From: Bryobacteraceae bacterium
Lineage (GTDB): Bacteria > Acidobacteriota > Terriglobia > Bryobacterales > Bryobacteraceae
NCBI GenBank assembly: GCA_025056455.1
Contig: JANWVY010000005.1
Coordinates: 1 to 64,000, forward strand
Direction: 5' to 3'
Length of the DNA stretch: 64,000 nucleotides
Shown here: piece by piece, positions 1 through 64,000 of the stretch
How positions within the stretch are numbered: position 1 is the stretch's first letter
Layout of the letters: every line of letters starts with the position of its first letter
The notes under the pieces: generated by a model
Database searches by the model: none
What the model saw: only the letters and a program-made list of their open reading frames with translations
Told to the model about the DNA's origin: nothing
Translations under genes and position numbers: made by a program

Positions 1-672
1 GCCACCATAGCCCGCCCGTCGGGAGCGGCCGAGGTGGATCGGAACACTAAGGATCTCTTTGATCCGGTTGATGCGTTGTTCGCATTGCTGCTCGTCAGCC
101 CCGAAAACTTGAATGAAACCACCAAAGCTCTGACCAGGCTTCAAAAACTCATAGCTGAACAGCGTTCCATGAGGAATCTCACGGCCATTCTGCCGTTCTG
201 TCCATGCCCTTCCTCGTTGGCGGTCTCGCTGATGGTGAATTCGGCTTCCGATCTCCGCATTTACTCCGACCGGCTCTGCGGCTGTGATTAACACGTAGTG
301 CCACGAGAGAGGAGACAGTGATTCCTTCGGCCACGTTTCCTGGCTCTCTCCTTCAAAAGCTGCGAGGTCGTAGCAAGTGTCTGAGTCTCGAGAGGACCGC
401 AGCGAAAGTAAGGCTGGAAGAGTACGCCGCCGGTCTAGCCTGTTCAGGGGGTAGGCGTGGAGGTAGCGCACGCTCCCGTCCAAAACGAGAGTTTGGAACT
501 CTGGTCGGATTTCCTCCTGGGTGTCGGGGTCACCCAGCCGGGCAGCAAGGGCACCCCGGATTGCGCTCCCTGGAATGTAATCCATGGTCGCCGCGCTAGT
601 GGAGCCCCGTCCAGCCGCATTTAAAATTGCAGGAGCCCGCAGGGTGAGGGTGTATGGCAAGTATTTCACCAT
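1..672 (-). CDS. csx10: Csx10-like RAMP protein, type III CRISPR-Cas (partial, 3' end outside window)
   Basis: The reading frame is open from an ATG at 672 to the left edge, giving 224 codons with no stop; the C-terminus lies outside the window. It carries RAMP hallmarks: a TMDYIPGSAIRGALA segment (about residues 30-44), which resembles the YIPGsalRGal loop of backbone RAMPs. There is a basic HHQRDRQRGRA stretch near residue 145, and a glycine-rich LGRSRRAGYGG segment at the visible end. The combination of HxQRDRxxGRA with a following GTLFSYE/LKPGQSF segment is what I associate with Csx10 of type III-D complexes. It starts 5 bp after the stop of the upstream small RAMP, so it is co-transcribed with cas10 and the CARF gene. 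Family and subtype are inferred from motifs; it could be another Cas5-like RAMP. Confidence 0.75.
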   Translation of the reverse strand, partial: MVKYLPYTLTLRAPAILNAAGRGSTSAATMDYIPGSAIRGALAARLGDPDTQEEIRPEFQTLVLDGSVRYLHAYPLNRLDRRRTLPALLSLRSSRDSDTCYDLAAFEGESQETWPKESLSPLSWHYVLITAAEPVGVNAEIGSRIHHQRDRQRGRAWTERQNGREIPHGTLFSYEFLKPGQSFGGFIQVFGADEQQCEQRINRIKEILSVPIHLGRSRRAGYGG

Positions 673-677
673 CTTGG

Positions 678-1304
678 TTAATCCTTCTGAGCAAGTGCCC
701 GTGTGAGATGCTTGCTATCAAGCAGCATTCGCACAAAACCGCGGCCACGGTTACGTCCCAGTCCAAGATGCCGCGTTCCGAGCACACTTAGCGCAAGGCA
801 TTGCAAATCTTGCTCTCCTGGCTCCTTGATCCAAGTCAGCGGCGCGGTGAGCCGAAGATTGCGAAGCAAGACGCGAATCGACCGCAAGGTGGTTCTCGCC
901 GAGGCTCCCGTTATTCGATCCTCTGCCGTCTGACTGCGGATTTCCGTGAAGGCCTCTAGCACGGTTGCTGGCGAAAGGGGATCACCTTGCCGGTGCTCGG
1001 CCCAGTTGATCCACTCACGCACAGAAGCATCGATCTGGGCATCTCCGAAGCGCAAAATTGAAGTTTCCCCTAGGTCTCCAGCTGGCCCCCAAATTCGCAT
1101 GGCGGCGCCGTCCAGTTCGGGAAAGTGGTTTGCCATGGTTAACCAGGAATCTCGAATCAAGCCCCTTAAGGTTTTTCCGCTCAAATAGGGCAGCCCAAGA
1201 TCATCATGCAGGATTTCGACGTCCACTAAGCCTGGTGTGCTCGAACCTTGGCCGAGGGTGGTGTCGGAAAGCAGCTCGATCGTAATTTGGCTCGGCTTTG
1301 TCAT
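678..1304 (-). CDS. Small RAMP protein (Csm3/Cmr4-like) of a type III CRISPR-Cas complex
   Basis: This 208-residue protein has the layout of a single-RRM RAMP backbone subunit. An early glycine-rich turn (TTLGQGSSTPG, about residues 15-25) precedes the GLPYLSGKTLRGLIRDSW segment (about 37-54), the loop that packs against the guide RNA in Csm3/Cmr4-type proteins. A C-terminal G-rich loop, LGLGRNRGRGF, lies near residue 185. Acidic residues D28 and D35/D36 precede the SGKTLRG loop, where Csm3/Cmr4 proteins place the target-RNA-cleaving aspartate, but I cannot say whether they correspond. The ATG overlaps the cas10 stop by 4 bp (ATGA), so translation is coupled. The partial Csx10-like gene follows. 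Type III-D complexes contain several such subunits, and more may lie beyond the left edge. Confidence 0.75.
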   Translation of the reverse strand: MTKPSQITIELLSDTTLGQGSSTPGLVDVEILHDDLGLPYLSGKTLRGLIRDSWLTMANHFPELDGAAMRIWGPAGDLGETSILRFGDAQIDASVREWINWAEHRQGDPLSPATVLEAFTEIRSQTAEDRITGASARTTLRSIRVLLRNLRLTAPLTWIKEPGEQDLQCLALSVLGTRHLGLGRNRGRGFVRMLLDSKHLTRALAQKD

Positions 1305-2821
1305 GATTCATCTCCCAAGGGCAGATGGATGTCGACGAGCTCGATGGCGTCTAGAAGAGGCGTTCGGGTACCAAGTAACTCCAAATTCGAAAGACTATCC
1401 GGCAGTTTCAGGTGCTCGTCCACGGTCTGCCAGGCGTGTAAAGCCGTCTGAACAGCCTTGGGATCCTGCCGGACCAAAGAGGCCAACGCTTTGACCTTGT
1501 TTCGCCGCCGCCCCCAGGCCGGGCCCCGCAGCCCGGTTTCACCTGTTCCTAGAAGCGTCTCTGAAAGCCAGCACCAAGTCTCGAGTTCGTTTGGCGTGCC
1601 CTTCAAACGGTAAGGCCGACATGTCAGTAACAAGGAGTTGGCTCGGTACAGACGGTCCCTAAAATCCGAAACCGGCTCTCCGGAGCGGACGCCCCCGATA
1701 TGCCAGTCCAGCCAGCTCCCCGCATCGTTTCGCTTGCGCCGAACAGCCTTCGCGTGCGCGCAAAGTTTTTCCGCAAGTTCGTATGCCCGTGCAAACGGGT
1801 AGTGGGCACGCACAATCGCTACCCCCGCGCAGGCGCTCATTTGACCCAGATGAGGGCAGGACTTGCGGCTTAACTCCCGCAGGGCCGCGGCGGCAAGGTC
1901 GAGACCAATCCGGCCATCGCACAAGAACGTGAGGTCATCCCCACCAAGCAGAACAGGTCGCAGAGGCAGTTTGTTCGCCTGCAAGCGAAAGTTCAATCGT
2001 GGAATTGAACCTTGTAGGTGCTCATCTTGAATTGCTGCTAGCACCCGTTTCACTAGGTATTGCCAAACACCACGAAAGGTCTCGTCGATCCAGCTTGACC
2101 ACTCTACATACTGAACTAGGACATCCTTGTCATCGACATTGTCCCTCACGCACTGCGACAACCACTGGTAGATTTTTTCTCCCAGGCCGTTCAGATCCAC
2201 ATGGACCACTGCCAGAAGACTCGTATCCCCCCAACTGCGCCCCAGATCGTCGATTTCTGCGGGAAACTCCCACTCTGGCTCAAGACTAGAAATCTCTTTC
2301 CAACGGCTTTCCGCATTTCTCCGTACTTCCTCGCTCCTCCACGTCTCCACCACTCTCGAGATTGGCGCAGAGTCTAAAGCGTCAACATACGCCGCTGGAA
2401 GCCCGGTGATCTCGCAGGCGGCAGTAACTCCGAGACCGAGCGACCCAGCATGCGGCTTCCGTTCCAGCTTCTTCCGAGCCAACAGGATTTGTAGGTCCTG
2501 GAGGGACTCCGAGATCCGTTTTTGTTCTCCTAGACAGTGCGTCACAACCAGATCGATGCCCGGCGCCTGGTCCAGAACGCGGCGAGTGTAGGCGCCTGCA
2601 AATAATTTCGCTTCCTTTAGCGAATCAAATGCCAGAAGGGCCGATCCGCCGCCCGCATGCAGCACCTGTTGACGCCATGGCTGAAGCGCCCCCTCTCGCC
2701 AGGTTGCCCAGTGAACGAGCCAGGAAGCCGAGACGACGTCACGGAGTCGGTTCGACGCAAAAACATAGTTTTGGATACCAAGTAGGTCGATGCCCGTCAA
2801 AACCCTCATTTCAAGGCTCAA
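1301..2821 (-). CDS. cas10: Cas10-family protein, short form without HD domain, GGDD motif intact
   Basis: This 506-residue protein is the large subunit of the type III effector and the likely cyclic oligoadenylate synthase. The N-terminus goes straight into the palm-like segment (IQNYVFASNRLRDVVSAS, residues 16-33), with no HD nuclease domain before it. A VHVDLNGLG segment (206-214) matches the metal-binding strand of the Cas10 palm, and GGDD at 293-296 is the cyclase motif. A helix with PFARAYELAEKLCAHAK (about 329-345) is also typical. The zinc ribbon is not apparent; only one Cys remains near residue 136. At 506 residues it is short for Cas10. It sits 6 bp after the CARF gene and overlaps the RAMP gene by 4 bp. 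An intact GGDD next to a CARF protein implies cOA signalling; single-stranded DNase activity is not expected without HD. Subtype is uncertain because the operon is cut. Confidence 0.85.
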   Translation of the reverse strand: MSLEMRVLTGIDLLGIQNYVFASNRLRDVVSASWLVHWATWREGALQPWRQQVLHAGGGSALLAFDSLKEAKLFAGAYTRRVLDQAPGIDLVVTHCLGEQKRISESLQDLQILLARKKLERKPHAGSLGLGVTAACEITGLPAAYVDALDSAPISRVVETWRSEEVRRNAESRWKEISSLEPEWEFPAEIDDLGRSWGDTSLLAVVHVDLNGLGEKIYQWLSQCVRDNVDDKDVLVQYVEWSSWIDETFRGVWQYLVKRVLAAIQDEHLQGSIPRLNFRLQANKLPLRPVLLGGDDLTFLCDGRIGLDLAAAALRELSRKSCPHLGQMSACAGVAIVRAHYPFARAYELAEKLCAHAKAVRRKRNDAGSWLDWHIGGVRSGEPVSDFRDRLYRANSLLLTCRPYRLKGTPNELETWCWLSETLLGTGETGLRGPAWGRRRNKVKALASLVRQDPKAVQTALHAWQTVDEHLKLPDSLSNLELLGTRTPLLDAIELVDIHLPLGDES

Positions 2822-2827
2822 AATGCG

Positions 2828-3991
2828 CTAGGACTTCAACCACTCCTCAAGCTTGGTAAGGGTCTTTGGACGTTCACAACCTGTCCATTCCCGCAGGCAG
2901 GCCAAGCCGAAAACCTCGGGCTTGTTTGGTGCTTCCCAAAGACTCTGGACGTCCTGTTTCAGCTGGTCGATATGGGTGCTTTGACTATTTCCTTCTCCTT
3001 TGTCGGTTAAACAAACTAGAGCCGAGCGCGCCAAGTCGCCTCCCAGTTGCCGAGATCGCATAGCAACCTCAAACAGTTTGGATTTGCACAGATTAAGAGC
3101 ACTGTCGGTTGTACAAGAGATCACATAAAGGCGGTTATGGCGGACCAGCGCGACGTCGATTTCAAATTGACGACCCCCAGGAAGCTTCCATTGGATCCCT
3201 TGACATGGGCTTTCATCAACCGCCTCTCTGACCCAAGCTGCAACGGCTACTTCGAGCCACCCGCCACGGAGAAACTTTTCCCAGAGCTCAGCTTCGAGCT
3301 TACTCCAGCTTTCTTCCGGCACCTGGGTCACCGAAAGCTTTAAACCTTGCGGGCGCCAAATGTTTTCGGGGGGCCACTTCTTCAAATGGTTACCCACTTG
3401 GAGCAAAGACTCCACTAGCCTGGCGTCCGTAGCGACTTTCTTCGCAATCTCGAACGCATCCGGCTCTTGCGGCAACTTGCCCGCAGGCTCTGGCCGTGTA
3501 GTTTGAGCGGAGCCAGAGGAAGACTTCCTCTCGCAGCCATGGAGGCGCCCGATCAAGTCGAGCGTGAGCCCAAGATCTTGGTCTTTCAGGCAGGTCCCAG
3601 TGCCGTCGTCGAAAACCAAGGACTGCGAGCCATCGTTGAGGTAAGACGCGTTCTCGGCCAGGCCACCTTTCTCCCGGAAAGCTAGTAACGCGTGGGCCGC
3701 CATGATTTTTGTCCCACCGGTATAGTTCAGGTGGACGGACTCAGGGCCTTCTTCGTCCATAACCGAAGTCACGATATTGGCGATCGCGTTGGCGTTCGAG
3801 GAACTAGGTAGGGATGCCAGCTGAATCTCTGTCCCGTTGTGGAGGATGCTCGCCAGCCGTTCTGCGACTTGGTGGGTGGCGTCTGTATGGATAAGAACGA
3901 TTTTTTTGGTGGGTTTCAGGACCCGCGCTACTAGGTAATTCGGTAAGGGATTGGACCCGACTAGCAAAATCAACGTCTTCGGTTGTCCCAT
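2828..3991 (-). CDS. CARF-domain effector of the Card1/Can2 (DUF1887) family, nuclease motif degenerate
   Basis: This 387-residue protein heads the type III operon. The N-terminal Rossmann-like CARF domain (about 1-150) contains the family signature NYTGGTKIM (89-97), which binds cyclic oligoadenylate in DUF1887 proteins. The C-terminal part (about 225-345) matches the PD-(D/E)xK nuclease of Card1/Can2: GGWLEVAVAAWV (243-254), then FEIDV with D279, then the strand ending in LYVISCTTD. Where active members read ECKT, this protein reads SCTT (S292, C293, T294, T295), so the catalytic Glu and Lys are absent while the Asp is kept. A linker rich in S/T/P joins the domains. An AAAGG ribosome site precedes the ATG. 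The expected role is a cOA-responsive accessory effector or sensor; nuclease activity is doubtful by motif, although an SCTT subgroup may exist that I cannot check. Confidence 0.85.
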   Translation of the reverse strand: MGQPKTLILLVGSNPLPNYLVARVLKPTKKIVLIHTDATHQVAERLASILHNGTEIQLASLPSSSNANAIANIVTSVMDEEGPESVHLNYTGGTKIMAAHALLAFREKGGLAENASYLNDGSQSLVFDDGTGTCLKDQDLGLTLDLIGRLHGCERKSSSGSAQTTRPEPAGKLPQEPDAFEIAKKVATDARLVESLLQVGNHLKKWPPENIWRPQGLKLSVTQVPEESWSKLEAELWEKFLRGGWLEVAVAAWVREAVDESPCQGIQWKLPGGRQFEIDVALVRHNRLYVISCTTDSALNLCKSKLFEVAMRSRQLGGDLARSALVCLTDKGEGNSQSTHIDQLKQDVQSLWEAPNKPEVFGLACLREWTGCERPKTLTKLEEWLKS

Positions 3992-4149
3992 AGGCTAACC
4001 TTTTTCACTTCAGCTTTCCCAGTCTAGTCCGAAAGACAGCCCCTGATTATAGGCGTTTTCGCCTTCAAGTTCCAGTCTATTCGGGAGGAATTTGAAAACA
4101 TATGCTTGTCCAACGCAGGACTGGCGTACGCAGCAAAAAGGCCTAGCTG

Positions 4150-4168
4150 CACGGAGGCAAACTCCGTG
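4150..4168. promoter_or_regulatory. 7-bp stem, 5-nt loop upstream of the cupin gene
   Basis: CACGGAG (4150-4156) and CTCCGTG (4162-4168) form a perfect inverted repeat around GCAAA. It ends 15 bp before the cupin start. There is no T-run, so it is not an intrinsic terminator. It could be an operator, an mRNA hairpin, or chance. Confidence 0.3.
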
Positions 4169-4183
4169 AAACAATAGAGGGCC

Positions 4184-5047
4184 ATGTGGCTCTCCCTGAT
4201 TCTCCTCTGCATCATCCCGGTCTCTGCTCGCGAGCCGCTCGAGAAGCGCATTGCGCATACGAATCCTGCAAAGTATCGCGTCGCCAAAAATGTCCACGGC
4301 GGCGCTGGTGAGTTACATTATCAAACCCTGTTCGACGCGGAAACCTTCAACACCAACGTCATCTTTCTCCACCGCGGCGTGTTGCCTCCGGGTGGCGGCA
4401 TCGGACACCACTATCACAACCACATGGAGGAAATGTTTGTCATCTTCGATGGCGAGGCTCAATTCACCATTGATGGGCGCACCTCGCTGCTCAAAGGCCC
4501 GGCTGGCGCGCCCTGCCGCATGGGCCGCTCCCATGCCATCTACAACCACACGCAGAAGCCTGTGCAATGGATGAACATCGCGGTTGGAAGCATCAAGGGC
4601 AAATACGATGCGTTTGACCTGGGCGATGACCGGGTTGGTGTGCCCCTCGACCCACGGCCCGTCTTCATCACCATGAGCTTGGATCCATCTTTGCTCCGGC
4701 CTGTGGTGGGGTTTCATGGAGGGAAGGCCACTGTCCAATATCGCCGCGCTTTGCCGCCGGAAGTGTTTTTCACAACCTGGTCCTATGTCGATCACGTGCT
4801 CGTGCCGCCCGGGGCCTCGGTTGGCAAGCACCGCTCCGAGGGCGTTGAAGAATTCTGGTATGTTATCCGCGGTTCCGGAGTGGCCCACATTGATCAGGAG
4901 TCGGCTCCCATTCAAGCGGGCGACGCCGTTCCCGTTTTCTTTCGCCAAGTGCGCTCGTTTGAAAACCGAGGCAATGAACCGTTGGAAATGATGGTGGTTG
5001 GTGTGGCGCGCACCAAATGGGCGATCGATGTCACTGACGTGCCTTAG
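4184..5047 (+). CDS. Exported bicupin protein
   Basis: This 287-residue protein has a short N-terminal hydrophobic signal (MWLSLILLCIIPVSA) and two cupin barrels. The first barrel (about 55-135) has the metal-binding pattern HHYHNHMEEMF, with H76, H78 and E82/E83. The second (about 200-275) has PPGASVGKHRSEGVEEFWYV (207-226), with H216 and the E219/E222/E223 cluster. Its second motif lacks the usual final His, so this site may be altered. Bicupins act as dioxygenases, isomerases or seed-storage-like binding proteins; the substrate cannot be read from sequence. It is divergent from the type III operon and convergent with the sialidase-like gene, 7 bp apart at their ends. Confidence 0.75.
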   Translation: MWLSLILLCIIPVSAREPLEKRIAHTNPAKYRVAKNVHGGAGELHYQTLFDAETFNTNVIFLHRGVLPPGGGIGHHYHNHMEEMFVIFDGEAQFTIDGRTSLLKGPAGAPCRMGRSHAIYNHTQKPVQWMNIAVGSIKGKYDAFDLGDDRVGVPLDPRPVFITMSLDPSLLRPVVGFHGGKATVQYRRALPPEVFFTTWSYVDHVLVPPGASVGKHRSEGVEEFWYVIRGSGVAHIDQESAPIQAGDAVPVFFRQVRSFENRGNEPLEMMVVGVARTKWAIDVTDVP

Positions 5048-5054
5048 TTTGTCC

Positions 5055-6257
5055 TCAGCCCCCTTTCACCCAAGCCTGGTTAAACACCGCATGGCGGATG
5101 GTTTTGCGCGGGGCCGTGGCCGGTAGGTGGTTCAAGAAATAGGAATATGAGGCGTGAATAAGGCCGTCGCGGCTCTGCACCACAGAGGGATAGTGGAATG
5201 AGCTTGGCCCCTGGGCACGATTGTCCACCTCCAGGCTCCGCTTCCATTTCCAGCTGCGGCCTTCATCATCCGAAAGTCGCACGACGAGATCGTGGCGACC
5301 GCGTTCAAGATCATTGTTGATCAGTAACCACGACCCATCTTTGAGCACGATCACCTCAGCCCCGCTGCCCGGGTTCGGGATGTCCGTATCTTGGACGGGG
5401 GACCAGGTTAGGCCGTCGTCCCTGGATTCACTCACATGCAGCCGCTTGGGAGGCGGGCCGTTGTCTCGCATATAAGCCACGAGCACACCATTTTTGCGCC
5501 GGGCGATGGTGGGTTGGATGTTGCCAAAACCTGGCAGGGGGTCGCTGCTCGTCCAGCTCCTGCCGCCGTCGTCGGTAATGGCCATGATCGAAAAATCGTA
5601 GCCGTCTGAGTAAAGAGGCACGATGATTCGCCCGGAGGGCAGCTCCACGGGATGGGCCCGGGTCATCCATCCCATGCGAGAAAAATATCTATCTCTGGCC
5701 TTGTGGAGACGGTCTGCAGCCCACTTGGCTGTGCGCTCATCGCTCGATTTTGTCATGGGCTCCAGCGCTTCGGTCACTTTTTGCACAAAATTGCGGGGAA
5801 TAAATAACAAAGGCTCGCTAACTTGCCAACGGGGTTCAAGCGGCCGGTCCCAGTCGGTTGTGATTCGATACTGGGTTAAGGCCGTATGCCATTCGTTGGC
5901 GATGATGGTTTGCCAGATCAGCCATAACCGCTGGCGGCTGTCGACAAACAGGCAAGGGTTGGTATCCGGAAAGCCTGGCTGATCAGCAAGCAAAAATGGC
6001 GCTGTCCACTGCTTGCTACCCCTACGTTTCCGCGCCCCCAACACCTGTACGTCGTCGGCGGAGCGCTCCCCCGAGCCGCGGTACCAGCAGGTCAACAAAT
6101 CGCCGTTGGGAAGCTCAACGATACAAGACGCGTGGTTGTGTTTGATGTCCAGAGGGAAAATGTTCTCGATCTCGACGAACGCTGTGGCGCTTTCGGCTTC
6201 GCCCCGTGCCCAAACTGGCGCCAAGACCGCACTCGCCACAAAATCCCTTCGCAACAT
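5055..6257 (-). CDS. Exported sialidase/BNR-repeat family protein
   Basis: This 400-residue protein begins with [14 protein letters not shown], a Tat-like export signal. Three Asp-box repeats of the S-x-D-x-G-x-x-W type are visible: [16 protein letters not shown] and SDDEGRSW. They mark a six-bladed sialidase-like propeller. It resembles the exo-alpha-sialidase / glycosyl hydrolase BNR proteins common in Acidobacteriota and Planctomycetes, where true sialidase activity is often unproven. The start codon lies only 9 bp from the divergent amidohydrolase start, and no clear ribosome site precedes it. The exact glycosidic substrate is unknown. Confidence 0.75.
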
Positions 6258-6260
6258 AAT
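6255..6260 (+). promoter_or_regulatory. -10-like hexamer CATAAT, 6 nt before amidohydrolase ATG
   Basis: CATAAT is followed by the six bases GGGTTG and then the ATG at 6267. This is the spacing expected if transcription starts at the A of the start codon (leaderless mRNA). The hexamer overlaps the start codon of the divergent sialidase gene. No good -35 was identified. Confidence 0.4.
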
Positions 6261-6266
6261 GGGTTG

Positions 6267-7940
6267 ATGCTACCAAAATCGCTATGGACTTATCTTGGAG
6301 TCTGTTTCATGATGGCCATCCCGACGGAGGCGGCGGCTCCGGTCGCTGATTTGATTTTACGCAACGGGCAGATCTGGACGGGAAATTCGAAACAACCGCG
6401 GGTCCAGGCGCTAGCCTGCTGGCGGAGTCGGATTCTGGCGCTTGGCTCAAACGCCGAAGTCGATCTCTATCGGGGCCCGCAAACGAAAGTTGTCGACCTG
6501 AAAAACCGCTTCGCCGTACCTGGTTTCATTGACGCGCATGTTCACTTCTATACAGGGGGCACCCGCCTGGCCAGCGTCCAGCTGCGCGACGCGAAGTCAG
6601 AGGCGGAGTTCCGGGACCGCATCGCGGCCTTCGCCCGCCAGCTGCCCAAAGGCCGCTGGATTACGGGGGGCGATTGGGATCATGAAAACTTTCCTTCCGC
6701 GCGGCTTCCCGTGAAGGAACTGATCGATCCGGTCACGCCCGATCACCCGGTATTTGTGAACCGCCTCGACGGGCACATGGCGCTCGCCAACAGCTTGGCG
6801 CTGCGGTTGGCCGGCATCACGCGTGATTCGCCGGATCCTCCTGGCGGCTCTATCGTTCGCGACGCGTCGGGCGAGCCAACCGGCGTGCTCAAAGACGCCG
6901 CGATGAACGCGGTCTACCGCGTAATGCCCGACCCGACACCAGCGGAAATTGAGGAAGCCCTCCGCGCCGCCATGCGGCATGCCAATCGCCACGGTGTGAC
7001 GAGCGTTCACGATGTCTCCGCCTCGCCAGACATCCTGCAAGTCTACCAGCGGCTGTTGCAGCAGGGCGAATTGACAGTAAGGGTTTACGGTTTGCAACCG
7101 CTTGTGCAGTGGGAAAGGCTTGCGGCCGCGGGTGTGCGGGCCGCCTTTGGCAACGACAAGCTCCGCATTGGCGGATTGAAAGGATTTGCGGATGGCTCAC
7201 TGGGATCAGCGACAGCTTGGTTTTTTGATGCCTATGCGGATGCGCCTACTAATTTTGGACTGCCGAGCGACGAAATGATCCCGCCTGAGAAGATGAGAAA
7301 CAACATTCTGAAAGCGGACCGTGCGGGGCTCCAACTTGCCATCCACGCCATTGGTGACCGCGCCAATGATGCCATCCTCGGAATGTTCGAAGAGGCCATC
7401 CGCGAAAATGGTTCGCGCGACCGCCGCTTCCGCATCGAACACGCCCAGCACCTGCGCCCGGCCGACATGGCTCGATTCGCCCGCTTGGGAGTCATTGCCT
7501 CGATGCAGCCCTACCACGCCATCGACGATGGCCGGTGGGCGGAGAAGAAAATTGGCGCTCAGCGCGCTAAAGGCACTTACGCCTTTCGCTCCCTGCTGGA
7601 CGCTGGAGTGACGCTTGCTTTCGGCTCGGACTGGTTTGTCGCACCCATCGATCCGATTCTCGGCATTTATGCTGCGGTCACCCGCCAGACGCTCGACGGC
7701 AAGCATCCTCAGGGGTGGGTCCCAGAGCAAAAAATTCGCGTCGAGGAAGCTCTGCGGGCCTACACCTGGGGAGCCGCCTACGCCAGTTTTGAGGAAGCGG
7801 ACAAGGGCTCGCTGGAAGTAGGCAAACTTGCGGATGTTGCCGTGCTTTCGCAGGATTTATTCGCCATTCCGGCCGAGCGGATCCGCGACGTCCGGGTCGT
7901 GTTAACCGTTATGGACGGGAAAGTCGTCTATCAGGAATGA
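6267..7940 (+). CDS. Exported amidohydrolase, YtcJ-like
   Basis: This 557-residue metal-dependent amidohydrolase has the TIM-barrel metal motifs [10 protein letters not shown] (HxH), [17 protein letters not shown] and a late FGSDWFVAP carrying the catalytic Asp. This is the pattern of the YtcJ/ExeX-type (Amidohydro_3) family. The ATG at 6267 is chosen over the longer frame from 6132 because it gives a signal peptide ([22 protein letters not shown]) and is followed directly by the family's [12 protein letters not shown] start. Substrates in this family are amides or imides of unknown identity. It is divergent from the sialidase-like gene. Confidence 0.8.
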
Positions 7941-8070
7941 CGGTTCACAGCACCGAGGCTGCGGCCTTTTACTCCTGCGGACAGTGGCGAAAGGAGCACA
8001 AATATGAAGCGGGATCGAGGGGGGCCGCCTTAAGATCTTGCGCCGAGTCGCCGATAATGACAGAAAGGGT

Positions 8071-8370
8071 ATGGTTACGCCTCCAGAGGACAGCGAGCTG
8101 ATGCTTCATCAGTTCAATAAGCTCATCCAAGAACTGCTCCGGGGCACTCTGAGCCGGAACACCTTCCGACCGTGGGAGATTGAACTTTTATTGGACATTG
8201 AGCGCTGCGATCTCAAAGACTCCAACAAGAAGGAAATGTTGCGGCGGTATCAAAAATCCGTCCAAAGGCAGATGGAAAAGGGCGCGCGTGCACCCATGAA
8301 ACTTTCGGAGTATCTCAACGCTTTAAAAGCCAAGCGTGAAAATCGCCTCGCTCAAGCCGGAACCAAATAA
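8071..8370 (+). CDS. Small hypothetical protein, 99 aa
   Basis: This protein is not recognised. It starts at an ATG preceded by an AGAAAGG ribosome site; a longer TTG-started version from 8038 is less likely. The sequence is mostly helical and charged. A central ELLLDIERCDL segment is followed by a basic MLRRYQKSVQRQMEKGARAPMKLSEYLNALKAK tail, split here as MLRRYQKSVQRQ and MKLSEYLNAL. There is no signal, membrane segment or metal motif. It looks like a small cytoplasmic or nucleic-acid-associated protein and stands alone between amidohydrolase and thiolase. Confidence 0.6.
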   Translation: MVTPPEDSELMLHQFNKLIQELLRGTLSRNTFRPWEIELLLDIERCDLKDSNKKEMLRRYQKSVQRQMEKGARAPMKLSEYLNALKAKRENRLAQAGTK

Positions 8371-8490
8371 AGCAGCCCGCCTCTGCTGAACCTCATTCCC
8401 CCCCAACACCCCCTGCCCAGCGCTTCGTTCACCCTTCCCGTTGCGCCAAGCTCGCCGATCCTTCATTTCCGCCGGCCAACCCGCCACTCC

Positions 8491-9696
8491 TTAGCTAGCC
8501 GCACGGAGCACCATGCAAACCGAGGCGCAAATCGGACCGCCGATGTTGAAGGTGGCAGCTACGCGGGGACGGGCCACCTGCAATTCTTTGGGCGCCTTGC
8601 CAAGCAATTGCCACGCAGCCCATCCCACCATGGAAATTCCGGTCGCGCCAATCGGGTGTCCCTTGGCAATTAATCCCCCAGAAGTGTTGATCGCGCACTC
8701 GCCATCCGGCGCGGCTTTGCCATCGCGCCAGAACCGGGCGCCCTGTCCATAGGCAGCGCGTCCGATGACTTCCGCTCCGATGGCTCCCATGACAGTGAAA
8801 CAGTCATGTACTTCCGCCACGTTCACATCGGCGGGTTTGACTCCTGCCATCTGATAGGCTCGAGACATGGCGCAGTAGGCGCCCTTCGGCCTAAGCACGT
8901 CACGGCCAGATTTTCGGAGCGGGTCCGTTGCTTGGCCAAATCCGGCAATCTCGACGCAATCGGAGCGCTCGACGCCCAGCTTTCTCAATCCTTCGTCGGT
9001 AGCCAAAATCATCGCCGCATAACCGTCGGTGATCTGTGAACAGTCATAGGTTTTGAGCGGCAGCCCCTCGACGACATACCGGTTCACGCCCTCGATTTTC
9101 ATGGCCTGTTCCAAGGTGATCTGCACATTGCGCATCTGGGCATAGGGATTGTATTTGGCGTTGGCGTACTCCTGAACGGCAATGGAAGCTAGATCTTCCT
9201 CTCCAACCCCGTGGGTGGCCATATAATCACGCATGACCTCGGCAAAGAGATGGGGAAAAACGAAAATCTTGCCTTCCCGTTCGTCGGGATGGGAGAAATA
9301 GCCCAGCGCCTTTCCAATGAGCTTGCCGTCCGTTTTACCTTCTGCGTCGCGCATTTTTTCAAAGCCCACGGCCAGGCCGGTGTCTCCCAAGCCCATTTGG
9401 AGCTTAGCGATCACCGAGAGAATGGCCTGGCCACCGCTGGCGCAAGCGTTCTCAACAGCCTCTAGGGGCTTACCGGCCAGTCCCGGGGTCATGGCCATAA
9501 GGCCCGCCAACAGGCCCTGCTCATTGAGTGTCATGTTGCAAACTGCCGCAATGGACCCAACATCCAGCGCCTCGGCTGGAACCGAGATATCTCGACAAAC
9601 TCCCTGAATCGCGGCGTCTACGATCTCAGGCACCGTCATGCCCATCAACTTGCCGAACTTCGACTGGTGGTAGGCAGCAATATAAATTCGCTTCAT
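8491..9696 (-). CDS. Thiolase family protein (SCP2-thiolase / acetyl-CoA acetyltransferase-like)
   Basis: This 401-residue protein has the thiolase nucleophile loop ENACASGGQAI (about residue 88), an EVHDCFTVM segment, and the C-terminal GHPIGATG motif. Those are the marks of the SCP2/archaeal-type acetyl-CoA acetyltransferase branch rather than FadA/AtoB. The start at MKRIYIAAYHQSKFGK is preferred to the longer frame because family members begin this way. The final GGPICASVCMVL replaces the usual CIGGG stretch, as in that branch. No DUF35 acyl-CoA-binding partner is adjacent. It likely takes part in acyl-CoA condensation or cleavage, with unknown chain length. Confidence 0.8.
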   Translation of the reverse strand: MKRIYIAAYHQSKFGKLMGMTVPEIVDAAIQGVCRDISVPAEALDVGSIAAVCNMTLNEQGLLAGLMAMTPGLAGKPLEAVENACASGGQAILSVIAKLQMGLGDTGLAVGFEKMRDAEGKTDGKLIGKALGYFSHPDEREGKIFVFPHLFAEVMRDYMATHGVGEEDLASIAVQEYANAKYNPYAQMRNVQITLEQAMKIEGVNRYVVEGLPLKTYDCSQITDGYAAMILATDEGLRKLGVERSDCVEIAGFGQATDPLRKSGRDVLRPKGAYCAMSRAYQMAGVKPADVNVAEVHDCFTVMGAIGAEVIGRAAYGQGARFWRDGKAAPDGECAINTSGGLIAKGHPIGATGISMVGWAAWQLLGKAPKELQVARPRVAATFNIGGPICASVCMVLRAAS

Positions 9697-9906
9697 AGAA
9701 CCTAGCGCCCGGTTCCTGTTGGCGTGAATCCGGCCGGGCAAACTCTCCCTCCTTCATGATGGAGGGGAGAGAGGTGGTAAGCAAGCGGCCGGGGGAAAAT
9801 GGTCTGGGCGCTTGTTGCGCCGGGCGAAGCGTCCTCCAAATGCGGTCGCTCGGCGGCGGCAGCGGCTCACATTGTAAACTGAACCCGTCACCTCTCGAAG
9901 CCATCG

Positions 9907-11100
9907 ATGTCGACGCAAGCAACAGCCAGCACGCCGTCTGAATCAGCCCCTAGCCTGCGTTTCGACCGCAGGGAATGGTCAGGGGCTTTTGGAGACTTAG
10001 GAACCGACCTGCCACTGCTTGCGGGAATGATCCTCGCCGCCCAGCTTGACGCCACGAGTGTTCTTACCGTTTTTGGCCTCATGCAGATCGCCACGGCTGT
10101 TCTCTATCGAATGCCCATGCCCGTGCAGCCGCTGAAGGCCATGGCAGCCATCGTGATTTCTCAAAAAGTCGCACCAGAAGTGCTGTATGGAGGCGGTCTG
10201 GCGATCGGTGTAAGTATGCTGGTGCTCACTGCCACCGGCTTCATTGATTTCATCAACCGGGTGGTGAGTAAACCCGTCGTGCGTGGGATTCAGAGCGGTC
10301 TTGGTTTACAGCTCGCCGCCATCGCGCTGAAGGAGTACCTCTCCTCGGAGGGCGCCCGCGGTGTTGCGCTGGCTGGGGTTGGCTTTTTCCTTACCTTGTT
10401 TCTTTTAGGACGGAGACGCATTCCAGCTGCGCTGATCCTAGTGGCGCTTGGCGCGGCCTACGGCGCCTTTTGGAAGCTCGATCTCGCAGCCCTACCGGCA
10501 AGCGTCGCCTTCCGCCTGCCCCAGTTGCAGGCCCCGAAACTAGCCGACGTCTGGACTGGCTTCTTGCTCCTGGCCCTCCCCCAGATCCCGCTTTCCATCT
10601 GCAACTCCATCCTCGCCACGCGCCAGATTGCTGAAGATCTCTTCCCTCAAAGGCGAATCACCGCGCGGGGAATCGCTTGGACTTATTCAGCGATGAATCT
10701 GATTAATCCGTTTTTTGGCGGGGTACCGACCTGCCACGGCTCGGGTGGTCTGGCTGGCCACTACGCTTTCGGGGGACGGACGGGTGGATCGGTGATTATC
10801 TATGGCGCATTGTTTGCGTGCCTAGGACTCTTCTTCGGTCCGGGCTTTCAGGCTTGGGTGAACGCTTTCCCCCTCCCTTTGTTGGGAGTACTTCTCATTT
10901 TTGAGTCCCTTAGCTTGCTAGCGTTGCTGCGTGATCTGGCGCCCGACCAAACGAATTTCCGGATCGCTCTCCTGGTTGGACTAATCGCTAGTTCGATCCC
11001 CTACGGCTACCTCGTCGGCCTTCTCGTGGGGATGTTATGCGTGTTTCTGACAAGCCAGGGTTGGACTGCTCTAAGTTCCCAACACCCCGAAGGAAGGTGA
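9907..11100 (+). CDS. MOT1-like molybdate/sulfate transporter
   Basis: This 397-residue polytopic membrane protein carries the two signatures of the MOT1 family: FGDLGTDLPLL (about 28-38) and a later GGVPTCHGSGGLAGHYAFGG followed by RTGG. It also has PMPVQPLKAMAA, and roughly ten hydrophobic segments. MOT1 proteins import molybdate; some relatives prefer sulfate. It stands alone on plus, converging on the TonB receptor gene 3 bp away. It could supply molybdenum for the IorAB-type hydroxylase encoded at 39.5-42.2 kb, which is an inference. Confidence 0.8.
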   Translation: MSTQATASTPSESAPSLRFDRREWSGAFGDLGTDLPLLAGMILAAQLDATSVLTVFGLMQIATAVLYRMPMPVQPLKAMAAIVISQKVAPEVLYGGGLAIGVSMLVLTATGFIDFINRVVSKPVVRGIQSGLGLQLAAIALKEYLSSEGARGVALAGVGFFLTLFLLGRRRIPAALILVALGAAYGAFWKLDLAALPASVAFRLPQLQAPKLADVWTGFLLLALPQIPLSICNSILATRQIAEDLFPQRRITARGIAWTYSAMNLINPFFGGVPTCHGSGGLAGHYAFGGRTGGSVIIYGALFACLGLFFGPGFQAWVNAFPLPLLGVLLIFESLSLLALLRDLAPDQTNFRIALLVGLIASSIPYGYLVGLLVGMLCVFLTSQGWTALSSQHPEGR

Positions 11101-11103
11101 GAC

Positions 11104-14100
11104 TTAGAAAATCACGCGCAGGGAGATCTGCGCACGGCGCGCGTTCGTGCCATCTGGAAACCCTCCTGAAGCGGTACCAGCGCCTAGACCAGGGACCGGT
11201 CTGAGCACACCCGCCGTGGCCTGGTAGGCCAGCGAGTTGACGACCGTGTTGCTCACGCGATTGAACGTATTAAAAACCTCAAAGTTGAATTGCGCGCTAA
11301 CGCTGTCTGCGAGTTGAAAGCCTTTGCTCAAACGCGAATCGACGCGCTGGACGGAGTCAATGGGGATGGTTTGACGCCCCTCGAAAGGCACACGGCTGCT
11401 GCCGCCAAAACCATTTAAGGTATTGTTGAAAGGCTGGCCGGGATACTGCGCCCCCACCACCTGTACAGTCGGCGTGACGTATTGGGGCGCGGCAAAGGTG
11501 CCGAGCAGTGAAAGCTGCCAACCATTCAGCAAGTAATTGGCAAACGCGCTGGCGAATTTCCGGCGCGGTGGCGTGATAACCGCAGTGAAAACAGCCCGAT
11601 GCCGCTGGTCGAGAACCGAAGTCCCTTTCTCACCCCGATAATCTCCGTTAAACACGGTGGCGGGCCCGTCGGTGAAGAAGATGTTGGCAGTCGCCGCACC
11701 CTGGGAGAGATCCCGCGCGTGGGACCAAGTATAGGACAGAGTGCCTTCGAGCCATTGCGAAGCGCGACGGCGTAGTTGCACCGCCAGGCCGTCATACCAG
11801 TTGCGCCCTCCGTTATCGATGTAAACGACGCGGGCGTAACGCGGGTCGACCCTGTTGGCGAGAAGATAGGTCGGGGTGGTGTAGGTGCCGACTTGGTTGC
11901 CCGCTGCGTCGAGGATGCGGTAGGTGAAAGAGCCCGTCGCGGGGCCAATGTTGAGGTCCTGGCGCGTCATGTTCTTGAGCGCGCGGTTCCACAAGTAGGA
12001 GACTGTCAGGGCTGTGCTCCGCGTGAGCTCGCGCTCCAAGCTCAGATCGCCTTGCTGAGTGTAAGGCGTCGCCAGGTCAGGCGCTGCAAACGAGATAGTA
12101 ACGGTTCCTGGAGGCGGGGTCCGGTCTAGATTCGTCAGGCGATTCGGGAAGACGGGGCCAACCGCCAGGTCCGCTGGTACATTCCCCTGCAAAGTTAAGG
12201 ATCTTTGCACGACGCCATTCAGCTGGTGCAAACGAGCGATGGTAGCCGAAGGAAAGCGAGCATAGAAAATGCCATAACCCGCCCGCAAGACCGTTTTGTC
12301 GTTCAAGGACCAAGCTAACCCAAAGCGCGGCGCGAAGTTCCTCGTCGGCTCGTTGATTCGACCGGTTTCTGGATAATGAGGGTTAAAGACGGCAGGTTGG
12401 GCAAATTGGGCAAACTCATAACGCAGACCGTAGTTCAAGGTGAGGCGCTTGGTGAGCCTCCACTGGTCCTGCACGTAAAAATTGAAGTCGCGAACGAAGA
12501 TGCTGGTGCGGAAAGGGCCAAAGGCCTGGCTGTAGGACTGCCAGCGCTTCCCGCCATCAAGATTCACGAGATCCTGCGCGAAAGCCGTGATAGAGCCGTA
12601 ATTGTAGGAGCCCGTGCCGTTAAATAACGCATCTTCGACGTCGCGCGTGTGCGCGATGTCAAAGCCGAATTTCCAGAGATGCCGGTCGCGGGTCATCGAG
12701 AGGCTGTTAGCAAACTGAAAGCGATCTTCCGTAGGCTGCACCCGGGGAAGGTAGTTGGGAACGCCAAGGTTGGCCTGCCCCTGAACGGTGACTGCGGAGC
12801 GTACGCCCGGGGGCGCGAGGGCGTAGTTCGTATCGTCAAACAACCGGTCTTTAAACCACCCGAAACGGAACTCATTCACTGTGGTGTTGCTGAGGATGCC
12901 GGTGTGGGACAGGCGGGCCCATCGCGTGCGCACAGTGGACAAGCCGTTGTTGCCAATCGCGCCCGCGTTGGTGAGAGTGGCGGCGGTCTGAATGCCATTG
13001 GGCGATTCCCAGTTCATCAGATTGAAGCTCATGCTGAGACTCTGGCGGTCCGTGGGCCGCAAATCCAGCTTGGCGAAACCTGCGTTTTGCGACGCCCTGC
13101 GTTCGACGGTTCCAAAGAAACGCCGGAAGTAGTCGACCGCGGCATTACACTGGGCAGGTGTCGCAGGAGGACCGCAAACGCCGATGAACCGTCCCGAGGC
13201 GTCAAAAAACTGCGGGTTTAGGATCGAACTAAGGAGGGGGAAATTGCGGCGTGTCGCCTCGAAATTGCCGAAGTAAAACACTTTATCCTTCTGGATGGGT
13301 CCTCCGATGCTGCCCCCCATCTGGTGCCGTGATTCCTGGGGATTGAACGCCGCATAGCGGTCGCGGGCGTTGAAATCTTGATTCCGGAAAAACCAGTAGC
13401 CGGTACCGTGTACGCTGTTGGTGCCGCTCTTGGTGACTGTGTTGATCACACCGCCGACAGCGCGTCCAAACTCTGCGCTGTAGCCCGAGGTCATGACCTG
13501 AAATTCCTGCACCGCATCCTGGCTGATGTTTGAGCTAATCCGGGTCCGGCCTGCGTTCTCGTTGTAAAACTGCTGCGTGGTATCGTTGCCATCTTGCAAA
13601 AAGGCATTTCCCGCAGGCATGCCACGGAAGCTGACTAAACCGAACGTTCCATCCGGGGTCACGCCGGGACTGAGCAGCACAAAGCTATCCACGCGGCGCC
13701 CGTTAATCGGGAGATTGAGAATTTGTGAAGAGGTAACGACCTGTGTCACTCCCGTTTTGTTTTTCTCAACCACGGGGGTGCTGTCTTCCACGGTGATGGT
13801 TTCACTCACCTGGGCCAGGCTGAGCGTGACGTTGAGCGTCACGTTCTGGCCCACTTCGAGCAGGATCCCTTTCGCTTCATAGGTGGCGAAGCCGGATTTG
13901 CTGACCTTCACCTGGTAGCCTCGCCCGGGGGGTAAGGAGGGAGCGAGAAAGTAGCCCGACTCGTTGGTGGTCAAACGCCGGGTGAGGCCTGTTTCCGTGT
14001 TCGTTACCAGCACTTCAGCACCTGGCACAGAGGCTTGCGCGCTGTCGGTCACCGTACCGCTTAAGGCCGCTAAACCAGCTAACGATTGCGCATCGAGGCA

Positions 14101-14157
14101 AGTCGCCCACACGAGAAAAACCCCAACCATCGCCGCGATTCGATAGGGAAGCTTCAT
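11104..14157 (-). CDS. TonB-dependent receptor, Oar-like, with carboxypeptidase regulatory-like domain (1)
   Basis: This 1017-residue outer-membrane receptor has a signal peptide (MKLPYRIAAMVGVFLVWATC). A CarboxypepD_reg-like beta-sandwich (about 30-115, LSGTVTDSAQASVPGAEV) follows, then a plug domain (about 125-250, LNLPINGRRVDSFVLLSPG). A long beta-barrel ends in the aromatic C-terminus QISLRVIF. Such Oar-like receptors are highly multiplied in Acidobacteriota and take up polymer breakdown products or other large ligands. No SusD partner adjoins. An extended -10 (TGCTATGCT) sits 6 nt before the ATG, suggesting a leaderless message. Confidence 0.85.
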   Translation of the reverse strand: MKLPYRIAAMVGVFLVWATCLDAQSLAGLAALSGTVTDSAQASVPGAEVLVTNTETGLTRRLTTNESGYFLAPSLPPGRGYQVKVSKSGFATYEAKGILLEVGQNVTLNVTLSLAQVSETITVEDSTPVVEKNKTGVTQVVTSSQILNLPINGRRVDSFVLLSPGVTPDGTFGLVSFRGMPAGNAFLQDGNDTTQQFYNENAGRTRISSNISQDAVQEFQVMTSGYSAEFGRAVGGVINTVTKSGTNSVHGTGYWFFRNQDFNARDRYAAFNPQESRHQMGGSIGGPIQKDKVFYFGNFEATRRNFPLLSSILNPQFFDASGRFIGVCGPPATPAQCNAAVDYFRRFFGTVERRASQNAGFAKLDLRPTDRQSLSMSFNLMNWESPNGIQTAATLTNAGAIGNNGLSTVRTRWARLSHTGILSNTTVNEFRFGWFKDRLFDDTNYALAPPGVRSAVTVQGQANLGVPNYLPRVQPTEDRFQFANSLSMTRDRHLWKFGFDIAHTRDVEDALFNGTGSYNYGSITAFAQDLVNLDGGKRWQSYSQAFGPFRTSIFVRDFNFYVQDQWRLTKRLTLNYGLRYEFAQFAQPAVFNPHYPETGRINEPTRNFAPRFGLAWSLNDKTVLRAGYGIFYARFPSATIARLHQLNGVVQRSLTLQGNVPADLAVGPVFPNRLTNLDRTPPPGTVTISFAAPDLATPYTQQGDLSLERELTRSTALTVSYLWNRALKNMTRQDLNIGPATGSFTYRILDAAGNQVGTYTTPTYLLANRVDPRYARVVYIDNGGRNWYDGLAVQLRRRASQWLEGTLSYTWSHARDLSQGAATANIFFTDGPATVFNGDYRGEKGTSVLDQRHRAVFTAVITPPRRKFASAFANYLLNGWQLSLLGTFAAPQYVTPTVQVVGAQYPGQPFNNTLNGFGGSSRVPFEGRQTIPIDSVQRVDSRLSKGFQLADSVSAQFNFEVFNTFNRVSNTVVNSLAYQATAGVLRPVPGLGAGTASGGFPDGTNARRAQISLRVIF

Positions 14158-14163
14158 GCCTTG

Positions 14164-14172
14164 AGCATAGCA
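14164..14172 (-). promoter_or_regulatory. Extended -10 TGCTATGCT, 6 nt before TonB receptor ATG
   Basis: Read on the minus strand, TGC-TATGCT ends six bases before the ATG at 14157. The TGn extension plus TATGCT is a good housekeeping -10. Its position would put the first transcribed base at or next to the start codon. Confidence 0.45.
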
Positions 14173-14318
14173 GGCCTCCGTTCCGAATCGATTACAAACG
14201 GTGACGGGAGTTCTAACACCGGTTCACTCGCTGGAAAGAATGCGGAATGAGGAACTCGGCTCGGTTCTCCCTCGGCTCACCAGAACGTGGTTTTGTTCCC
14301 CGGCCACGAAACGATCCC

Positions 14319-17300
14319 TTACCAAGCCAAACGAAGCCCGAAGCGGATCTGCCGCTGGTCGGGTTGTGCGCTGGTGATTGCCATGAAATTGGGACCGTTG
14401 ATGTTGCTGTTGGGCGCGTTAAAGTGTGGCGTATTGGTGGCATTGGCGGCTTCTGAACGGAACTCGAGAGTGATCCGCTCCGTGATGGGGAAGCGGCGGA
14501 AAAGCCCTAGGTCGAGATTGACGACACCGGGAGCGCGGAGCAGATTCCGGCCGGTTGTTCCGAAGCGCACGCCAGTGGGAGCGGCGAAGGCCGCGGGGTC
14601 AAAGAACGGACTGTTGGGCCCTATCCCGCCAAGTTTCTGCACGGTCGGTTTTACTTGATCGGCCGTTTGCGTGTTGCCCGGGGCATTGAGGGCGCCGAGC
14701 GCCGCGACGACGGTGAACGGACGGCCCTGGAAGGAAGCAAACACGCCGTTGACTTGCCAGTCACCGAAAATCCAGCGCGCAGCACCCGTATTGGCGAATT
14801 TGCGGCCTTTGCCAAAAGGTAGCTCCCAGACAAAACCAGTCTGGAAGTTATGGGGGATGTTGTAGCCAGCTTGCGCCCGGTTACGGGGGAAGGCAGGCTC
14901 CCAGTTAAACAGCAAGTTTCCCGTCCAGCCGTCTTCGTCAGTCCAGTTGATGGCTTTCGAGAACGTGTAGGCCACTTTAATGAGCAAGCCGTCCGCGGCC
15001 CGCCGGTTGGCGGCGATCTGGAGACCGTGATAATTGGCGCTAAGATAGCCATCCCAGGCCCAAGTATCCACATTGCGGCCGAAGCGTAAAGCCAAGGGGC
15101 GGCCGGCATTCCCAGCGCCTGGGGCTGCGGCGTTGATGTTGAAATCCGCGAAACTCCGAACCGTAGCCGTGCCAACGTAGGAAGCAGAGGTGACAAACTT
15201 GCCCGGCAGCTCGCGCTCCACCGTGAAATTCCAGGACTGAACGTAGCCACGGTCAAGTCTTGAGTCGGGGATATACCGCATCAGAGCAGTGGCCGGCAAC
15301 GGAACTCTACCAGAGGAGAGATCCGGGAACACGATGTCGGGAATGCCTTGTTCAATCCGGCGGAGCGGGGTAAAGGTGTTGGGACTATTGAAGGTTGCTG
15401 CAAAAGTCAAAGGGAAGAAGCCTCGCAACGGCCGGGCCAGGGGCATGGGGTTGTAGGTGATCCCGTAACCCGTTCGGATCACCGTTTTATCCGTGAGCCG
15501 GAAGGCAAGGCCGAAGCGGGGCGCAAACAAGCGCTTGCTGGTGGTGATGCCTAGCCCTCTTGGGATGCCCGCGACACCTCCAAGCGAGACGAGATTCGTA
15601 GTTGGATCGTAGCCTTCTAGACCTCCCCGGCCAGCGCGTGTCTGCAAGGGAAACAGCTCATAGCGCAGGCCGAGCGACAGCGTGAGTTTCTTGGAAACCT
15701 GCCAGCGATCGCGAATGTACCAACCAAACTGGTAGTTGTAGGCGGTCATGGTCTCTAACTGCGCCGAGCGCCTCATCACTTCCGGCAAACCCAGCAAGTA
15801 AGCAGCGTAAGAATTAAATTGCGTCAGCGCAGCGCCTGGAATCGAAGTGATGCCCTGGGTAAAAGAAATCGAGCCCATGGGACCACCATTTCCACCGCCA
15901 TCGGGATTGTAGTGGTTGAGGTGGTGGCGGATGCCCTCAAATCCAAAACGAATGTCATGGCGCGTGCGGGACAGCGAGAAGTTCTGCTGCGTGGTCCAAG
16001 TGGAGTCGTAGGCGAAAAACGGGCGAGTGTCTGTGTCATTGAGATGGTTGGTGTAGCCTGAAATCTGGATGAGAGGCGCTCCGCTGTCACGAATGTCTGT
16101 AGAGTTGCCATTGACGCCAGGGATCCCTAGCTCGCGGTAATAAAACGAGCCGTAGCCGAAGCCCGTGATGGCTTGACCCTGGCGGGTCCACCCGATGACG
16201 CCATCCCAGAGAAAACCCGGTGAGAAGACATAAGTCGACCCGATCGTCGCGACTTGGGTGCGAAGTGTACCATCGCCGATGAGCGAACCAGCGGGACACA
16301 GTGGGGCGCCTCCTCCCGGGCCGAAGGCAGCGTCGCAGCTCACCGTCGCCTGCATGATGGAGTACTTACCCCAAATCGTATGCGCAGCATTCCGGTTCCA
16401 GTTGATTTTTGTATCAATGTTGTCGCGGTCGAGCCGCTGCGAGCCGTTGGCCAGAAAATTCGCACCAGTGCCCGGACGGTTTGGGAGCGGAATTAAATCT
16501 TGAATGCGGCGCGTAATGGCGCTTTGCCGGCTCAACGGGATGAGATTGCCGGGGAAAGGCGTGCGGCCCGCACCACTGGCAGCGCCCGTCGCGGGATCAT
16601 AGATCACCGCGTTATAGCGCGAAAAGTCTCCTTGCTTCTGGTCCGCAGTGGGAACGGTCAGAAGGCGGGTCGCGCCTTGCCGCTCCCGAACTCCTTCCCA
16701 AGCTGAAAAAAAGAAGAGCCGATTGCGGCGGATGGGCCCGCCGAGCGTAAAGCCAAAAATGTTGTTGATATTCGACGGCTTGTCGTCGGGATTAAAAAAA
16801 TTGCGGGCTTGCAGCTTCGTGTTGTCGTGCAGCTCCCAAGCCGAACCATGAAGCGCGTTGGTCCCGGACTTGGTGATCACCGTGATGGCAGCTCCGCCAG
16901 CGAATCCTTGCTCGGCATCAAAATTGTTCGTGGAAATGTTGACAGTCTCAATCGTTTCTGCTGGGGGGACATACGCCGTATGATGGGGCAGCCAGAGAAA
17001 TATGCTGAGCGCTCCGTCAATTCGGGTGGCGTTGTTGTTGCGGTTGACACCGTTTACATTGGTGTCCAAGGCGCGAGCGGGGGCTGCTTGCGGGCTGTTC
17101 TGAAAGCGTCCCGGCGTTGCCCCAGGAACCAAGTTGATCAGGCTCTGGTAATTCCGATAGCGGGGCAGAGGCATATTGATCACCTCTTTCGACCCCAGCT
17201 CCGTGTGAAGATCCGCTTTATCCGTTTGGAGCGTCACCTGACCAGCTTGGACGGTCACGGTTTCGGTCAACTGGCCCACTTCGAGCTGGACGTCTTCTCG

Positions 17301-17603
17301 ACGGACGACGTTGGCAGTGATCGTGACCGCTCGCTTGGTGATGGACCGAAATCCATCGGCGGTGATCGTGACGTCGTAGACGCCTGGCAACAGGTTGTTC
17401 AGCGTATAGCCGCCGATCTCGTTGCTCACTGTGCTCAACTCTTGAGCCGTACCCGTGTTGCGGGCCGTAATCCGTGCGCCGGGAACTACTGCGCCACCAG
17501 AGTCGAGTACGGTTCCAACGAGCGAACCATAGAGGACTTGGGCGGCGGCTGGACGCAAGGCAAATGGCGCAAGGGCCAGAATCAAACACCAACAGCGCAA
17601 CAT
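14319..17603 (-). CDS. TonB-dependent receptor, Oar-like, with carboxypeptidase regulatory-like domain (2)
   Basis: This 1094-residue protein has a signal peptide (MLRCWCLILALAPFALRPAAA). The regulatory-like domain GSLVGTVLDSGGAVVPGARI lies at about 26-45, and a plug includes NMPLPRYRNYQSLINLVPG (about 140-158). A large barrel ends in QRQIRFGLRLAW. Unlike its neighbours, it has a recognisable sigma70 promoter (TTGACA, 17 bp, TACATT) and a strong GAGGTGA ribosome site 4 bp before the ATG. The ligand is unknown. It lies downstream of receptor 3 in the same direction, separated by 236 bp with two stem-loops. Confidence 0.85.
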   Translation of the reverse strand: MLRCWCLILALAPFALRPAAAQVLYGSLVGTVLDSGGAVVPGARITARNTGTAQELSTVSNEIGGYTLNNLLPGVYDVTITADGFRSITKRAVTITANVVRREDVQLEVGQLTETVTVQAGQVTLQTDKADLHTELGSKEVINMPLPRYRNYQSLINLVPGATPGRFQNSPQAAPARALDTNVNGVNRNNNATRIDGALSIFLWLPHHTAYVPPAETIETVNISTNNFDAEQGFAGGAAITVITKSGTNALHGSAWELHDNTKLQARNFFNPDDKPSNINNIFGFTLGGPIRRNRLFFFSAWEGVRERQGATRLLTVPTADQKQGDFSRYNAVIYDPATGAASGAGRTPFPGNLIPLSRQSAITRRIQDLIPLPNRPGTGANFLANGSQRLDRDNIDTKINWNRNAAHTIWGKYSIMQATVSCDAAFGPGGGAPLCPAGSLIGDGTLRTQVATIGSTYVFSPGFLWDGVIGWTRQGQAITGFGYGSFYYRELGIPGVNGNSTDIRDSGAPLIQISGYTNHLNDTDTRPFFAYDSTWTTQQNFSLSRTRHDIRFGFEGIRHHLNHYNPDGGGNGGPMGSISFTQGITSIPGAALTQFNSYAAYLLGLPEVMRRSAQLETMTAYNYQFGWYIRDRWQVSKKLTLSLGLRYELFPLQTRAGRGGLEGYDPTTNLVSLGGVAGIPRGLGITTSKRLFAPRFGLAFRLTDKTVIRTGYGITYNPMPLARPLRGFFPLTFAATFNSPNTFTPLRRIEQGIPDIVFPDLSSGRVPLPATALMRYIPDSRLDRGYVQSWNFTVERELPGKFVTSASYVGTATVRSFADFNINAAAPGAGNAGRPLALRFGRNVDTWAWDGYLSANYHGLQIAANRRAADGLLIKVAYTFSKAINWTDEDGWTGNLLFNWEPAFPRNRAQAGYNIPHNFQTGFVWELPFGKGRKFANTGAARWIFGDWQVNGVFASFQGRPFTVVAALGALNAPGNTQTADQVKPTVQKLGGIGPNSPFFDPAAFAAPTGVRFGTTGRNLLRAPGVVNLDLGLFRRFPITERITLEFRSEAANATNTPHFNAPNSNINGPNFMAITSAQPDQRQIRFGLRLAW

Positions 17604-17631
17604 TACTCACCTCGAGGATGGGGATAGCTGA

Positions 17632-17660
17632 AATGTATCGCTAGCGCGAGGAACTGTCAA
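17632..17660 (-). promoter_or_regulatory. Sigma70-type promoter of TonB receptor 2
   Basis: On the minus strand, TTGACA (17655-17660) and TACATT (17632-17637) are separated by exactly 17 bp. A short leader follows with GAGGTGA close to the ATG at 17603. This is the clearest canonical promoter in the window. Confidence 0.65.
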
Positions 17661-17764
17661 ATTGCCTCTTTTTGACTGCGACCAGCGCCAAGCGCGCAGG
17701 CCACCCCGGAAAACAAGCGCGCCTCGATCCCAGCAGCAAAAACGCGGTTGGAAATTAGCTCCAC

Positions 17765-17793
17765 GGGGAGGAAACCCGCGAAGGCTCCTCCCC
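17765..17793 (-). terminator. Strong 8-bp stem-loop downstream of TonB receptor 3
   Basis: GGGGAGGA (17765-17772) and TCCTCCCC (17786-17793) are perfect complements around a 13-nt loop. It lies 47 bp past the stop of the receptor gene at 17840. There is no T-run, so it may stabilise the mRNA end rather than act as a classical intrinsic terminator. Confidence 0.4.
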
Positions 17794-17811
17794 TTGCCCT
17801 CCCATGGCGAA

Positions 17812-17837
17812 AGTTCGCAAGCGAGATTTCGCGAACT
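17812..17837 (-). terminator. Stem-loop abutting the stop codon of TonB receptor 3
   Basis: AGTTCGC (17812-17818) pairs with GCGAACT (17831-17837) over a 12-nt loop, beginning 2 bp after the receptor stop. It is one of two hairpins in this gap, and could be a transcript-end structure. Confidence 0.35.
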
Positions 17838-17839
17838 AG

Positions 17840-20800
17840 CTAGAAGTAGAGCTTCAGAGCGACTTGTAGCTGGCGCATGTTGGTTCGCGTGCCCGTAATC
17901 TGCCCGAAGCCGCCCGAAGCGATATTGGTGTTCGGGTTGGCCCAGTTGGGATGATTCGGGAAGTTGAACCACTCAAACCGGAGCTGGGCGTAACGGGATT
18001 CGGCGCCTAGCGAAAAGTTTTTCAGCATGGAGAAATCCCAGCCGATGATGCCCGGGCTGGTAAGCGTGTTCCGGCCCACGTTTCCATGGGTGCCGTTGGC
18101 GTTGCGTGTGAAGGCGGAGGTATCGAAGAAGCGCTGGGGATCTTGCTGACCGCGGGGCAAAGCCGCATTCTTTCCGGTGGAGTTGGGGCGGTCAAAGAAG
18201 GCGCCCGTATTCGACGCGTCTTGCCCGTTGGTAACGGTGACAGGGAAGCCAGTTTGCAGCGTCAAGATGCTGCTCATCTGCCAGCCGCCAGCAATGGCGT
18301 TGGCTACCGGGTTTTCGATCGCCACCCGGCGTCCCTTACCAAAGGGCAGATCCCAAAGAGCGGATGTCACCATACGATGGCGCGTGTCGTGACTTGAACG
18401 GGCTCGCTCACAATGACGGCAATAACTGTTTTGAGGGAAGAGCGTGTCGCCGCCCTGGTTGCGGATAGCCGTGGCAGTGTCGATTGACTTGGACCAGGTG
18501 TAGCTCACCAGGGCCGTAATTCCGTTGGAGTAACGCTTGGTCAACTTTGAGGCTAAGGAGTGATAGTTGCCATTGCCGCCATTATCGACCAGCTGGATAC
18601 GACCAAAGTTGGGGAACGGCGAGCGTTCAAACACGGCGCGACGGTCCACAGCTGGGTCGGCGGGAATGGCTTCGTTAACGGCCCGCAGCGCCTCAAGCCG
18701 GTGGCTCACACTGCCCAGATAGCCGACTTCCAGTACAGTGTTGGAAGGTAGCTCGCGCTGGATGTTGAACATCCACTGCTGGGTGTAGGGCGTGCGGCGG
18801 TCGTAAGGGTTGGCGAAGGTGTAGGGGCGCGGAACGTTGGCGATACCACCCGCAATCGAGGCCAGCGAATTCTCCCAGCGCAGGTTCGGGATGTCCGTCC
18901 GCGAGTTGTCGCGCAGCCGTCCGGCGAGGTTGCGCGCCATGTCAAAGCGCGGATTGCCCGTGTCCTGCGAATAGAAGATGCCCGCACCGACGCGGAAAAC
19001 CCACTTGGCGTTGGGCGACCAGGAAATGCCCAGCCGCGGGGCGAAATCGTTTCGATCCAGGCCCACTAACCGGTTGCCCAGGGTGCCGTCGCAGCGGACG
19101 GTGATATCGGGCCAGCGCAGGTTGATGCCTTCGTAGCAGTTTTGCCGTGGAGCGCCTTGCCGCATGAAGAAAGGATAGAGGCTGCGGTCGGCCACATTCG
19201 GGGCCTCCAGCGTGGTACGAGCATCAAAGGGCACAATGCCGTTGAATAGCGTGCCCGTTTGATCCTCCCAAGGGGGCGTCAGTTCGTAACGCAGGCCAAA
19301 GTTGATGGTGAGCTTCGAAGAAAGCCGCCATACATCGTCCACATACAGCGCGAACCCCGTGGCGCGGAATTTGGCGTTGGCAATGGAAACGGCTGCTTCG
19401 GCCTGGAAAGTCTCGCCTAATAGAAAGTCAGCGAAGTTGTCACCCGAGCGGCCCGGCAAAGCCAGACTACGAGTGGCATTGTTGGTGAAGGTGAACTGGC
19501 CGCGAGCAAACTGGTTGCCCACCTGATCATAGCGATCGCGGCGCACCTCACCCCCGATTTTGATGGAGTGCTTGCCGCGCACCATAGAAAAGTTGTTTAC
19601 AAACTGGATGGCTCCGTTATTAATCTCATACGGTCCTTCCGAGCTGTTGCCGAAACCGCTGTAGACACCCTGAAGCGAAACGTTGGGGATACCCCACTGA
19701 ACGGGCGGCCCGCTCGCTAGGCCAGGGATCTTTAATTCCCCGACTACGTCGCGCTTGAAGGCCAGTTCGGGGCCATTGGTGTTGTAAAAACGGGTATAAC
19801 CAAAGCGCGCTTCATTCACCATGCTGGTGCTAATCACGCGAGTGTTCGAAACCATGACTTGCTTGAAGTTGCTGACGACCGTGTCGCCGTTCAACTTCAG
19901 CTGCTCCACCGTCTGGTTTTCATCACCCCAGCTGTAACGGCCGGCCCACTGCGATTTGGGGCTTTCCACCACGTCGAAGCGCCCGATGAATTGATCGCGG
20001 TTGATAGGCCTTCCCTGCGCCTGCACAAAGTTATTCCGCAAGTCTGGCGTATTCAGGTTGGGCGTCGGCAAAAACTCGAGCAACTGGCGAGAAATGGGGT
20101 GGATGCGGCTGGCCGGGATGACCGCGTTGGGGAAGGGCGTAGCGACGTTGCTTCCTGGCACACGCGAGCGAGGATCGAAGATTCCTTCCGTGCGCAAAAT
20201 CGGGTTGGTCGTGGTGAGCACGTCGGCAAAGTTACCAGCTTGCATGGCCGCTGTCGGCACACTGTTGACAGCCTGAACGTTGCGGCGCTGGCGGAACCAT
20301 TCATAGTTCGTCATGAAAAACATGCGGTTCTTTCCATTGACGATCTTCGGAATGGAAATCGGTCCGCCCAAGGTAAAACCGAATTGATTCCACTTGAACG
20401 GATCCTTGGGCGGCCGCGCCGCGGTAAATGCGTAGTTTTTGGCATCGAGTTTTTCGTTGCGCAGGAAGTAGAACAGCGTGCCGTGATATTCGTTAGTCCC
20501 TGATTTCGTGGACATGTTGATCTGAGTGGCGCCGCGTCCGAATTCGGCAGGATAGATGCCGGACTGCACTTTGAATTCTTGTAAAGCGTCCACCGAAGGC
20601 AGTACCACGAAGGTGTTAAAGTTGGGGTCCGTGTTCTCAACGCCGTCTAAGGTATAGCGGTTGAACTGGGCTCGCTGGCCGCTGACCGAGATGCTCTGAT
20701 CGGCGCGGATGCCGCCCTGGCGGGCACCGGCCTGGCCCGCGGCTGGAAAACCAAAGCTTACGTTGGGCGCCAGAGCCACCAGGTTGAAAGCGTTGCGACC

Positions 20801-21235
20801 AGCCAGCGGGAGATCCAGAATGCGCTTGTTGTCAATCACCGTTCCCACGGTGGCGTTCTCACTCTGCAACAGCGCAGCTTGGTCTCTCACTTCGATGGAT
20901 TCGGAAACGGAGCCCACCTGGAGTTCAATGTTGATACGCGCGCTCAACTGGACTTCTACCCGGATGCCGCTGCGAGTGAAAGTTTTAAAGCCTGCTTTCT
21001 CCGCCTTCAGCACGTATTCGCCTGGTTGGAGAGCTGGAAACACATAGATTCCCTGGTCATTCGATTCGGTGGTACGGGTGGCGTTGGTGGCGACATTGGT
21101 CAGCGTGACCGTCACCCCTGCAATTACAGCACCCGACGGGTCGCGCACCTCACCTGAGATGTCGCCGAAGGTCTGGGCAAAGAGACTGCCCGACGACAAC
21201 AGACAAACCCACAGAAAGTGGATCAGCTTCCTCAT
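17840..21235 (-). CDS. TonB-dependent receptor, Oar-like, with carboxypeptidase regulatory-like domain (3)
   Basis: This 1131-residue protein has a signal peptide (MRKLIHFLWVCLLSSGSLFA). The regulatory-like domain starts DISGEVRDPSGAVIAGVTV (about 25-43). The plug carries LDLPLAGRNAFNLVALAPN (about 136-154), and the barrel ends in MRQLQVALKLYF. It belongs to the same receptor family as its neighbours but is clearly diverged from them, so this is not a recent tandem duplication. It is divergent from receptor 4, with a 497-bp shared upstream region containing two palindromes. The ligand is unknown. Confidence 0.85.
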   Translation of the reverse strand: MRKLIHFLWVCLLSSGSLFAQTFGDISGEVRDPSGAVIAGVTVTLTNVATNATRTTESNDQGIYVFPALQPGEYVLKAEKAGFKTFTRSGIRVEVQLSARINIELQVGSVSESIEVRDQAALLQSENATVGTVIDNKRILDLPLAGRNAFNLVALAPNVSFGFPAAGQAGARQGGIRADQSISVSGQRAQFNRYTLDGVENTDPNFNTFVVLPSVDALQEFKVQSGIYPAEFGRGATQINMSTKSGTNEYHGTLFYFLRNEKLDAKNYAFTAARPPKDPFKWNQFGFTLGGPISIPKIVNGKNRMFFMTNYEWFRQRRNVQAVNSVPTAAMQAGNFADVLTTTNPILRTEGIFDPRSRVPGSNVATPFPNAVIPASRIHPISRQLLEFLPTPNLNTPDLRNNFVQAQGRPINRDQFIGRFDVVESPKSQWAGRYSWGDENQTVEQLKLNGDTVVSNFKQVMVSNTRVISTSMVNEARFGYTRFYNTNGPELAFKRDVVGELKIPGLASGPPVQWGIPNVSLQGVYSGFGNSSEGPYEINNGAIQFVNNFSMVRGKHSIKIGGEVRRDRYDQVGNQFARGQFTFTNNATRSLALPGRSGDNFADFLLGETFQAEAAVSIANAKFRATGFALYVDDVWRLSSKLTINFGLRYELTPPWEDQTGTLFNGIVPFDARTTLEAPNVADRSLYPFFMRQGAPRQNCYEGINLRWPDITVRCDGTLGNRLVGLDRNDFAPRLGISWSPNAKWVFRVGAGIFYSQDTGNPRFDMARNLAGRLRDNSRTDIPNLRWENSLASIAGGIANVPRPYTFANPYDRRTPYTQQWMFNIQRELPSNTVLEVGYLGSVSHRLEALRAVNEAIPADPAVDRRAVFERSPFPNFGRIQLVDNGGNGNYHSLASKLTKRYSNGITALVSYTWSKSIDTATAIRNQGGDTLFPQNSYCRHCERARSSHDTRHRMVTSALWDLPFGKGRRVAIENPVANAIAGGWQMSSILTLQTGFPVTVTNGQDASNTGAFFDRPNSTGKNAALPRGQQDPQRFFDTSAFTRNANGTHGNVGRNTLTSPGIIGWDFSMLKNFSLGAESRYAQLRFEWFNFPNHPNWANPNTNIASGGFGQITGTRTNMRQLQVALKLYF

Positions 21236-21253
21236 TCTCGTTCCAATCCTTTC

Positions 21254-21271
21254 CAGTAAATCTGGTTACTG
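21254..21271. promoter_or_regulatory. Inverted repeat CAGTAA-n6-TTACTG
   Basis: Perfect 6-bp arms flank six bases, 18 bp upstream of the receptor 3 start on the minus strand. The size and position suit a dimeric repressor site overlapping the promoter or ribosome site. No cognate regulator is identified. Confidence 0.35.
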
Positions 21272-21332
21272 TGAATCCCCGCGATGGCTTGACTGAACCA
21301 TGATCCGTCGGGGCGCAGCCGCGAGCATCCGC

Positions 21333-21346
21333 ACCTCCGCGGAGGT
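21333..21346. promoter_or_regulatory. Perfect 14-bp palindrome ACCTCCGCGGAGGT
   Basis: This self-complementary 14-mer lies between the divergent receptor genes, about 100 bp from receptor 3. It could be an operator; high GC raises the chance of coincidence. Confidence 0.3.
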
Positions 21347-21720
21347 CTTACCTTAGCGCGATCATCTAGAAGCAGCCAAAACAGCAGGCACCGACACACA
21401 GCTGGGCGAACTACATGACGAAGCGGCCCAGGCCGCATACGTTGAACGCTATCTTGGCTACGCAGCATTGAAAACCCCTCGACGGCCCGCAGGACCGGCC
21501 GCCGGCAAAACCTACCAAATGTTTCACATTTATATCACTGCCGCAGGGCGCAATCAACCGGGTGGAAGGAGGCGCCGCCCCCGGGCGCGGTGGAGGCGGC
21601 TAGGAAGCTCGAAGTCAAATTCTGCAAGCCACAGCCCCCTTGGGCGCTCGAACCCTGCCGGTCTGTACGCTCAACCCAGGCGGGTTCTCCTCTGGCGCTG
21701 TGAGGAGTCCGCGGCATCGA

Positions 21721-21726
21721 TATAAT
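21721..21726 (+). promoter_or_regulatory. Consensus -10 TATAAT, 6 nt before receptor 4 ATG
   Basis: A perfect TATAAT is followed by TTGGGC and the ATG at 21733. Standard initiation 7 bases after the hexamer would begin at the start codon itself, giving a leaderless mRNA. The -35 region is weak. Confidence 0.5.
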
Positions 21727-21732
21727 TTGGGC

Positions 21733-24700
21733 ATGTTGCGATGGGCGTGGATCGTGTGTTTCACCACCTGCATGTTCGCGCAGGATGGCGGTTTTCAGGG
21801 ATCGGTGAAAGACCCAACTGGCGCCGCGATTGCCGACGCAGTAATCACAATTACGAATCAAGCGACTGGGGTCACAAGCCGCTACCGGTCAAACGCGAGC
21901 GGTTTGTACACGGCGCCGTCGCTGCCTCCTGGGCTATATCGTCTGGAATGCAGCGCTTCGGGCTTTGCCTCGCAACAGGTTGTTGATTTCCGGCTCGAAA
22001 CTGCTCAAACGGCCCGTGTCGATTTCGAGCTGAAAGTGGGCTCGGTTGTGGAACGGATTGAGGTCAGCGCCGCCGTAGCACTGCTGAACACCGAAACGAC
22101 CGAAGTCGGCCAAGTGATCGACAACAAGCGCATCTTAGAGATGCCGCTCAATGGCCGCAATTATCTCCAGCTGGCGCAATTCACCGTGGGCGTGTTGCCC
22201 GGGGGTGGACTCAACGCCGGCAGCAGGGCACGTGATGAAGGCGCCTTTGCTGCTGTTGGAATGCACATCGCTCAGAACAACGTGCTGCTCGACGGCAACG
22301 ACAACAGCTCCCGGACCTCCGGCGGTCCTCTTGGCTTTGAAGCGCAGGCTGTCAAGCCGCCGGTAGATGCGGTAGCGGAGTTTAAGGTGGTGACGAATAA
22401 CATGAGCGCCGAGTATGGTTACCGCGCAGGCGCCAAGGTGCTGGTCTCGACGCGGTCGGGCACGAACGAGTTCCATGGCTCGCTGTATCACTTTCTCCGC
22501 AACGAAAAGCTAGACGGCACCAATTTCTTTGCCAACCGCTCGGGCGGGCGCAAGCCCTCTTACCGGCAAAACCAATATGGTGGAACCTTCGGTGGGCCTG
22601 TAAAACGTAACCAGACATTCTTCTTTAGCAGCTATCAGGGAACGAACATCCGTTTGGGCCAGAGCTACATCACGAGCCTTCCCAGCCGCGACATCATCGA
22701 GCGAGGAGATTTTAATCAACAGCCCGCTGTTCGCCGGAATATTTTCGATCCGGCGACGTTGACCGGCACAGGCGCGGCGGCCGTCCGGCAACCTTTCCCC
22801 GGTAACATCATTCCGGCTAGCCGCTGGGACCCGGTGTCGCGCCGCGTTCTGGCGCTCTATCCCACACCGAACATCGCAGGACGCGAGCACCTGCCCGATA
22901 ACAACTTCTATTCCCCTTCAGACAAAGATGATGCTCACCAGTTTGACTTCCGGGGCGATCATAATCTCAACCAGAACCACCGCTTCTTTGCGCGCTATTC
23001 CTTGCGTGACCAGTTCCGTGACCAGCCCGGCATTCTGCCGTTTCCCGCGGCTGGCGGCCAAGGGCAAACCGTCGATCTCAGGGGACAAAACATCGCCGCT
23101 AGCCTGAGTAGTTCCCTCCGTCCAAACGTGTTTCACGAACTACGTTTCGGGTTTTCGAAGTTTGATACGGCCTTCGGCCTTCAGTTCACCACAAACCTGA
23201 ACAAAGAACTCGGAATCGTTGGTGCGCCTGGAGACACGTTCAACGACGGTCGCGACCAAGGCTGGACGCGGTTTACTCCGGCGCAGTTCACCGAAATCGG
23301 AGCACGTAGCTTCTGGCCTAACATCAACAATCTGGTCAACTACATGATCACGGACGCCATGAGCATCCAGAAAGGAAGGCACACCATCAAGTTCGGCGGC
23401 GAGGTGCGGCGAGCTGGGATCTTCCGCGATGCCAGCCGTTTTCGCCGCGGCCAGTTTGCCTTTGATGGCCGCTACACAGCGCAGAATCCGAACGTCGGCA
23501 CAAGCCGCGCCAATACGGGCAACTCGATGGCGGACTTTATTCTCGGATTGGCGAATAACGCCACGTGGGGAACCAATCTAGGCGAGAACGCCCTGCTGCC
23601 CTATATGGGCTTTTTCCTCCAGGATGACTGGCGCGTGACAAGAAATCTGACGATTAACGTGGGTCTGCGCCATGAGGTGTTCTTTGGTGCGCGCTTCCCC
23701 AAACCGGAAACGCAACGCATCAGTCGATATCTAATCCCAGAGGTCAACCGGATCAGTCCAGCGGAAGAAGGTTTCGTTTTTCCCAAGAATGGGCGTGATT
23801 GCGGGTGCAAAAACGATTACAACAATTTTGCGCCGCGGCTCGGTCTCGCCTATAACCTAACGGCGAAGACGGTGATCCGCACCGGAGCTGGGATCTTCTA
23901 TGGCGAGTCGAACAACGTCGATGGCGCAGCGCGCTATTCGACCGGGCCGCCCAGGGGCATCGAAATCAACGCACCCCAGGGGTTCGAACAGACCACGCTT
24001 CTGGTCCGCAACGGGTTTGCGCCGCTGCCGATCGGCACCGTGCCGACTGGCGTCAACGTCAATCCGGCGCCAGACTTCTTGCCTACGATGTACGCAGCCC
24101 AGTGGTTCTTCGATGTGCAGCGGATCTTGCCCGGCGACTTTCTCTTTACAGTCGGCTATAACGGCACCAAGGGCACGAACCTGCCGGTGACTCGGAATAT
24201 CAACCTCCCAGCGACGCCAAGCGCTACCATTCCCGCTAACCAGCGCTTTGTGCGACCCCGGTTCAATGCTGTAAACGTTTCCGAGAACATGCTTCATTCC
24301 AGCTACCAGTCGCTCACCCTAAAAGCCGAGCGTCGCTTTTCGAAGGGTTTCACGCTGCTCAGTTCGTTCACCTGGTCCAAGAACATTGATCAGGGTAACG
24401 AAGCGTTGCTAGACGGATCGCCGGGCATCGTAACACCCTACGATCTTTCCCGTGAGCGCTCGCGTTCGACTCTTGACCGCCGCTTGGCATTCGTCGTGAG
24501 CAGTGTTTGGGAGCTCCCCTTCGGCCCGGGTAAACCCTTCTTGCAAAGCGGTCCCGCCAGCTGGTTGTTGGGGGGATGGCAGCTTGGCGGCATCTTGAGC
24601 CTGTACTCGGGGCTCCCGGTCAGCAACACAATTAACGTCAATAATCAGAATCTTGGGGGAGCGGTTCGCGGCGACTGGGTGCGCAATCCGAATCTGCCCC

Positions 24701-25011
24701 CTGACCAGCGTACGATTGATCGCTGGTTTGACTTGGGCTTTGCGCAGCCGACGCCTCCCGGCCTCATTGGTAACGTGGGACGCAACGTCATCGACGGACC
24801 CGGGCGCAAGAACCTGGACATCCAGGTGGCGCGCAATTTCCGCATGCCGTGGGAAAAACACCAAATGCAGTTCCGTTTTGAGTCCTTCAACTTCACCAAT
24901 ACAGCCAACTTTGGTGCGCCAAATACGGCCTTGGGCACACCCATTGCGGGCCGCATCAACCAAGCCGAAGATCCGCGGCGAATCCAGTTCTCGTTGAAGT
25001 ATTACTTTTAA
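21733..25011 (+). CDS. TonB-dependent receptor, Oar-like, with carboxypeptidase regulatory-like domain (4)
   Basis: This 1092-residue protein starts at MLRWAWIVCFTTCMFAQDG, which gives a normal signal peptide. The frame is open from 21640, but that extension is not signal-like. The regulatory-like domain is GSVKDPTGAAIADAVITI. The plug has LEMPLNGRNYLQLAQF, and the barrel ends in RRIQFSLKYYF. Its plug differs from receptors 1-3 in the region that follows LNGRN. It is the only plus-strand member of the cluster. The ligand is unknown. Confidence 0.85.
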   Translation: MLRWAWIVCFTTCMFAQDGGFQGSVKDPTGAAIADAVITITNQATGVTSRYRSNASGLYTAPSLPPGLYRLECSASGFASQQVVDFRLETAQTARVDFELKVGSVVERIEVSAAVALLNTETTEVGQVIDNKRILEMPLNGRNYLQLAQFTVGVLPGGGLNAGSRARDEGAFAAVGMHIAQNNVLLDGNDNSSRTSGGPLGFEAQAVKPPVDAVAEFKVVTNNMSAEYGYRAGAKVLVSTRSGTNEFHGSLYHFLRNEKLDGTNFFANRSGGRKPSYRQNQYGGTFGGPVKRNQTFFFSSYQGTNIRLGQSYITSLPSRDIIERGDFNQQPAVRRNIFDPATLTGTGAAAVRQPFPGNIIPASRWDPVSRRVLALYPTPNIAGREHLPDNNFYSPSDKDDAHQFDFRGDHNLNQNHRFFARYSLRDQFRDQPGILPFPAAGGQGQTVDLRGQNIAASLSSSLRPNVFHELRFGFSKFDTAFGLQFTTNLNKELGIVGAPGDTFNDGRDQGWTRFTPAQFTEIGARSFWPNINNLVNYMITDAMSIQKGRHTIKFGGEVRRAGIFRDASRFRRGQFAFDGRYTAQNPNVGTSRANTGNSMADFILGLANNATWGTNLGENALLPYMGFFLQDDWRVTRNLTINVGLRHEVFFGARFPKPETQRISRYLIPEVNRISPAEEGFVFPKNGRDCGCKNDYNNFAPRLGLAYNLTAKTVIRTGAGIFYGESNNVDGAARYSTGPPRGIEINAPQGFEQTTLLVRNGFAPLPIGTVPTGVNVNPAPDFLPTMYAAQWFFDVQRILPGDFLFTVGYNGTKGTNLPVTRNINLPATPSATIPANQRFVRPRFNAVNVSENMLHSSYQSLTLKAERRFSKGFTLLSSFTWSKNIDQGNEALLDGSPGIVTPYDLSRERSRSTLDRRLAFVVSSVWELPFGPGKPFLQSGPASWLLGGWQLGGILSLYSGLPVSNTINVNNQNLGGAVRGDWVRNPNLPPDQRTIDRWFDLGFAQPTPPGLIGNVGRNVIDGPGRKNLDIQVARNFRMPWEKHQMQFRFESFNFTNTANFGAPNTALGTPIAGRINQAEDPRRIQFSLKYYF

Positions 25012-25070
25012 CGCTCCGTGAAGCGGTAGACGAGTGGTAACAGCTCGAAGGAAGGGAAAACGACATCGGC

Positions 25071-25146
25071 TGGAGCCACCCGCCGGGCTTGAACCGGCGA
25101 CCTGCTGATTACGAATCAGCCGCTCTACCAGCTGAGCTAGGGTGGC
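25071..25146 (-). tRNA. tRNA-Thr (anticodon CGT)
   Basis: On the minus strand a full cloverleaf can be folded. The acceptor is GCCACCC/GGGTGGC. The D arm is AGCTCAGCTGGTAGAGC, and the anticodon stem GCTGA/TCAGC encloses TTCGTAA with anticodon CGT. The T arm is GCCGGTTCAAGCCCGGC, followed by discriminator T and an encoded CCA. It reads ACG codons. It lies 41 bp from the fabG stop. Confidence 0.93.
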
Positions 25147-25187
25147 CCGGTCGACCGCCTCTCAGTATAGCATGCAAGCTCCGGGCC

Positions 25188-25925
25188 TCATCCCATAAAG
25201 AGGCCTCCATTTACGTTTAAAACGTGACCCGTAATATAGCCTGCCTCCTCACTGGCTAGAAACTTTACCGCGGCAGCGACATCCTCGGGCGTTCCCATCC
25301 GTTTCAGCGGAATCTGCTGGAGAATTCGCTCCTTCACCTCTGCGGGAAGCACTTGCGTCATCTCCGTGTCAATGAAGCCGGGAGCCACCGCGTTCACCGT
25401 CACATTGCGGCTGGCCATCTCCTGCGCTAGCGATTTGGTCAGTCCAATCAATCCAGCCTTCGAAGCCACATAATTGGCTTGACCGGCGTTGCCCGTCTGC
25501 CCAACCACCGAGGAGATATTTATGATCCTCCCCCAGCGTTCCCGCATCATGGAAGGCAGAACCTGCTGAATGCACAAGAAGGCACCGCCAAGGTTCACTT
25601 GGAGAACGTGGTCGAAATCGGCCCTCTTCATCCGCACCGCCAAGCCGTCTTTCGTGATGGCGGCGTTGTTCACCAGAATCTGAATGGGGCCCGCCTTGGA
25701 GACGGCTTCCGCAAAGGCGCGAGGAATGCTCTCAGGATCAGCCAAGTCCAGGCACACGACTTCTGCTTGGCCGCCGTTGGAGCGAATCCACTCGGCAGTC
25801 TCATCCAGCTTTTGGGCGTGGCGAGCTGCTAGGATCACGCGAGCACCACTGGCGGCAAGCGCCAAGGCGCAGGCCCGACCGATTCCCCGGCTTGCTCCGG
25901 TGATGAATGCAGTACGTTGGGGCAT
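25188..25925 (-). CDS. fabG: 3-oxoacyl-[ACP] reductase / SDR family oxidoreductase
   Basis: This 245-residue classical short-chain dehydrogenase has the NAD(P) loop TGASRGIG (9-16) and the NNAAITKDG segment. The catalytic Ser (INISSVVGQ) and the YVASK pair (Y and K) are present, with a PGFIDTEMT stretch near the end. Its length and C-terminal GGLFMG match FabG, which reduces 3-oxoacyl-ACP in fatty acid synthesis. No acpP or fabD/F is adjacent, so another SDR substrate is possible. It is divergent from the UbiD-family gene with 43 bp between starts; a TACTAT hexamer lies 11 nt before its ATG. Confidence 0.85.
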   Translation of the reverse strand: MPQRTAFITGASRGIGRACALALAASGARVILAARHAQKLDETAEWIRSNGGQAEVVCLDLADPESIPRAFAEAVSKAGPIQILVNNAAITKDGLAVRMKRADFDHVLQVNLGGAFLCIQQVLPSMMRERWGRIINISSVVGQTGNAGQANYVASKAGLIGLTKSLAQEMASRNVTVNAVAPGFIDTEMTQVLPAEVKERILQQIPLKRMGTPEDVAAAVKFLASEEAGYITGHVLNVNGGLFMG

Positions 25926-25968
25926 GAATTTCCATCATAGTAGAAGGAAGGCCCATCCCTAATCCTCT

Positions 25969-27420
25969 ATGGCTTATCAGGATCTTCGCGAATTTATCCG
26001 CGCGCTCGAAAAAGAAGGAGAATTGAAGCGCATTCCCTTTGAGGTGGATCCGCGCTTGGAGATGACCGAATTTGCGGATCGCTCGGTCAAGCGCGGCGGT
26101 CCAGCTTTGCTGTTTGAAAAACCCAAGGGCAGCAGCATTCCCGTTCTCATCAACGCCTTCGCGAGCATGCGGCGCATGGAAATCGCTCTCCAGGTGTCCT
26201 CCGTAGAAGAAGTTGCAGGCCGCATTGCTGAATACTTGCAAATGCGCATGCCCGAGGGGCTCATCAACAAACTGAAGATGCTGCCCAAGCTCGCGGAAAT
26301 GGGGGCTTTCTTCCCTAAGACCGTCTCGGATGGCCCTTGCAAAGAAGTCATCCGCAAAGAAAACTTCTCGCTGCAGGAGTTCCCGATCCTTCATTGCTGG
26401 CCGGGTGATGGCGGACCTTTCATCACCTTACCCATGGTGTTTACCCATAACCCGGAAACCGGGAAGCGAAACTGCGGCATGTACCGCATGCAGGTCTATG
26501 ATCACCGCACGACCGGCATGCATTGGCAAACCCACAAACAAGGCGCGGAACACTACCGGCGCCTGCTGGCGGAAGGGAAACAAACGAAAATGCCAGTGGC
26601 TGTAGCCATCGGCTGCGACCCGGCCACCATGTATTCCGCCATCTTGCCCTTGCCTCCCGATCTCGATGAGATGATGATTGCGGGCTTCCTCCGGTCGAAA
26701 CCCGTGGAGATGGTGAAGTGCGAAACGAGCGACATTCTGGTTCCCGCGCAGGCGGAAATTGTACTGGAAGGCCACGTGATTCTCGGCGAACTGCGCCGTG
26801 AAGGACCGTTTGGCGATCACACCGGCTTTTATTCGCTTGAAGACGACTATCCCGTCTTCCACATCGATTGCATCACGCACCGGAAGAATCCCATCTATGC
26901 CACAACGATTGTGGGTCCCCCGCCCATGGAGGATTTTTATATGGGCAAGGCGATTGAACGCATCTTTCTGCCGCTGATGCGCCTCCAACTGCCGGAAGTG
27001 CGCGATATGTGCATGCCCGCCGAAGGCATTTTTCACAATTTGATGATCGTGTCCATTCGCAAATCCTATCCTGGCCATGCGCGCAAGGTGATGCACGCCA
27101 TTTGGGGCTTGGGACAAGCCATGTTCACCAAGTGCATTGTTGTGGTGGACGAAGACGTCGATGTGCAGAACTTGAGTGAAGTCGCTTGGAAGGTTTTGAA
27201 CAACATTGACCCGGAACGCGACATTGAATTCGTGCTCGGTCCAGTGGATTCGCTCGATCACGCCAGCCGCCTTCCTGATTACGGCTCGAAGATGGGTATT
27301 GACGCAACGAAGAAATGGCCTGGCGAAGGCTTTACGCGTCGCTGGCCGGACGTGATCCGGATGTCCGCTGACGTGAAGAAGCGTGTGGATGAGTTATGGA
27401 GCAAGGCTGGGCTATCTTAG
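25969..27420 (+). CDS. UbiD family decarboxylase
   Basis: This 483-residue protein is a prenylated-FMN-dependent (de)carboxylase of the UbiD fold. Family segments include MHWQTHKQGAEHYR (about 184-197) and EGPFGDHTGFYS (about 280-291); the latter carries conserved active-site residues. The N-terminus (MAYQDLREFIRALEKEGEL) is typical, so the ATG at 25969 is well placed. UbiD proteins act in ubiquinone/menaquinone synthesis or on aromatic acids; the menaquinone role is more usual in Acidobacteriota. No ubiX is adjacent. It is followed 7 bp later by a GltS-like transporter, so the two may be co-transcribed. Confidence 0.85.
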   Translation: MAYQDLREFIRALEKEGELKRIPFEVDPRLEMTEFADRSVKRGGPALLFEKPKGSSIPVLINAFASMRRMEIALQVSSVEEVAGRIAEYLQMRMPEGLINKLKMLPKLAEMGAFFPKTVSDGPCKEVIRKENFSLQEFPILHCWPGDGGPFITLPMVFTHNPETGKRNCGMYRMQVYDHRTTGMHWQTHKQGAEHYRRLLAEGKQTKMPVAVAIGCDPATMYSAILPLPPDLDEMMIAGFLRSKPVEMVKCETSDILVPAQAEIVLEGHVILGELRREGPFGDHTGFYSLEDDYPVFHIDCITHRKNPIYATTIVGPPPMEDFYMGKAIERIFLPLMRLQLPEVRDMCMPAEGIFHNLMIVSIRKSYPGHARKVMHAIWGLGQAMFTKCIVVVDEDVDVQNLSEVAWKVLNNIDPERDIEFVLGPVDSLDHASRLPDYGSKMGIDATKKWPGEGFTRRWPDVIRMSADVKKRVDELWSKAGLS

Positions 27421-27427
27421 AAAGACC

Positions 27428-28741
27428 ATGCCTGTTCCTGTTGTCACGCTCAACGCTTATCATGTTCTCGGGATTTCTTGCTTTGGCGTGGGACTTGGCA
27501 ACTGGCTGAAGCGCCGGTTGCCGGTGCTCGACAAGCTGAACATCCCGTCTTCCATTGTGGGCGGCCTGATCTATGCGCTGCTCACCTTGGTTTTGCGTGA
27601 CCGCGTCGTCAACTTTCGAATGGATCTGGTCCTGCGCGACATCTTAATGGTGGGTTTTTTCACCACCATTGGCATGAGCGCGAGTCTGCGCCTCATCAAA
27701 GCAGGCGGCCTCCAGGTCCTCACCTTTTTCGCTCTCGCGACGCTCGGGGCGGTCCTCCAAAGTTTGCTCGGCATCGGCTTAGCCCTGCTGGTGGGAATTA
27801 ATCCGCTGCTGGGTATTATTTCCGGCGCCGTGGCGCTAACTGGGGGGCCGGCGACCGCCCTTGCCTTTGGCAAAGAGTTTGAAAAGTTTGGCGTCCAGGG
27901 CGCCACAGCCGTCGGCGTCGCCTCTGCAATGTTCGGCATCACGATGGGCGGTCTTCTGGGCGGTTGGATTGGTGGGCGCTTGATCCGCAAACACCATTTG
28001 CGCCCCGCTGCCCCGAACGCCACAGCTGGCGCTCGTTCGGCACCCCGGCAAGCCATGGCCGCCGCAGCGGCTCACAACCCTTCAGCCTCGGAAGTTGCTT
28101 ATGCGGCCGATCCTCCGGCCGAGCCCATCGCGGTGCTGGGAGACGAGAGCGAGGCCGAAGAGAATGCCTTGCTTTCTAGCGTCATTGCCATCGCCATCGC
28201 CATGGGATTGGGCTCGGTCATTAGCAGCTGGTTAAGCACGCTGCCCCTTCCCTGGGACCCTTCGAAGAAACTCGTCTTACCGGCCTATATCGGTTCCATG
28301 CTCGCTGCCGCTGTGCTGCGAAACCTCGACGACCGGTTTGGCTTTCTCAAACTCTCTCAGCATCACATTGACTCGATTGGTAATATCTCGCTCTACGTGT
28401 TCATTGTGATGGCCCTACTGACTCTGGAGCTGTGGCAGCTTGCAGCCTTAGCCGGTCCGTTCTTTATTCTTCTCGTAGGACAGCTCTTGCTCATTTTCCC
28501 CATGTGCTTTTTCCTAACTTTCTACGGGATGGGGCGCGACTACGAAGCAGCGGTCATGTCAGGCGGATTTTGCGGCTTCATGATGGGAACCACGGCCAAC
28601 GCCATGGCTTGCATGGACGTAATTGTCAAGAAGTACGGGCCAGCGCCCCGCGCCTTCATCGTGGTGCCGCTGGTGGGCGCCTTCCTAATTGACTTCACCA
28701 ACGCCATCATCATCACGACGATGATGAACTTCTTCCTCTAA
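27428..28741 (+). CDS. GltS-like sodium/glutamate symporter family protein
   Basis: This 437-residue membrane protein has about ten hydrophobic helices. A long hydrophilic loop (about 190-260, rich in Ala/Glu) lies between two similar halves. Each half contains a glycine-rich reentrant segment: ALTGGPATALAFG in the first, MSGGFCGFMMGTTANAMA in the second. This is the GltS arrangement. The ATG at 27428 follows an AGAAAG site and begins with a hydrophobic helix; the longer frame overlaps ubiD. The expected function is Na+-coupled glutamate uptake; the substrate is inferred from the family only. Confidence 0.75.
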   Translation: MPVPVVTLNAYHVLGISCFGVGLGNWLKRRLPVLDKLNIPSSIVGGLIYALLTLVLRDRVVNFRMDLVLRDILMVGFFTTIGMSASLRLIKAGGLQVLTFFALATLGAVLQSLLGIGLALLVGINPLLGIISGAVALTGGPATALAFGKEFEKFGVQGATAVGVASAMFGITMGGLLGGWIGGRLIRKHHLRPAAPNATAGARSAPRQAMAAAAAHNPSASEVAYAADPPAEPIAVLGDESEAEENALLSSVIAIAIAMGLGSVISSWLSTLPLPWDPSKKLVLPAYIGSMLAAAVLRNLDDRFGFLKLSQHHIDSIGNISLYVFIVMALLTLELWQLAALAGPFFILLVGQLLLIFPMCFFLTFYGMGRDYEAAVMSGGFCGFMMGTTANAMACMDVIVKKYGPAPRAFIVVPLVGAFLIDFTNAIIITTMMNFFL

Positions 28742-28835
28742 ACCGCGGTTGCTCTAATCTCGAAACTTCAGTCGTTTAGGGTAAATCCCGGAGACCAGTC
28801 ACCAGGAAACTCTATGGGACAATAGTAGTTTGTTC

Positions 28836-31800
28836 ATGGACGACCGGACTCTTCGTAGCCAGGCCCTTTTTGAAACGCTTGCCGAGCGCATTCTGGTGCT
28901 GGACGGCGCCATGGGCACCATGTTGCAACAAGCGAATTTAACCGCGGCGGATTTCGGCGGAGCGGCGCTAGAAGGCTGCAACGAAAATCTCGTTCTGACC
29001 CGGCCCGACGTCGTCCTTGAGATTCACAAAAGGTATTTTGCTGCGGGCGCCGATATGGTGGAAACCAACACTTTCGGCGGTACGAGCATTGTTCTGGCCG
29101 AGTATGGCCTGGAGAGTAAAGCCTACCAGATCAACTACGTCGCCGCACAGCTAGCGCGGCAGGCGGCCGCCGAATTCTCCCGGCCGGGCCGGCTGCGATT
29201 TGTGGCCGGCTCGATGGGACCGACAACCAAAGCCATCACAGTAACCGGCGGGGTCACCTTCGCCGAGCTCAAAGAGGCGTTTTATCAACAAGCCAAAGGC
29301 CTCGTGGAAGGCGGTGCGGATGTTTTGCTGGTGGAAACCTGCCAGGACACCCGCAACGTAAAAGCCGCTTTGCTCGCCATCCAGCGTTTGGCGCGGGAGC
29401 GAAACGAGCGGCTGTTGGTGATGGTGTCCGGAACCATTGAGCCCATGGGGACGATGCTGGCTGGGCAAACCGCGGACGCTCTTTGCGCCTCGATCTCCCA
29501 TGCTGATTTGCTATCAATCGGTCTGAATTGCGCCACTGGGCCGGAGTTTATGACGGATCACATCCGCACCCTCCACGAAATGGCTCAAACGCGCATTTCC
29601 TGCTATCCCAATGCGGGCCTGCCGGATGAGGAAGGCCGTTATCTGGAAACCCCGCAATCGCTCGCCGCGCAATTAGAAAAATTCGCCGACCACGGCTGGC
29701 TGAATATTGTGGGCGGCTGCTGTGGCACGACGCCAGATCACATCGCGCACATCGCTCAGATGGTTGAGGGCAAGAAGCCGCGCGCCAATCGCCCGCCTTC
29801 ACACCGATCTTATTACGCGGGCGTCGAGCTCGTAGAAGCTGAGCCCAGCAACCGCCCGCTCATTGTCGGCGAGCGCACCAACGTAATCGGGTCGCGGCTG
29901 TTCAAAGAGCTCGTGGCGCAGAACAAGTGGGAAGAGGCAACGGATATCGCCCGGCGTCAGGTGCGCAACGGAGCCCATATCGTAGATGTCTGCCTGCAAT
30001 CGAGCGAACGCGATGAACTTCAGGATATCCCTCCTTTCTATGAGCATCTGATCCGGAAGATCAAAGCGCCGATTATGATCGACACCACGGATCCAGCAGC
30101 CGTGGAACTGGCGCTCACCTACTGCCAAGGCAAAAGCATTATTAATTCCATCAATCTGGAAGACGGCGAGGAGAAGTTTGAAAAAGTTTGTCCGCTAGCC
30201 CGCGCCTACGGGGCGGCCATCGTTGTCGGCACGATTGATGAGGACCCGGTTCAAGCGCAGGCTTTCACTCGGGAACGCAAGCTGGCCATCGCCCAGCGCT
30301 CGGTCCGGCTGTTGACGGAGAAGTACGGCATTCCTGCTGAGGACATCATCATCGATCCACTGGTGTTTCCTTGCGCCACGGGGGATGAGAACTACATTGG
30401 GGGCGCCGTTGAAACCATCGAAGCCATCCGCCTGATCAAAGAAGCGATCCCTCACGTCAAGACCATTTTGGGGATTTCGAACATATCCTTTGGCTTGCCG
30501 CCCGCCGCGCGCGAGATCGTCAATTCCGTCTTTTTGTACTATTGCACCAAGGCGGGTTTGGATCTGGCCATTGTGAACGCCGAAAAGCTCGAGCGTTTCG
30601 CCTCCATCCCGATTGAAGAGCGGCGCCTGGCCGAGCATTTATTGTTTAACACGCCACCCGAGGAGGTGCCCGGCGATCACCCTGATGCCGAACTCCTCAA
30701 AACAGCGCCCGAAGACTGGCGCGAGCAAACGCGGGAACAAAAGATCGCCATCAATCAATTTCACATTGCCGCCATTACAGAGCACTTCCGCAAAGCGGCG
30801 GCCAAGGCGCGAAAAAAAGCAGAGGATCTTCCGCTCGACCAGCGCCTGGCAAACTACATCATTGAAGGGGTCAAAGATGGGCTCGTTGCTGATCTCGACC
30901 GCAAGCTCGCCGAAGGAGCCACTCCGCTAGACATCATCAACGGGCCGCTCATGGCGGGTATGACGGAGGTCGGCCGGCTGTTCAACAATAACGAACTGAT
31001 TGTCGCGGAAGTGCTGCAATCGGCCGAGGCCATGAAGGCCGCAGTGAGCTACCTCCAGCGATTCATGGAAAAGGCGGATACGAGCACGCGGGGCAAGATC
31101 ATTCTGGCCACCGTCAAGGGCGACGTCCATGATATTGGCAAGAATCTCGTCGAGATCATCCTGAGCAATAACGGCTATGAGGTGGTGAATCTGGGCATCA
31201 AGGTTCCACCCGAGGATTTGATCCGAGCCTATCGCGAGCACAAGCCGGATGCCATCGGCTTGTCGGGGTTGCTCGTTAAAAGCGCGCAGCAAATGGTGGT
31301 AACGGGCAATGACCTAAAAGAAGCCGGAATTCAGGTTCCGCTGTTGGTTGGCGGCGCAGCGCTTTCAGAGAAATTTACGGTTACGAAGATTGCTCCGGCT
31401 TACTGCGCGCCCACGTTTTACGCCAAAGATGCCATGACGGGGCTGCGGCTGCTCAATGAAATCATGGACCCGGCGACACGGGAGGAGATGTTGAGGGCCC
31501 ACACTTGGAGTGGCGGCAACGTGGATATTCAGGCACCCGTCCACCGCGCTGCGCCGGCGTCGGAGAAGCGGAGCCCGAAGGTCCGCGTCGATCTTCCGAT
31601 TCCTGCCGCGCCGTACTTGGACCGCAAAGTGCGTGTGGTGCCGAACCTCGCTGAAATTTGGAGCTACATCAACCCCTACATGCTCTACGGCCGTCATTTG
31701 GGCTACAAGGGGAATTTTGAAAAGAATCTGCATGATCGCGAACCGAAAGCGTTGGAGCTCTTTCACCAGGTAGAAGAGGTGAAGAAGCGGGCGGCGGAGT

Positions 31801-32411
31801 TTATGAAGGTGCGCGCCGTTTGGCGTTTTTTTGAAGCCGAGCGCGAGGGGAACTCCATTCACTTATTCGAGCCAGGAGCTTCGTCACCGGTGCATACTTT
31901 CCGCTTCGGACGCCAGCCCAAAGAAGACGGACTGTGCTTGAGCGACTACATCTTAGATCCGGAGGATTCGCGGCGGGATCACCTGGCGTTGTTTGTGGTC
32001 ACGGCGGGAGAAGGGGTCCGCGAGCATGCGGAAGCAGCCAAGGCGGCGGGGGAATATTTTTACGCGCACGCCTTACAGGCGCTTGCTATCGAGACGGCGG
32101 AAGCCTGCGCGGAGTGGCTTCATCGCCGCATTCGTGAGGACTGGGGCTTTCCCGACCCTCCGACCATGACCATGCAGGAACGGTTCACTTCACGCTACCG
32201 GGGCAAGCGCTACAGTTTTGGCTATCCGGCCTGCCCCAATTTGGACGATCAGGCGGGCATCTGGAAGCTGCTCAACCCGGAAGAAATTGGAGTGCGGCTA
32301 ACCGAGGGCATGATGATGGAACCGGAGGCTAGCGTAAGCGCCATGGTGTTTCATCATCCGGATTGCACTTACTTTACGGCGAGTGAAGCCACAGCCGAGG
32401 TCGTGGCGTAG
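28836..32411 (+). CDS. metH: Cobalamin-dependent methionine synthase, full length
   Basis: This 1191-residue protein has all four MetH modules. The homocysteine domain (about 10-320) shows the zinc-binding GGCCGTTPDH. The methyltetrahydrofolate pterin-binding domain (about 340-620) contains GERTNVIGSRLF. The B12 cap and Rossmann domains (about 660-890) carry GDVHDIGKNLVE, whose His coordinates cobalt. The reactivation domain (about 930-1190) contains YSFGYPACPNLDDQ. It transfers a methyl group from methyl-THF to homocysteine in the cytosol. The ATG is at 28836; a TTG two codons earlier is in frame. I looked for and did not see a SAM or cobalamin riboswitch in the 94-bp upstream gap. Confidence 0.95.
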   Translation: MDDRTLRSQALFETLAERILVLDGAMGTMLQQANLTAADFGGAALEGCNENLVLTRPDVVLEIHKRYFAAGADMVETNTFGGTSIVLAEYGLESKAYQINYVAAQLARQAAAEFSRPGRLRFVAGSMGPTTKAITVTGGVTFAELKEAFYQQAKGLVEGGADVLLVETCQDTRNVKAALLAIQRLARERNERLLVMVSGTIEPMGTMLAGQTADALCASISHADLLSIGLNCATGPEFMTDHIRTLHEMAQTRISCYPNAGLPDEEGRYLETPQSLAAQLEKFADHGWLNIVGGCCGTTPDHIAHIAQMVEGKKPRANRPPSHRSYYAGVELVEAEPSNRPLIVGERTNVIGSRLFKELVAQNKWEEATDIARRQVRNGAHIVDVCLQSSERDELQDIPPFYEHLIRKIKAPIMIDTTDPAAVELALTYCQGKSIINSINLEDGEEKFEKVCPLARAYGAAIVVGTIDEDPVQAQAFTRERKLAIAQRSVRLLTEKYGIPAEDIIIDPLVFPCATGDENYIGGAVETIEAIRLIKEAIPHVKTILGISNISFGLPPAAREIVNSVFLYYCTKAGLDLAIVNAEKLERFASIPIEERRLAEHLLFNTPPEEVPGDHPDAELLKTAPEDWREQTREQKIAINQFHIAAITEHFRKAAAKARKKAEDLPLDQRLANYIIEGVKDGLVADLDRKLAEGATPLDIINGPLMAGMTEVGRLFNNNELIVAEVLQSAEAMKAAVSYLQRFMEKADTSTRGKIILATVKGDVHDIGKNLVEIILSNNGYEVVNLGIKVPPEDLIRAYREHKPDAIGLSGLLVKSAQQMVVTGNDLKEAGIQVPLLVGGAALSEKFTVTKIAPAYCAPTFYAKDAMTGLRLLNEIMDPATREEMLRAHTWSGGNVDIQAPVHRAAPASEKRSPKVRVDLPIPAAPYLDRKVRVVPNLAEIWSYINPYMLYGRHLGYKGNFEKNLHDREPKALELFHQVEEVKKRAAEFMKVRAVWRFFEAEREGNSIHLFEPGASSPVHTFRFGRQPKEDGLCLSDYILDPEDSRRDHLALFVVTAGEGVREHAEAAKAAGEYFYAHALQALAIETAEACAEWLHRRIREDWGFPDPPTMTMQERFTSRYRGKRYSFGYPACPNLDDQAGIWKLLNPEEIGVRLTEGMMMEPEASVSAMVFHHPDCTYFTASEATAEVVA

Positions 32412-32675
32412 AGCAAGGTTGCGGGCTCGTCCGGCTGCGGGTTGGAGACGGGGCAAGATCACTAGCGTCTCGCAAAGGGACAATTCTACCTTTTTATGCT
32501 CCTCAAATCCGATTGTATGGGGGTAAAGCTTCTTCGCTCCGGCCGGACTGTCTTCGGAGTGTAGGGCAACGCCGCAGCGTATACGAAAAACTTGGTGTAC
32601 ACTGTCCAAAAAATCGAAGGGGCGGACGGACAAAAGTGTTATTTTGTGGCAGACCGCGGTTCTAACTTCGCTTCG

Positions 32676-35378
32676 ATGAGTTTGGACTTTCAAGAATTTG
32701 AGGTTGTGTACCGAGCAATAACGGGTCATGACAGCGCGTTTTCTTGGCAGTATAGGCTGTTTTGTGATCTTGAAGCCGGTAGGTTTCCTTCGGACATAGA
32801 GCTCGCTACCGGACTCGGGAAAACTTCCATCATCGCCCTTTGGGTGCTTGCCCTGGGACGAGCGATTCGTCGCCCGGATTGCCCTGTGCCACGTCGCTTG
32901 GCTTACATTGTGGATCGCCGGGTGGTCGTTGATCAGGCGTCGGAATTCGCTGAGCAAGTCCGGGTCCGCCTGGAGAAGGCGGTAGATGACCCCGAGAACC
33001 CCTTACAGCCTTACGCAGCGGCCTTGAGCGACGCTGGATGCACACCGGGAGTACTCCAGACATCAACTTTACGCGGGCAGCGAACCCAGGACACGCAGTG
33101 GCGGGATGATCCTTCTCGGCCGGCAATCATCATAGGAACCGTGGACATGGTCGGCTCCCGGCTACTTTTCAGCGGGTACGGGCGGGTTGGGCCCTGGACC
33201 CGATCACTCGAAGCGGGCTTGCTTGGTCAGGATTGCCTGGTTGTGCTCGATGAGGCGCATCTTTGTTCCCCCTTCGCTGCCACGTTGGCAGCCATCGAAC
33301 GTCAACGAAGCAGCCTTGCACCATTCGGCGTGATCCGCATGGGAGCCACGATGGAACCAGTTGCTGACCTATTATCAAGGACTCCTGGATTACCGTTTAG
33401 CCCATCCAGACAACCATTTCAGTTACGCGAGAATGAGGTCTCTGAGCAGAAACTGAGAGACAGGCTACTTGCTCCGAAATGGATTCAGCTAATTGAGGTA
33501 GCTGCGGGAGCAGGTCAGCAACTTGCCAAATGGGCTATCGAAAAGGTCAAACACGAACCAAGTGCTTCGATTGGATTGATCTTGAATACGGTCGAGGAAG
33601 CGAAAAAGTGCGCCAGCGCCCTTAAAGCGAAGCTACTTGAGGCCGATTTCATAACTCTCACCGGCAGTATGCGTGGGTACGATCGGGACACCATTACGCG
33701 CTCAAAAGAGTACGACAGATTTCGTTGCGGGCGCGACCGGTCGGTCCCACACACACGACCTGCCTTTTTGGTCGCTACTTCATGTATTGAGGTTGGAGCG
33801 GATCTCGATTGTGACCATCTGGGAACGGAAGTGTGCGCCGCGGACAGTCTTATTCAGCGGCTAGGAAGAGTTAACAGGTTAGGGTTACACCAGGAACCTG
33901 GCTCGACGGTGGTGATTGTCGGCAAGGCCGACGATACGAATGCAGCTGGACGAGTGTTTTTGCGTCTCCAGCAGCTGCAGCACAACGGTCCGCTGTGCGG
34001 CTCGCCTGAAACACTGCCTCGATTGTTGCTGGGTGGGGATCGAGCCCATGGTTTGTTCGAAGTGCGCGTGCCTCCTCCGGCGCTTACGCCTGCCGTACTC
34101 GACGACTTGTCAATGACATCAAAGTATCCAAAAAAGAATGCGCGCGTCGATGTTAGCCGCTGGCTGCATGGCAGCGTTGAGGATGCATCGCTGTACGTGG
34201 AAATCGCTTGGCGAGACGAACTGGACTGGATCGCTGACGTTGAGGGACTTGCGCGACTCCTGCACTCGTTTCCTATTGCGCCGCGCGAGACGGCACGCTG
34301 CCCTATCTATGAAGCGGTTGAGGTGCTCGCGATGGCTCGTGACCGCGCTGGCAAGGAACAAAGTCTCGGCAATCGTTGCGTGTTTTTCTATCGTGATGGT
34401 GTTCCTGAAGGGCAACCCCTGCGATCCTTGCCAACAGACAAGGACGAGCTTCGCCGGCTACTGTACAATGCGCTCGTCGTGCTGCCCGCATCGGTTGGTG
34501 GCTACGATGGCCGGTTTGTCGATCCTGAAGCGAGGAACCCTGTGGTCGACGTGGCGGAAGACGCTCAGCCGTCGAACCGAGCGCGCCGCTGTCGACTACG
34601 GATAAGCTTTGGCTGGATCGGGCTCGCGCGCGATGGATCAATTTCAAGCAGAATATACATCGATCCCGAGACCACGGAGGAGGAGTTACCCGCAGAGAGT
34701 GCCCACGCCGTCAGGACTCTGCTCGGTGCTGGTTGGCGGCTGGTTGCAAGCGCTGGCGACGGCCAAAACGGTGTGTTAGTGGCGCGTGAAGACCACCACG
34801 CGATCACAGAAGCCGAGGATGACGAAGCCGCTCTGGGCTTTCGCAATCCAGTGCCGCTCAAGAGGCATCTCTTCGATGCCCGCGAAAAGGCCAAACTGCT
34901 CTGTGAGCGTCTAGGTGTGACCGATGGCAACATCCGCACAGCTGTGCTCGAGGCCGCAGGAGGCCACGATGTAGGCAAGGACTGCCCGTGGTGGCAGCGT
35001 GCGGTCGGAAGCTTCACCAATCCGCCAGTTGCCAAATCCGGGCAGGAGGATTTCAACCACGCAATCAATCAGGGCTATCGGCATGAGCTCGGGTCCGTCT
35101 CCATGCTGCAACAGGCGGCCTCGGTGACTTCCATGGAGCCATGCGCAGCTGACCTTCTCCTACATCTTGTTGCTGCGCACCACGGGCATGGGCGGCCAGG
35201 ATTCCGACCCGAAGCCATGGGGCCCATTCCAAGGAAAGAACTCCAGCAGGCCATCGACGCCATTCCGGCGCGTTTTGCGCGGGTACAGGCGGCGCATGGC
35301 TGGTGGGGCCTCGCTTGGCTGGAAGCTCTGGTGAAAGCGGCCGACGTCCTCGCGTCGCGCGAGGAGGAGGCAGAATGA
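32676..35378 (+). CDS. cas3: Type I-G (I-U) CRISPR helicase-nuclease Cas3 with C-terminal HD domain
   Basis: This 900-residue protein has a superfamily 2 helicase first: Walker A ATGLGKTS (44-51), the DEAH box VLDEAHL near residue 195, motif III-like RMGATMEP, and motif VI IQRLGRVNRLG. The HD nuclease comes last, with AGGHDVGKD near residue 770, an HH pair in AAHHGHG, and a late KAADVLA. Helicase-then-HD order is the mark of I-U/I-G Cas3. The start at MSLDFQEFEVVYRAITG is chosen over an upstream TTG frame because it begins the conserved N-terminus. It opens a four-gene overlapping operon. It should unwind and shred target DNA after Cascade binding. All catalytic motifs appear intact. Confidence 0.92.
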   Translation: MSLDFQEFEVVYRAITGHDSAFSWQYRLFCDLEAGRFPSDIELATGLGKTSIIALWVLALGRAIRRPDCPVPRRLAYIVDRRVVVDQASEFAEQVRVRLEKAVDDPENPLQPYAAALSDAGCTPGVLQTSTLRGQRTQDTQWRDDPSRPAIIIGTVDMVGSRLLFSGYGRVGPWTRSLEAGLLGQDCLVVLDEAHLCSPFAATLAAIERQRSSLAPFGVIRMGATMEPVADLLSRTPGLPFSPSRQPFQLRENEVSEQKLRDRLLAPKWIQLIEVAAGAGQQLAKWAIEKVKHEPSASIGLILNTVEEAKKCASALKAKLLEADFITLTGSMRGYDRDTITRSKEYDRFRCGRDRSVPHTRPAFLVATSCIEVGADLDCDHLGTEVCAADSLIQRLGRVNRLGLHQEPGSTVVIVGKADDTNAAGRVFLRLQQLQHNGPLCGSPETLPRLLLGGDRAHGLFEVRVPPPALTPAVLDDLSMTSKYPKKNARVDVSRWLHGSVEDASLYVEIAWRDELDWIADVEGLARLLHSFPIAPRETARCPIYEAVEVLAMARDRAGKEQSLGNRCVFFYRDGVPEGQPLRSLPTDKDELRRLLYNALVVLPASVGGYDGRFVDPEARNPVVDVAEDAQPSNRARRCRLRISFGWIGLARDGSISSRIYIDPETTEEELPAESAHAVRTLLGAGWRLVASAGDGQNGVLVAREDHHAITEAEDDEAALGFRNPVPLKRHLFDAREKAKLLCERLGVTDGNIRTAVLEAAGGHDVGKDCPWWQRAVGSFTNPPVAKSGQEDFNHAINQGYRHELGSVSMLQQAASVTSMEPCAADLLLHLVAAHHGHGRPGFRPEAMGPIPRKELQQAIDAIPARFARVQAAHGWWGLAWLEALVKAADVLASREEEAE

Positions 35379-36364
35379 ACTCCCTCATCGTAGCCGTTGA
35401 TGCCACCAATCCGGGTGAATACTTGGCTGTGTGCGGCATCATCGAGTTGGTCGGCCGACTTGACGAGTCGTCAACATCGGCTTGGACCCGAAAGCCGGGG
35501 TTGGTAGAGCAGGCGCCGTCAGCCGTATGCGACGTGTGCGAAATTCTGACGCGCGTCGAGGAAGCGGCATTTTCAGAGAAGCTCGCAAGGGGACTCGGTT
35601 CCCGAGATGCATGGTACGCCGTCACTGATGAAGCGCGCGTGCCCTTGGCCAACGCTGTAGCAAAGTGGACCGCCGGTGTCGAGTTCGTGCTTCCCGGTTC
35701 CTGCGATCCCATCGTCATCGATCACTGGTATGAGTGGGCCTTTGTAAAGGGTGATCGCGTGGTTCAGAAACCCGATAAGAAACGCGATGGCAAGGGCAGA
35801 TGGAAATTTTGGGCCGGCCAGCAAGATGGCAACAAAGGCATCACCGGGCTTCTGCTGGACTTGGTGGATGCTTCGGCAAACCTGAACGGTGCTACACGTC
35901 TGCAGGAAGTCCTTGCGTTTGGTTCATCTGGGAGCAGTCGGCTCAACGTGGATGCAGCGACGACCCGCTCCTCCATCGACCGTGGCATAAGCGCGAACGA
36001 CGCGGCCGCCGATGGTGGTTCCATTGGTCGGCCCGGTCTCGAACTGCTCGCCGCGATCGGCCTGTCAGCGTTCTTCCCGCCGCGCCGGTACGGGGATGCG
36101 GCGCCTGACGGAACCGTCGCAGTTCATAAACGGCTTTTTCGTTACTTCACCTGGACGCCGCAAGCGCCTGTTTGCCTTGCGCGCCTCTGCGCCCGAGGCG
36201 TAGGCGTCCCTGGGTTCCAGGGCGTTCGGCGCGAGGCGCCGATCGGTAGGATGGGCCAGTACTCGTACCTGCGGTTCGCACGCCCAGCCGGCGTAGGCGG
36301 TATGGCAGCGGTGACTGACGAAAGCACGGACGAGGACATGGCTGAGGAGAACTCCCATGACTAG
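35375..36364 (+). CDS. csb3: Type I-G Cas8/Csb3-like large-subunit protein
   Basis: This 329-residue protein starts at MNSLIVAVDATNPGEYLAVCG and overlaps the cas3 stop by 4 bp (ATGA). A KFWAGQQDGNKG segment (about 135-146) and a LNVDAATTRSS stretch are consistent with Csb3 (Cas8u2), the position-matched subunit in I-U operons. Its weak conservation is normal for Cas8. The C-terminus is acidic. It should help recognise the PAM and recruit Cas3. The assignment rests mainly on operon order plus weak motif similarity. Confidence 0.75.
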   Translation: MNSLIVAVDATNPGEYLAVCGIIELVGRLDESSTSAWTRKPGLVEQAPSAVCDVCEILTRVEEAAFSEKLARGLGSRDAWYAVTDEARVPLANAVAKWTAGVEFVLPGSCDPIVIDHWYEWAFVKGDRVVQKPDKKRDGKGRWKFWAGQQDGNKGITGLLLDLVDASANLNGATRLQEVLAFGSSGSSRLNVDAATTRSSIDRGISANDAAADGGSIGRPGLELLAAIGLSAFFPPRRYGDAAPDGTVAVHKRLFRYFTWTPQAPVCLARLCARGVGVPGFQGVRREAPIGRMGQYSYLRFARPAGVGGMAAVTDESTDEDMAEENSHD

Positions 36365-37766
36365 CGACACCAACATTCTTTCGGACTACGACGGCTTCCT
36401 CAGAGATGAGGCGGACATTGCAGCCATTGTGATTCGCGAGCGTCTCCGTCCGGTTCAGGGACCCCGTGGAGTGTTCTTTCCACCGACGTTCGCTGCTATT
36501 GGACAGGGGAAAAAGAGCGATTACCACATCGACCGTATCGGGCCTCTCGCCGACGATCCGGAACGGGCAGCGCGCGACGGCGTCATCGCCAACCGGTGTA
36601 CTGTGGACTCTGTTCCGTCCCAGGCCAATCGGTTGGAGAATCGCCTGCTGCGTTACTCGGGGAAATACATCCCCAAGGTGAGCATCTCGGGGAGCCGTGT
36701 TGGGGAACAATCGCTCGATTTGTTGGAGGTGGGACACCGCGTCGCTGATGCGGTCCTGCGCTACACTGCTGACAACGGCTACGAACCGTTCAGAGCGGCT
36801 CTCCGTGCATTCGTGGCAGGCGACGCGGCTCCCTTGGCGCGCCTTGCTCCAACCTCACTCGTGTTCGGGCATTGGGACAGTCGCCCGGGCGGAACCAAGT
36901 CTAAGGCTCGTCGTATCCTGCGCAGTGAAATCGTCGCTTACAACGTGGCGCGTGTGACGAAGCGCAGCCAGTACTGGTCGAGCATCGACCCCGAGGTAAA
37001 TGAGGAGTTGGGCCAGATCTTGGCGGAGGCGAAGGAGGCGGCAAGTCGAGACCCTGAGACGAAGAACCCCGCCTCGCAGTTAGGTATGACCGACGTGCCC
37101 GCACCAGAATCTCCGGGAGGTGTGATCGCCTTCGGGAAGATCGAGCGGACCTCGATGATTGCACTATCCGGATTGAGATCGCTCACCGCTTTCCCGGCGC
37201 CGACGTCAGCCCAGAGCGAGGCATCTGCGGGGAATGCTAACGCGCAGGTAATCGATCCGGACCAGACTTTGGCTCTTCGCCGCTACCTGTTTGCGTTGTC
37301 GCTTGCGGCTGTGGTGGACCCGGGTGCCTGGGACCTCCGCGAGGGATGTATTCTCGTGCGAAATGGGCCGCCTCCGTCCGGGGATCTCAGTGACGGGGAA
37401 ACTCCCATCACAGCAACACTGGTGCGCTTCAACGGCGAAGAACAATCCTTTACGCTGCCTTCGCCAGCTGATGTCGAAGCATACCTGGAGGCCGCCACGG
37501 ACGCTTTCTTCCAGAATGGCCTTCCTAAAGCGACGCAACTCACTTTTGCGCCCAAACTCGCATATGCCGCAGTCGCGGAGCCCAAGACAAAGAAAGATTT
37601 TGTTGAGAGGCTGGCAGCGCTGCAAGACTATGCGGGGAAAGAGGCGGAACTCAAGCAGATGGACCTTCGCAAACTTAAGAAATTGTGGCAGGAAAAGCAG
37701 GCTCCCGCCGCCGGGCCCGAGGACTCGGGTGGGTCGGGAGGCGACTCGAGCCCGACGGAGCCCTGA
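36357..37766 (+). CDS. csb1: Type I-G Cas7/Csb1 (GSU0053-like) backbone RAMP
   Basis: This 469-residue protein carries Csb1 hallmarks: an early GVFFPPTFAA segment (about 37-46), and VDSVPSQANRLENRLL (about 83-98), which matches the family's DSvQSQANRxE motif. It would polymerise along the crRNA to form the Cascade backbone. Its ATG lies 8 bp inside the upstream csb3 gene. A low-complexity tail of Pro/Ala/Gly/Asp follows a charged LRKLKKLWQEKQ helix at the C-terminus. There is no sign of frameshift. Confidence 0.88.
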   Translation: MTSDTNILSDYDGFLRDEADIAAIVIRERLRPVQGPRGVFFPPTFAAIGQGKKSDYHIDRIGPLADDPERAARDGVIANRCTVDSVPSQANRLENRLLRYSGKYIPKVSISGSRVGEQSLDLLEVGHRVADAVLRYTADNGYEPFRAALRAFVAGDAAPLARLAPTSLVFGHWDSRPGGTKSKARRILRSEIVAYNVARVTKRSQYWSSIDPEVNEELGQILAEAKEAASRDPETKNPASQLGMTDVPAPESPGGVIAFGKIERTSMIALSGLRSLTAFPAPTSAQSEASAGNANAQVIDPDQTLALRRYLFALSLAAVVDPGAWDLREGCILVRNGPPPSGDLSDGETPITATLVRFNGEEQSFTLPSPADVEAYLEAATDAFFQNGLPKATQLTFAPKLAYAAVAEPKTKKDFVERLAALQDYAGKEAELKQMDLRKLKKLWQEKQAPAAGPEDSGGSGGDSSPTEP

Positions 37767-39301
37767 TGCCGCTCTCCATACGGGTCCAGTTCCTCGCAGG
37801 GTACTCCGGGAGGGAGTGGCCGCCAAGCCCGGCGCGCCTGTTCAAGGCCCTCGTGTCTGCTGGACGTAACGGGTGGGCTGCGAGCAAACGCGAAGCGATC
37901 GATGGGGCGCTTCGCAAGCTTGAGGGGACAGCGCCCGTCATCGCCGCGCCGGAAGCAGTCCTCCGCATGCCGGGCCAGCGCCGGTTTGTTCCGAACAATT
38001 CGAAGAACTGGCCAACACAGAGGAAGCTCAATCCGGTGAAGGGTATTGACCTGGAACCTGAGTCCATTCTGCGTTGGGACCTCGACGCGCCGGCCACCAT
38101 CTGGTATCAGTGGCCCGATGCTCCGGCCGAACTCGCAAACATAGTGCGCGAACTTGCCCGACACACTTGGAGCGTAGGCAAGGGTGAAGATTTCGCTCTC
38201 GTAGACGTTCTGGAAGCACCTCCCCCTCCGGAGTTGATCCGCTGGCGCGAAGCGACCGGTCAAGATGAGGCGGGGGCTTGGCTAGAAATCCCCGACGCGG
38301 GGTGCCTCGCTGTGTGCGATGCCATGTTTTCGCGATCCGCCCACGATCCACCTTTGCCGGCAAGTGGCACACGATCCGTCCGATACACGTCCAGTAGCGC
38401 GATCGAAGTTCGCCATCCAGTTAGCGTGCTGGCACTCTGGTGGCGGGGAAAGCGCCGTTCCTGCGATGCGCGCCTTCTACGCCAAGTTGTTGGACCTATT
38501 CGCAAACTTCTGGATGAAGTGCGCGGCGAGGTCGTCGACGTACTTGCGGGCGATTCCACAGAACGGGCACGCCTAGACGCGCTGACGCAGCGCGTGCTCC
38601 TTGGCCACGATGAATGCGGGGATCCCGTGCGGGAGCCACATCTGGCAGTCCTTCCCTTGCCCAGCGTCTTGGGCCCGTATCCGGACGGTAGGATACGGCG
38701 TGTCGCTCTGGTGGACCTTGGGTGTGGGCAAGACCCAGCTCGTCGCACCATCTTTGAATTGACGCAAATCCTTCTTCATGGCCGGGAGCTTCTCGATCAT
38801 GCCCTAGGAACCGGTGTGAGACTGGAAACCGAACCGGATCAACAGTGGCTGAAGGCGGTTATGAGTAGTTCGCGTACGTGGGTCAGTGTGACACCTGTGA
38901 TCCAACCGGCCAAAGAACTCACATCGGCAGAGTGGAGTCGGCTCCGCGCGATGCGACGAGCTGCAGCCGAAAGCGCAGGGGACTTAGCCCGCCTCGAACA
39001 GCGGCTGCGAGACCGCCGACTGGAACTGGTCGTCCGCTCACTGACGCAGGCGGTGGGTACAAGCGGCGCCCAGCCGGTCTCCGTAGAGGTGATGCCGAGT
39101 GGCCCGATAGCCGGCGTCCATCTGGCTCGGCACTACCGGGTCGATGGCTATCTCGCCGATACACCGCGTTGGCACTTGCGGGTGACTTTTGATCGTCCCG
39201 TTACTGGGCCCCTCGCCGTTGGGCGGGGTCGCCATGTTGGCTTTGGGCTTTTATGGCCTGAGGCTCAGCCCGCTGAATCCACCAGTACTAACCAAAGATA
39301 A
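37766..39301 (+). CDS. csb2: Type I-G Cas5-Cas6 fusion Csb2 (GSU0054-like)
   Basis: This 511-residue protein begins with MPLSIRVQFLAGYSGREWPPSPARLFKALV; the WPPSPARLFKAL segment (about 19-30) is the Csb2 signature. The start overlaps the csb1 stop by one base (TGATG). Csb2 combines the Cas5 cap with a Cas6-like crRNA-processing part. A late glycine-rich LAVGRGRHVGFGLLWP (about 485-500) is the expected Cas6-like G-loop. It ends the cassette; no cas4-cas1, cas2 or repeat array follows in the 216-bp gap before the next gene. Confidence 0.88.
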   Translation: MPLSIRVQFLAGYSGREWPPSPARLFKALVSAGRNGWAASKREAIDGALRKLEGTAPVIAAPEAVLRMPGQRRFVPNNSKNWPTQRKLNPVKGIDLEPESILRWDLDAPATIWYQWPDAPAELANIVRELARHTWSVGKGEDFALVDVLEAPPPPELIRWREATGQDEAGAWLEIPDAGCLAVCDAMFSRSAHDPPLPASGTRSVRYTSSSAIEVRHPVSVLALWWRGKRRSCDARLLRQVVGPIRKLLDEVRGEVVDVLAGDSTERARLDALTQRVLLGHDECGDPVREPHLAVLPLPSVLGPYPDGRIRRVALVDLGCGQDPARRTIFELTQILLHGRELLDHALGTGVRLETEPDQQWLKAVMSSSRTWVSVTPVIQPAKELTSAEWSRLRAMRRAAAESAGDLARLEQRLRDRRLELVVRSLTQAVGTSGAQPVSVEVMPSGPIAGVHLARHYRVDGYLADTPRWHLRVTFDRPVTGPLAVGRGRHVGFGLLWPEAQPAESTSTNQR

Positions 39302-39517
39302 TCTGCTAGGAGCCCAACGAACACGGTTCGAAAATTTTAGGTAAGTGGAGCCCTCCCTTGTTTCACGCGCGGGGGGTCAGCTCGATTCCCGGCCTGGTGG
39401 CGTCATCCCTTGGAGCGATAGACACACCTCAACGTGGGCGCGAGGATGGCTGACACGCCCCCCAAGCTCCGCTGCCCGCCGTGACGCTTCTCCTGGCCAG
39501 CGCCACAGGAGCTCGCT

Positions 39518-41761
39518 CTAGGCCAGCTTGTGCCTCTTCACCGGTAATTCGCGAATCCGCTTGCCAGTAGCTGCAAAAATCGCGTTCGCAATCGCTGGAG
39601 CAATTGGAGGGACGCCCGGCTCGCCGACGCCTGCCGGCAACTCACTGCTTGGGACCACATGCACGTGGGTCATCCGTGGCGCCTCGTGAATCCGCGCCAC
39701 CGGATAATTGTGAAAGTTCGACTGCTGGACTTCGCCTTTGGCGCCCGTGATCTCACCCATCAGAGCGAGGCTAGCGCCAAAAACCGCCGCACCTTCAAAT
39801 TGCGCTCTCACACGATCCGGATGAACAATCGTGCCGGCGTCCACGGCCACGTCCACACGCGGGATCCGGACCCTGCCTGCTGCATCCACCTCTACTTCGA
39901 CCACGGCGCAAACATAGGTCAAGAAGCTGCGGTGCGCGGCAATGCCCCACCCACGACCCTGGCCTGATTTCTTGTTCGCCCAGCCAGATTTCTCCGCTGC
40001 TAATTCGATCACACGGCGCAAGCGGCCGGTGTCCACAGGGTACTTCTCCAAGGGCTGGCCATTGTTCCAGTACTTCACGCCTTGAGCCGCTAAATCAATC
40101 TTCCGCGGACTGCCAATCACATCGAGCAAGTACTCCACCCGGTCGCGCCCGGCGGCATGCGCCAGTTCATCAACGAACGAGTGAATGCCAAAGGCGTGAT
40201 AAATGTTCGCCACAGCTCGCATCCACCCAATTCGCACTGGATTTTTTACTCCGCCATTTTCGGCCCGGTGATTCGGGATATCAAACGGAAGATCAACCAG
40301 CCCCATGCCTAGCTCGAAGTCCTGCGCATCAGTGGCGCCGGCCACAAACGTAGACCCGATGGTTGGGAATACGCTGCGGTGCAGCCAGGCCGTCGGCCGT
40401 CCTTTGGCGTCCGTCGCTGCTTTGAAGTACATCGCCGAAACCGTGTGGAAGTAGTCGAATTTGATGTCTTCTTCACGGCTCCAGATCACCTTGACCGGCC
40501 GGCCTACTTGTTTGGACAACAAGGCTGCCTCGACCACGTAATCCGGCTTCGACTTGCGGCCGAATCCGCCGCCTAACAGCGTTACATGACAAATCACATC
40601 GCTCTTCGGAATTCCCAGCGCCGCAGAAACAGCGTCTTGGACAGCCTGCGGGTTTTGCGTGGGCGCCCAGGCCGTCACCTTTCCGTTCTTAAATTCAGCG
40701 ACAGCGGCGGGAGGCTCCATGGCGGCATGCGCCAGCATGGGAACATAATATTCGGCTTCGAACGTTTTCGCCGCTCGCGCAAACTCCGCCTCGACATTGC
40801 CCACATTGCGCACTACTTTTTGAGGTTTACGAGCCGCCTCGAGCAGAGCTTGCTTGAGAGCGCCGGATTCCCAACTGGCATTGGGGCCGGGCTCCCAGTT
40901 CACCTTGAGTTTCTTGCGCCCTTGCATGGCGGCCCAGCTGTTTTCCGCAAGTACAGCCACTCCGCCTAGAGCCTGAAAACCGTGCGGCGGCTTAAACGGG
41001 TCGATAGTGGCCGTGGCCACAACGCCCTTGACTTTTTTGGTCTCCGAATCGTCGTAACTTTTGAGCTGGCCCCCGAAGACGGGCGAGCGCTCGATTGAGG
41101 CGTACAACATACCGGGCGCCTTGGCGTCGTAGCCAAATACCGCAGAACCGGTCACCAGCCCATCGAGATCGACCACGGGCACATCTTTGCCAACATAGCG
41201 GAACTCGGCTGGTGTCTTGTATACCAGCTCACTCTTGGCCGGGACGCTTTGCTTGGCAGCCAGCGCCACGAGCTCTCCAAAACCAGCTTTTTGGCCACTT
41301 TTGGCATGCACCACCTGATGAGACTGGGCCTTGCATTCGGAAGCGGGCACATTCCATTTCGCTGCCGCAGCGCGCTCCAGCATCAAGCGCGCGCTCGCTC
41401 CGGCATCGCGCATCGCCACATAGAAATCTCGAATCGAGCAGGAGCCGTCGGTGTTCTGCGAACCGTATTTCGCATCGCCAATCGCCTGCTCAATACGTAC
41501 TTGCTTCCAATCGGCTTCCAGTTCATCGGCCAAAACCATGGGTAGGGCCGTACGGATTCCCGTTCCCATCTCCGAACGGTGCGCGACAATCACAACCGTG
41601 CCACTCGGTTCGAAACCTAAGTACACGCTGGGTTGCCAGCTCACGGCGCCTTGCGCCTCCTCAGGTAGAATCTGAACTCCCAGCACCATGGCGCCGGCGG
41701 AAAACATCGTTTCTAAGAACCCCCGGCGGCTGACCATTCGCACGTTCTGTTCCCGCATCAT
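39518..41761 (-). CDS. iorB: Molybdopterin-binding subunit of an IorB-type hydroxylase/aldehyde oxidoreductase
   Basis: This 747-residue protein is the large subunit of a xanthine-oxidase-family enzyme of the isoquinoline 1-oxidoreductase type. A Tat signal ([18 protein letters not shown]) precedes the mature chain. Molybdopterin-contact segments include [19 protein letters not shown] and a C-terminal [19 protein letters not shown], which contains the catalytic GEPGVPP region. The ATG at 41761 overlaps the small-subunit stop by 4 bp (ATGA). It likely oxidises aldehydes or N-heterocycles in the periplasm; the substrate is not readable. No FAD subunit is encoded nearby, as expected for IorAB-type enzymes. 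Confidence 0.85.
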
Positions 41762-42213
41762 GCCTTCACCCCCGCAGCCATCTTGATCGCTTGTCGAATG
41801 CGCTGGTACGTTCCACAACGGCAAATATTGCCCTGCATGGCGCTATCGATTTCCGCATCCGTCGGTTTGGGTTTCTCTCGCAGCAAGGCCGCCGCTTGCA
41901 TAATTTGACCTGGTTGACAGTAGCCACACTGCGCAACTGCGCATTGCTTCCAGGCAAGTTGTAGAGGGTGTGTCCCGTCTTTGCTGAGACCTTCAATCGT
42001 AACGACGCTTTTGCCGGAGACGCTTTTCATGGGCGTGACACAAGCTCGCGCTGCTTTACCTTCTACATGCACAGTGCACGCCCCGCACAACCCCATGCCA
42101 CAAGAAAATTTCGTGCCAGTCAGATCAAGGAGATCGCGCAGATACCACAACAGTGGCATGTCCGGATCCCCGTCAAATTGTCGCGACGCGCCATTCACCT
42201 TCAAACGGATCAT
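41758..42213 (-). CDS. iorA: 2[2Fe-2S] small subunit of IorA-type hydroxylase
   Basis: This 151-residue protein carries two iron-sulfur sites. The plant-ferredoxin-type site is [15 protein letters not shown] (about 38-52). The second, helical site has CGYCQPGQI (about 96-104) and ICRCGTY (about 130-136). It passes electrons from the molybdenum subunit. It has no signal peptide, so it would be co-exported with the Tat-tagged partner. The pair is translationally coupled and divergent from a cytochrome-containing dehydrogenase, a possible electron-transfer partner by neighbourhood only. Confidence 0.9.
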
Positions 42214-42292
42214 GTTGAGCCCCCACTCTAAGGTTCTCGGATAGCTCTCAGGCTACCATACCGGATAAGGATGATACGCTGATCAATTCGGC

Positions 42293-45265
42293 ATGAAACG
42301 CTGGGTAGTTTGTCTCGTAGTTGGGGTAGTTGCCGCGTGCTCGAAGCCAAGTAGCGGTTCGAAGCCCTTGTCCGCAGAGGCGTCCTTAAAAGCCGCCCAA
42401 TTGAGTGAGGATTTTCATCTCGAATTGTTCGCCGCCGAGCCCCTGGTGCTTGATCCTGTGGACATGGTGTTTGACGAGGATGGCCGGGCCTATGTGGCCG
42501 ACATGCTCGATTTGCCCTGGGATCCTCCCCCAGGCAAACCAGCACGTTCACGCATCGTTTTGTTGGAAGACTCAGATGGCGACGGCAAGGCAGACAAAAG
42601 CACCGTATTTGCCGAAAATGTTTTGCAGGTGAGCGGGCTAGCAGTTTGGAAGGGTGGCCTGATTGTGCCCTCGGCGCCCCACATTTACTACATGAAAGAC
42701 ACCGATGGCGATGGCCGCGCTGACGTGAGGGAAATTCTCTTCACTGGATTCTTTCAAGGCAACCCGGAAGCGCAGATCACCAATCCACGGTATGCGATCG
42801 ACAACTGGATTTATTTCGCCAATACCGGCAATGCTGGCCGCATTACCTCTCCCAAGTGGCCGCACCTGCCCGCCGTGCAGGTGCGGGGCATGGACTTCCG
42901 CTTCCACCCCTCGAAACATTTGGCGCAACCAGCTTCTGGCAGCGCGCAGTACGGTCTTAGCTTTGACGACTGGGGCAACCGCTTCATTTCACAGAACACA
43001 CAACATCTGCGCCACGTGGTGGTTGAAATGAAGTATTTGTTGCGCGCGCCTCTGCTTGAAGTGAGCACCTTCACCCACGATCCCTACGGCAAGCGCGAAC
43101 GTCGCATGTATCCGCTGACGCCGCCCGAACCATGGCGCGTGGAACGCACCAAACTTCGTCAGAAGCGCTACGACGAGCTGCAGACCGGGCGTGTTGAACA
43201 CGCCACCGGCTACATGAGCGGGGCTACGGGCGGTACCGTGTATACGGGGGACGCCTGGCCGGAAGAGTACCGGGGCTCGATTTTCACTGGCGACGTGAGC
43301 GGGAATCTCGTGCGGCGCGACATTTTGTCTCCAGAGGGCGTGAGCTTCGTCGCCCGGCCAGCGAAGGACAATGTAGAATTCCTCGCCTCGACAGACCCGT
43401 GGTTTCGTCCAACCTGCTTTGCCAACGCTCCCGATGGAAATCTGTACATGATGGACATCTACCGCCAGGTTATCGAAACGCCGTTATCTATTCCTGAGGA
43501 GCTGCAAAAGCGGCTCAAGCTGGATTTCTACCGGGGCGATGACCGCGGTCGTATTTATCGCATCGTGTCGAACAAGCCGCGGCACCAGCGTCCTCTCCGC
43601 GTTCGCTTGAGCCACGCCTCGTCAGCGGATCTAGTAGACCTGCTGGGCCACGACAACGGCTGGCATCGCCTAACAGCCCAGCGTCTGCTGGTGGAGCGCC
43701 AGGACAAATCCGTTACGGCAAAGTTGCGGGAGCTGGCCCGCAGCGAGAAACCTCTGGCCAGGCTGCACGCGCTTTGGACTCTCGAGGGGCTGGGCGTACT
43801 TGAGCTTGCGGACGTGCTGACGGCGCTGAAGGATTCACACGCTGGGATTCGCGAGCATGCGGTCCGGCTTTCCGAATCCTTACCGCCCTCGGCGGAACTC
43901 GAACGGGCGCTGATTGCGCGTTCGGCCGATGTCGAGATCCGCGTGCGCCTGCAAACCGCATTCACGCTGGGCGCCTATTCGTCGGCCGCCGCCAAAAACG
44001 CAATTGTGGCGCTCGCCGTCCGAGATGGAGACAACCCTTGGATGCGAATCGCTACGCTCAGCGCCGCCTACTCCTGGCCAGGAGAGTTTTTGAGCAAACT
44101 GGGCAGCGCCAAGGCTGCTGGCAACCGCGAGCTGCTGCGCGCTGTCGGCTCTTTGGTGGGAGCGCGCCGGCAAAGCGCTGAAATTCGTGCCTTACTTTCC
44201 GACGCTCGCCGTCTGAGCTCCGCGCAAATTCTCCTCGAAGGATTAGCGCGCGGCTTGGAATTAAGCCGTGTCGACGGCGCCCCACTGCCGGGCTTCGACG
44301 CGGAGCTCCAGCCTCTCGTCGATGCACGCGACCCCTCGGTGCAACGGGCGGCGTGGGAGGTTGCCCGTAACCTCAGCTCTGCCTTCCTCCAAGCTCGGGC
44401 CATGCGAGAGGCGTTTGACGAAAAAGTTCCGCTGCCCACGCGCACGGCGATGGTCAGCTGTTGGCGAGGAATCCCCCTCGAGTCCGCCTTGGCACTCGTC
44501 CGAAAACTGTTCGCAACAAATCCGCCTTCCTCCCTGCAAGCGGCCGCGGTGGATGTTCTGGCTAGTTATCGAAATCCGGAGGCCACCCGGGCCCTCCTGG
44601 CGGCGTGGAAGTCTTACTCGCCCGAGGCGCGTGTGCGAGCTGTGGCTGGAATGCTGTCCCAAAAGGAGCGCGTAGCGGTCCTCTTAGAGGCGATCGAAAA
44701 AAGGGAGGTAGACCCCGCGGCTTTAGAGATCAATGCGCGCAACCGCCTGCTCGAAGAACCAGATCCGGCGCTCGCAGCGCGGGCGCGAAAAATCTTTGCG
44801 AGCGCAACGGGCGACCGTGCTCAGATTGTCGAGCAATTCCGCGATGTCCTCTCTCTCCCTGGCGATCCCACACGAGGAAAACTCGCTTTTGAGGAACACT
44901 GTGCGCGATGCCATGCGGCGCGAAAACAGGGGGCTCGAGTCGGCCCGGACTTGCGAGGAGTGAACAATAAGTCCAAGGAAGAGCTGCTTGAGGCGATTCT
45001 CAATCCGAGCCGCTCCATTGAGCCGCGCTTTGTCAACTATGTCGTCACTACCAAGAACGGCCAAATGTACGACGGCGTTCTCGTCAACGAAACACCCGGA
45101 ACCATTACCCTTCGCAGCGGTCCCGATGAAGATGTAACCCTGCTGCGCTCTCAAATTCAAGAAATTCGCTCTTCTACCATTTCCCTCATGCCGGAGGAGT
45201 TTGAGAAGTCATTAAGCAAGCAAGCGCTGGCGGACGTCATTGCGTTTCTCCGCGCAGGACTCTAA
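42293..45265 (+). CDS. PVC-type membrane-bound dehydrogenase with C-terminal cytochrome c (lipoprotein)
   Basis: This 990-residue protein begins with a lipoprotein signal (VVGVVAACSK lipobox). A beta-propeller dehydrogenase domain follows (about 30-430), with calcium-type repeats DSDGDGKAD and DTDGDGRAD near residues 90-140. HEAT-like helices fill about 440-830. A heme-binding domain with CARCH (870-874) and a late conserved VVTTKNGQMYDGVL segment closes the chain. This is the TIGR02604/TIGR02603 architecture of Planctomycetes, Verrucomicrobia and Acidobacteria. It probably oxidises a sugar or alcohol at the membrane and passes electrons to the heme; the substrate is unknown. Confidence 0.82.
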   Translation: MKRWVVCLVVGVVAACSKPSSGSKPLSAEASLKAAQLSEDFHLELFAAEPLVLDPVDMVFDEDGRAYVADMLDLPWDPPPGKPARSRIVLLEDSDGDGKADKSTVFAENVLQVSGLAVWKGGLIVPSAPHIYYMKDTDGDGRADVREILFTGFFQGNPEAQITNPRYAIDNWIYFANTGNAGRITSPKWPHLPAVQVRGMDFRFHPSKHLAQPASGSAQYGLSFDDWGNRFISQNTQHLRHVVVEMKYLLRAPLLEVSTFTHDPYGKRERRMYPLTPPEPWRVERTKLRQKRYDELQTGRVEHATGYMSGATGGTVYTGDAWPEEYRGSIFTGDVSGNLVRRDILSPEGVSFVARPAKDNVEFLASTDPWFRPTCFANAPDGNLYMMDIYRQVIETPLSIPEELQKRLKLDFYRGDDRGRIYRIVSNKPRHQRPLRVRLSHASSADLVDLLGHDNGWHRLTAQRLLVERQDKSVTAKLRELARSEKPLARLHALWTLEGLGVLELADVLTALKDSHAGIREHAVRLSESLPPSAELERALIARSADVEIRVRLQTAFTLGAYSSAAAKNAIVALAVRDGDNPWMRIATLSAAYSWPGEFLSKLGSAKAAGNRELLRAVGSLVGARRQSAEIRALLSDARRLSSAQILLEGLARGLELSRVDGAPLPGFDAELQPLVDARDPSVQRAAWEVARNLSSAFLQARAMREAFDEKVPLPTRTAMVSCWRGIPLESALALVRKLFATNPPSSLQAAAVDVLASYRNPEATRALLAAWKSYSPEARVRAVAGMLSQKERVAVLLEAIEKREVDPAALEINARNRLLEEPDPALAARARKIFASATGDRAQIVEQFRDVLSLPGDPTRGKLAFEEHCARCHAARKQGARVGPDLRGVNNKSKEELLEAILNPSRSIEPRFVNYVVTTKNGQMYDGVLVNETPGTITLRSGPDEDVTLLRSQIQEIRSSTISLMPEEFEKSLSKQALADVIAFLRAGL

Positions 45266-45361
45266 GCCTGGCGAACGTCCCCAGTTCCTTTCTGCCTAGT
45301 CCTCGCGCGCACCGGCGTGAGGCGCAATTTTTTGTAGCTGCTCGGATGCGATTTTGTTTCC

Positions 45362-46360
45362 CTACTTCTTTGGTAACGCAGTTCGCGGCAGGCGCAAGGC
45401 CATCGAGCCCGCAACGGTCACTACGTCGTAGCGGCCCTGGTAGCCAATGAGGAGGTGAGCGGCCCAAGTCTCCATTCCATAGTCGCGGGTCAGCCAGTTC
45501 ACCATATCGCTTGTCGCAATGCGAATGGAGCGATCCAGGGAGCTGACGAATTCGGGCTGGCTGCCGATGCTGATGATGTGGGTAGGGGTTTCCACGCGGG
45601 GATTTTCAAGTGGCTCTTTCTTGCGCAAGGTGATGGTCATGGCCAAGTCCATGGAGGTTTCAACGCCCGTGCCCGTCGGCTCACCATCCGCTTGAAGAGC
45701 ATGTCCATCGCCGACAAACAACAACGCGCCCGGATGATAGACCGGCAGCAGGACGGTCGTTCCTTCAACGATTTCGTTGTAATCGAGGTTGCCGCCATAG
45801 GAGCCTGAAATGCCAGACGTCGGCCCAAAGACGCCAGGGGCGGCAACCCCAATACAGCCCAGCATGGGCCGAGCGGCGAACTCCAGCGGATGAACCTTGC
45901 TGACCGGCTCGAGTAGCCGGACAGTGTTCTTGGCTAAATCAATCCGCCACTTCACAATGTCGTCGCGGTCTGCGACGACCGCTCCCCGGCGATAGGCGCG
46001 CGGGTAGAGTCCTTCGATGGATTCGGGCGCTAGGGAAAAAAGACCCAGGCGGAACGACGTATAGCCGTAATCGCGATTCATCCGCAGCCGGTCGATCCGA
46101 ACCGCGATGGAATCGCCTGGTTCAGCTCCTTCGAGATAAAAAGGACCAGTGAGGGGATTACCGCGTTCTGCCCTTTTCTGGCCCAGGTGGTCGTAGCCGC
46201 CAGCGTCCAAGGTCCTGGTTTCGACCCGGTCGCCTGACTTCAATCGGGCCAGCACCGGGTGGCGGTGGTCAAAGGAGTGATAAAAACGCGTAGCTTCGAC
46301 TCGGTGTGTCTCCCCCCACAGGGTTGTCCCGATGAGAAAAACAAGTACGGAGGCCTGCAT
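45362..46360 (-). CDS. Exported acetamidase/formamidase family protein
   Basis: This 332-residue protein has a signal peptide (MQASVLVFLIGTTLWG), then the FmdA/AmdA fold. Signatures include FYLEGAEPGDSIAVRIDRL and GALLFVGDGHALQADGEPTGTGVE, with the GDGHALQ motif. It hydrolyses short amides to ammonia and an organic acid in family members; an exported form is less usual than the cytosolic one. A CATAAT hexamer lies 8 nt before the ATG. It converges on the PVC dehydrogenase gene. Confidence 0.8.
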   Translation of the reverse strand: MQASVLVFLIGTTLWGETHRVEATRFYHSFDHRHPVLARLKSGDRVETRTLDAGGYDHLGQKRAERGNPLTGPFYLEGAEPGDSIAVRIDRLRMNRDYGYTSFRLGLFSLAPESIEGLYPRAYRRGAVVADRDDIVKWRIDLAKNTVRLLEPVSKVHPLEFAARPMLGCIGVAAPGVFGPTSGISGSYGGNLDYNEIVEGTTVLLPVYHPGALLFVGDGHALQADGEPTGTGVETSMDLAMTITLRKKEPLENPRVETPTHIISIGSQPEFVSSLDRSIRIATSDMVNWLTRDYGMETWAAHLLIGYQGRYDVVTVAGSMALRLPRTALPKK

Positions 46361-46368
46361 GGACAGGC

Positions 46369-46374
46369 ATTATG
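46369..46374 (-). promoter_or_regulatory. -10-like CATAAT, 8 nt before formamidase ATG
   Basis: On the minus strand CATAAT is followed by eight bases and the ATG at 46360, leaving a leader of at most one or two nucleotides. No -35 is evident. Confidence 0.35.
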
Positions 46375-46438
46375 GCGCAAAACTTGGACGTGAGAGAGAG
46401 TAGCTCCAGCCGCCGATGGGTCGAAGCCTGACTGAATG

Positions 46439-48790
46439 CTAGAAGCGCCAGTCCAGACCCACGAGAGGAAAGAGACCAAGTTGCTCGTTGGCGATTTGCT
46501 GGTTGGTCCGCCGGTTCCAGGTAAATCCAGCAATGTTTTTTCGGTTAGTAACGTTTTGCGCGCCAAAAAACACGAGCAGCGGTTTACCGCGCACCGTAAA
46601 CGTGCGGTCTAGCCGCATATCCAAACGAAAATAATCGGGCAGGCGCAAGGCGTTCACCTGGCTGAGGTCGAAGATGGGCCGCCGCTGCCGCGCGCTCTCG
46701 ACAAGGTTGAACGGGGTAAAAGGTCGCCCGGTTAGATAAGCAGTGCGCAGGCTCAGCTCCCATTTGGGCGTGATCCGGTAGCCGCCGACCAAATTGAAGA
46801 TGTAGGGATACTCAAAACTTGCCGGGCGGGGGATGCCGTCTAAGCCTGCTTGCCGCGCACGCTGACGCGAGAAATTTGCTTGACCAAACCATTTCTCGCT
46901 GAACCGCTTCTCGATGAATATTTCAAGCCCGCGCACGCGGCCCCGGCCCGCACTGGTCAGCGGGAACAGCAAGCTCGAGACATCGAATGTGTCGCCAACG
47001 TTGGCAAGGCTCAATGTTGGGAATTGCAGCGACACGGGATAATCTTTATAGTCCTTCTGGTAGACTTCGGCGCTCATCCGCACGCTCGAACTGATCGTAT
47101 AGAGCAGGCCTGTGACGTAATGATCGGCGCGCCAGGGAATCAGCCCGCGGTTTTCCGGAAACACGGCAAGAAACAGGAAAAATGGCTGCTGGAAGTAAGC
47201 GCCGTAGCTGGCTCGCCAGCTCATGCGCTCGTTGATGCGATAGCTCAAGCCGACGCGCGGGCTGAACCGTGAACTGGACACATACTGATAATTGTCAAAC
47301 CGCCCACCCCAGGTTAGGTTAATGCGGCCGCCGAAATTCCGGGTGTTTTGGAAATAAAGACCCGATTGATAAGCCAGAAAAGAGGTGTTGACCGCGAAAC
47401 GGTTTACTCCGGGCACAAGGGAAAAGGGCGTATCGCGTCCAAAGGGCGACGCCGTGTTGTAGGCCGGGCGAAAAATCTTAAAGCTCCCACCCGTTTGCAG
47501 TTTGTCGAAACCAGGCAGATAGGCAGTGAGATCATATTTCACTGTCGATTCGCCTTCCGCCGAAGACTCCCTGAAGACCGTGGGCGCGTTGGCGATTTGC
47601 TCAGCCACTGGCTGGTTGGGAGGCGGCAGGCCAAAGCGAACGAGATCTTTCACATTCGAGCGGATGCGAGCCTCCGAGTGCGTCAGACCCAGAAGACTCA
47701 CGCCGCGCTCGCCTAATAGGCGTTGCCAGTTTAGGCCTGTTGCGCTGCGCCAGCCATTGTAACGGATGTCAAAATTGTTGATCTCTTGCGTGAGGTCGGT
47801 GTTCCCCTCAGCAAGCCCGAGCCGGATCCGGTCGTTACCACTGACGTTTGCGATCCACAGGCGGTCCTTCGGAGAGAAATCGTAAAGCACCTTCGCATTG
47901 TAGGTATAGGCTACGGGCACCCCGCCAAATCCGATATTGTTGGTGAAGAAATCGAGAAAGCTCCGTCGGATGCTCGTCACCCAGCTGCCTTTACCCTTCC
48001 GAATCGGCCCCTCGAGGATTGTCCCCGCCCCAGCGAAACCCAAGGTCGCGCGTCCGCGGAACTGTTCGCGATCGCCTTCCCGCTGCGCAATTTGAAGCAC
48101 GCCACTGGTGCGGTTAATGAACGGCGCTGGATAGCCGCCTGTCAGAAACGTCACATCCTGAATCAGGGCTGCATCAAGAAGCGCCACGGTACCCCCAGCT
48201 GAGGCAAAGTTAGCGAAGGCGTTGATGTTAGGAATCTCAATATTGTCGACGATAAACAGGTTTTCAAGCGGCGAGCCGCCGCGCACGATAATGTCGTTTC
48301 GAAAGTCGTCGCTTCCAATCGCGATGCCAGGGAGCGTCTGGACATAACGCGAAACATCTTGCAGCGCACCGGCGCTTTTAAAAATCTCTCGCTGGCCCAC
48401 CAAGTAACCGGAATTCTTCACTTCCTCAGGAGGTAGAAACACCCTGTCGGTCACGGTGATTGACTGCTCGACAGCGGTGATCTTCGGGAGGGTGATCAAC
48501 ACACTGGCCTCGACTCCGGCGCGGGCTTCCACTTGCTCACTTTTTAGTTCCTGGTTATTGTCAAGCGTCACGATAAGCGTGTAGGAACCAGGACGCAAGT
48601 CCGCAATGCGGAAACTGCCATCTTCTCTCGTGGTGTCGCAACGCTGCGCCTCGAGAGCACACACCCGGCGTCCTGCAACAGGCGCCTGCTCTGCATCGAG
48701 GAGGCGGCCAGCGAGCGTTGCAACGCCTGTCGTGTCCTGAGCCGTCAACGAAGTGATAAGTAAGCAAAGAAAAACGAGAACAACACCCAT
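46439..48790 (-). CDS. TonB-dependent receptor, smaller type (783 aa)
   Basis: This receptor differs from the Oar-like cluster. A signal peptide (MGVVLVFLCLLITSLTA) precedes a regulatory-like domain, AGRLLDAEQAPVAGRRVCA, with two Cys (residues about 45-52). The plug includes IIVRGGSPLENLFIVDNIEIPNINAF, split as IIVRGGSPLENLF and VDNIEIPN. The barrel ends in FPLVGLDWRF. The RGGSP/VDNI plug is that of ordinary siderophore- or vitamin-type TonB receptors with a peptidase-like N-domain. The ligand is unknown and no adjacent ABC importer is seen. Confidence 0.85.
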   Translation of the reverse strand: MGVVLVFLCLLITSLTAQDTTGVATLAGRLLDAEQAPVAGRRVCALEAQRCDTTREDGSFRIADLRPGSYTLIVTLDNNQELKSEQVEARAGVEASVLITLPKITAVEQSITVTDRVFLPPEEVKNSGYLVGQREIFKSAGALQDVSRYVQTLPGIAIGSDDFRNDIIVRGGSPLENLFIVDNIEIPNINAFANFASAGGTVALLDAALIQDVTFLTGGYPAPFINRTSGVLQIAQREGDREQFRGRATLGFAGAGTILEGPIRKGKGSWVTSIRRSFLDFFTNNIGFGGVPVAYTYNAKVLYDFSPKDRLWIANVSGNDRIRLGLAEGNTDLTQEINNFDIRYNGWRSATGLNWQRLLGERGVSLLGLTHSEARIRSNVKDLVRFGLPPPNQPVAEQIANAPTVFRESSAEGESTVKYDLTAYLPGFDKLQTGGSFKIFRPAYNTASPFGRDTPFSLVPGVNRFAVNTSFLAYQSGLYFQNTRNFGGRINLTWGGRFDNYQYVSSSRFSPRVGLSYRINERMSWRASYGAYFQQPFFLFLAVFPENRGLIPWRADHYVTGLLYTISSSVRMSAEVYQKDYKDYPVSLQFPTLSLANVGDTFDVSSLLFPLTSAGRGRVRGLEIFIEKRFSEKWFGQANFSRQRARQAGLDGIPRPASFEYPYIFNLVGGYRITPKWELSLRTAYLTGRPFTPFNLVESARQRRPIFDLSQVNALRLPDYFRLDMRLDRTFTVRGKPLLVFFGAQNVTNRKNIAGFTWNRRTNQQIANEQLGLFPLVGLDWRF

Positions 48791-48924
48791 AATTTTTTAG
48801 AAGCAAGTGCTTTGAGCCAAGATGCATCTTTCAAGCGGCGCGGCCAGGCCGACTCCGTACACCCAACCGGCGATTCGGTTTCCCGAAACCGAAACAGTGA
48901 CTAGCGTGGTCCAATAGAAAAAGC

Positions 48925-49698
48925 GTGTGGCGTTTCCTTGTCATTTTTGTAACCGCCGTTGCGCCCGGCGCGGAACTCCGTCCCAAGACTCTCGCGATCT
49001 ATGAAGACTACTGGCGGAGCGTGGACCAGGAGCTCCAGTCCAGACGGCACTTTCTAAGGGTCGATGGAACCGGGGGCCGGGACCGGTTGCGCCAAGGGGA
49101 GATTCTCATCCAGGAGCGTCGTAGCCCGAAAGACCCGCCCGATGGATTGATCCATCACTGGGAGGGCTCCATTTTTCTCCCTTCTGTTAGTGTGCGACAA
49201 GTGCTCGATCTGGTGCAGAATTACAACCAGCACAAACACGTTTACCGTCCTGAAGTCATGGATTCCCAAACGCTTTCGCGAAGCGGCGAAGAGTTTCGAG
49301 TCCGTCTCCGCCTGCTCAAAAGAAGGATTGTCACTGTGGTGCTGGAAACAGAGCATCGCGTTCGATACCGCAAAATCAGCGATCGCAAATGGGAGAGTGT
49401 TTCGCGCAGCACGAAGATTGCCGAGGTGGAGGGAGCCGGCTCGAAGCGTGAGGCCGAACTCGCGCCAGACACAGGGCATGGCTATTGCTGGCGGCTGGAC
49501 AGCTTCTGGCGCTTTGAAGAAGCTGATGGCGGGGTTTATCTAGAATGCAGTTCGCTATCCCTGTCGCGGGATATTCCGTTCGGCATGTCTCGTCTCCTCC
49601 GGCCCATCATCAGCGAGCTCCCTGAGGCCTCGCTCAGAAGTGTGCTCGAGCAGACTCGACGGGCGCTTCTCCCGAAAACCTTTCCCGCCCTAGACTGA
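48925..49698 (+). CDS. Exported START/SRPBCC-like protein of unknown function
   Basis: This 257-residue protein starts at a GTG with a signal peptide (MWRFLVIFVTAVAPGA). The body has the alternating strands and C-terminal helix of a START-like fold: VRQVLDLVQNYNQH, then EFRVRLRLLKRRIVTVVLETEHRV split as EFRVRLRLL and VTVVLETEHRV, then YLECSSLSLSRDI and a long final helix. Such folds hold lipids or hydrophobic ligands. It is followed 19 bp later by a PNPOx-family gene, so co-transcription is possible. Function is not assigned. Confidence 0.65.
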   Translation: MWRFLVIFVTAVAPGAELRPKTLAIYEDYWRSVDQELQSRRHFLRVDGTGGRDRLRQGEILIQERRSPKDPPDGLIHHWEGSIFLPSVSVRQVLDLVQNYNQHKHVYRPEVMDSQTLSRSGEEFRVRLRLLKRRIVTVVLETEHRVRYRKISDRKWESVSRSTKIAEVEGAGSKREAELAPDTGHGYCWRLDSFWRFEEADGGVYLECSSLSLSRDIPFGMSRLLRPIISELPEASLRSVLEQTRRALLPKTFPALD

Positions 49699-49717
49699 AA
49701 CGAGAAAGGATTCAACC

Positions 49718-50185
49718 ATGGAAAAACGTTCCGAAAAGGCGAGGGCTTTAGTAGAGTCGCGCGGTTTTGGCGTTCTGGCCACACTCTCCAAGCGCCTGCC
49801 GGGTTACCCGTTCGCCTCAGTTATGCCCTACGCTTGCGATTCCAAAGGGCAACCCATCTTTCTATTAAGCCGGCTTGCCGTGCACACCAAAAACTTATTG
49901 GAGAATCCGCGGGCGAGCCTCTTGGTTTATGAACCTGCGGCGGAAACTGACCCGCTCGGCGCCGCACGCCTCAATCTCATGGGGGAAGTCACACAGATCG
50001 AACCAGGCGGGAGCAGTCAGGCGCGCGCACTCTACTTACAAAAACACCCGGATGCGGAACCGTGGCTGAATTTCGGCGACTTTGGCCTCTACCAAATGCG
50101 CGTCGATGACGTGTACTATATTGGCGGCTTCGGGGAGATGGGCTGGGTCTCCAAGAACGATTACCTCGCAGAATCGAACGCTTGA
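49718..50185 (+). CDS. Pyridoxamine 5'-phosphate oxidase-family protein (HugZ-like)
   Basis: This 155-residue split-barrel flavin/heme protein begins EKARALVESRGFGVLATLSK, which is the family's opening. It contains IFLLSRLAVHTKNLLENPRASL and ends with a YYIGGFGEMGWV segment typical of HugZ/PNPOx-like proteins. It could bind FMN, F420 or heme; true PNP oxidase activity is not implied. Its 3' end overlaps the convergent small gene at 50161 by 25 bp. Confidence 0.8.
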   Translation: MEKRSEKARALVESRGFGVLATLSKRLPGYPFASVMPYACDSKGQPIFLLSRLAVHTKNLLENPRASLLVYEPAAETDPLGAARLNLMGEVTQIEPGGSSQARALYLQKHPDAEPWLNFGDFGLYQMRVDDVYYIGGFGEMGWVSKNDYLAESNA

Positions 50186-50427
50186 ATCAGCTCCTGGAGA
50201 ACGGCTTGGACGACTTCTTCCGCTGTCCCCTCGCGCTGGCGTTTTTCGCTCCAGTGCCACTGTTCCAGGTAGGTGTCGGTTCCAGCCAGCCCCTCCTTCA
50301 TCGCAACACGATCAATCTCCTGTTGAAAACGCTCGGGGAGAGGCACGGAAAGTGGTCGTTTGCCTGGAGCTTGAACTTTGATCTGAGCAGGAATGTGTTT
50401 CCAGTAGAGCACCTGATAGGTGGTCAC
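50161..50427 (-). CDS. Small conserved protein, 'virulence factor' family-like (PF13769-like), 88 aa
   Basis: This protein starts MTTYQVLYWKHIPAQIKVQ and continues LSVPLPERFQQEIDRVAM, with a WHWSEKRQREG segment near residue 58. This is the pattern I recall for the short family annotated 'virulence factor', with no known function. It is the last gene of the corrinoid operon, overlapping the pterin methyltransferase stop by 4 bp. The aromatic and charged sequence lacks any metal motif. Its co-location with a corrinoid system is suggestive only. Confidence 0.6.
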   Translation of the reverse strand: MTTYQVLYWKHIPAQIKVQAPGKRPLSVPLPERFQQEIDRVAMKEGLAGTDTYLEQWHWSEKRQREGTAEEVVQAVLQELIQAFDSAR

Positions 50428-51449
50428 GCCAGCTCTCCTCGTCGATAGGCGCGTAGATAGTTTTTGCAGTTGCGGTCGCGGCCGAGCAACATCTCGGCGG
50501 CAAGTTGGTAGGAACGGCTGGCCCGGTCAGCAAGGAACAGGTTACGGAAGTTATTCGCCACGGGATCTACAATCCCGCTATCTGCGCCAGCCTCCACCGC
50601 CAGATGAATAAAGACTTCGTTGACGAGCTTGCGCAAGGGAATCCCAAAGGAGATATTGCTGAATCCACCGCTAATGTGAATCTCTGGTCCGTATTTCTCT
50701 CGCAGGGCGCGGATTGCTTCGAGACAGTGAAGGCCGTAGTTACTGTCGACAGCAATGGGAAACACGAGCGGATCAATAAAAATCTGGTTTTTGGGAATGC
50801 CTTTCGCGAGGGCGGCCTCGACCATGCGGGATGCATTGGCGACGCGCTCGGCCGCATCCTGGGGCATGCCCCGCTTACCGGCCGCAGTCACCATTACAGG
50901 AAGGCCCCGGGCGGCGGCAAGATCCAGGGCTTCCAGCCTCTCTAGCGAAGCTGAGTTGAGCATGGGAGGACCGCAGGGGGAGCGCGAGGCTTCAATCCCA
51001 GCGCGGATGATCTCTAAATTCGACGAATCGACGGCCACTGGCACCGAGGAACGCCCTTCAACCATCTGCACAAGCCAGCGCATGGCCTCGATTTGCTCCT
51101 CAAGCTTCAGCGAAATCTCATCGATGTTCAGATCCAAATAGTCGGCACCAGCTTCCACCTGGCGTTGGATCAGAGCATGCAGATAACGCAGCCCCTCGGG
51201 ATCGCCCGTCATGGCCAGTCGCACGGCGATGAGCACATGCTTCACGCGACCTTCCTGATAATCCTGGCGCGCCTTGATGAAATCGGGAATGATGAGGTGG
51301 CGTTGCTGGCCCTGCTCATCCACATAACGAACGCCCTCTTCGCCTCCGGGCAGCTTGTCGACGAGTTTTCCTTGGAGCAGGACGACGCGTGTAGTGTGAA
51401 TGTTTTCGCCGATAATCACGAATTCACGATCTAGGCCGGCTGGCTTCAT
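50424..51449 (-). CDS. Pterin-binding corrinoid methyltransferase (methyltransferase II)
   Basis: This 341-residue protein has the TIM-barrel pterin-binding motifs shared with MetH, AcsE and MtvA: IGENIHTTR (13-21), DLNIDE, VDSSN, DPLVFP and GFSNISFGIP. It lacks any other MetH domain. It would move the methyl group from the carrier corrinoid to tetrahydrofolate, or the reverse. Its ATG overlaps the activator stop by 4 bp. Together with the UroD-fold protein, carrier and activator it completes a four-part O-demethylase-like set. The direction is inferred from the analogous acetogen systems. Confidence 0.85.
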   Translation of the reverse strand: MKPAGLDREFVIIGENIHTTRVVLLQGKLVDKLPGGEEGVRYVDEQGQQRHLIIPDFIKARQDYQEGRVKHVLIAVRLAMTGDPEGLRYLHALIQRQVEAGADYLDLNIDEISLKLEEQIEAMRWLVQMVEGRSSVPVAVDSSNLEIIRAGIEASRSPCGPPMLNSASLERLEALDLAAARGLPVMVTAAGKRGMPQDAAERVANASRMVEAALAKGIPKNQIFIDPLVFPIAVDSNYGLHCLEAIRALREKYGPEIHISGGFSNISFGIPLRKLVNEVFIHLAVEAGADSGIVDPVANNFRNLFLADRASRSYQLAAEMLLGRDRNCKNYLRAYRRGELA

Positions 51450-53047
51450 TGCGGCGTTCCTTTCGGGATGGACATTGGCTTGAACTGGCAGGCTTCAACA
51501 AAAATCTCAAAGAAATCGGGGGTCGTTTCAAGCTCCACATGTTCGATGCGCTTTAGGATGCGCTCGACGGAGGCCCGCTTAGATTGAGAAAGCAACATTT
51601 GACGGGCGCCCTCCAGAGCCCCGTTGCCGATTTTGACCACGCGTTGCTCGGGCACTGGGGCTAGGAAGCCGATTTCGACGGCGTTGGCCACCTGGATAGA
51701 ATTCGCAAAGCCACCGGCCAGATAAAGTTTGTCGATCTGTGAAGGATCGACGCCCAGCGCGCGGAGCAGAATGAACTGGCCGCAATAATTCGCCGCCTTC
51801 GCCTGGGCAAGGTGGCTGGCGTCTTCCCGCGAAAACGTGATGCCGTATTCGGGCGCGATCGGGATCTCGTAAGAACGATTCAGGAAGACTCCCTTGGGCG
51901 ACATCAGCCCGTTCCGGCGCAGTTCGGCCAGAAGGTCAATGAGGCCTGACCCGCAGATTCCTTGTGGAGCTACGTCCCCGATGACCTGGTAACGCCAGCC
52001 CTGCGAAGTCCACCAGATGCGTTCAATCGCGCCTTCAGCACCCGGCATTCCGAACCGAATGCCACGGCCTTCAAAAGCAGGACCTGCGGGACAAGACGCC
52101 GCAAGAAAACGCCCTCGATGTGCGAGAACGACTTCCGTGTTCGTTCCAACGTCAACAAGAAGGAAGGTTTCCTCGCGTTTCTCAATGTCGATGGCCAGAA
52201 GGTCCGCAGTCGTGTCGGCACCGACGTGGCTGGCCACTAGCGGAGGGCCAAAGACACGCGCCTTTGGATGGGCAAGCACACCGAGGCGGTGGGCGAATTC
52301 CGTAAGCGCTGTCGTCTGACGCAAGCCGAGCCGGTACTCCTGCTCAATTTTCGACTGGTAGGGCCGCTGGCCGATGGGTTGTATATCAACGCCGAAAAAT
52401 AGATCGCGCATGGTGGAATTGCCCGCGACGATCACCTCGTAAATTTGATGGCGGTCGGCCCCGTGCGCCTGGCAAAAGGCTTTAATTTCTGCGTTGAGTG
52501 CGTTGACCGTGACCTTGCGTAACCGCCCATGATGCGGCCCCGCATCGTAACTGATACGGGTCATAACATCGCTGCCGCCAAAGCGTTGCGGATTTTCGAT
52601 CCCCACCTGGTGAACCGATTCGCCAGTTTCTAGATTCACGAAATCAAGGACAATCGTTGTCGTGCCCAAGTCTACTGCAATGCCGAACATGGCGCCGCGG
52701 AAAACATCCACGGGTTGGTCGCCATAAAACACCGTATCTCCCTGGCGTCTGACTAGGGGGTCCAAACAAACCGGCGCTTGGCGGCATGTACTGGTGAGGA
52801 TTTTAGGCCGCCGCCGGACCGGAGCAAAAGTTAGGTTTTGCTTGGCAGCGCCGTCCAGCAGGCGAGCTTGGCAGGCAAGCCGGTAAGGATCCTTCAGGAA
52901 GCTTTCTGCTGGAGTGCGGTCACAGAGCTGGTCCAAGCCCGCTTGAACCTCCACGATGCACTCGTTGCAAAAACCTTGGCGGTGACACGAGCTAGGAATT
53001 TCGATGGAGCTCGAGTCGGCGAGTTCGAAAAGCGTCAGACTACCCAT
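51446..53047 (-). CDS. Corrinoid activation protein (RACE-like, 2Fe-2S + ASKHA, DUF4445)
   Basis: This 533-residue protein has an N-terminal [2Fe-2S] site: C21, C27, C30 and C59. A linker is followed by a C-terminal ASKHA ATPase-like domain with GIAVDLGTTT and GICGSGLIDLLAE, and the LAGGFANSIQV segment near the end. This is the layout of RACE proteins, which use ATP to reduce Co(II) corrinoids to Co(I) after accidental oxidation. It sits between the small Cys-rich gene (13-bp overlap) and the pterin methyltransferase. Its presence strongly supports a corrinoid methyltransferase system nearby. Confidence 0.88.
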   Translation of the reverse strand: MGSLTLFELADSSSIEIPSSCHRQGFCNECIVEVQAGLDQLCDRTPAESFLKDPYRLACQARLLDGAAKQNLTFAPVRRRPKILTSTCRQAPVCLDPLVRRQGDTVFYGDQPVDVFRGAMFGIAVDLGTTTIVLDFVNLETGESVHQVGIENPQRFGGSDVMTRISYDAGPHHGRLRKVTVNALNAEIKAFCQAHGADRHQIYEVIVAGNSTMRDLFFGVDIQPIGQRPYQSKIEQEYRLGLRQTTALTEFAHRLGVLAHPKARVFGPPLVASHVGADTTADLLAIDIEKREETFLLVDVGTNTEVVLAHRGRFLAASCPAGPAFEGRGIRFGMPGAEGAIERIWWTSQGWRYQVIGDVAPQGICGSGLIDLLAELRRNGLMSPKGVFLNRSYEIPIAPEYGITFSREDASHLAQAKAANYCGQFILLRALGVDPSQIDKLYLAGGFANSIQVANAVEIGFLAPVPEQRVVKIGNGALEGARQMLLSQSKRASVERILKRIEHVELETTPDFFEIFVEACQFKPMSIPKGTPQ

Positions 53048-53274
53048 GCGCCCCGGTAGTTGAGTTTGTCGTCACCAACGCATCGAGGCTTGCTCTCAGG
53101 CGGCGTGGGTTTACGTTGATTACGGCAGCCAAAGGATGCAGTGCACTGGTTGTACCGGTTTTTGTAAGGGCAGCGGCCTTGCGACTGCTGGTCCGCGTGC
53201 CGCGCGATGCCTTCCAGGATGCGATAAAGTTCGTCGCGGCGTTTTCGAAACTCGTTCGGGTCGATCTTTTCCAT
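53035..53274 (-). CDS. Small cysteine-rich protein of the corrinoid operon, 79 aa, unrecognised
   Basis: The start at MEKIDPNEFRKRRDELY is preferred to a longer frame overlapping the carrier gene. A charged N-terminal helix (1-30) is followed by four cysteines, C35, C44, C50 and C65, spaced C-x8-C-x5-C-x14-C in a Tyr/Arg/Asn-rich region. They could bind zinc or an iron-sulfur cluster. It overlaps the activator gene by 13 bp and lies just after the B12 carrier gene. I do not recognise the family; partner or chaperone roles are possible. Confidence 0.7.
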   Translation of the reverse strand: MEKIDPNEFRKRRDELYRILEGIARHADQQSQGRCPYKNRYNQCTASFGCRNQRKPTPPESKPRCVGDDKLNYRGAWVV

Positions 53275-53294
53275 CAGGTTTTCCTTAAGTCGGC

Positions 53295-54044
53295 CTAGGC
53301 AGAAAGGCCAAGAAGCCTTTTGGCGAGAGCAACGCATGCGACGGCGTCTTTGCCGTAACCGTCCGCACCCATGTCATCAGCAAAATCTTGCGTTACGGGC
53401 GCGCCCCCGACCATAATCTTCACACTGTCGCGCAGGTCAGCGTCAATAAAAGCCTCAATTGTTTTTCCCATGTTGGGCATGGTTGTGGTCAACAGGGCGG
53501 ACATGCCAACTAACGGGGCGCCATGCTGTTCGACCGCGTCAATGAATTTGTCGGGAGGCGTATCCACTCCGAGATCGATAACCTCGAAACCCGCGCCGCG
53601 CAGGAGCATAATGCAGAGGTTTTTCCCAATGTCGTGCAGATCGCCCTTAACCGTTCCCATAATCACCTTTCCGACGGGTTCGATCCCGGAAGCCGAGAGA
53701 ATCGGCTCGAGGTGAGCCATGCCGGCCTTCATGGCGCGTGCGCAGGAAAGCACCTCAGGAACAAAAATGAAATTTTCGCGGAATTTGATCCCAACGAGCG
53801 CCATGCCAGCAATTAAGCCATAATCCATGACCTCGAGCGCTCCCACGCCCTCGGCTAGAGCTTGGCGGGTAAGATTACTCACCGTTTCGTTGTCGCCATC
53901 AATCAAGGCGGCGGCGATGGCCTGCATGCGAAGGCTGGCGCTAGCGAATAAATCAATCAAACGCTGGCGCTCTTCCGGCTTGAGAATGAATTCCTCAATT
54001 TCTTGGCGGATGAAGTCATTCTGAATGTCACTCAATTCGGCCAT
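53295..54044 (-). CDS. Cobalamin-binding methyl carrier (corrinoid protein)
   Basis: This 249-residue protein has an N-terminal helical B12 cap (about 30-115) and a Rossmann B12-binding domain (about 120-245). The cobalt-ligand motif is GDLHDIG (134-140, with H137), followed by MSALLTT and VGGAPV. It is the size and layout of MtaC/MtvC-type shuttle proteins that hold the methyl group between two methyltransferases. It overlaps the UroD-fold gene by 17 bp, so the pair is coupled. Confidence 0.9.
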   Translation of the reverse strand: MAELSDIQNDFIRQEIEEFILKPEERQRLIDLFASASLRMQAIAAALIDGDNETVSNLTRQALAEGVGALEVMDYGLIAGMALVGIKFRENFIFVPEVLSCARAMKAGMAHLEPILSASGIEPVGKVIMGTVKGDLHDIGKNLCIMLLRGAGFEVIDLGVDTPPDKFIDAVEQHGAPLVGMSALLTTTMPNMGKTIEAFIDADLRDSVKIMVGGAPVTQDFADDMGADGYGKDAVACVALAKRLLGLSA

Positions 54045-55095
54045 GGTGGGAATTCCTCAGCGTGCGCTCACGGTGCCAGTCTTTAACGGCTTTGGGAATT
54101 TCTTTGAGGTTCTCGATGGTGGTTTGAAGCGGGATGGCGCATTCGGGACCAATCAGTTGGACGCCGGCTTCGAGATTCGCATAGACTTCTCGGCGTACGT
54201 CTTCTGGTGATTTGGCAAAAAGCGTTTCGGGATTATTGATGTTGCCAACGAGAGCAATTTTTCCGTTCACCGCAGCCATGGCCTCGGCCGGCGAGTTTTT
54301 GGAATCGAAATGGAATGCAGCCATGCCCGTTTCGGCTATGTATGGCATGCGGTCGACCGTGCGCCCACAGATATGAAGAATCAACGGTGCAGGAATGGTC
54401 TCGGCGAATTCTTGATGGAGATCCTTCAGGTAGCGGGCGTAGTATTCGGCGCTCACCAAGTCACCCGTCGCATGGTCAGGAAGGGTCAGCGCATCGGCTC
54501 CAGCCTCAAGTTGGGCCAGGCCGAATTCAATCGTCACCCTTTTGAGCTGGTCCAGACAGTATTTCGTATCGCTCGGCGAATCAAGCGACATCAGGAGAAA
54601 ATTTTCGACGCCAAAAGTGTGATAGCCAAGCGACCACGGGCCCATGGTCTTGCCGATAATGGCCACCTCCTCACCAAACTCGCGCCGGAGGATTCGAATG
54701 GCCTTGAGAACACACTGCGCATCCGGATGCTCGATCCAGTCCTCCGGGATGTGAATATCCGAAGGCTTTAGGTAAATGGGCTCGCGCATCCGCACGGTCG
54801 GCCAGTTGTCCTTCTGCTCCCATTGAATTTTACAGCCCAGTGCGGAGGATTCCTGAATAATCGAAAACACTGGCATGATGGAATCGAATCCAAGCTCGGT
54901 ATAGCCTGTCGCTGCGAGCCTGGCCATAAATTCCGGCTGGCGATTAGCGTCGGGGAAGGGCGCATCGGCAAGATCCATCAATTCCACCGTAGCTATGGAA
55001 GTCGGATTGCAGACCGGGGTGCGGTCCACTGGCTGGCGACGCAAGGCCGCTAGCACCCGCTGTCTCGACGTCATGCTCGGGATCTGTTCCACCAT
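54028..55095 (-). CDS. Uroporphyrinogen-decarboxylase-fold methyltransferase (MtaA/MtvB/CmuA-type)
   Basis: This 355-residue protein has the UroD TIM barrel of methylcobamide methyltransferases. The zinc site is legible: H241 and C243 in LILHICGRT, and C319 in GPECAIP, the HxC...C pattern used to activate thiols or methyl donors. The opening MTSRQRVLAALRRQPVDRTP is typical. In this setting it should demethylate a substrate such as a methoxylated aromatic and load the adjacent carrier protein. The methyl donor cannot be read from sequence. True hemE is unlikely because of the zinc triad and the neighbours. Confidence 0.85.
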   Translation of the reverse strand: MVEQIPSMTSRQRVLAALRRQPVDRTPVCNPTSIATVELMDLADAPFPDANRQPEFMARLAATGYTELGFDSIMPVFSIIQESSALGCKIQWEQKDNWPTVRMREPIYLKPSDIHIPEDWIEHPDAQCVLKAIRILRREFGEEVAIIGKTMGPWSLGYHTFGVENFLLMSLDSPSDTKYCLDQLKRVTIEFGLAQLEAGADALTLPDHATGDLVSAEYYARYLKDLHQEFAETIPAPLILHICGRTVDRMPYIAETGMAAFHFDSKNSPAEAMAAVNGKIALVGNINNPETLFAKSPEDVRREVYANLEAGVQLIGPECAIPLQTTIENLKEIPKAVKDWHRERTLRNSHHGRIE

Positions 55096-55104
55096 GGACG
55101 GTGC

Positions 55105-55710
55105 TCACTTTTGCGCGCTGGGAGCCACAAGCACGCCCTTCGACGCGGCTGCCTCCTCTTCGCGGATCACTTGTCTCACATTCAGGGCGCGTGGCAGCAG
55201 CAGGCCCACCAGCTCATCATGGCCGGAACCGCAAGGAAAGGCAAACTCCCCTCGCCCAGTATCCGTGGAGATGGCGCCGGCTAGCTTGCGGAAACCGTGA
55301 ACGATGGCGTCAAGCCGGGACGGGTCAGCTCCTTGAAGACCGTAGCGACCCGCTCCGAAAGCCAAGACGGTAATCTCCGCGCCCGATTTTTTGTCAGTGA
55401 CGGCGAGCGGGCGCGGCGAGAGCGGGCTTGCCGTAGGGAGTTTGCTTACTTCCAAAAAAAGCCGCCGTGCCGCAGCGGAGTGAGGATCGCCGCATGGGAA
55501 GCAAAGCCAACCGTTCGAACTCCTCATGCCGCCGAGCAACGCCATGGCCTCGGTCAGAAAGTTTATGCGTTGCGCCGCTTCTGGCCGCCGGGAATACGTA
55601 TGAATGCGGTATGCATTTTGGTCGAAATACAAACCGAGCGAGATGTCGTAACAGTGGACATCCATGGAGATGAGCTCCAGGCGACGGCCAAGATCTTGGG
55701 TGAGAGCCAT
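55105..55710 (-). CDS. Unrecognised protein with duplicated FPCGxxH module, 201 aa
   Basis: This is the first gene of the corrinoid operon. The ATG at 55710 (MALTQDLGRR) is preferred to a TTG at 55740, which lies in the operator. The sequence appears to be two copies of an 85-90 residue unit. Each copy ends in the motif FPCG-x-x-H: FPCGDPHSAAARRLF (71-85) and FPCGSGHDELVGLLL (158-172), 87 residues apart. Each is preceded by a helix with a similar pattern. A Cys/His pair in each half suggests metal or thiol chemistry. There is no signal or membrane segment. The TTG start would instead give 211 residues. Family not recognised. Confidence 0.65.
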   Translation of the reverse strand: MALTQDLGRRLELISMDVHCYDISLGLYFDQNAYRIHTYSRRPEAAQRINFLTEAMALLGGMRSSNGWLCFPCGDPHSAAARRLFLEVSKLPTASPLSPRPLAVTDKKSGAEITVLAFGAGRYGLQGADPSRLDAIVHGFRKLAGAISTDTGRGEFAFPCGSGHDELVGLLLPRALNVRQVIREEEAAASKGVLVAPSAQK

Positions 55711-55716
55711 GGGCTT

Positions 55717-55726
55717 GACAGCTGTC
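55717..55726. promoter_or_regulatory. Perfect palindrome GACAGCTGTC beside the FadR-type operator
   Basis: This is a 10-bp palindrome 2 bp from the main operator half-sites. It may be a second binding site or a chance repeat of the GACA half-site. Confidence 0.35.
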
Positions 55727-55728
55727 TG

Positions 55729-55741
55729 CTTGTCTGACAAG
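55729..55741. promoter_or_regulatory. FadR-type operator CTTGTCTGACAAG between regulator and corrinoid operon
   Basis: This 13-bp sequence is a perfect palindrome around one central T. It fits the FadR-subfamily consensus TNGTNNNACNA (here TTGTCTGACAA). It lies in the divergent region, 21 bp from the regulator ATG and 18 bp from the first operon gene, where binding would block both. The consensus is known from the family; binding here is inferred. Confidence 0.6.
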
Positions 55742-55762
55742 CTGATCCTCAGTCTAGTCTAC

Positions 55763-56479
55763 ATGATTGACGGAATCAAGCCGCTGGCAAGAAGATCGCT
55801 CACCGATGAAATCGTGGACCAGCTGACGTCTCTGATTGCGCGTGGCGTTCTGAAGCCCGGGACGAGAATGCCGTCTGAGAAGGTGCTCAGCGAGCAGTTT
55901 GGCGTTGGCCGGACGTCTGTGCGCGAGGCCCTCAGATCGCTTGCGGCCATGGGCTTGATTGAGTCGCAGGCAGGCGAGGGCCATTTTGTTTCGGCAAACG
56001 TTGCGGCAGCCGTGGACCGCGCTCTGCAAGTGGGCATACTGCTGGGAGGTATTCGGATCGAAGAGCTGATCGAGGCGAGGCTGTTATTGGAACCCGAAGC
56101 GGCAGCCCTAGCGGCGCGACGCGCTACAGACGAACAGCTGGCAGCCATCGAGCGCCAGCAAAACTCAATGGAGCAAGCTGGAAGCGATTACGGGCGATAT
56201 CTCGAGGCGGACCTGCAATTTCATTTAACGATTGCAGCAGCCTCGCAAAACTCCATTTTGGCCAATCTTTTGGCCAGCATCCGCGGCCACCTTCAGAGCT
56301 GGATTCGTCAGGCCTTAAGCCAGGGCAAGCGCAAGCGCGCGGAAAGCTCGTTGATCGAACATCGCCGCATCCTGGAAGCAATTCGCAGGAAAAAGGAGCG
56401 AGCCGCTCGCCAGGCGATGAGCCACCATATTCTTTCAAGCAGCGAAGAGATTCAAAAAGTCGTCCGTCAGGCCTCTTAA
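55763..56479 (+). CDS. GntR/FadR-family transcriptional regulator (FCD domain)
   Basis: This 238-residue protein has an N-terminal winged helix (about 10-75) with VLKPGTRMPSEKVLSEQFGVGRTSVREALRSL, here cited as GTRMPSEKVLSEQFGV and RTSVREALRSL. The C-terminal FCD domain (about 90-230) contains DLQFHLTIA, SLIEHRRILEAI and MSHHIL, the Asp/His pattern that holds a metal for ligand sensing. The ATG at 55763 is used; the frame opens earlier. It is divergent from the corrinoid operon with a fitting operator between them, so it probably controls that operon and itself, with a small acid or sugar acid as ligand. Confidence 0.85.
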   Translation: MIDGIKPLARRSLTDEIVDQLTSLIARGVLKPGTRMPSEKVLSEQFGVGRTSVREALRSLAAMGLIESQAGEGHFVSANVAAAVDRALQVGILLGGIRIEELIEARLLLEPEAAALAARRATDEQLAAIERQQNSMEQAGSDYGRYLEADLQFHLTIAAASQNSILANLLASIRGHLQSWIRQALSQGKRKRAESSLIEHRRILEAIRRKKERAARQAMSHHILSSSEEIQKVVRQAS

Positions 56480-56501
56480 CCACCCTCCCCCGCATTCAAC
56501 G

Positions 56502-57347
56502 TTACTCCACGACAGCGCAAGGATTAGAAAGCTCGCCAAGGCCTTGAATGGTGATGGAGCAGACATCGCCAGGTTGCAGGGCGGCATCCTCTCTCACAAT
56601 GATTCCAGTGCCTGTGCAAAGCACTGAACCCGAGGGAACAGGATTCGAGCGATACAGGTATTCAATCAGCGTCTCGAATTTCCGATGTAGCTTGGCAGTC
56701 GACGTTCCGCCCGAAAACACGACGCGATCGCCCCGCCGGATCGTACAAGTGATCTCCAGATTGTAGGGATCGGGAATTTCATCTGGTGTGACGATCACGG
56801 GTCCGAGGGCACAGCAGGCACTATAGATCTTGGATTGGGGTAAGTAGAGCGGGTTTTCCCGTTCGATATCCCAGGCCGAGACGTCGTTGGCAATGGTAAA
56901 GCCCAGAATGATGCCTTTTGGGCCTAAGACCAGAGCGAGCTCTGGTTCGGGAGCCGTGAATTTGGAATCCGCGCGGATGCCGATGGGCTTGTCTGGCCCC
57001 ACGCAAACTCGTGCTGTACCCTTCAAGAAAATTTCTGGCCGGGCCTCGCGGTAGACATAGGCATAAAAGCCTTCTCGCGTTCCATGTTCGGAGTCGCGGA
57101 AGCTAGCACTCGTTTCGTAGGTGCAGCCGCAGGCCCACACTTCGCGCGGGTGAAGAGGAATGATGGGAGGGATCGCCTCGCCGTGCGAGGCAGCGCGGCG
57201 GGCTGCAAGTTCTGCCAGAGGAATCCCCTCTTTCTCAGAACGCTCAATGAGCCCCTGGAGAGTATAGCCCGGAATCGGGCGGGCGAGGCCGTTTTCAAAC
57301 ACGGCAGCGGTGACTTCGTGGTTCCAACGGATTTGTCCGAGTTTCAT
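56502..57347 (-). CDS. Fumarylacetoacetase-fold dehydratase, KdaD/XylX-like
   Basis: This 281-residue protein has the FAH-superfamily metal-binding pattern. EVWACGCTYETS opens the core (about 65-76). TAPEPELALVLG carries Glu ligands, and AWDIERENPLYLPQSK an Asp and Lys. It closely resembles 2-keto-3-deoxy-pentonate dehydratases of the Weimberg route, though other 2-keto acid hydrolases share the fold. The next upstream gene is an aldehyde dehydrogenase, which would take the product. It is the last gene of a long minus-strand run and converges on the FadR gene. Confidence 0.75.
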   Translation of the reverse strand: MKLGQIRWNHEVTAAVFENGLARPIPGYTLQGLIERSEKEGIPLAELAARRAASHGEAIPPIIPLHPREVWACGCTYETSASFRDSEHGTREGFYAYVYREARPEIFLKGTARVCVGPDKPIGIRADSKFTAPEPELALVLGPKGIILGFTIANDVSAWDIERENPLYLPQSKIYSACCALGPVIVTPDEIPDPYNLEITCTIRRGDRVVFSGGTSTAKLHRKFETLIEYLYRSNPVPSGSVLCTGTGIIVREDAALQPGDVCSITIQGLGELSNPCAVVE

Positions 57348-57438
57348 GGGGTTCGACTTTCTCTCTCTCTGCAGCTTGGGGCGAGCAAGCCCTGAATCAA
57401 ACCTCAGGACAAGCCAGCGCTGCTTTCCCAGTCGCTGG

Positions 57439-58884
57439 TTAGTACTTCAGGTAAACCGTCTTGTAGTCGCTATAAAATTCCAACGCGGCCGGGCCTTGCT
57501 CCTTAGGCCCAAAGCTCGATTCCTTGGAGCCGCCAAAGGGAAGCTGATATTCGACGCCGGCACTCGGAAGGTTTACCGTGAGTAAGCCGGCCTCCATTCG
57601 CTGCACATATTCAAACACGCGTGAGATATTCGTGGTTTGAAGCGAAGCAGAAAGTCCAAAGGGGATATTGTTTGCGATGCGCATGGCGTCATCAAAATCC
57701 CGTGCCCGCATCACGGCCAGTATCGGTCCGAAAATTTCTTCCTGCGCGATGGTCATCTGCTCCGTAACGTCGGCGAAAATCGTGGGGGCGATGAAGTAGC
57801 CTTTCTCGTACCCTTCGCCGGTCAGCCGGTAGCCGCCACAAAGAGGCTCACCGGCCTCCTGGCGGCCAATTTCGATGTACTTCAAATCGGTTTCGAGCTG
57901 CGCTTCATCAATGGCTGGCCCGATATCCACACCAGGCTCGAGACCGTTGCCGACTTTGAGCCGCTTCGTACGCTCGACGAGCGCCGATAGGAATTCGTCG
58001 TAAATAGAGTCTTCCACAATGGCCCGGCTCGTGGCAGTGCATTTTTGTCCGGTCGAGAAAAACGCGCCGTTGACAACATTTTCGACGGCGGAGTGGAAAT
58101 CGGCGTCGGCGAGCACGATGGTCGGGTTCTTGCCGCCCATTTCCATCTGAATGCGGAGACGGCGTTTCGAGGCCTCTGTATAGAGCCAGTTGCCGACGGC
58201 GCAAGAGCCGGTAAAGGAGATGGCGCGAAGTTCTGGTGCTTCTAACATGGCCTTGCCGAGCTCACCGCCGGGGCCGGCAACGTAGTTGACCACGCCCTTG
58301 GGGATGCCCGCCTCATGACAGGCTTCCACAATCCGCCAGGAGGAAAGCGGGGAAGCGGAAGCAGGCTTGAGGACGACGGTGTTCCCGCAGATCAAAGCTG
58401 GGGCCATTTTCCAGGCTGGAATTGCGATGGGAAAATTCCAAGGGGTAATTAGGCCCACCACTCCCACCGGCTTGCGGATGGCAAACATATGCACCCGGTC
58501 GCGCTCGGAGGGTACAAGCATTCCCGGCATGCGTGACCCTTCCCCAGCGAAATAGCGAAAGATGTTGATGGCGCGGCGGACTTCGCCCTTGGCCTCGGGC
58601 AGTGTTTTTCCCTCCTCGCGCGTCATCTCTTCTCCTAACTGGTTGAACCGGCTCTCCAAGATTTCGGCGACTTTGAACAATAAGGCGCCACGGGCCGGAG
58701 CGGGCATGGCCGACCAAGCTGGCAGCGCATTCTGAGCCGCCTCACAAGCCTCGCGCATGTCGGCAAAGCTGCCCTTGGCAAACAAGCCGACTACTTCGTC
58801 GGTGTTAGCTGGATTGCGATTTTCGAAGGTAGCTAGCGGCGTGCGCCACTCGCCATTTATGTAGTTGGGATAGGTATTCGCCAT
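57439..58884 (-). CDS. NAD(P)-dependent aldehyde dehydrogenase, alpha-ketoglutarate-semialdehyde-dehydrogenase-like
   Basis: This 481-residue ALDH has the nucleotide loop FTGSCAVG, the catalytic Cys in GQKCTATSR, and the catalytic Glu in EMGGKNPT. Its neighbour, a KdaD-like dehydratase, points to alpha-ketoglutaric semialdehyde as the substrate, which would end in 2-oxoglutarate. The ending LEFYSDYKTVYLKY is typical of this ALDH branch. It starts 12 bp after the LemA stop and sits in the same run. Substrate is inferred, not seen. Confidence 0.8.
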   Translation of the reverse strand: MANTYPNYINGEWRTPLATFENRNPANTDEVVGLFAKGSFADMREACEAAQNALPAWSAMPAPARGALLFKVAEILESRFNQLGEEMTREEGKTLPEAKGEVRRAINIFRYFAGEGSRMPGMLVPSERDRVHMFAIRKPVGVVGLITPWNFPIAIPAWKMAPALICGNTVVLKPASASPLSSWRIVEACHEAGIPKGVVNYVAGPGGELGKAMLEAPELRAISFTGSCAVGNWLYTEASKRRLRIQMEMGGKNPTIVLADADFHSAVENVVNGAFFSTGQKCTATSRAIVEDSIYDEFLSALVERTKRLKVGNGLEPGVDIGPAIDEAQLETDLKYIEIGRQEAGEPLCGGYRLTGEGYEKGYFIAPTIFADVTEQMTIAQEEIFGPILAVMRARDFDDAMRIANNIPFGLSASLQTTNISRVFEYVQRMEAGLLTVNLPSAGVEYQLPFGGSKESSFGPKEQGPAALEFYSDYKTVYLKY

Positions 58885-58896
58885 GGTCGATGCGTT

Positions 58897-59463
58897 TTAG
58901 AATTTCACGGCAGGCGCGTTGCGGGCGCCAGCTTCAGTTTTGAAGTAAGCCTCATTGCGCGTGAAGTTAAAAAACCCAGCTACGAGGTTGTTCGGGAACA
59001 ACCCGATTTGTGTATTGTAACGCTGAACCGTTTCGTTGTATTTCCGCCGCTCCACAGCAATACGGTTCTCCGTGCCAGCAAGTTCATCCTGGAGCCGCAG
59101 AAAGTTTTCGTTTGATTTGAGATTGGGATAATTCTCCACGATCACCATCAGCCGGCCGAGAGCGCTCTCCATTTTGCCATACGCCTCAATTTTTTCTTGT
59201 GGCGTGCGGGCCCCAAGCATCGCGGCACGAGCTTCCGTAACCGCGTTGATCACCGACTGCTCTTGCTTGGCGAAGCCTTTCACCGTTTCCACTAGATTCG
59301 GAATGAGATCGGCCCGGCGTTGTAAAGCCACATCGACCTGGGACCAGGCAGCGTTGATGGCTTCCCGCTCGGTGACGAGAGTGTTGTAGATCCCTTTCAC
59401 TTGCGCTCCCACGCCGAACACCAGCAGCACGAGCACAACCAGAACAGCGATGAGGATTTTCAT
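58897..59463 (-). CDS. lemA: LemA family protein
   Basis: This 188-residue protein has one N-terminal membrane helix (MKILIAVLVVLVLLVFGVG) and the LemA helical-bundle core. VDVALQRRADLIPNLVETVKG (about 43-63) and YNTQIGLFPNNLVAGFF (about 149-165) are signatures. Function is unclear across the family; it often sits beside TPM-domain (YgcG) proteins, and here it is two genes away from one. It is separated from the nucleotidyltransferase-like gene by 10 bp. Confidence 0.9.
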   Translation of the reverse strand: MKILIAVLVVLVLLVFGVGAQVKGIYNTLVTEREAINAAWSQVDVALQRRADLIPNLVETVKGFAKQEQSVINAVTEARAAMLGARTPQEKIEAYGKMESALGRLMVIVENYPNLKSNENFLRLQDELAGTENRIAVERRKYNETVQRYNTQIGLFPNNLVAGFFNFTRNEAYFKTEAGARNAPAVKF

Positions 59464-59473
59464 AAGGCTCTCC

Positions 59474-60199
59474 TTAGCTTACAATCTCGGGTTGGTTCAA
59501 GCGGTCGACGACGTCAATCACCCTCTGAATCTGTATAAGGTAGGCGGCAAACAAGTGCTCCGGCGGTTCGGGATTAAGGACCGGTTTACCCTCTCGCAGG
59601 GTCAGGATCTGTAAAAGTGGGGCGGGATCGATTTGGAAGCGCCGGCCAAGTTCCTCGACAACCGAGCGGCGGGAATGGTCCGGACTATAACCAGCGAGCT
59701 TGAGCGCGTGGCGGAAGAGGATGCAGAAAGTGGAAATCGAGTCGAGCAGAAGGCGGCTCAGCAACACCTTGTCATGGAGAACCCCTGCGGCTTTTTGGCG
59801 GAGACGCAAGAGCTTGGCGCGGAGCTGATATTCGATCTGGGCACGGTAGTAGCGATCATCGATTACAAGATCTTGAATCAAATCCCTTCCAGCGAGAATG
59901 CGACGCCGCTCTTTGATGTCGTGGAACTCGATTGGGAAGCAATCGGCGGCAGTGCGAACTTCCTCTTCGCTAAGCAGGAGCGGAGCGGGATTTCCTTTCT
60001 GGCGCCACCAGCGAAAGATGGGCTCGGAGTCCCGCAGCTCCGCGGGTGTGACGCGAGTTAGCACGCAAAGCACGTTGATGTCAGAGTAGTCACGGTTATA
60101 CTCGCCGGTGGCCGCCGAGCCGTAGAGGATCGCGGAAACAAGGCGGTCAGAGAATGTTTTGGTGAGTCGTTCCGTCAGTTCAGCAATCAGTTTCTGCAT
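59474..60199 (-). CDS. Nucleotidyltransferase-fold protein with altered active site
   Basis: This 241-residue protein has the GS-x9-SD pattern of minimal nucleotidyltransferases: LYGSAATGEYNRDYSDIN (25-42). The second metal-binding Asp is replaced by Asn (SDIN, residues 39-42), so catalysis may be altered or lost. The C-terminal half (about 115-235) is helical and HEPN-like: QLRAKLLRLRQKAAG and RLLLDSISTFCILFRHAL. It sits between LemA and the TPM protein. It could be a toxin/antitoxin-like or regulatory element; I cannot tell. Confidence 0.7.
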   Translation of the reverse strand: MQKLIAELTERLTKTFSDRLVSAILYGSAATGEYNRDYSDINVLCVLTRVTPAELRDSEPIFRWWRQKGNPAPLLLSEEEVRTAADCFPIEFHDIKERRRILAGRDLIQDLVIDDRYYRAQIEYQLRAKLLRLRQKAAGVLHDKVLLSRLLLDSISTFCILFRHALKLAGYSPDHSRRSVVEELGRRFQIDPAPLLQILTLREGKPVLNPEPPEHLFAAYLIQIQRVIDVVDRLNQPEIVS

Positions 60200-60205
60200 G
60201 ACACA

Positions 60206-60985
60206 TTACCAGTCACTGGAGGCTCCACCGCCGCCCGAGTCGCCGCCTCCAAAGCCGCCGAAAGAGTCTGAGGAATCATAGCCGCCAAATCCTCCTCCGC
60301 TGAAGCGACCCAAGCTCCAGTCCGCGCCTGGAAAAAAGACTGGGAAGAAGCCGTGGGAGCGGCGATGGCGGCGCCGTGTAGCAGCCGCGAGAGCAAAGAA
60401 CAGCGCCAAAAAACCCAGCGGAATGAGAAAGGGGATGAGGGAATGCCGGAATTGTTCCGCCGACACATCACGCCGGGAGGGCAAGCCCCCCGTCAGCGAG
60501 ACTTTTTTTTCCTCGGCGATGCGCGTACCGAGCTGGTGAGCTGCCTCGAGCAGAGCCTCACCGTAGCGGCGCTCGCGAAGCAACGGGCGCATGGAGCGGA
60601 GCAAGCTTCCCGAAAAGCCATCGGGAATTGCCCCTTCCAGACCATAGCCAACCTCGAGACGCATCCGGCGGTCATTGGGGACTAGCAGCAGCAGAAGGCC
60701 TTCGTTCTGGCCTTTCTGTCCAATTCCCCATCTGCGAAAGAGGCTGTTCGCAACGTCTTCAATGGGTTCGCCCTCAAGCGTGGGAAGAGTTACGATTGCG
60801 ATTTCCACTTTCGTTGCTGCGGCCACCTGGCGGCAGTAGCGCTCGAGTTCAGCGCGGTGAGCCGGATTCAACACGCCGGCGAAATCGCTGACGTGGCCCT
60901 GGGGTTGCAGCTTGGTGAGATCGAGGGCAGCCGCAGCAGCAGCTAGACACAAAGCAAGCAACACAATTCGCCAAGCTGGTGGCAT
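60206..60985 (-). CDS. TPM-domain (YgcG-type) protein with Gly-rich tail
   Basis: This 259-residue protein has a signal peptide (MPPAWRIVLLALCLAAAAAA), then the TPM phosphatase-like domain. HVSDFAGVLNPAHRAELERYC is its opening (about 32-52), and DRRMRLEVGYGLEGAIPDG (about 106-124) is its hallmark. A membrane helix follows near residue 185, and a tail of GGGFGG-type repeats ends in SSDW. Proteins of this shape are usually paired with LemA. It probably acts at the cell envelope. Confidence 0.85.
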   Translation of the reverse strand: MPPAWRIVLLALCLAAAAAALDLTKLQPQGHVSDFAGVLNPAHRAELERYCRQVAAATKVEIAIVTLPTLEGEPIEDVANSLFRRWGIGQKGQNEGLLLLLVPNDRRMRLEVGYGLEGAIPDGFSGSLLRSMRPLLRERRYGEALLEAAHQLGTRIAEEKKVSLTGGLPSRRDVSAEQFRHSLIPFLIPLGFLALFFALAAATRRRHRRSHGFFPVFFPGADWSLGRFSGGGFGGYDSSDSFGGFGGGDSGGGGASSDW

Positions 60986-61011
60986 AGAAACGCGTTCTTC
61001 CCCAGTGTAGA

Positions 61012-61308
61012 TTATGAGGCGGCTGCCTTTTTCAAAGCCTCCTCCAGAGCTTCTTTATCCAGAGCAGTGCTGATGAAAAGCTCTTGCCGTGCGCCATCGC
61101 TTAAGGCGATGGCCTTCCATCCATTGGCAGTGCGGACCGTCACCCGCACTTTGACCGGACCCCGGGCGTCACGCACCGGTTTAATCACGCCCGGAATAAC
61201 ACTGCGGATTGCGGGGTTGGACTCAAGAAGTTGTTCGAGCATGCGGCGTACGCCGTCCAAGATGCTGTGTTCAACTTTGAGTTTTCCTTCGTGCTTGCGG
61301 AGTCTCAT
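61012..61308 (-). CDS. DUF2103-like small protein, 98 aa
   Basis: This protein starts MRLRKHEGKLKVEHSILDGV and contains SVIPGVIKPVRDARGPVKVRVTV, split here as SVIPGVIKPVRD and PVKVRVTV. The pattern fits DUF2103, a predicted metal-binding family, although a classical Cys/His ligand set is not visible. The ATG overlaps the TamB-like stop by 4 bp (ATGA), so the two are coupled. Role unknown. Confidence 0.65.
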   Translation of the reverse strand: MRLRKHEGKLKVEHSILDGVRRMLEQLLESNPAIRSVIPGVIKPVRDARGPVKVRVTVRTANGWKAIALSDGARQELFISTALDKEALEEALKKAAAS

Positions 61309-64000
61309 TTGAATCGCTTCCGGAAAAGGATGTCGCCTCCGATGACGCCGTTCTCATCGCGCACCCCGACAACTGACCAGTCTTTCTTGATGTCCCATTG
61401 CAGGCGAACGAGCTGCTGGAGCGCACCTGTGAGATTCGTGACATAGGTGAGCGTGACATCGCGCGTGAATTGCTGTTCAATCGTGAGTCGCGCCTGGGGG
61501 GTGGTCTCAAGCCCGATCAATTGGGGATCGATTTTGACGCGGCTGACCCCGAAGAAACGGTTCAGCCGGCTGGAAAGCCCCGCGCTAACCGCTTGACCGA
61601 GCAGCGTTTCAGCACCAGCATACAATCCAGCACCCTGCTGGCCAGCAAGGTTGGTTTGCGAGGCGACGGTCGAACCGGTCGGAGTGCGGCCCACGGCAAG
61701 CAGCGCAACGATGTCTTGGGGTTGGAGGGGAGGATCCGAGCGATAGGTGATATTGGGTTTATCCACGGGTCCGGAGATATTGATGTTGACGGTCACGGCG
61801 CGCACAATGGTCTCGAGGTCTAGATTCAGAACAGGTTCGATACGAGCAGCGTTGAAAAACGAAACAGTACCGCGCGTGATGACGTAGTTTGTTCCGAAGA
61901 AATTCAACTCACCCTGGTTCACTGACACCGTACCGAGTAGAACTGGTTTAGCAGGACTTCCGCGAAGCCGGAGGTCGACCGAGGCCTGAACTCCTTGGGT
62001 TAAAGAGGTCTCCAGCTGGAGGTTGGGCGCGCTGAGGATTCGAAGGTCAAATTGCATGCCTCGGAGCAACGAGCTTGACGTCGGCGTTTGCATCGGTCTG
62101 GATGTCGCGAAGATCAAGCTGCCGATATCGGTGCGTGGGGTGAATCCGGACCGCAAGATGGTGACCGTGCCGCCCACGAGACTTTGGTCCGCGGTCCCCG
62201 TGAGTGACAGAGCGGCGCTAACCGTCGTGCTCGCGCCTTCGGGATAGCGGATGCGCACGCGTTCAAGCTGGCCGTTCACGCGGTAGGAGACGGGCTCGTT
62301 GCTGGCTCCGAAGCTAATAAAACCGTTGAGCTTCAAGTCACCTCCCCCAGACTGTGCAGTGAAGTTTTGCAGCAAGGCGCGGTTGCGGTCGAAGGTTACC
62401 ACTCCAGCGGCTTTGTCCAGGCCGTTGGGAATGTCACGGTGATAGAGGCTGGCGTCGCGAATTTCCATGCGTCCCCCCAGCTGGGGCTCGCTAAGGGGCC
62501 CCCGCAGCGTGGCGTTCACAACGGCTTGACCAGTAGTCCGCAAACCAGGCACGTAGTTTTGAAAAAGACCTAAGTTCAGACCGCCCGATAAGTTCAGATT
62601 CCAGACAGGCCGGCTCGCATAGCTCACGCCGCCGCTAATCTTCATATTCGTGTCCTTGCCCGTGAAGTTCGCCTCCATGAGCCGGATGCCTTGACGGTCG
62701 AGTTCAATAGAAAATGGCGCCGTGTTACGAAGCGTAAGTTCTTGCACCACCGACGGGCTAAATTGGCCCTCTGGATTCGACGGTTGAAGCTGAAAGCGCG
62801 AAAGCTGGATACGCGCGCGAAGAGATTGGGGATTTTGTAGGGATCCGGTGACGATAACACTGCCTTCGAGTGCTCCCTCGAAGGGAGGACGCTGTTGGAA
62901 GCCGAAGACCGGCAGCAGGTCTCGCAGCTTGGCAAAGGAAACGGCGCCAAACTCAACTTCGCCGACACCAGAGGAGTCTGGGCGCAAGCTCCACTCGCCG
63001 CGTCCTTGAACGGGAGTTCCCAACACCCGGCCCGTCAAACTGACAACCAGCCTTTCGTCGTTGGTTAAGGTGCGAAGTTCAAGGTCTCCGACTGGCCTGC
63101 CGCCCAGGCTGGCCTCGCGGAGTTGGATGGCCAAGTTGAGCGAATCAAGCTGCAAGCCCTGTTCCAGCACTTGGGCCGAACCTCCGGCTTTGAGATCGGC
63201 CGAGGCGCGGAAGTCGTTGCGGTAACGGCGAAGGGTTTCGAAGCCAGCCAGTTGCAGAGCCTTGGCTTCCGCTTGCCATTCGAGCTTGCCCTGTTGCAGG
63301 TGACCTTCGTGGTGGGTGTAGCGACCCCGAAACGAAAGCCGCCCCGCAGGTCCCTCTGCGAAACCTTCTCCCACTTCGAGCGTCCGTTTGGCATAGGCGG
63401 CCTGGAGCCGCACCTGCGAAACTGGCTCCCCAGCGGCAACCATCTGACTCAACGTTAAGCGGGCGTGGACTTCCGGATCGGCCACAGTACCTTCCACCGT
63501 AATTTGACCGGAAACGAAGCCGTTGAGGTCTGGCCCCTGGGAGCTTTTGAGCAGTTCCGCCAACGATGCCTGGCGGAGGTTGATGTGTGCAATCACCTGA
63601 CTGTCATCGTTACGAATCACCCAATTCTGAAGCGAGATTTGAAGGTCGCCCTCAAAGACAGCGTTCTTTTGCTCCAGCCGGAGATTGTGCGCGACGACGT
63701 GAGTCGCGTCCCAATCTACGCTGGTCGACAAGTGGTCGATGCGACGTTTTTCGACCACAAAGGCTGTGACATCAAGCGAACCCCGAACCCGCGGGGCCTG
63801 AAGAGGGGAAACAATCATCCCATCAAATCGCAAACGTCCGCCATCAAGCTGGACTGGCAGTTGCGGCGGCGGCTGGTCAGACAAAAATACCAGTACTGGG
63901 AGGAAATCATTGAGGTCTGAGGAGTCCAGCTGCACACGGATGCGGTCAGACGCTTGGCCTTGAAAATCAATTCGCGTGTGGGGGGTGCGTAGAAAGGAGG
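61305..64000 (-). CDS. tamB: TamB-like translocation/assembly module protein (partial, 5' end outside window)
   Basis: The frame is open to the right edge, giving 898 visible codons; a GTG at 63935 is internal and not the start. The sequence is long runs of beta-strand with repeated L-x-G-x-V and DLRLRGSPAKPVLLG-type units. It ends in the DUF490 domain with PPLQPQDIVALLAVGRTPTG, split as PPLQPQDIVALLAVG. TamB forms a beta-helix that bridges the inner and outer membranes and carries phospholipid or outer-membrane proteins. No tamA is visible; it might lie beyond the edge. Confidence 0.85.
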   Translation of the reverse strand, partial: SFLRTPHTRIDFQGQASDRIRVQLDSSDLNDFLPVLVFLSDQPPPQLPVQLDGGRLRFDGMIVSPLQAPRVRGSLDVTAFVVEKRRIDHLSTSVDWDATHVVAHNLRLEQKNAVFEGDLQISLQNWVIRNDDSQVIAHINLRQASLAELLKSSQGPDLNGFVSGQITVEGTVADPEVHARLTLSQMVAAGEPVSQVRLQAAYAKRTLEVGEGFAEGPAGRLSFRGRYTHHEGHLQQGKLEWQAEAKALQLAGFETLRRYRNDFRASADLKAGGSAQVLEQGLQLDSLNLAIQLREASLGGRPVGDLELRTLTNDERLVVSLTGRVLGTPVQGRGEWSLRPDSSGVGEVEFGAVSFAKLRDLLPVFGFQQRPPFEGALEGSVIVTGSLQNPQSLRARIQLSRFQLQPSNPEGQFSPSVVQELTLRNTAPFSIELDRQGIRLMEANFTGKDTNMKISGGVSYASRPVWNLNLSGGLNLGLFQNYVPGLRTTGQAVVNATLRGPLSEPQLGGRMEIRDASLYHRDIPNGLDKAAGVVTFDRNRALLQNFTAQSGGGDLKLNGFISFGASNEPVSYRVNGQLERVRIRYPEGASTTVSAALSLTGTADQSLVGGTVTILRSGFTPRTDIGSLIFATSRPMQTPTSSSLLRGMQFDLRILSAPNLQLETSLTQGVQASVDLRLRGSPAKPVLLGTVSVNQGELNFFGTNYVITRGTVSFFNAARIEPVLNLDLETIVRAVTVNINISGPVDKPNITYRSDPPLQPQDIVALLAVGRTPTGSTVASQTNLAGQQGAGLYAGAETLLGQAVSAGLSSRLNRFFGVSRVKIDPQLIGLETTPQARLTIEQQFTRDVTLTYVTNLTGALQQLVRLQWDIKKDWSVVGVRDENGVIGGDILFRKRFK

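Follow-up and report, generated by a model that had tools for sequence, protein, structure and literature searches.

The corrinoid operon and its first gene

The window analysed here is a stretch of 64,000 nucleotides from a Bryobacteraceae bacterium. Its minus strand carries a tightly packed operon that encodes, in order, a protein referred to below as FPCG (after its paired motifs), a UroD-type methyltransferase (UroD), a B12-binding protein, a small Cys4 protein, a RACo-type activator, a pterin-binding methyltransferase and a PF13769 protein. In a preliminary description, an unrecognised two-repeat protein was placed at 55105-55710 as the first gene of a corrinoid operon. The coordinates are correct and the gene does open the operon, with a divergent GntR gene adjoining it; the coding strand, which was left unstated, is the minus strand, and the plus-strand reading of 55105-55710 is interrupted by a stop. 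The translation likewise bears out the motif positions given for the protein (residues 71-77 and 158-164) and their spacing of 87 residues. The features of the locus are as follows.

50161-50427, minus: small PF13769 protein, closing the operon (5.6e-20)
50424-51449, minus: methyl-H4folate:corrinoid methyltransferase (Pfam Pterin_bind 2.2e-26)
51446-53047, minus: RACo-type corrinoid activator with 2Fe-2S domain (RACo_C_ter 4.5e-68, Raco_middle 8.5e-40, Fer2 1.6e-06)
53035-53274, minus: small Cys4 protein, unnamed (start chosen at 53274; searches used 53038-53280)
53295-54044, minus: corrinoid (B12-binding) protein (Pfam B12-binding 4e-29, B12-binding_2 2.1e-19)
54028-55095, minus: UroD-fold methyltransferase of the MtaA/CmuA type, H241, C243 and C319 kept (Pfam, NCBIfam, alignment)
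55105-55710, minus: FPCG gene, 201 aa, ATG at 55710, stop ending at 55105; two repeats, approximately residues 1-97 and 98-201
55108-55140, minus: conserved C-terminal tail KGVLVAPSAQK, residues 191-201 (conservation and low pLDDT)
55219-55239, minus: second motif FPCGSGH, residues 158-164, with C160 and H164 (translation and family alignment)
55480-55500, minus: first motif FPCGDPH, residues 71-77, with C73 and H77 (translation and family alignment)
55729-55741, no strand: palindrome CTTGTCTGACAAG between the divergent genes, probable GntR operator
55763-56479, plus: GntR/FCD-family regulator, divergent, start codon chosen here (Pfam GntR 2.2e-20, FCD 7.9e-31)

The activator contains the 2Fe-2S, RACo middle and C-terminal (ASKHA) domains that define a RACo-type protein, and its residues C21, C27, C30 and C59 are invariant in 51/51 sequences. 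The best NCBIfam match of the corrinoid protein is MtgC, below the cut-off, and that of the pterin-binding methyltransferase to NF005719 (2.2e-60) is also below its cut-off. The Cys4 protein has no Pfam match over the cut-off and no match in the PDB; its four cysteines (C42, C51, C57 and C72) are invariant in 54/54 rows and in some genomes it is fused to the N terminus of the activator, of which it is possibly an extra iron-sulfur or zinc module. For the last protein of the operon, the PF13769 name 'virulence factor' is probably misleading.

A duplicated protein family

FPCG had been described as unrecognised, and this has held: by sequence it has no relative in Pfam, NCBIfam or the PDB. The window protein reached best E values of 0.12 in Pfam (a B-box model) and 0.25 in PHROGs, and no relative of it was found in the PDB by sequence or among viral contigs. 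Over 74 members of the family, the best values were 0.014 in Pfam and 0.013 in NCBIfam, each from a single member, and the family profile reached 0.44 at best against the PDB. Literature searches of titles and abstract openings listed no match recognisable as describing this operon or the FPCG protein. FPCG is a member of a two-repeat protein family that is new to the libraries searched.

A single-sequence search found homologues (49-59% identity) in 10 of 200 genomes of the bacterial family, own genome included, and a scan of 84,980 species genomes with the ten-member alignment gave 76 loci. By their submitters' titles, from which the phylum labels are taken, these belong to at least eight phyla and include Acidobacteria, Gemmatimonadota, Poribacteria, Latescibacterota, Proteobacteria, Chloroflexota, Actinomycetota, SAR324, Aminicenantes and others. 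The FPCG profile matches 68/84 genomes in the phylum of the Poribacteria-titled genome G495 (which carries locus L050), 3/301 genomes in the phylum of the Dehalococcoidia-titled G494, that genome included, and 3/297 sampled genomes in the window's own phylum, again counting its own. Several candidates were dropped as relatives: L012-L014 (E about 0.006, internal stops), L002 of the window's own genome (E 1.04, internal stop) and L102 (E 0.0013 over 59 positions, a short partial match). A locus with a run of N (L085) and two contig-end fragments (L098, L099) were left out of one alignment (A2), and a further alignment (A3) took 60 of 73 homologues.

The paired motifs had led the preliminary description to suggest an internal duplication. 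On its own the motif pair is weak evidence for this, because a loosely repeated 7-mer (5/7 identical) occurs in 487/2000 shuffles of the protein; two or more C-x3-H motifs occur in 41/20000. FPCG is nonetheless a true internal duplication: HHalign, given one profile for each half made from 74 homologues, aligned the two with a probability of 97.8 (E 1.2e-12; 95.0 and 9.9e-09 in an alternative setting), against a best probability of 2.9 in 46 control comparisons with pieces of other operon proteins and 0.2 with a reversed half.

The AlphaFold model of the whole protein has a pLDDT of 91.1 and a pTM of 0.86, and the first repeat, which was the one folded and searched singly, has a pLDDT of 94.3. 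Each half is predicted to run strands-helix-strand(s)-helix, with its motif between a strand and the next helix. At E <= 0.001, Foldseek matched the whole model to nothing in the PDB or BFVD, and the first repeat to nothing in the PDB. VIA-align ranked highest the tandem BMC protein 3io0 for the whole protein (Z 6.0, rmsd 4.3 Å, 77 aligned) and the HIT protein 2oik for the first half (Z 5.2, 3.7 Å, 89 aligned); all FPCG rows have Z <= 6.0, values below 8 may reflect merely a common arrangement, and absence from these rows excludes no family. A histidine triad is a feature expected of HIT-fold proteins, whereas the FPCG family keeps C-x3-H.

Nine residues (L13, M16, D17, S40, R48, G60, G139, N177 and G192) are invariant in 74/74 members and, judged by conservation, probably matter more than the Cys/His site discussed below. 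The last of these lies in the C-terminal tail, where P197 (63/74), S198 (61/74) and Q200 (62/74) are also conserved. The mean pLDDT of residues 191-200 is 53 and the tail (191-201) is probably a flexible segment in the predicted structure; being conserved yet predicted to be flexible, it suggests a docking segment.

The UroD-type partner and the Cys/His site

The protein encoded next to FPCG scores above the curated cut-offs of TIGR01463 (243.6 vs 235.4 bits) and NF004889 (263.4 vs 244), and lies far under the equivalog cut-offs for MtaA (NF040654, 237.6 vs 400 bits) and MtbA. Its nearest solved relative is the methylcobalamin:coenzyme M methyltransferase 4ay7 (1.3e-50), with whose HxC...C residues its HICG and late Cys align. 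In MtaA/CmuA methyltransferases these residues are zinc ligands. With partner rows that cover 60% or less of the window protein left out, H241 is kept in 69/70, C243 in 68/70 and C319 in 68/70.

Conservation of FPCG beside UroD and RACo genes in other genomes, which the preliminary description had proposed as a check, was found: a UroD gene follows that of FPCG, in the same orientation, in 71 of the 76 loci, or 71 of the 72 with enough sequence. In four of the five loci without it the contig ends just past FPCG, and the sole true orphan is L078, with no UroD on its contig. The distance can be larger, at 2.7 kb in L091 and 1.4 kb in L094. Of 33 loci taken from the scans of the phyla of G495 and G494, 32 have UroD in the covered flank; 13 of these loci repeat the 76-locus set and 20 are new, 19 of them with UroD.

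The two genes also remain together where the rest of the operon does not. Five Poribacteria loci (L039, L050, L060, L065 and L066), each with at least 1.2 kb covered beyond UroD, have no corrinoid or activator gene after the pair. The Cys4 gene lies elsewhere in four of these five genomes, in long frames that fit an activator fusion, and in G495 a B12-binding match lies about 4 kb from it on the same contig, with FPCG on another contig. Among 30 Poribacteria-type loci a match to the B12 protein beyond UroD is absent in 18 and present in 6, counted where at least 300 bases lie beyond UroD, the remaining 6 being too short or without UroD; one of the 18 (L117) is the same as locus L092, where the corrinoid gene lies about 0.7 kb further on. 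L061, whose contig ends about 0.2 kb past UroD, was not counted as a split locus. Because the pair stands apart from the other operon genes in some Poribacteria, FPCG is tied first to UroD. Three genomes of the bacterial family have a UroD at 63-68% identity without FPCG or the operon, and such enzymes can therefore exist without it. FPCG and the Cys4 gene co-occur in the same 10 of 200 genomes of that family; most loci were found through FPCG, and an operon without it was looked for by these family-wide counts only. Stand-alone UroD-type proteins (63-68% identity to that of the window) were seen in L103, L104 and L105, with the corrinoid operon genes not nearby. In L103 the gene lies at 2690-3748 and adjoins a frame of 785 aa, which presumably resembles a glycyl radical enzyme.

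In the nine other loci of the bacterial family the order GntR-FPCG-UroD is kept, with the regulator divergent from FPCG in 9/9, and the B12 protein, Cys4 protein and activator then follow wherever the contig reaches; L017 ends within UroD, and L018 is without a pterin-binding gene between activator and PF13769 protein. The latter belongs regularly to the operon, with a matching frame in 30 loci, and in most of the divergent Chloroflexota-type loci it lies upstream of FPCG. A FAH-type hydrolase and an aldehyde dehydrogenase lie behind the regulator (56502-58884, minus strand); neither has a match (E <= 1e-4) in the 76 loci, and they were not used as a clue to the substrate for this reason.

From its sequence and position, CTTGTCTGACAAG is the probable GntR operator. 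The TGTCNGACA core lies upstream of FPCG in the window and in 16 of 72 loci; the remaining 56 gave no match there. Given how often the core occurs across these loci, about 0.011 copies would be expected per 430-bp region. The place of FPCG as first gene, adjoining regulator and operator, could fit a protein that senses or controls operon activity and takes no part in methyl transfer, and so could its faster evolution (48-57% identity to the window protein, vs 78-83% for the enzyme). We consider this highly improbable: the operon already has its own GntR regulator, whose operator is conserved, FPCG stays with UroD in loci that have no GntR match in the covered flank, and there is no significant fold match of any kind, hence no indication of a DNA-binding fold.

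Within the paired motifs, C-x3-H alone is well kept across the family, and F, P and G vary. C73, H77 and C160 are each kept in 67/74 aligned members and H164 in 69/74. When 35 further sequences were added to the 74 members (109), 14 identical ones were removed and the remaining 95 were compared on the core, both C-x3-H pairs were complete in 86, both were incomplete in 9 and in none was one pair complete alone. The preliminary description had proposed that the pairs might form a joint site with pseudo-two-fold symmetry, and they are indeed complete or incomplete together in 95/95 distinct sequences, as a single shared site predicts. This all-or-none pattern is suggestive of one site built from both pairs. 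On the tree of 74 rows the co-loss has happened twice independently, which is not enough to test for significance: the tree contains seven of the nine site-less members, in two clades with two changes per motif. H164 is retained in three of the nine. On this pattern of conservation, the two pairs probably combine into a single Cys2His2 metal site, likely with zinc, and the replacement of the site by whole lineages points to a structural rather than a catalytic role.

The site-less members are L095, L096, L097, L110, L111, L049, L054, L069 and L070; the seven on the tree represent one Chloroflexota and one Acidobacteriota clade, and two more come from the Chloroflexota group. The titles of some suggest marine sources, and one may speculate about metal sparing.

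Where the sequence extends far enough, loci with site-less members still encode UroD, corrinoid protein, Cys4 protein and activator, and their UroD keeps H241, C243 and C319 in 6/6 members with the region covered. The system can thus do without the Cys/His site. These lineages bear directly on the idea that FPCG is a metallochaperone or zinc-insertion factor, which loads the zinc site of UroD through its own Cys/His site. The gene does adjoin that of a zinc-type enzyme, and paired C-x3-H motifs could carry a transferable metal, but UroD retains all three HxC...C residues in the six covered members that have lost the site, which would then not be needed to load it; we regard such a role as very unlikely.

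The same lineages speak against the corrinoid-related role that had been suggested for the motifs. The proposal in its wider form is that FPCG helps to handle or reactivate the corrinoid, as DUF1638 may do in split methionine synthases, or itself binds corrinoid. It draws on the position of FPCG at the head of a corrinoid operon, and accessory proteins of unexplained role have been described in corrinoid operons in the sections covered of one study (PMC5764234). Against it, DUF1638 is matched by 0/74 FPCG members (Pfam, E <= 0.1), the site has been lost in two lineages whose loci retain the operon genes, and where the genes separate FPCG stays with UroD and not with the corrinoid and activator genes. 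We judge corrinoid handling to be unlikely, as it also is that the Cys/His site holds a corrinoid.

Proposed role and related systems

We consider the chances to be even that FPCG, with a structural Cys2His2 site, serves the adjacent UroD-type methyltransferase as a dedicated accessory or specificity subunit. Judging from the families of the operon proteins, the UroD-type enzyme would take a methyl group from a donor and pass it to the corrinoid protein, from which the pterin-binding methyltransferase would move it to H4folate for oxidation or methionine synthesis, and the RACo-type activator would re-reduce the cobalt. FPCG would bind the methyltransferase, perhaps via its conserved, flexible tail, and may help it to fold, gate it or select its substrate, with the metal site, likely zinc, tying the two repeats together. 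The donor may be a sugar ether, a methyl-sulfur compound or a betaine. A more far-reaching proposal, which we put forward as doubtful, is that FPCG is a new kind of corrinoid-methyltransferase subunit whose fold the PDB does not yet contain, and that it determines which substrates a zinc-type UroD enzyme accepts or how well this enzyme tolerates oxygen.

Alternatively, the operon as a whole, FPCG included, could encode a split methionine synthase whose UroD protein transfers the methyl group to a thiol. Frame clusters that are MetF-like (26 loci) and homocysteine S-methyltransferase-like (19 loci) occur near FPCG relatives, one member of each having been tested against Pfam, and the second of these favours such a reading. 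A near-full-length MetH was not found in 3 of 13 genomes searched and a fourth, 73% complete, has partial MetH matches only. A corrinoid protein common to glycine betaine demethylation and methionine synthesis has been reported in R. pomeroyi, in the part of the source covered (PMC12478193). Full-length MetH is present, however, in eight others of the 13 genomes and in that of the window, where it lies within the window itself (28881-32378, plus strand), so that the operon is not simply this genome's methionine synthase; no operon protein of the window matched a homocysteine methyltransferase family. We find this explanation decidedly unlikely.

A conserved FPCG protein tied to one methyltransferase, as in the accessory-subunit reading, suggests that a class of corrinoid methyl transfer needs a component absent from the searched libraries. 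Poribacteria are uncultured bacteria known mainly from sponges. If the reading is true, FPCG marks a core, unexplained one-carbon trait of this group (68/84 genomes). On the more far-reaching proposal, FPCG would define an undescribed pathway of methyl-group use that nearly all Poribacteria have and that occurs sporadically in Latescibacterota, Gemmatimonadota, Acidobacteriota, Chloroflexota and Proteobacteria. The FPCG-UroD pair is a two-gene unit small enough for direct expression and testing.

Among known systems, the chloromethane and O-demethylase systems CdmBCA, OdmB and VdmB have the same logic of methyltransferase I, corrinoid protein, methyltransferase II and activator, and the sections covered of their description contain no FPCG-like gene; there, CdmB is reported to need no zinc and to group near the O-demethylases (PMC13222342). 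The type 1 mlp clusters, as set out in the sections covered of PMC10418091, encode at least two and often three UroD-type proteins, the three clusters first examined are without an H4folate methyltransferase, and the genera that carry them are described as obligate anaerobes. The window operon, in contrast, combines a single UroD protein with an H4folate methyltransferase, FPCG and the Cys4 protein. The split methionine synthase of P. inhibens, which includes a RamA-like protein and DUF1638, shares with the window separate B12-binding and pterin-binding proteins, a ferredoxin-DUF4445 activator and an accessory protein that is unexplained in the sections covered (PMC5764234). The window differs from it in having a UroD protein instead of the homocysteine methyltransferase and an FPCG protein that does not match DUF1638. 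With the soluble coenzyme M methyltransferases and CmuA (TIGR01463, 4ay7), the window UroD shares its fold and the aligned HxC...C residues; it differs in having an H4folate methyltransferase and a RACo-type activator as neighbours, and in being accompanied by FPCG in all 10 genomes of the bacterial family that have the Cys4 gene. The operon is a known type in a new form, with a new protein family, FPCG.
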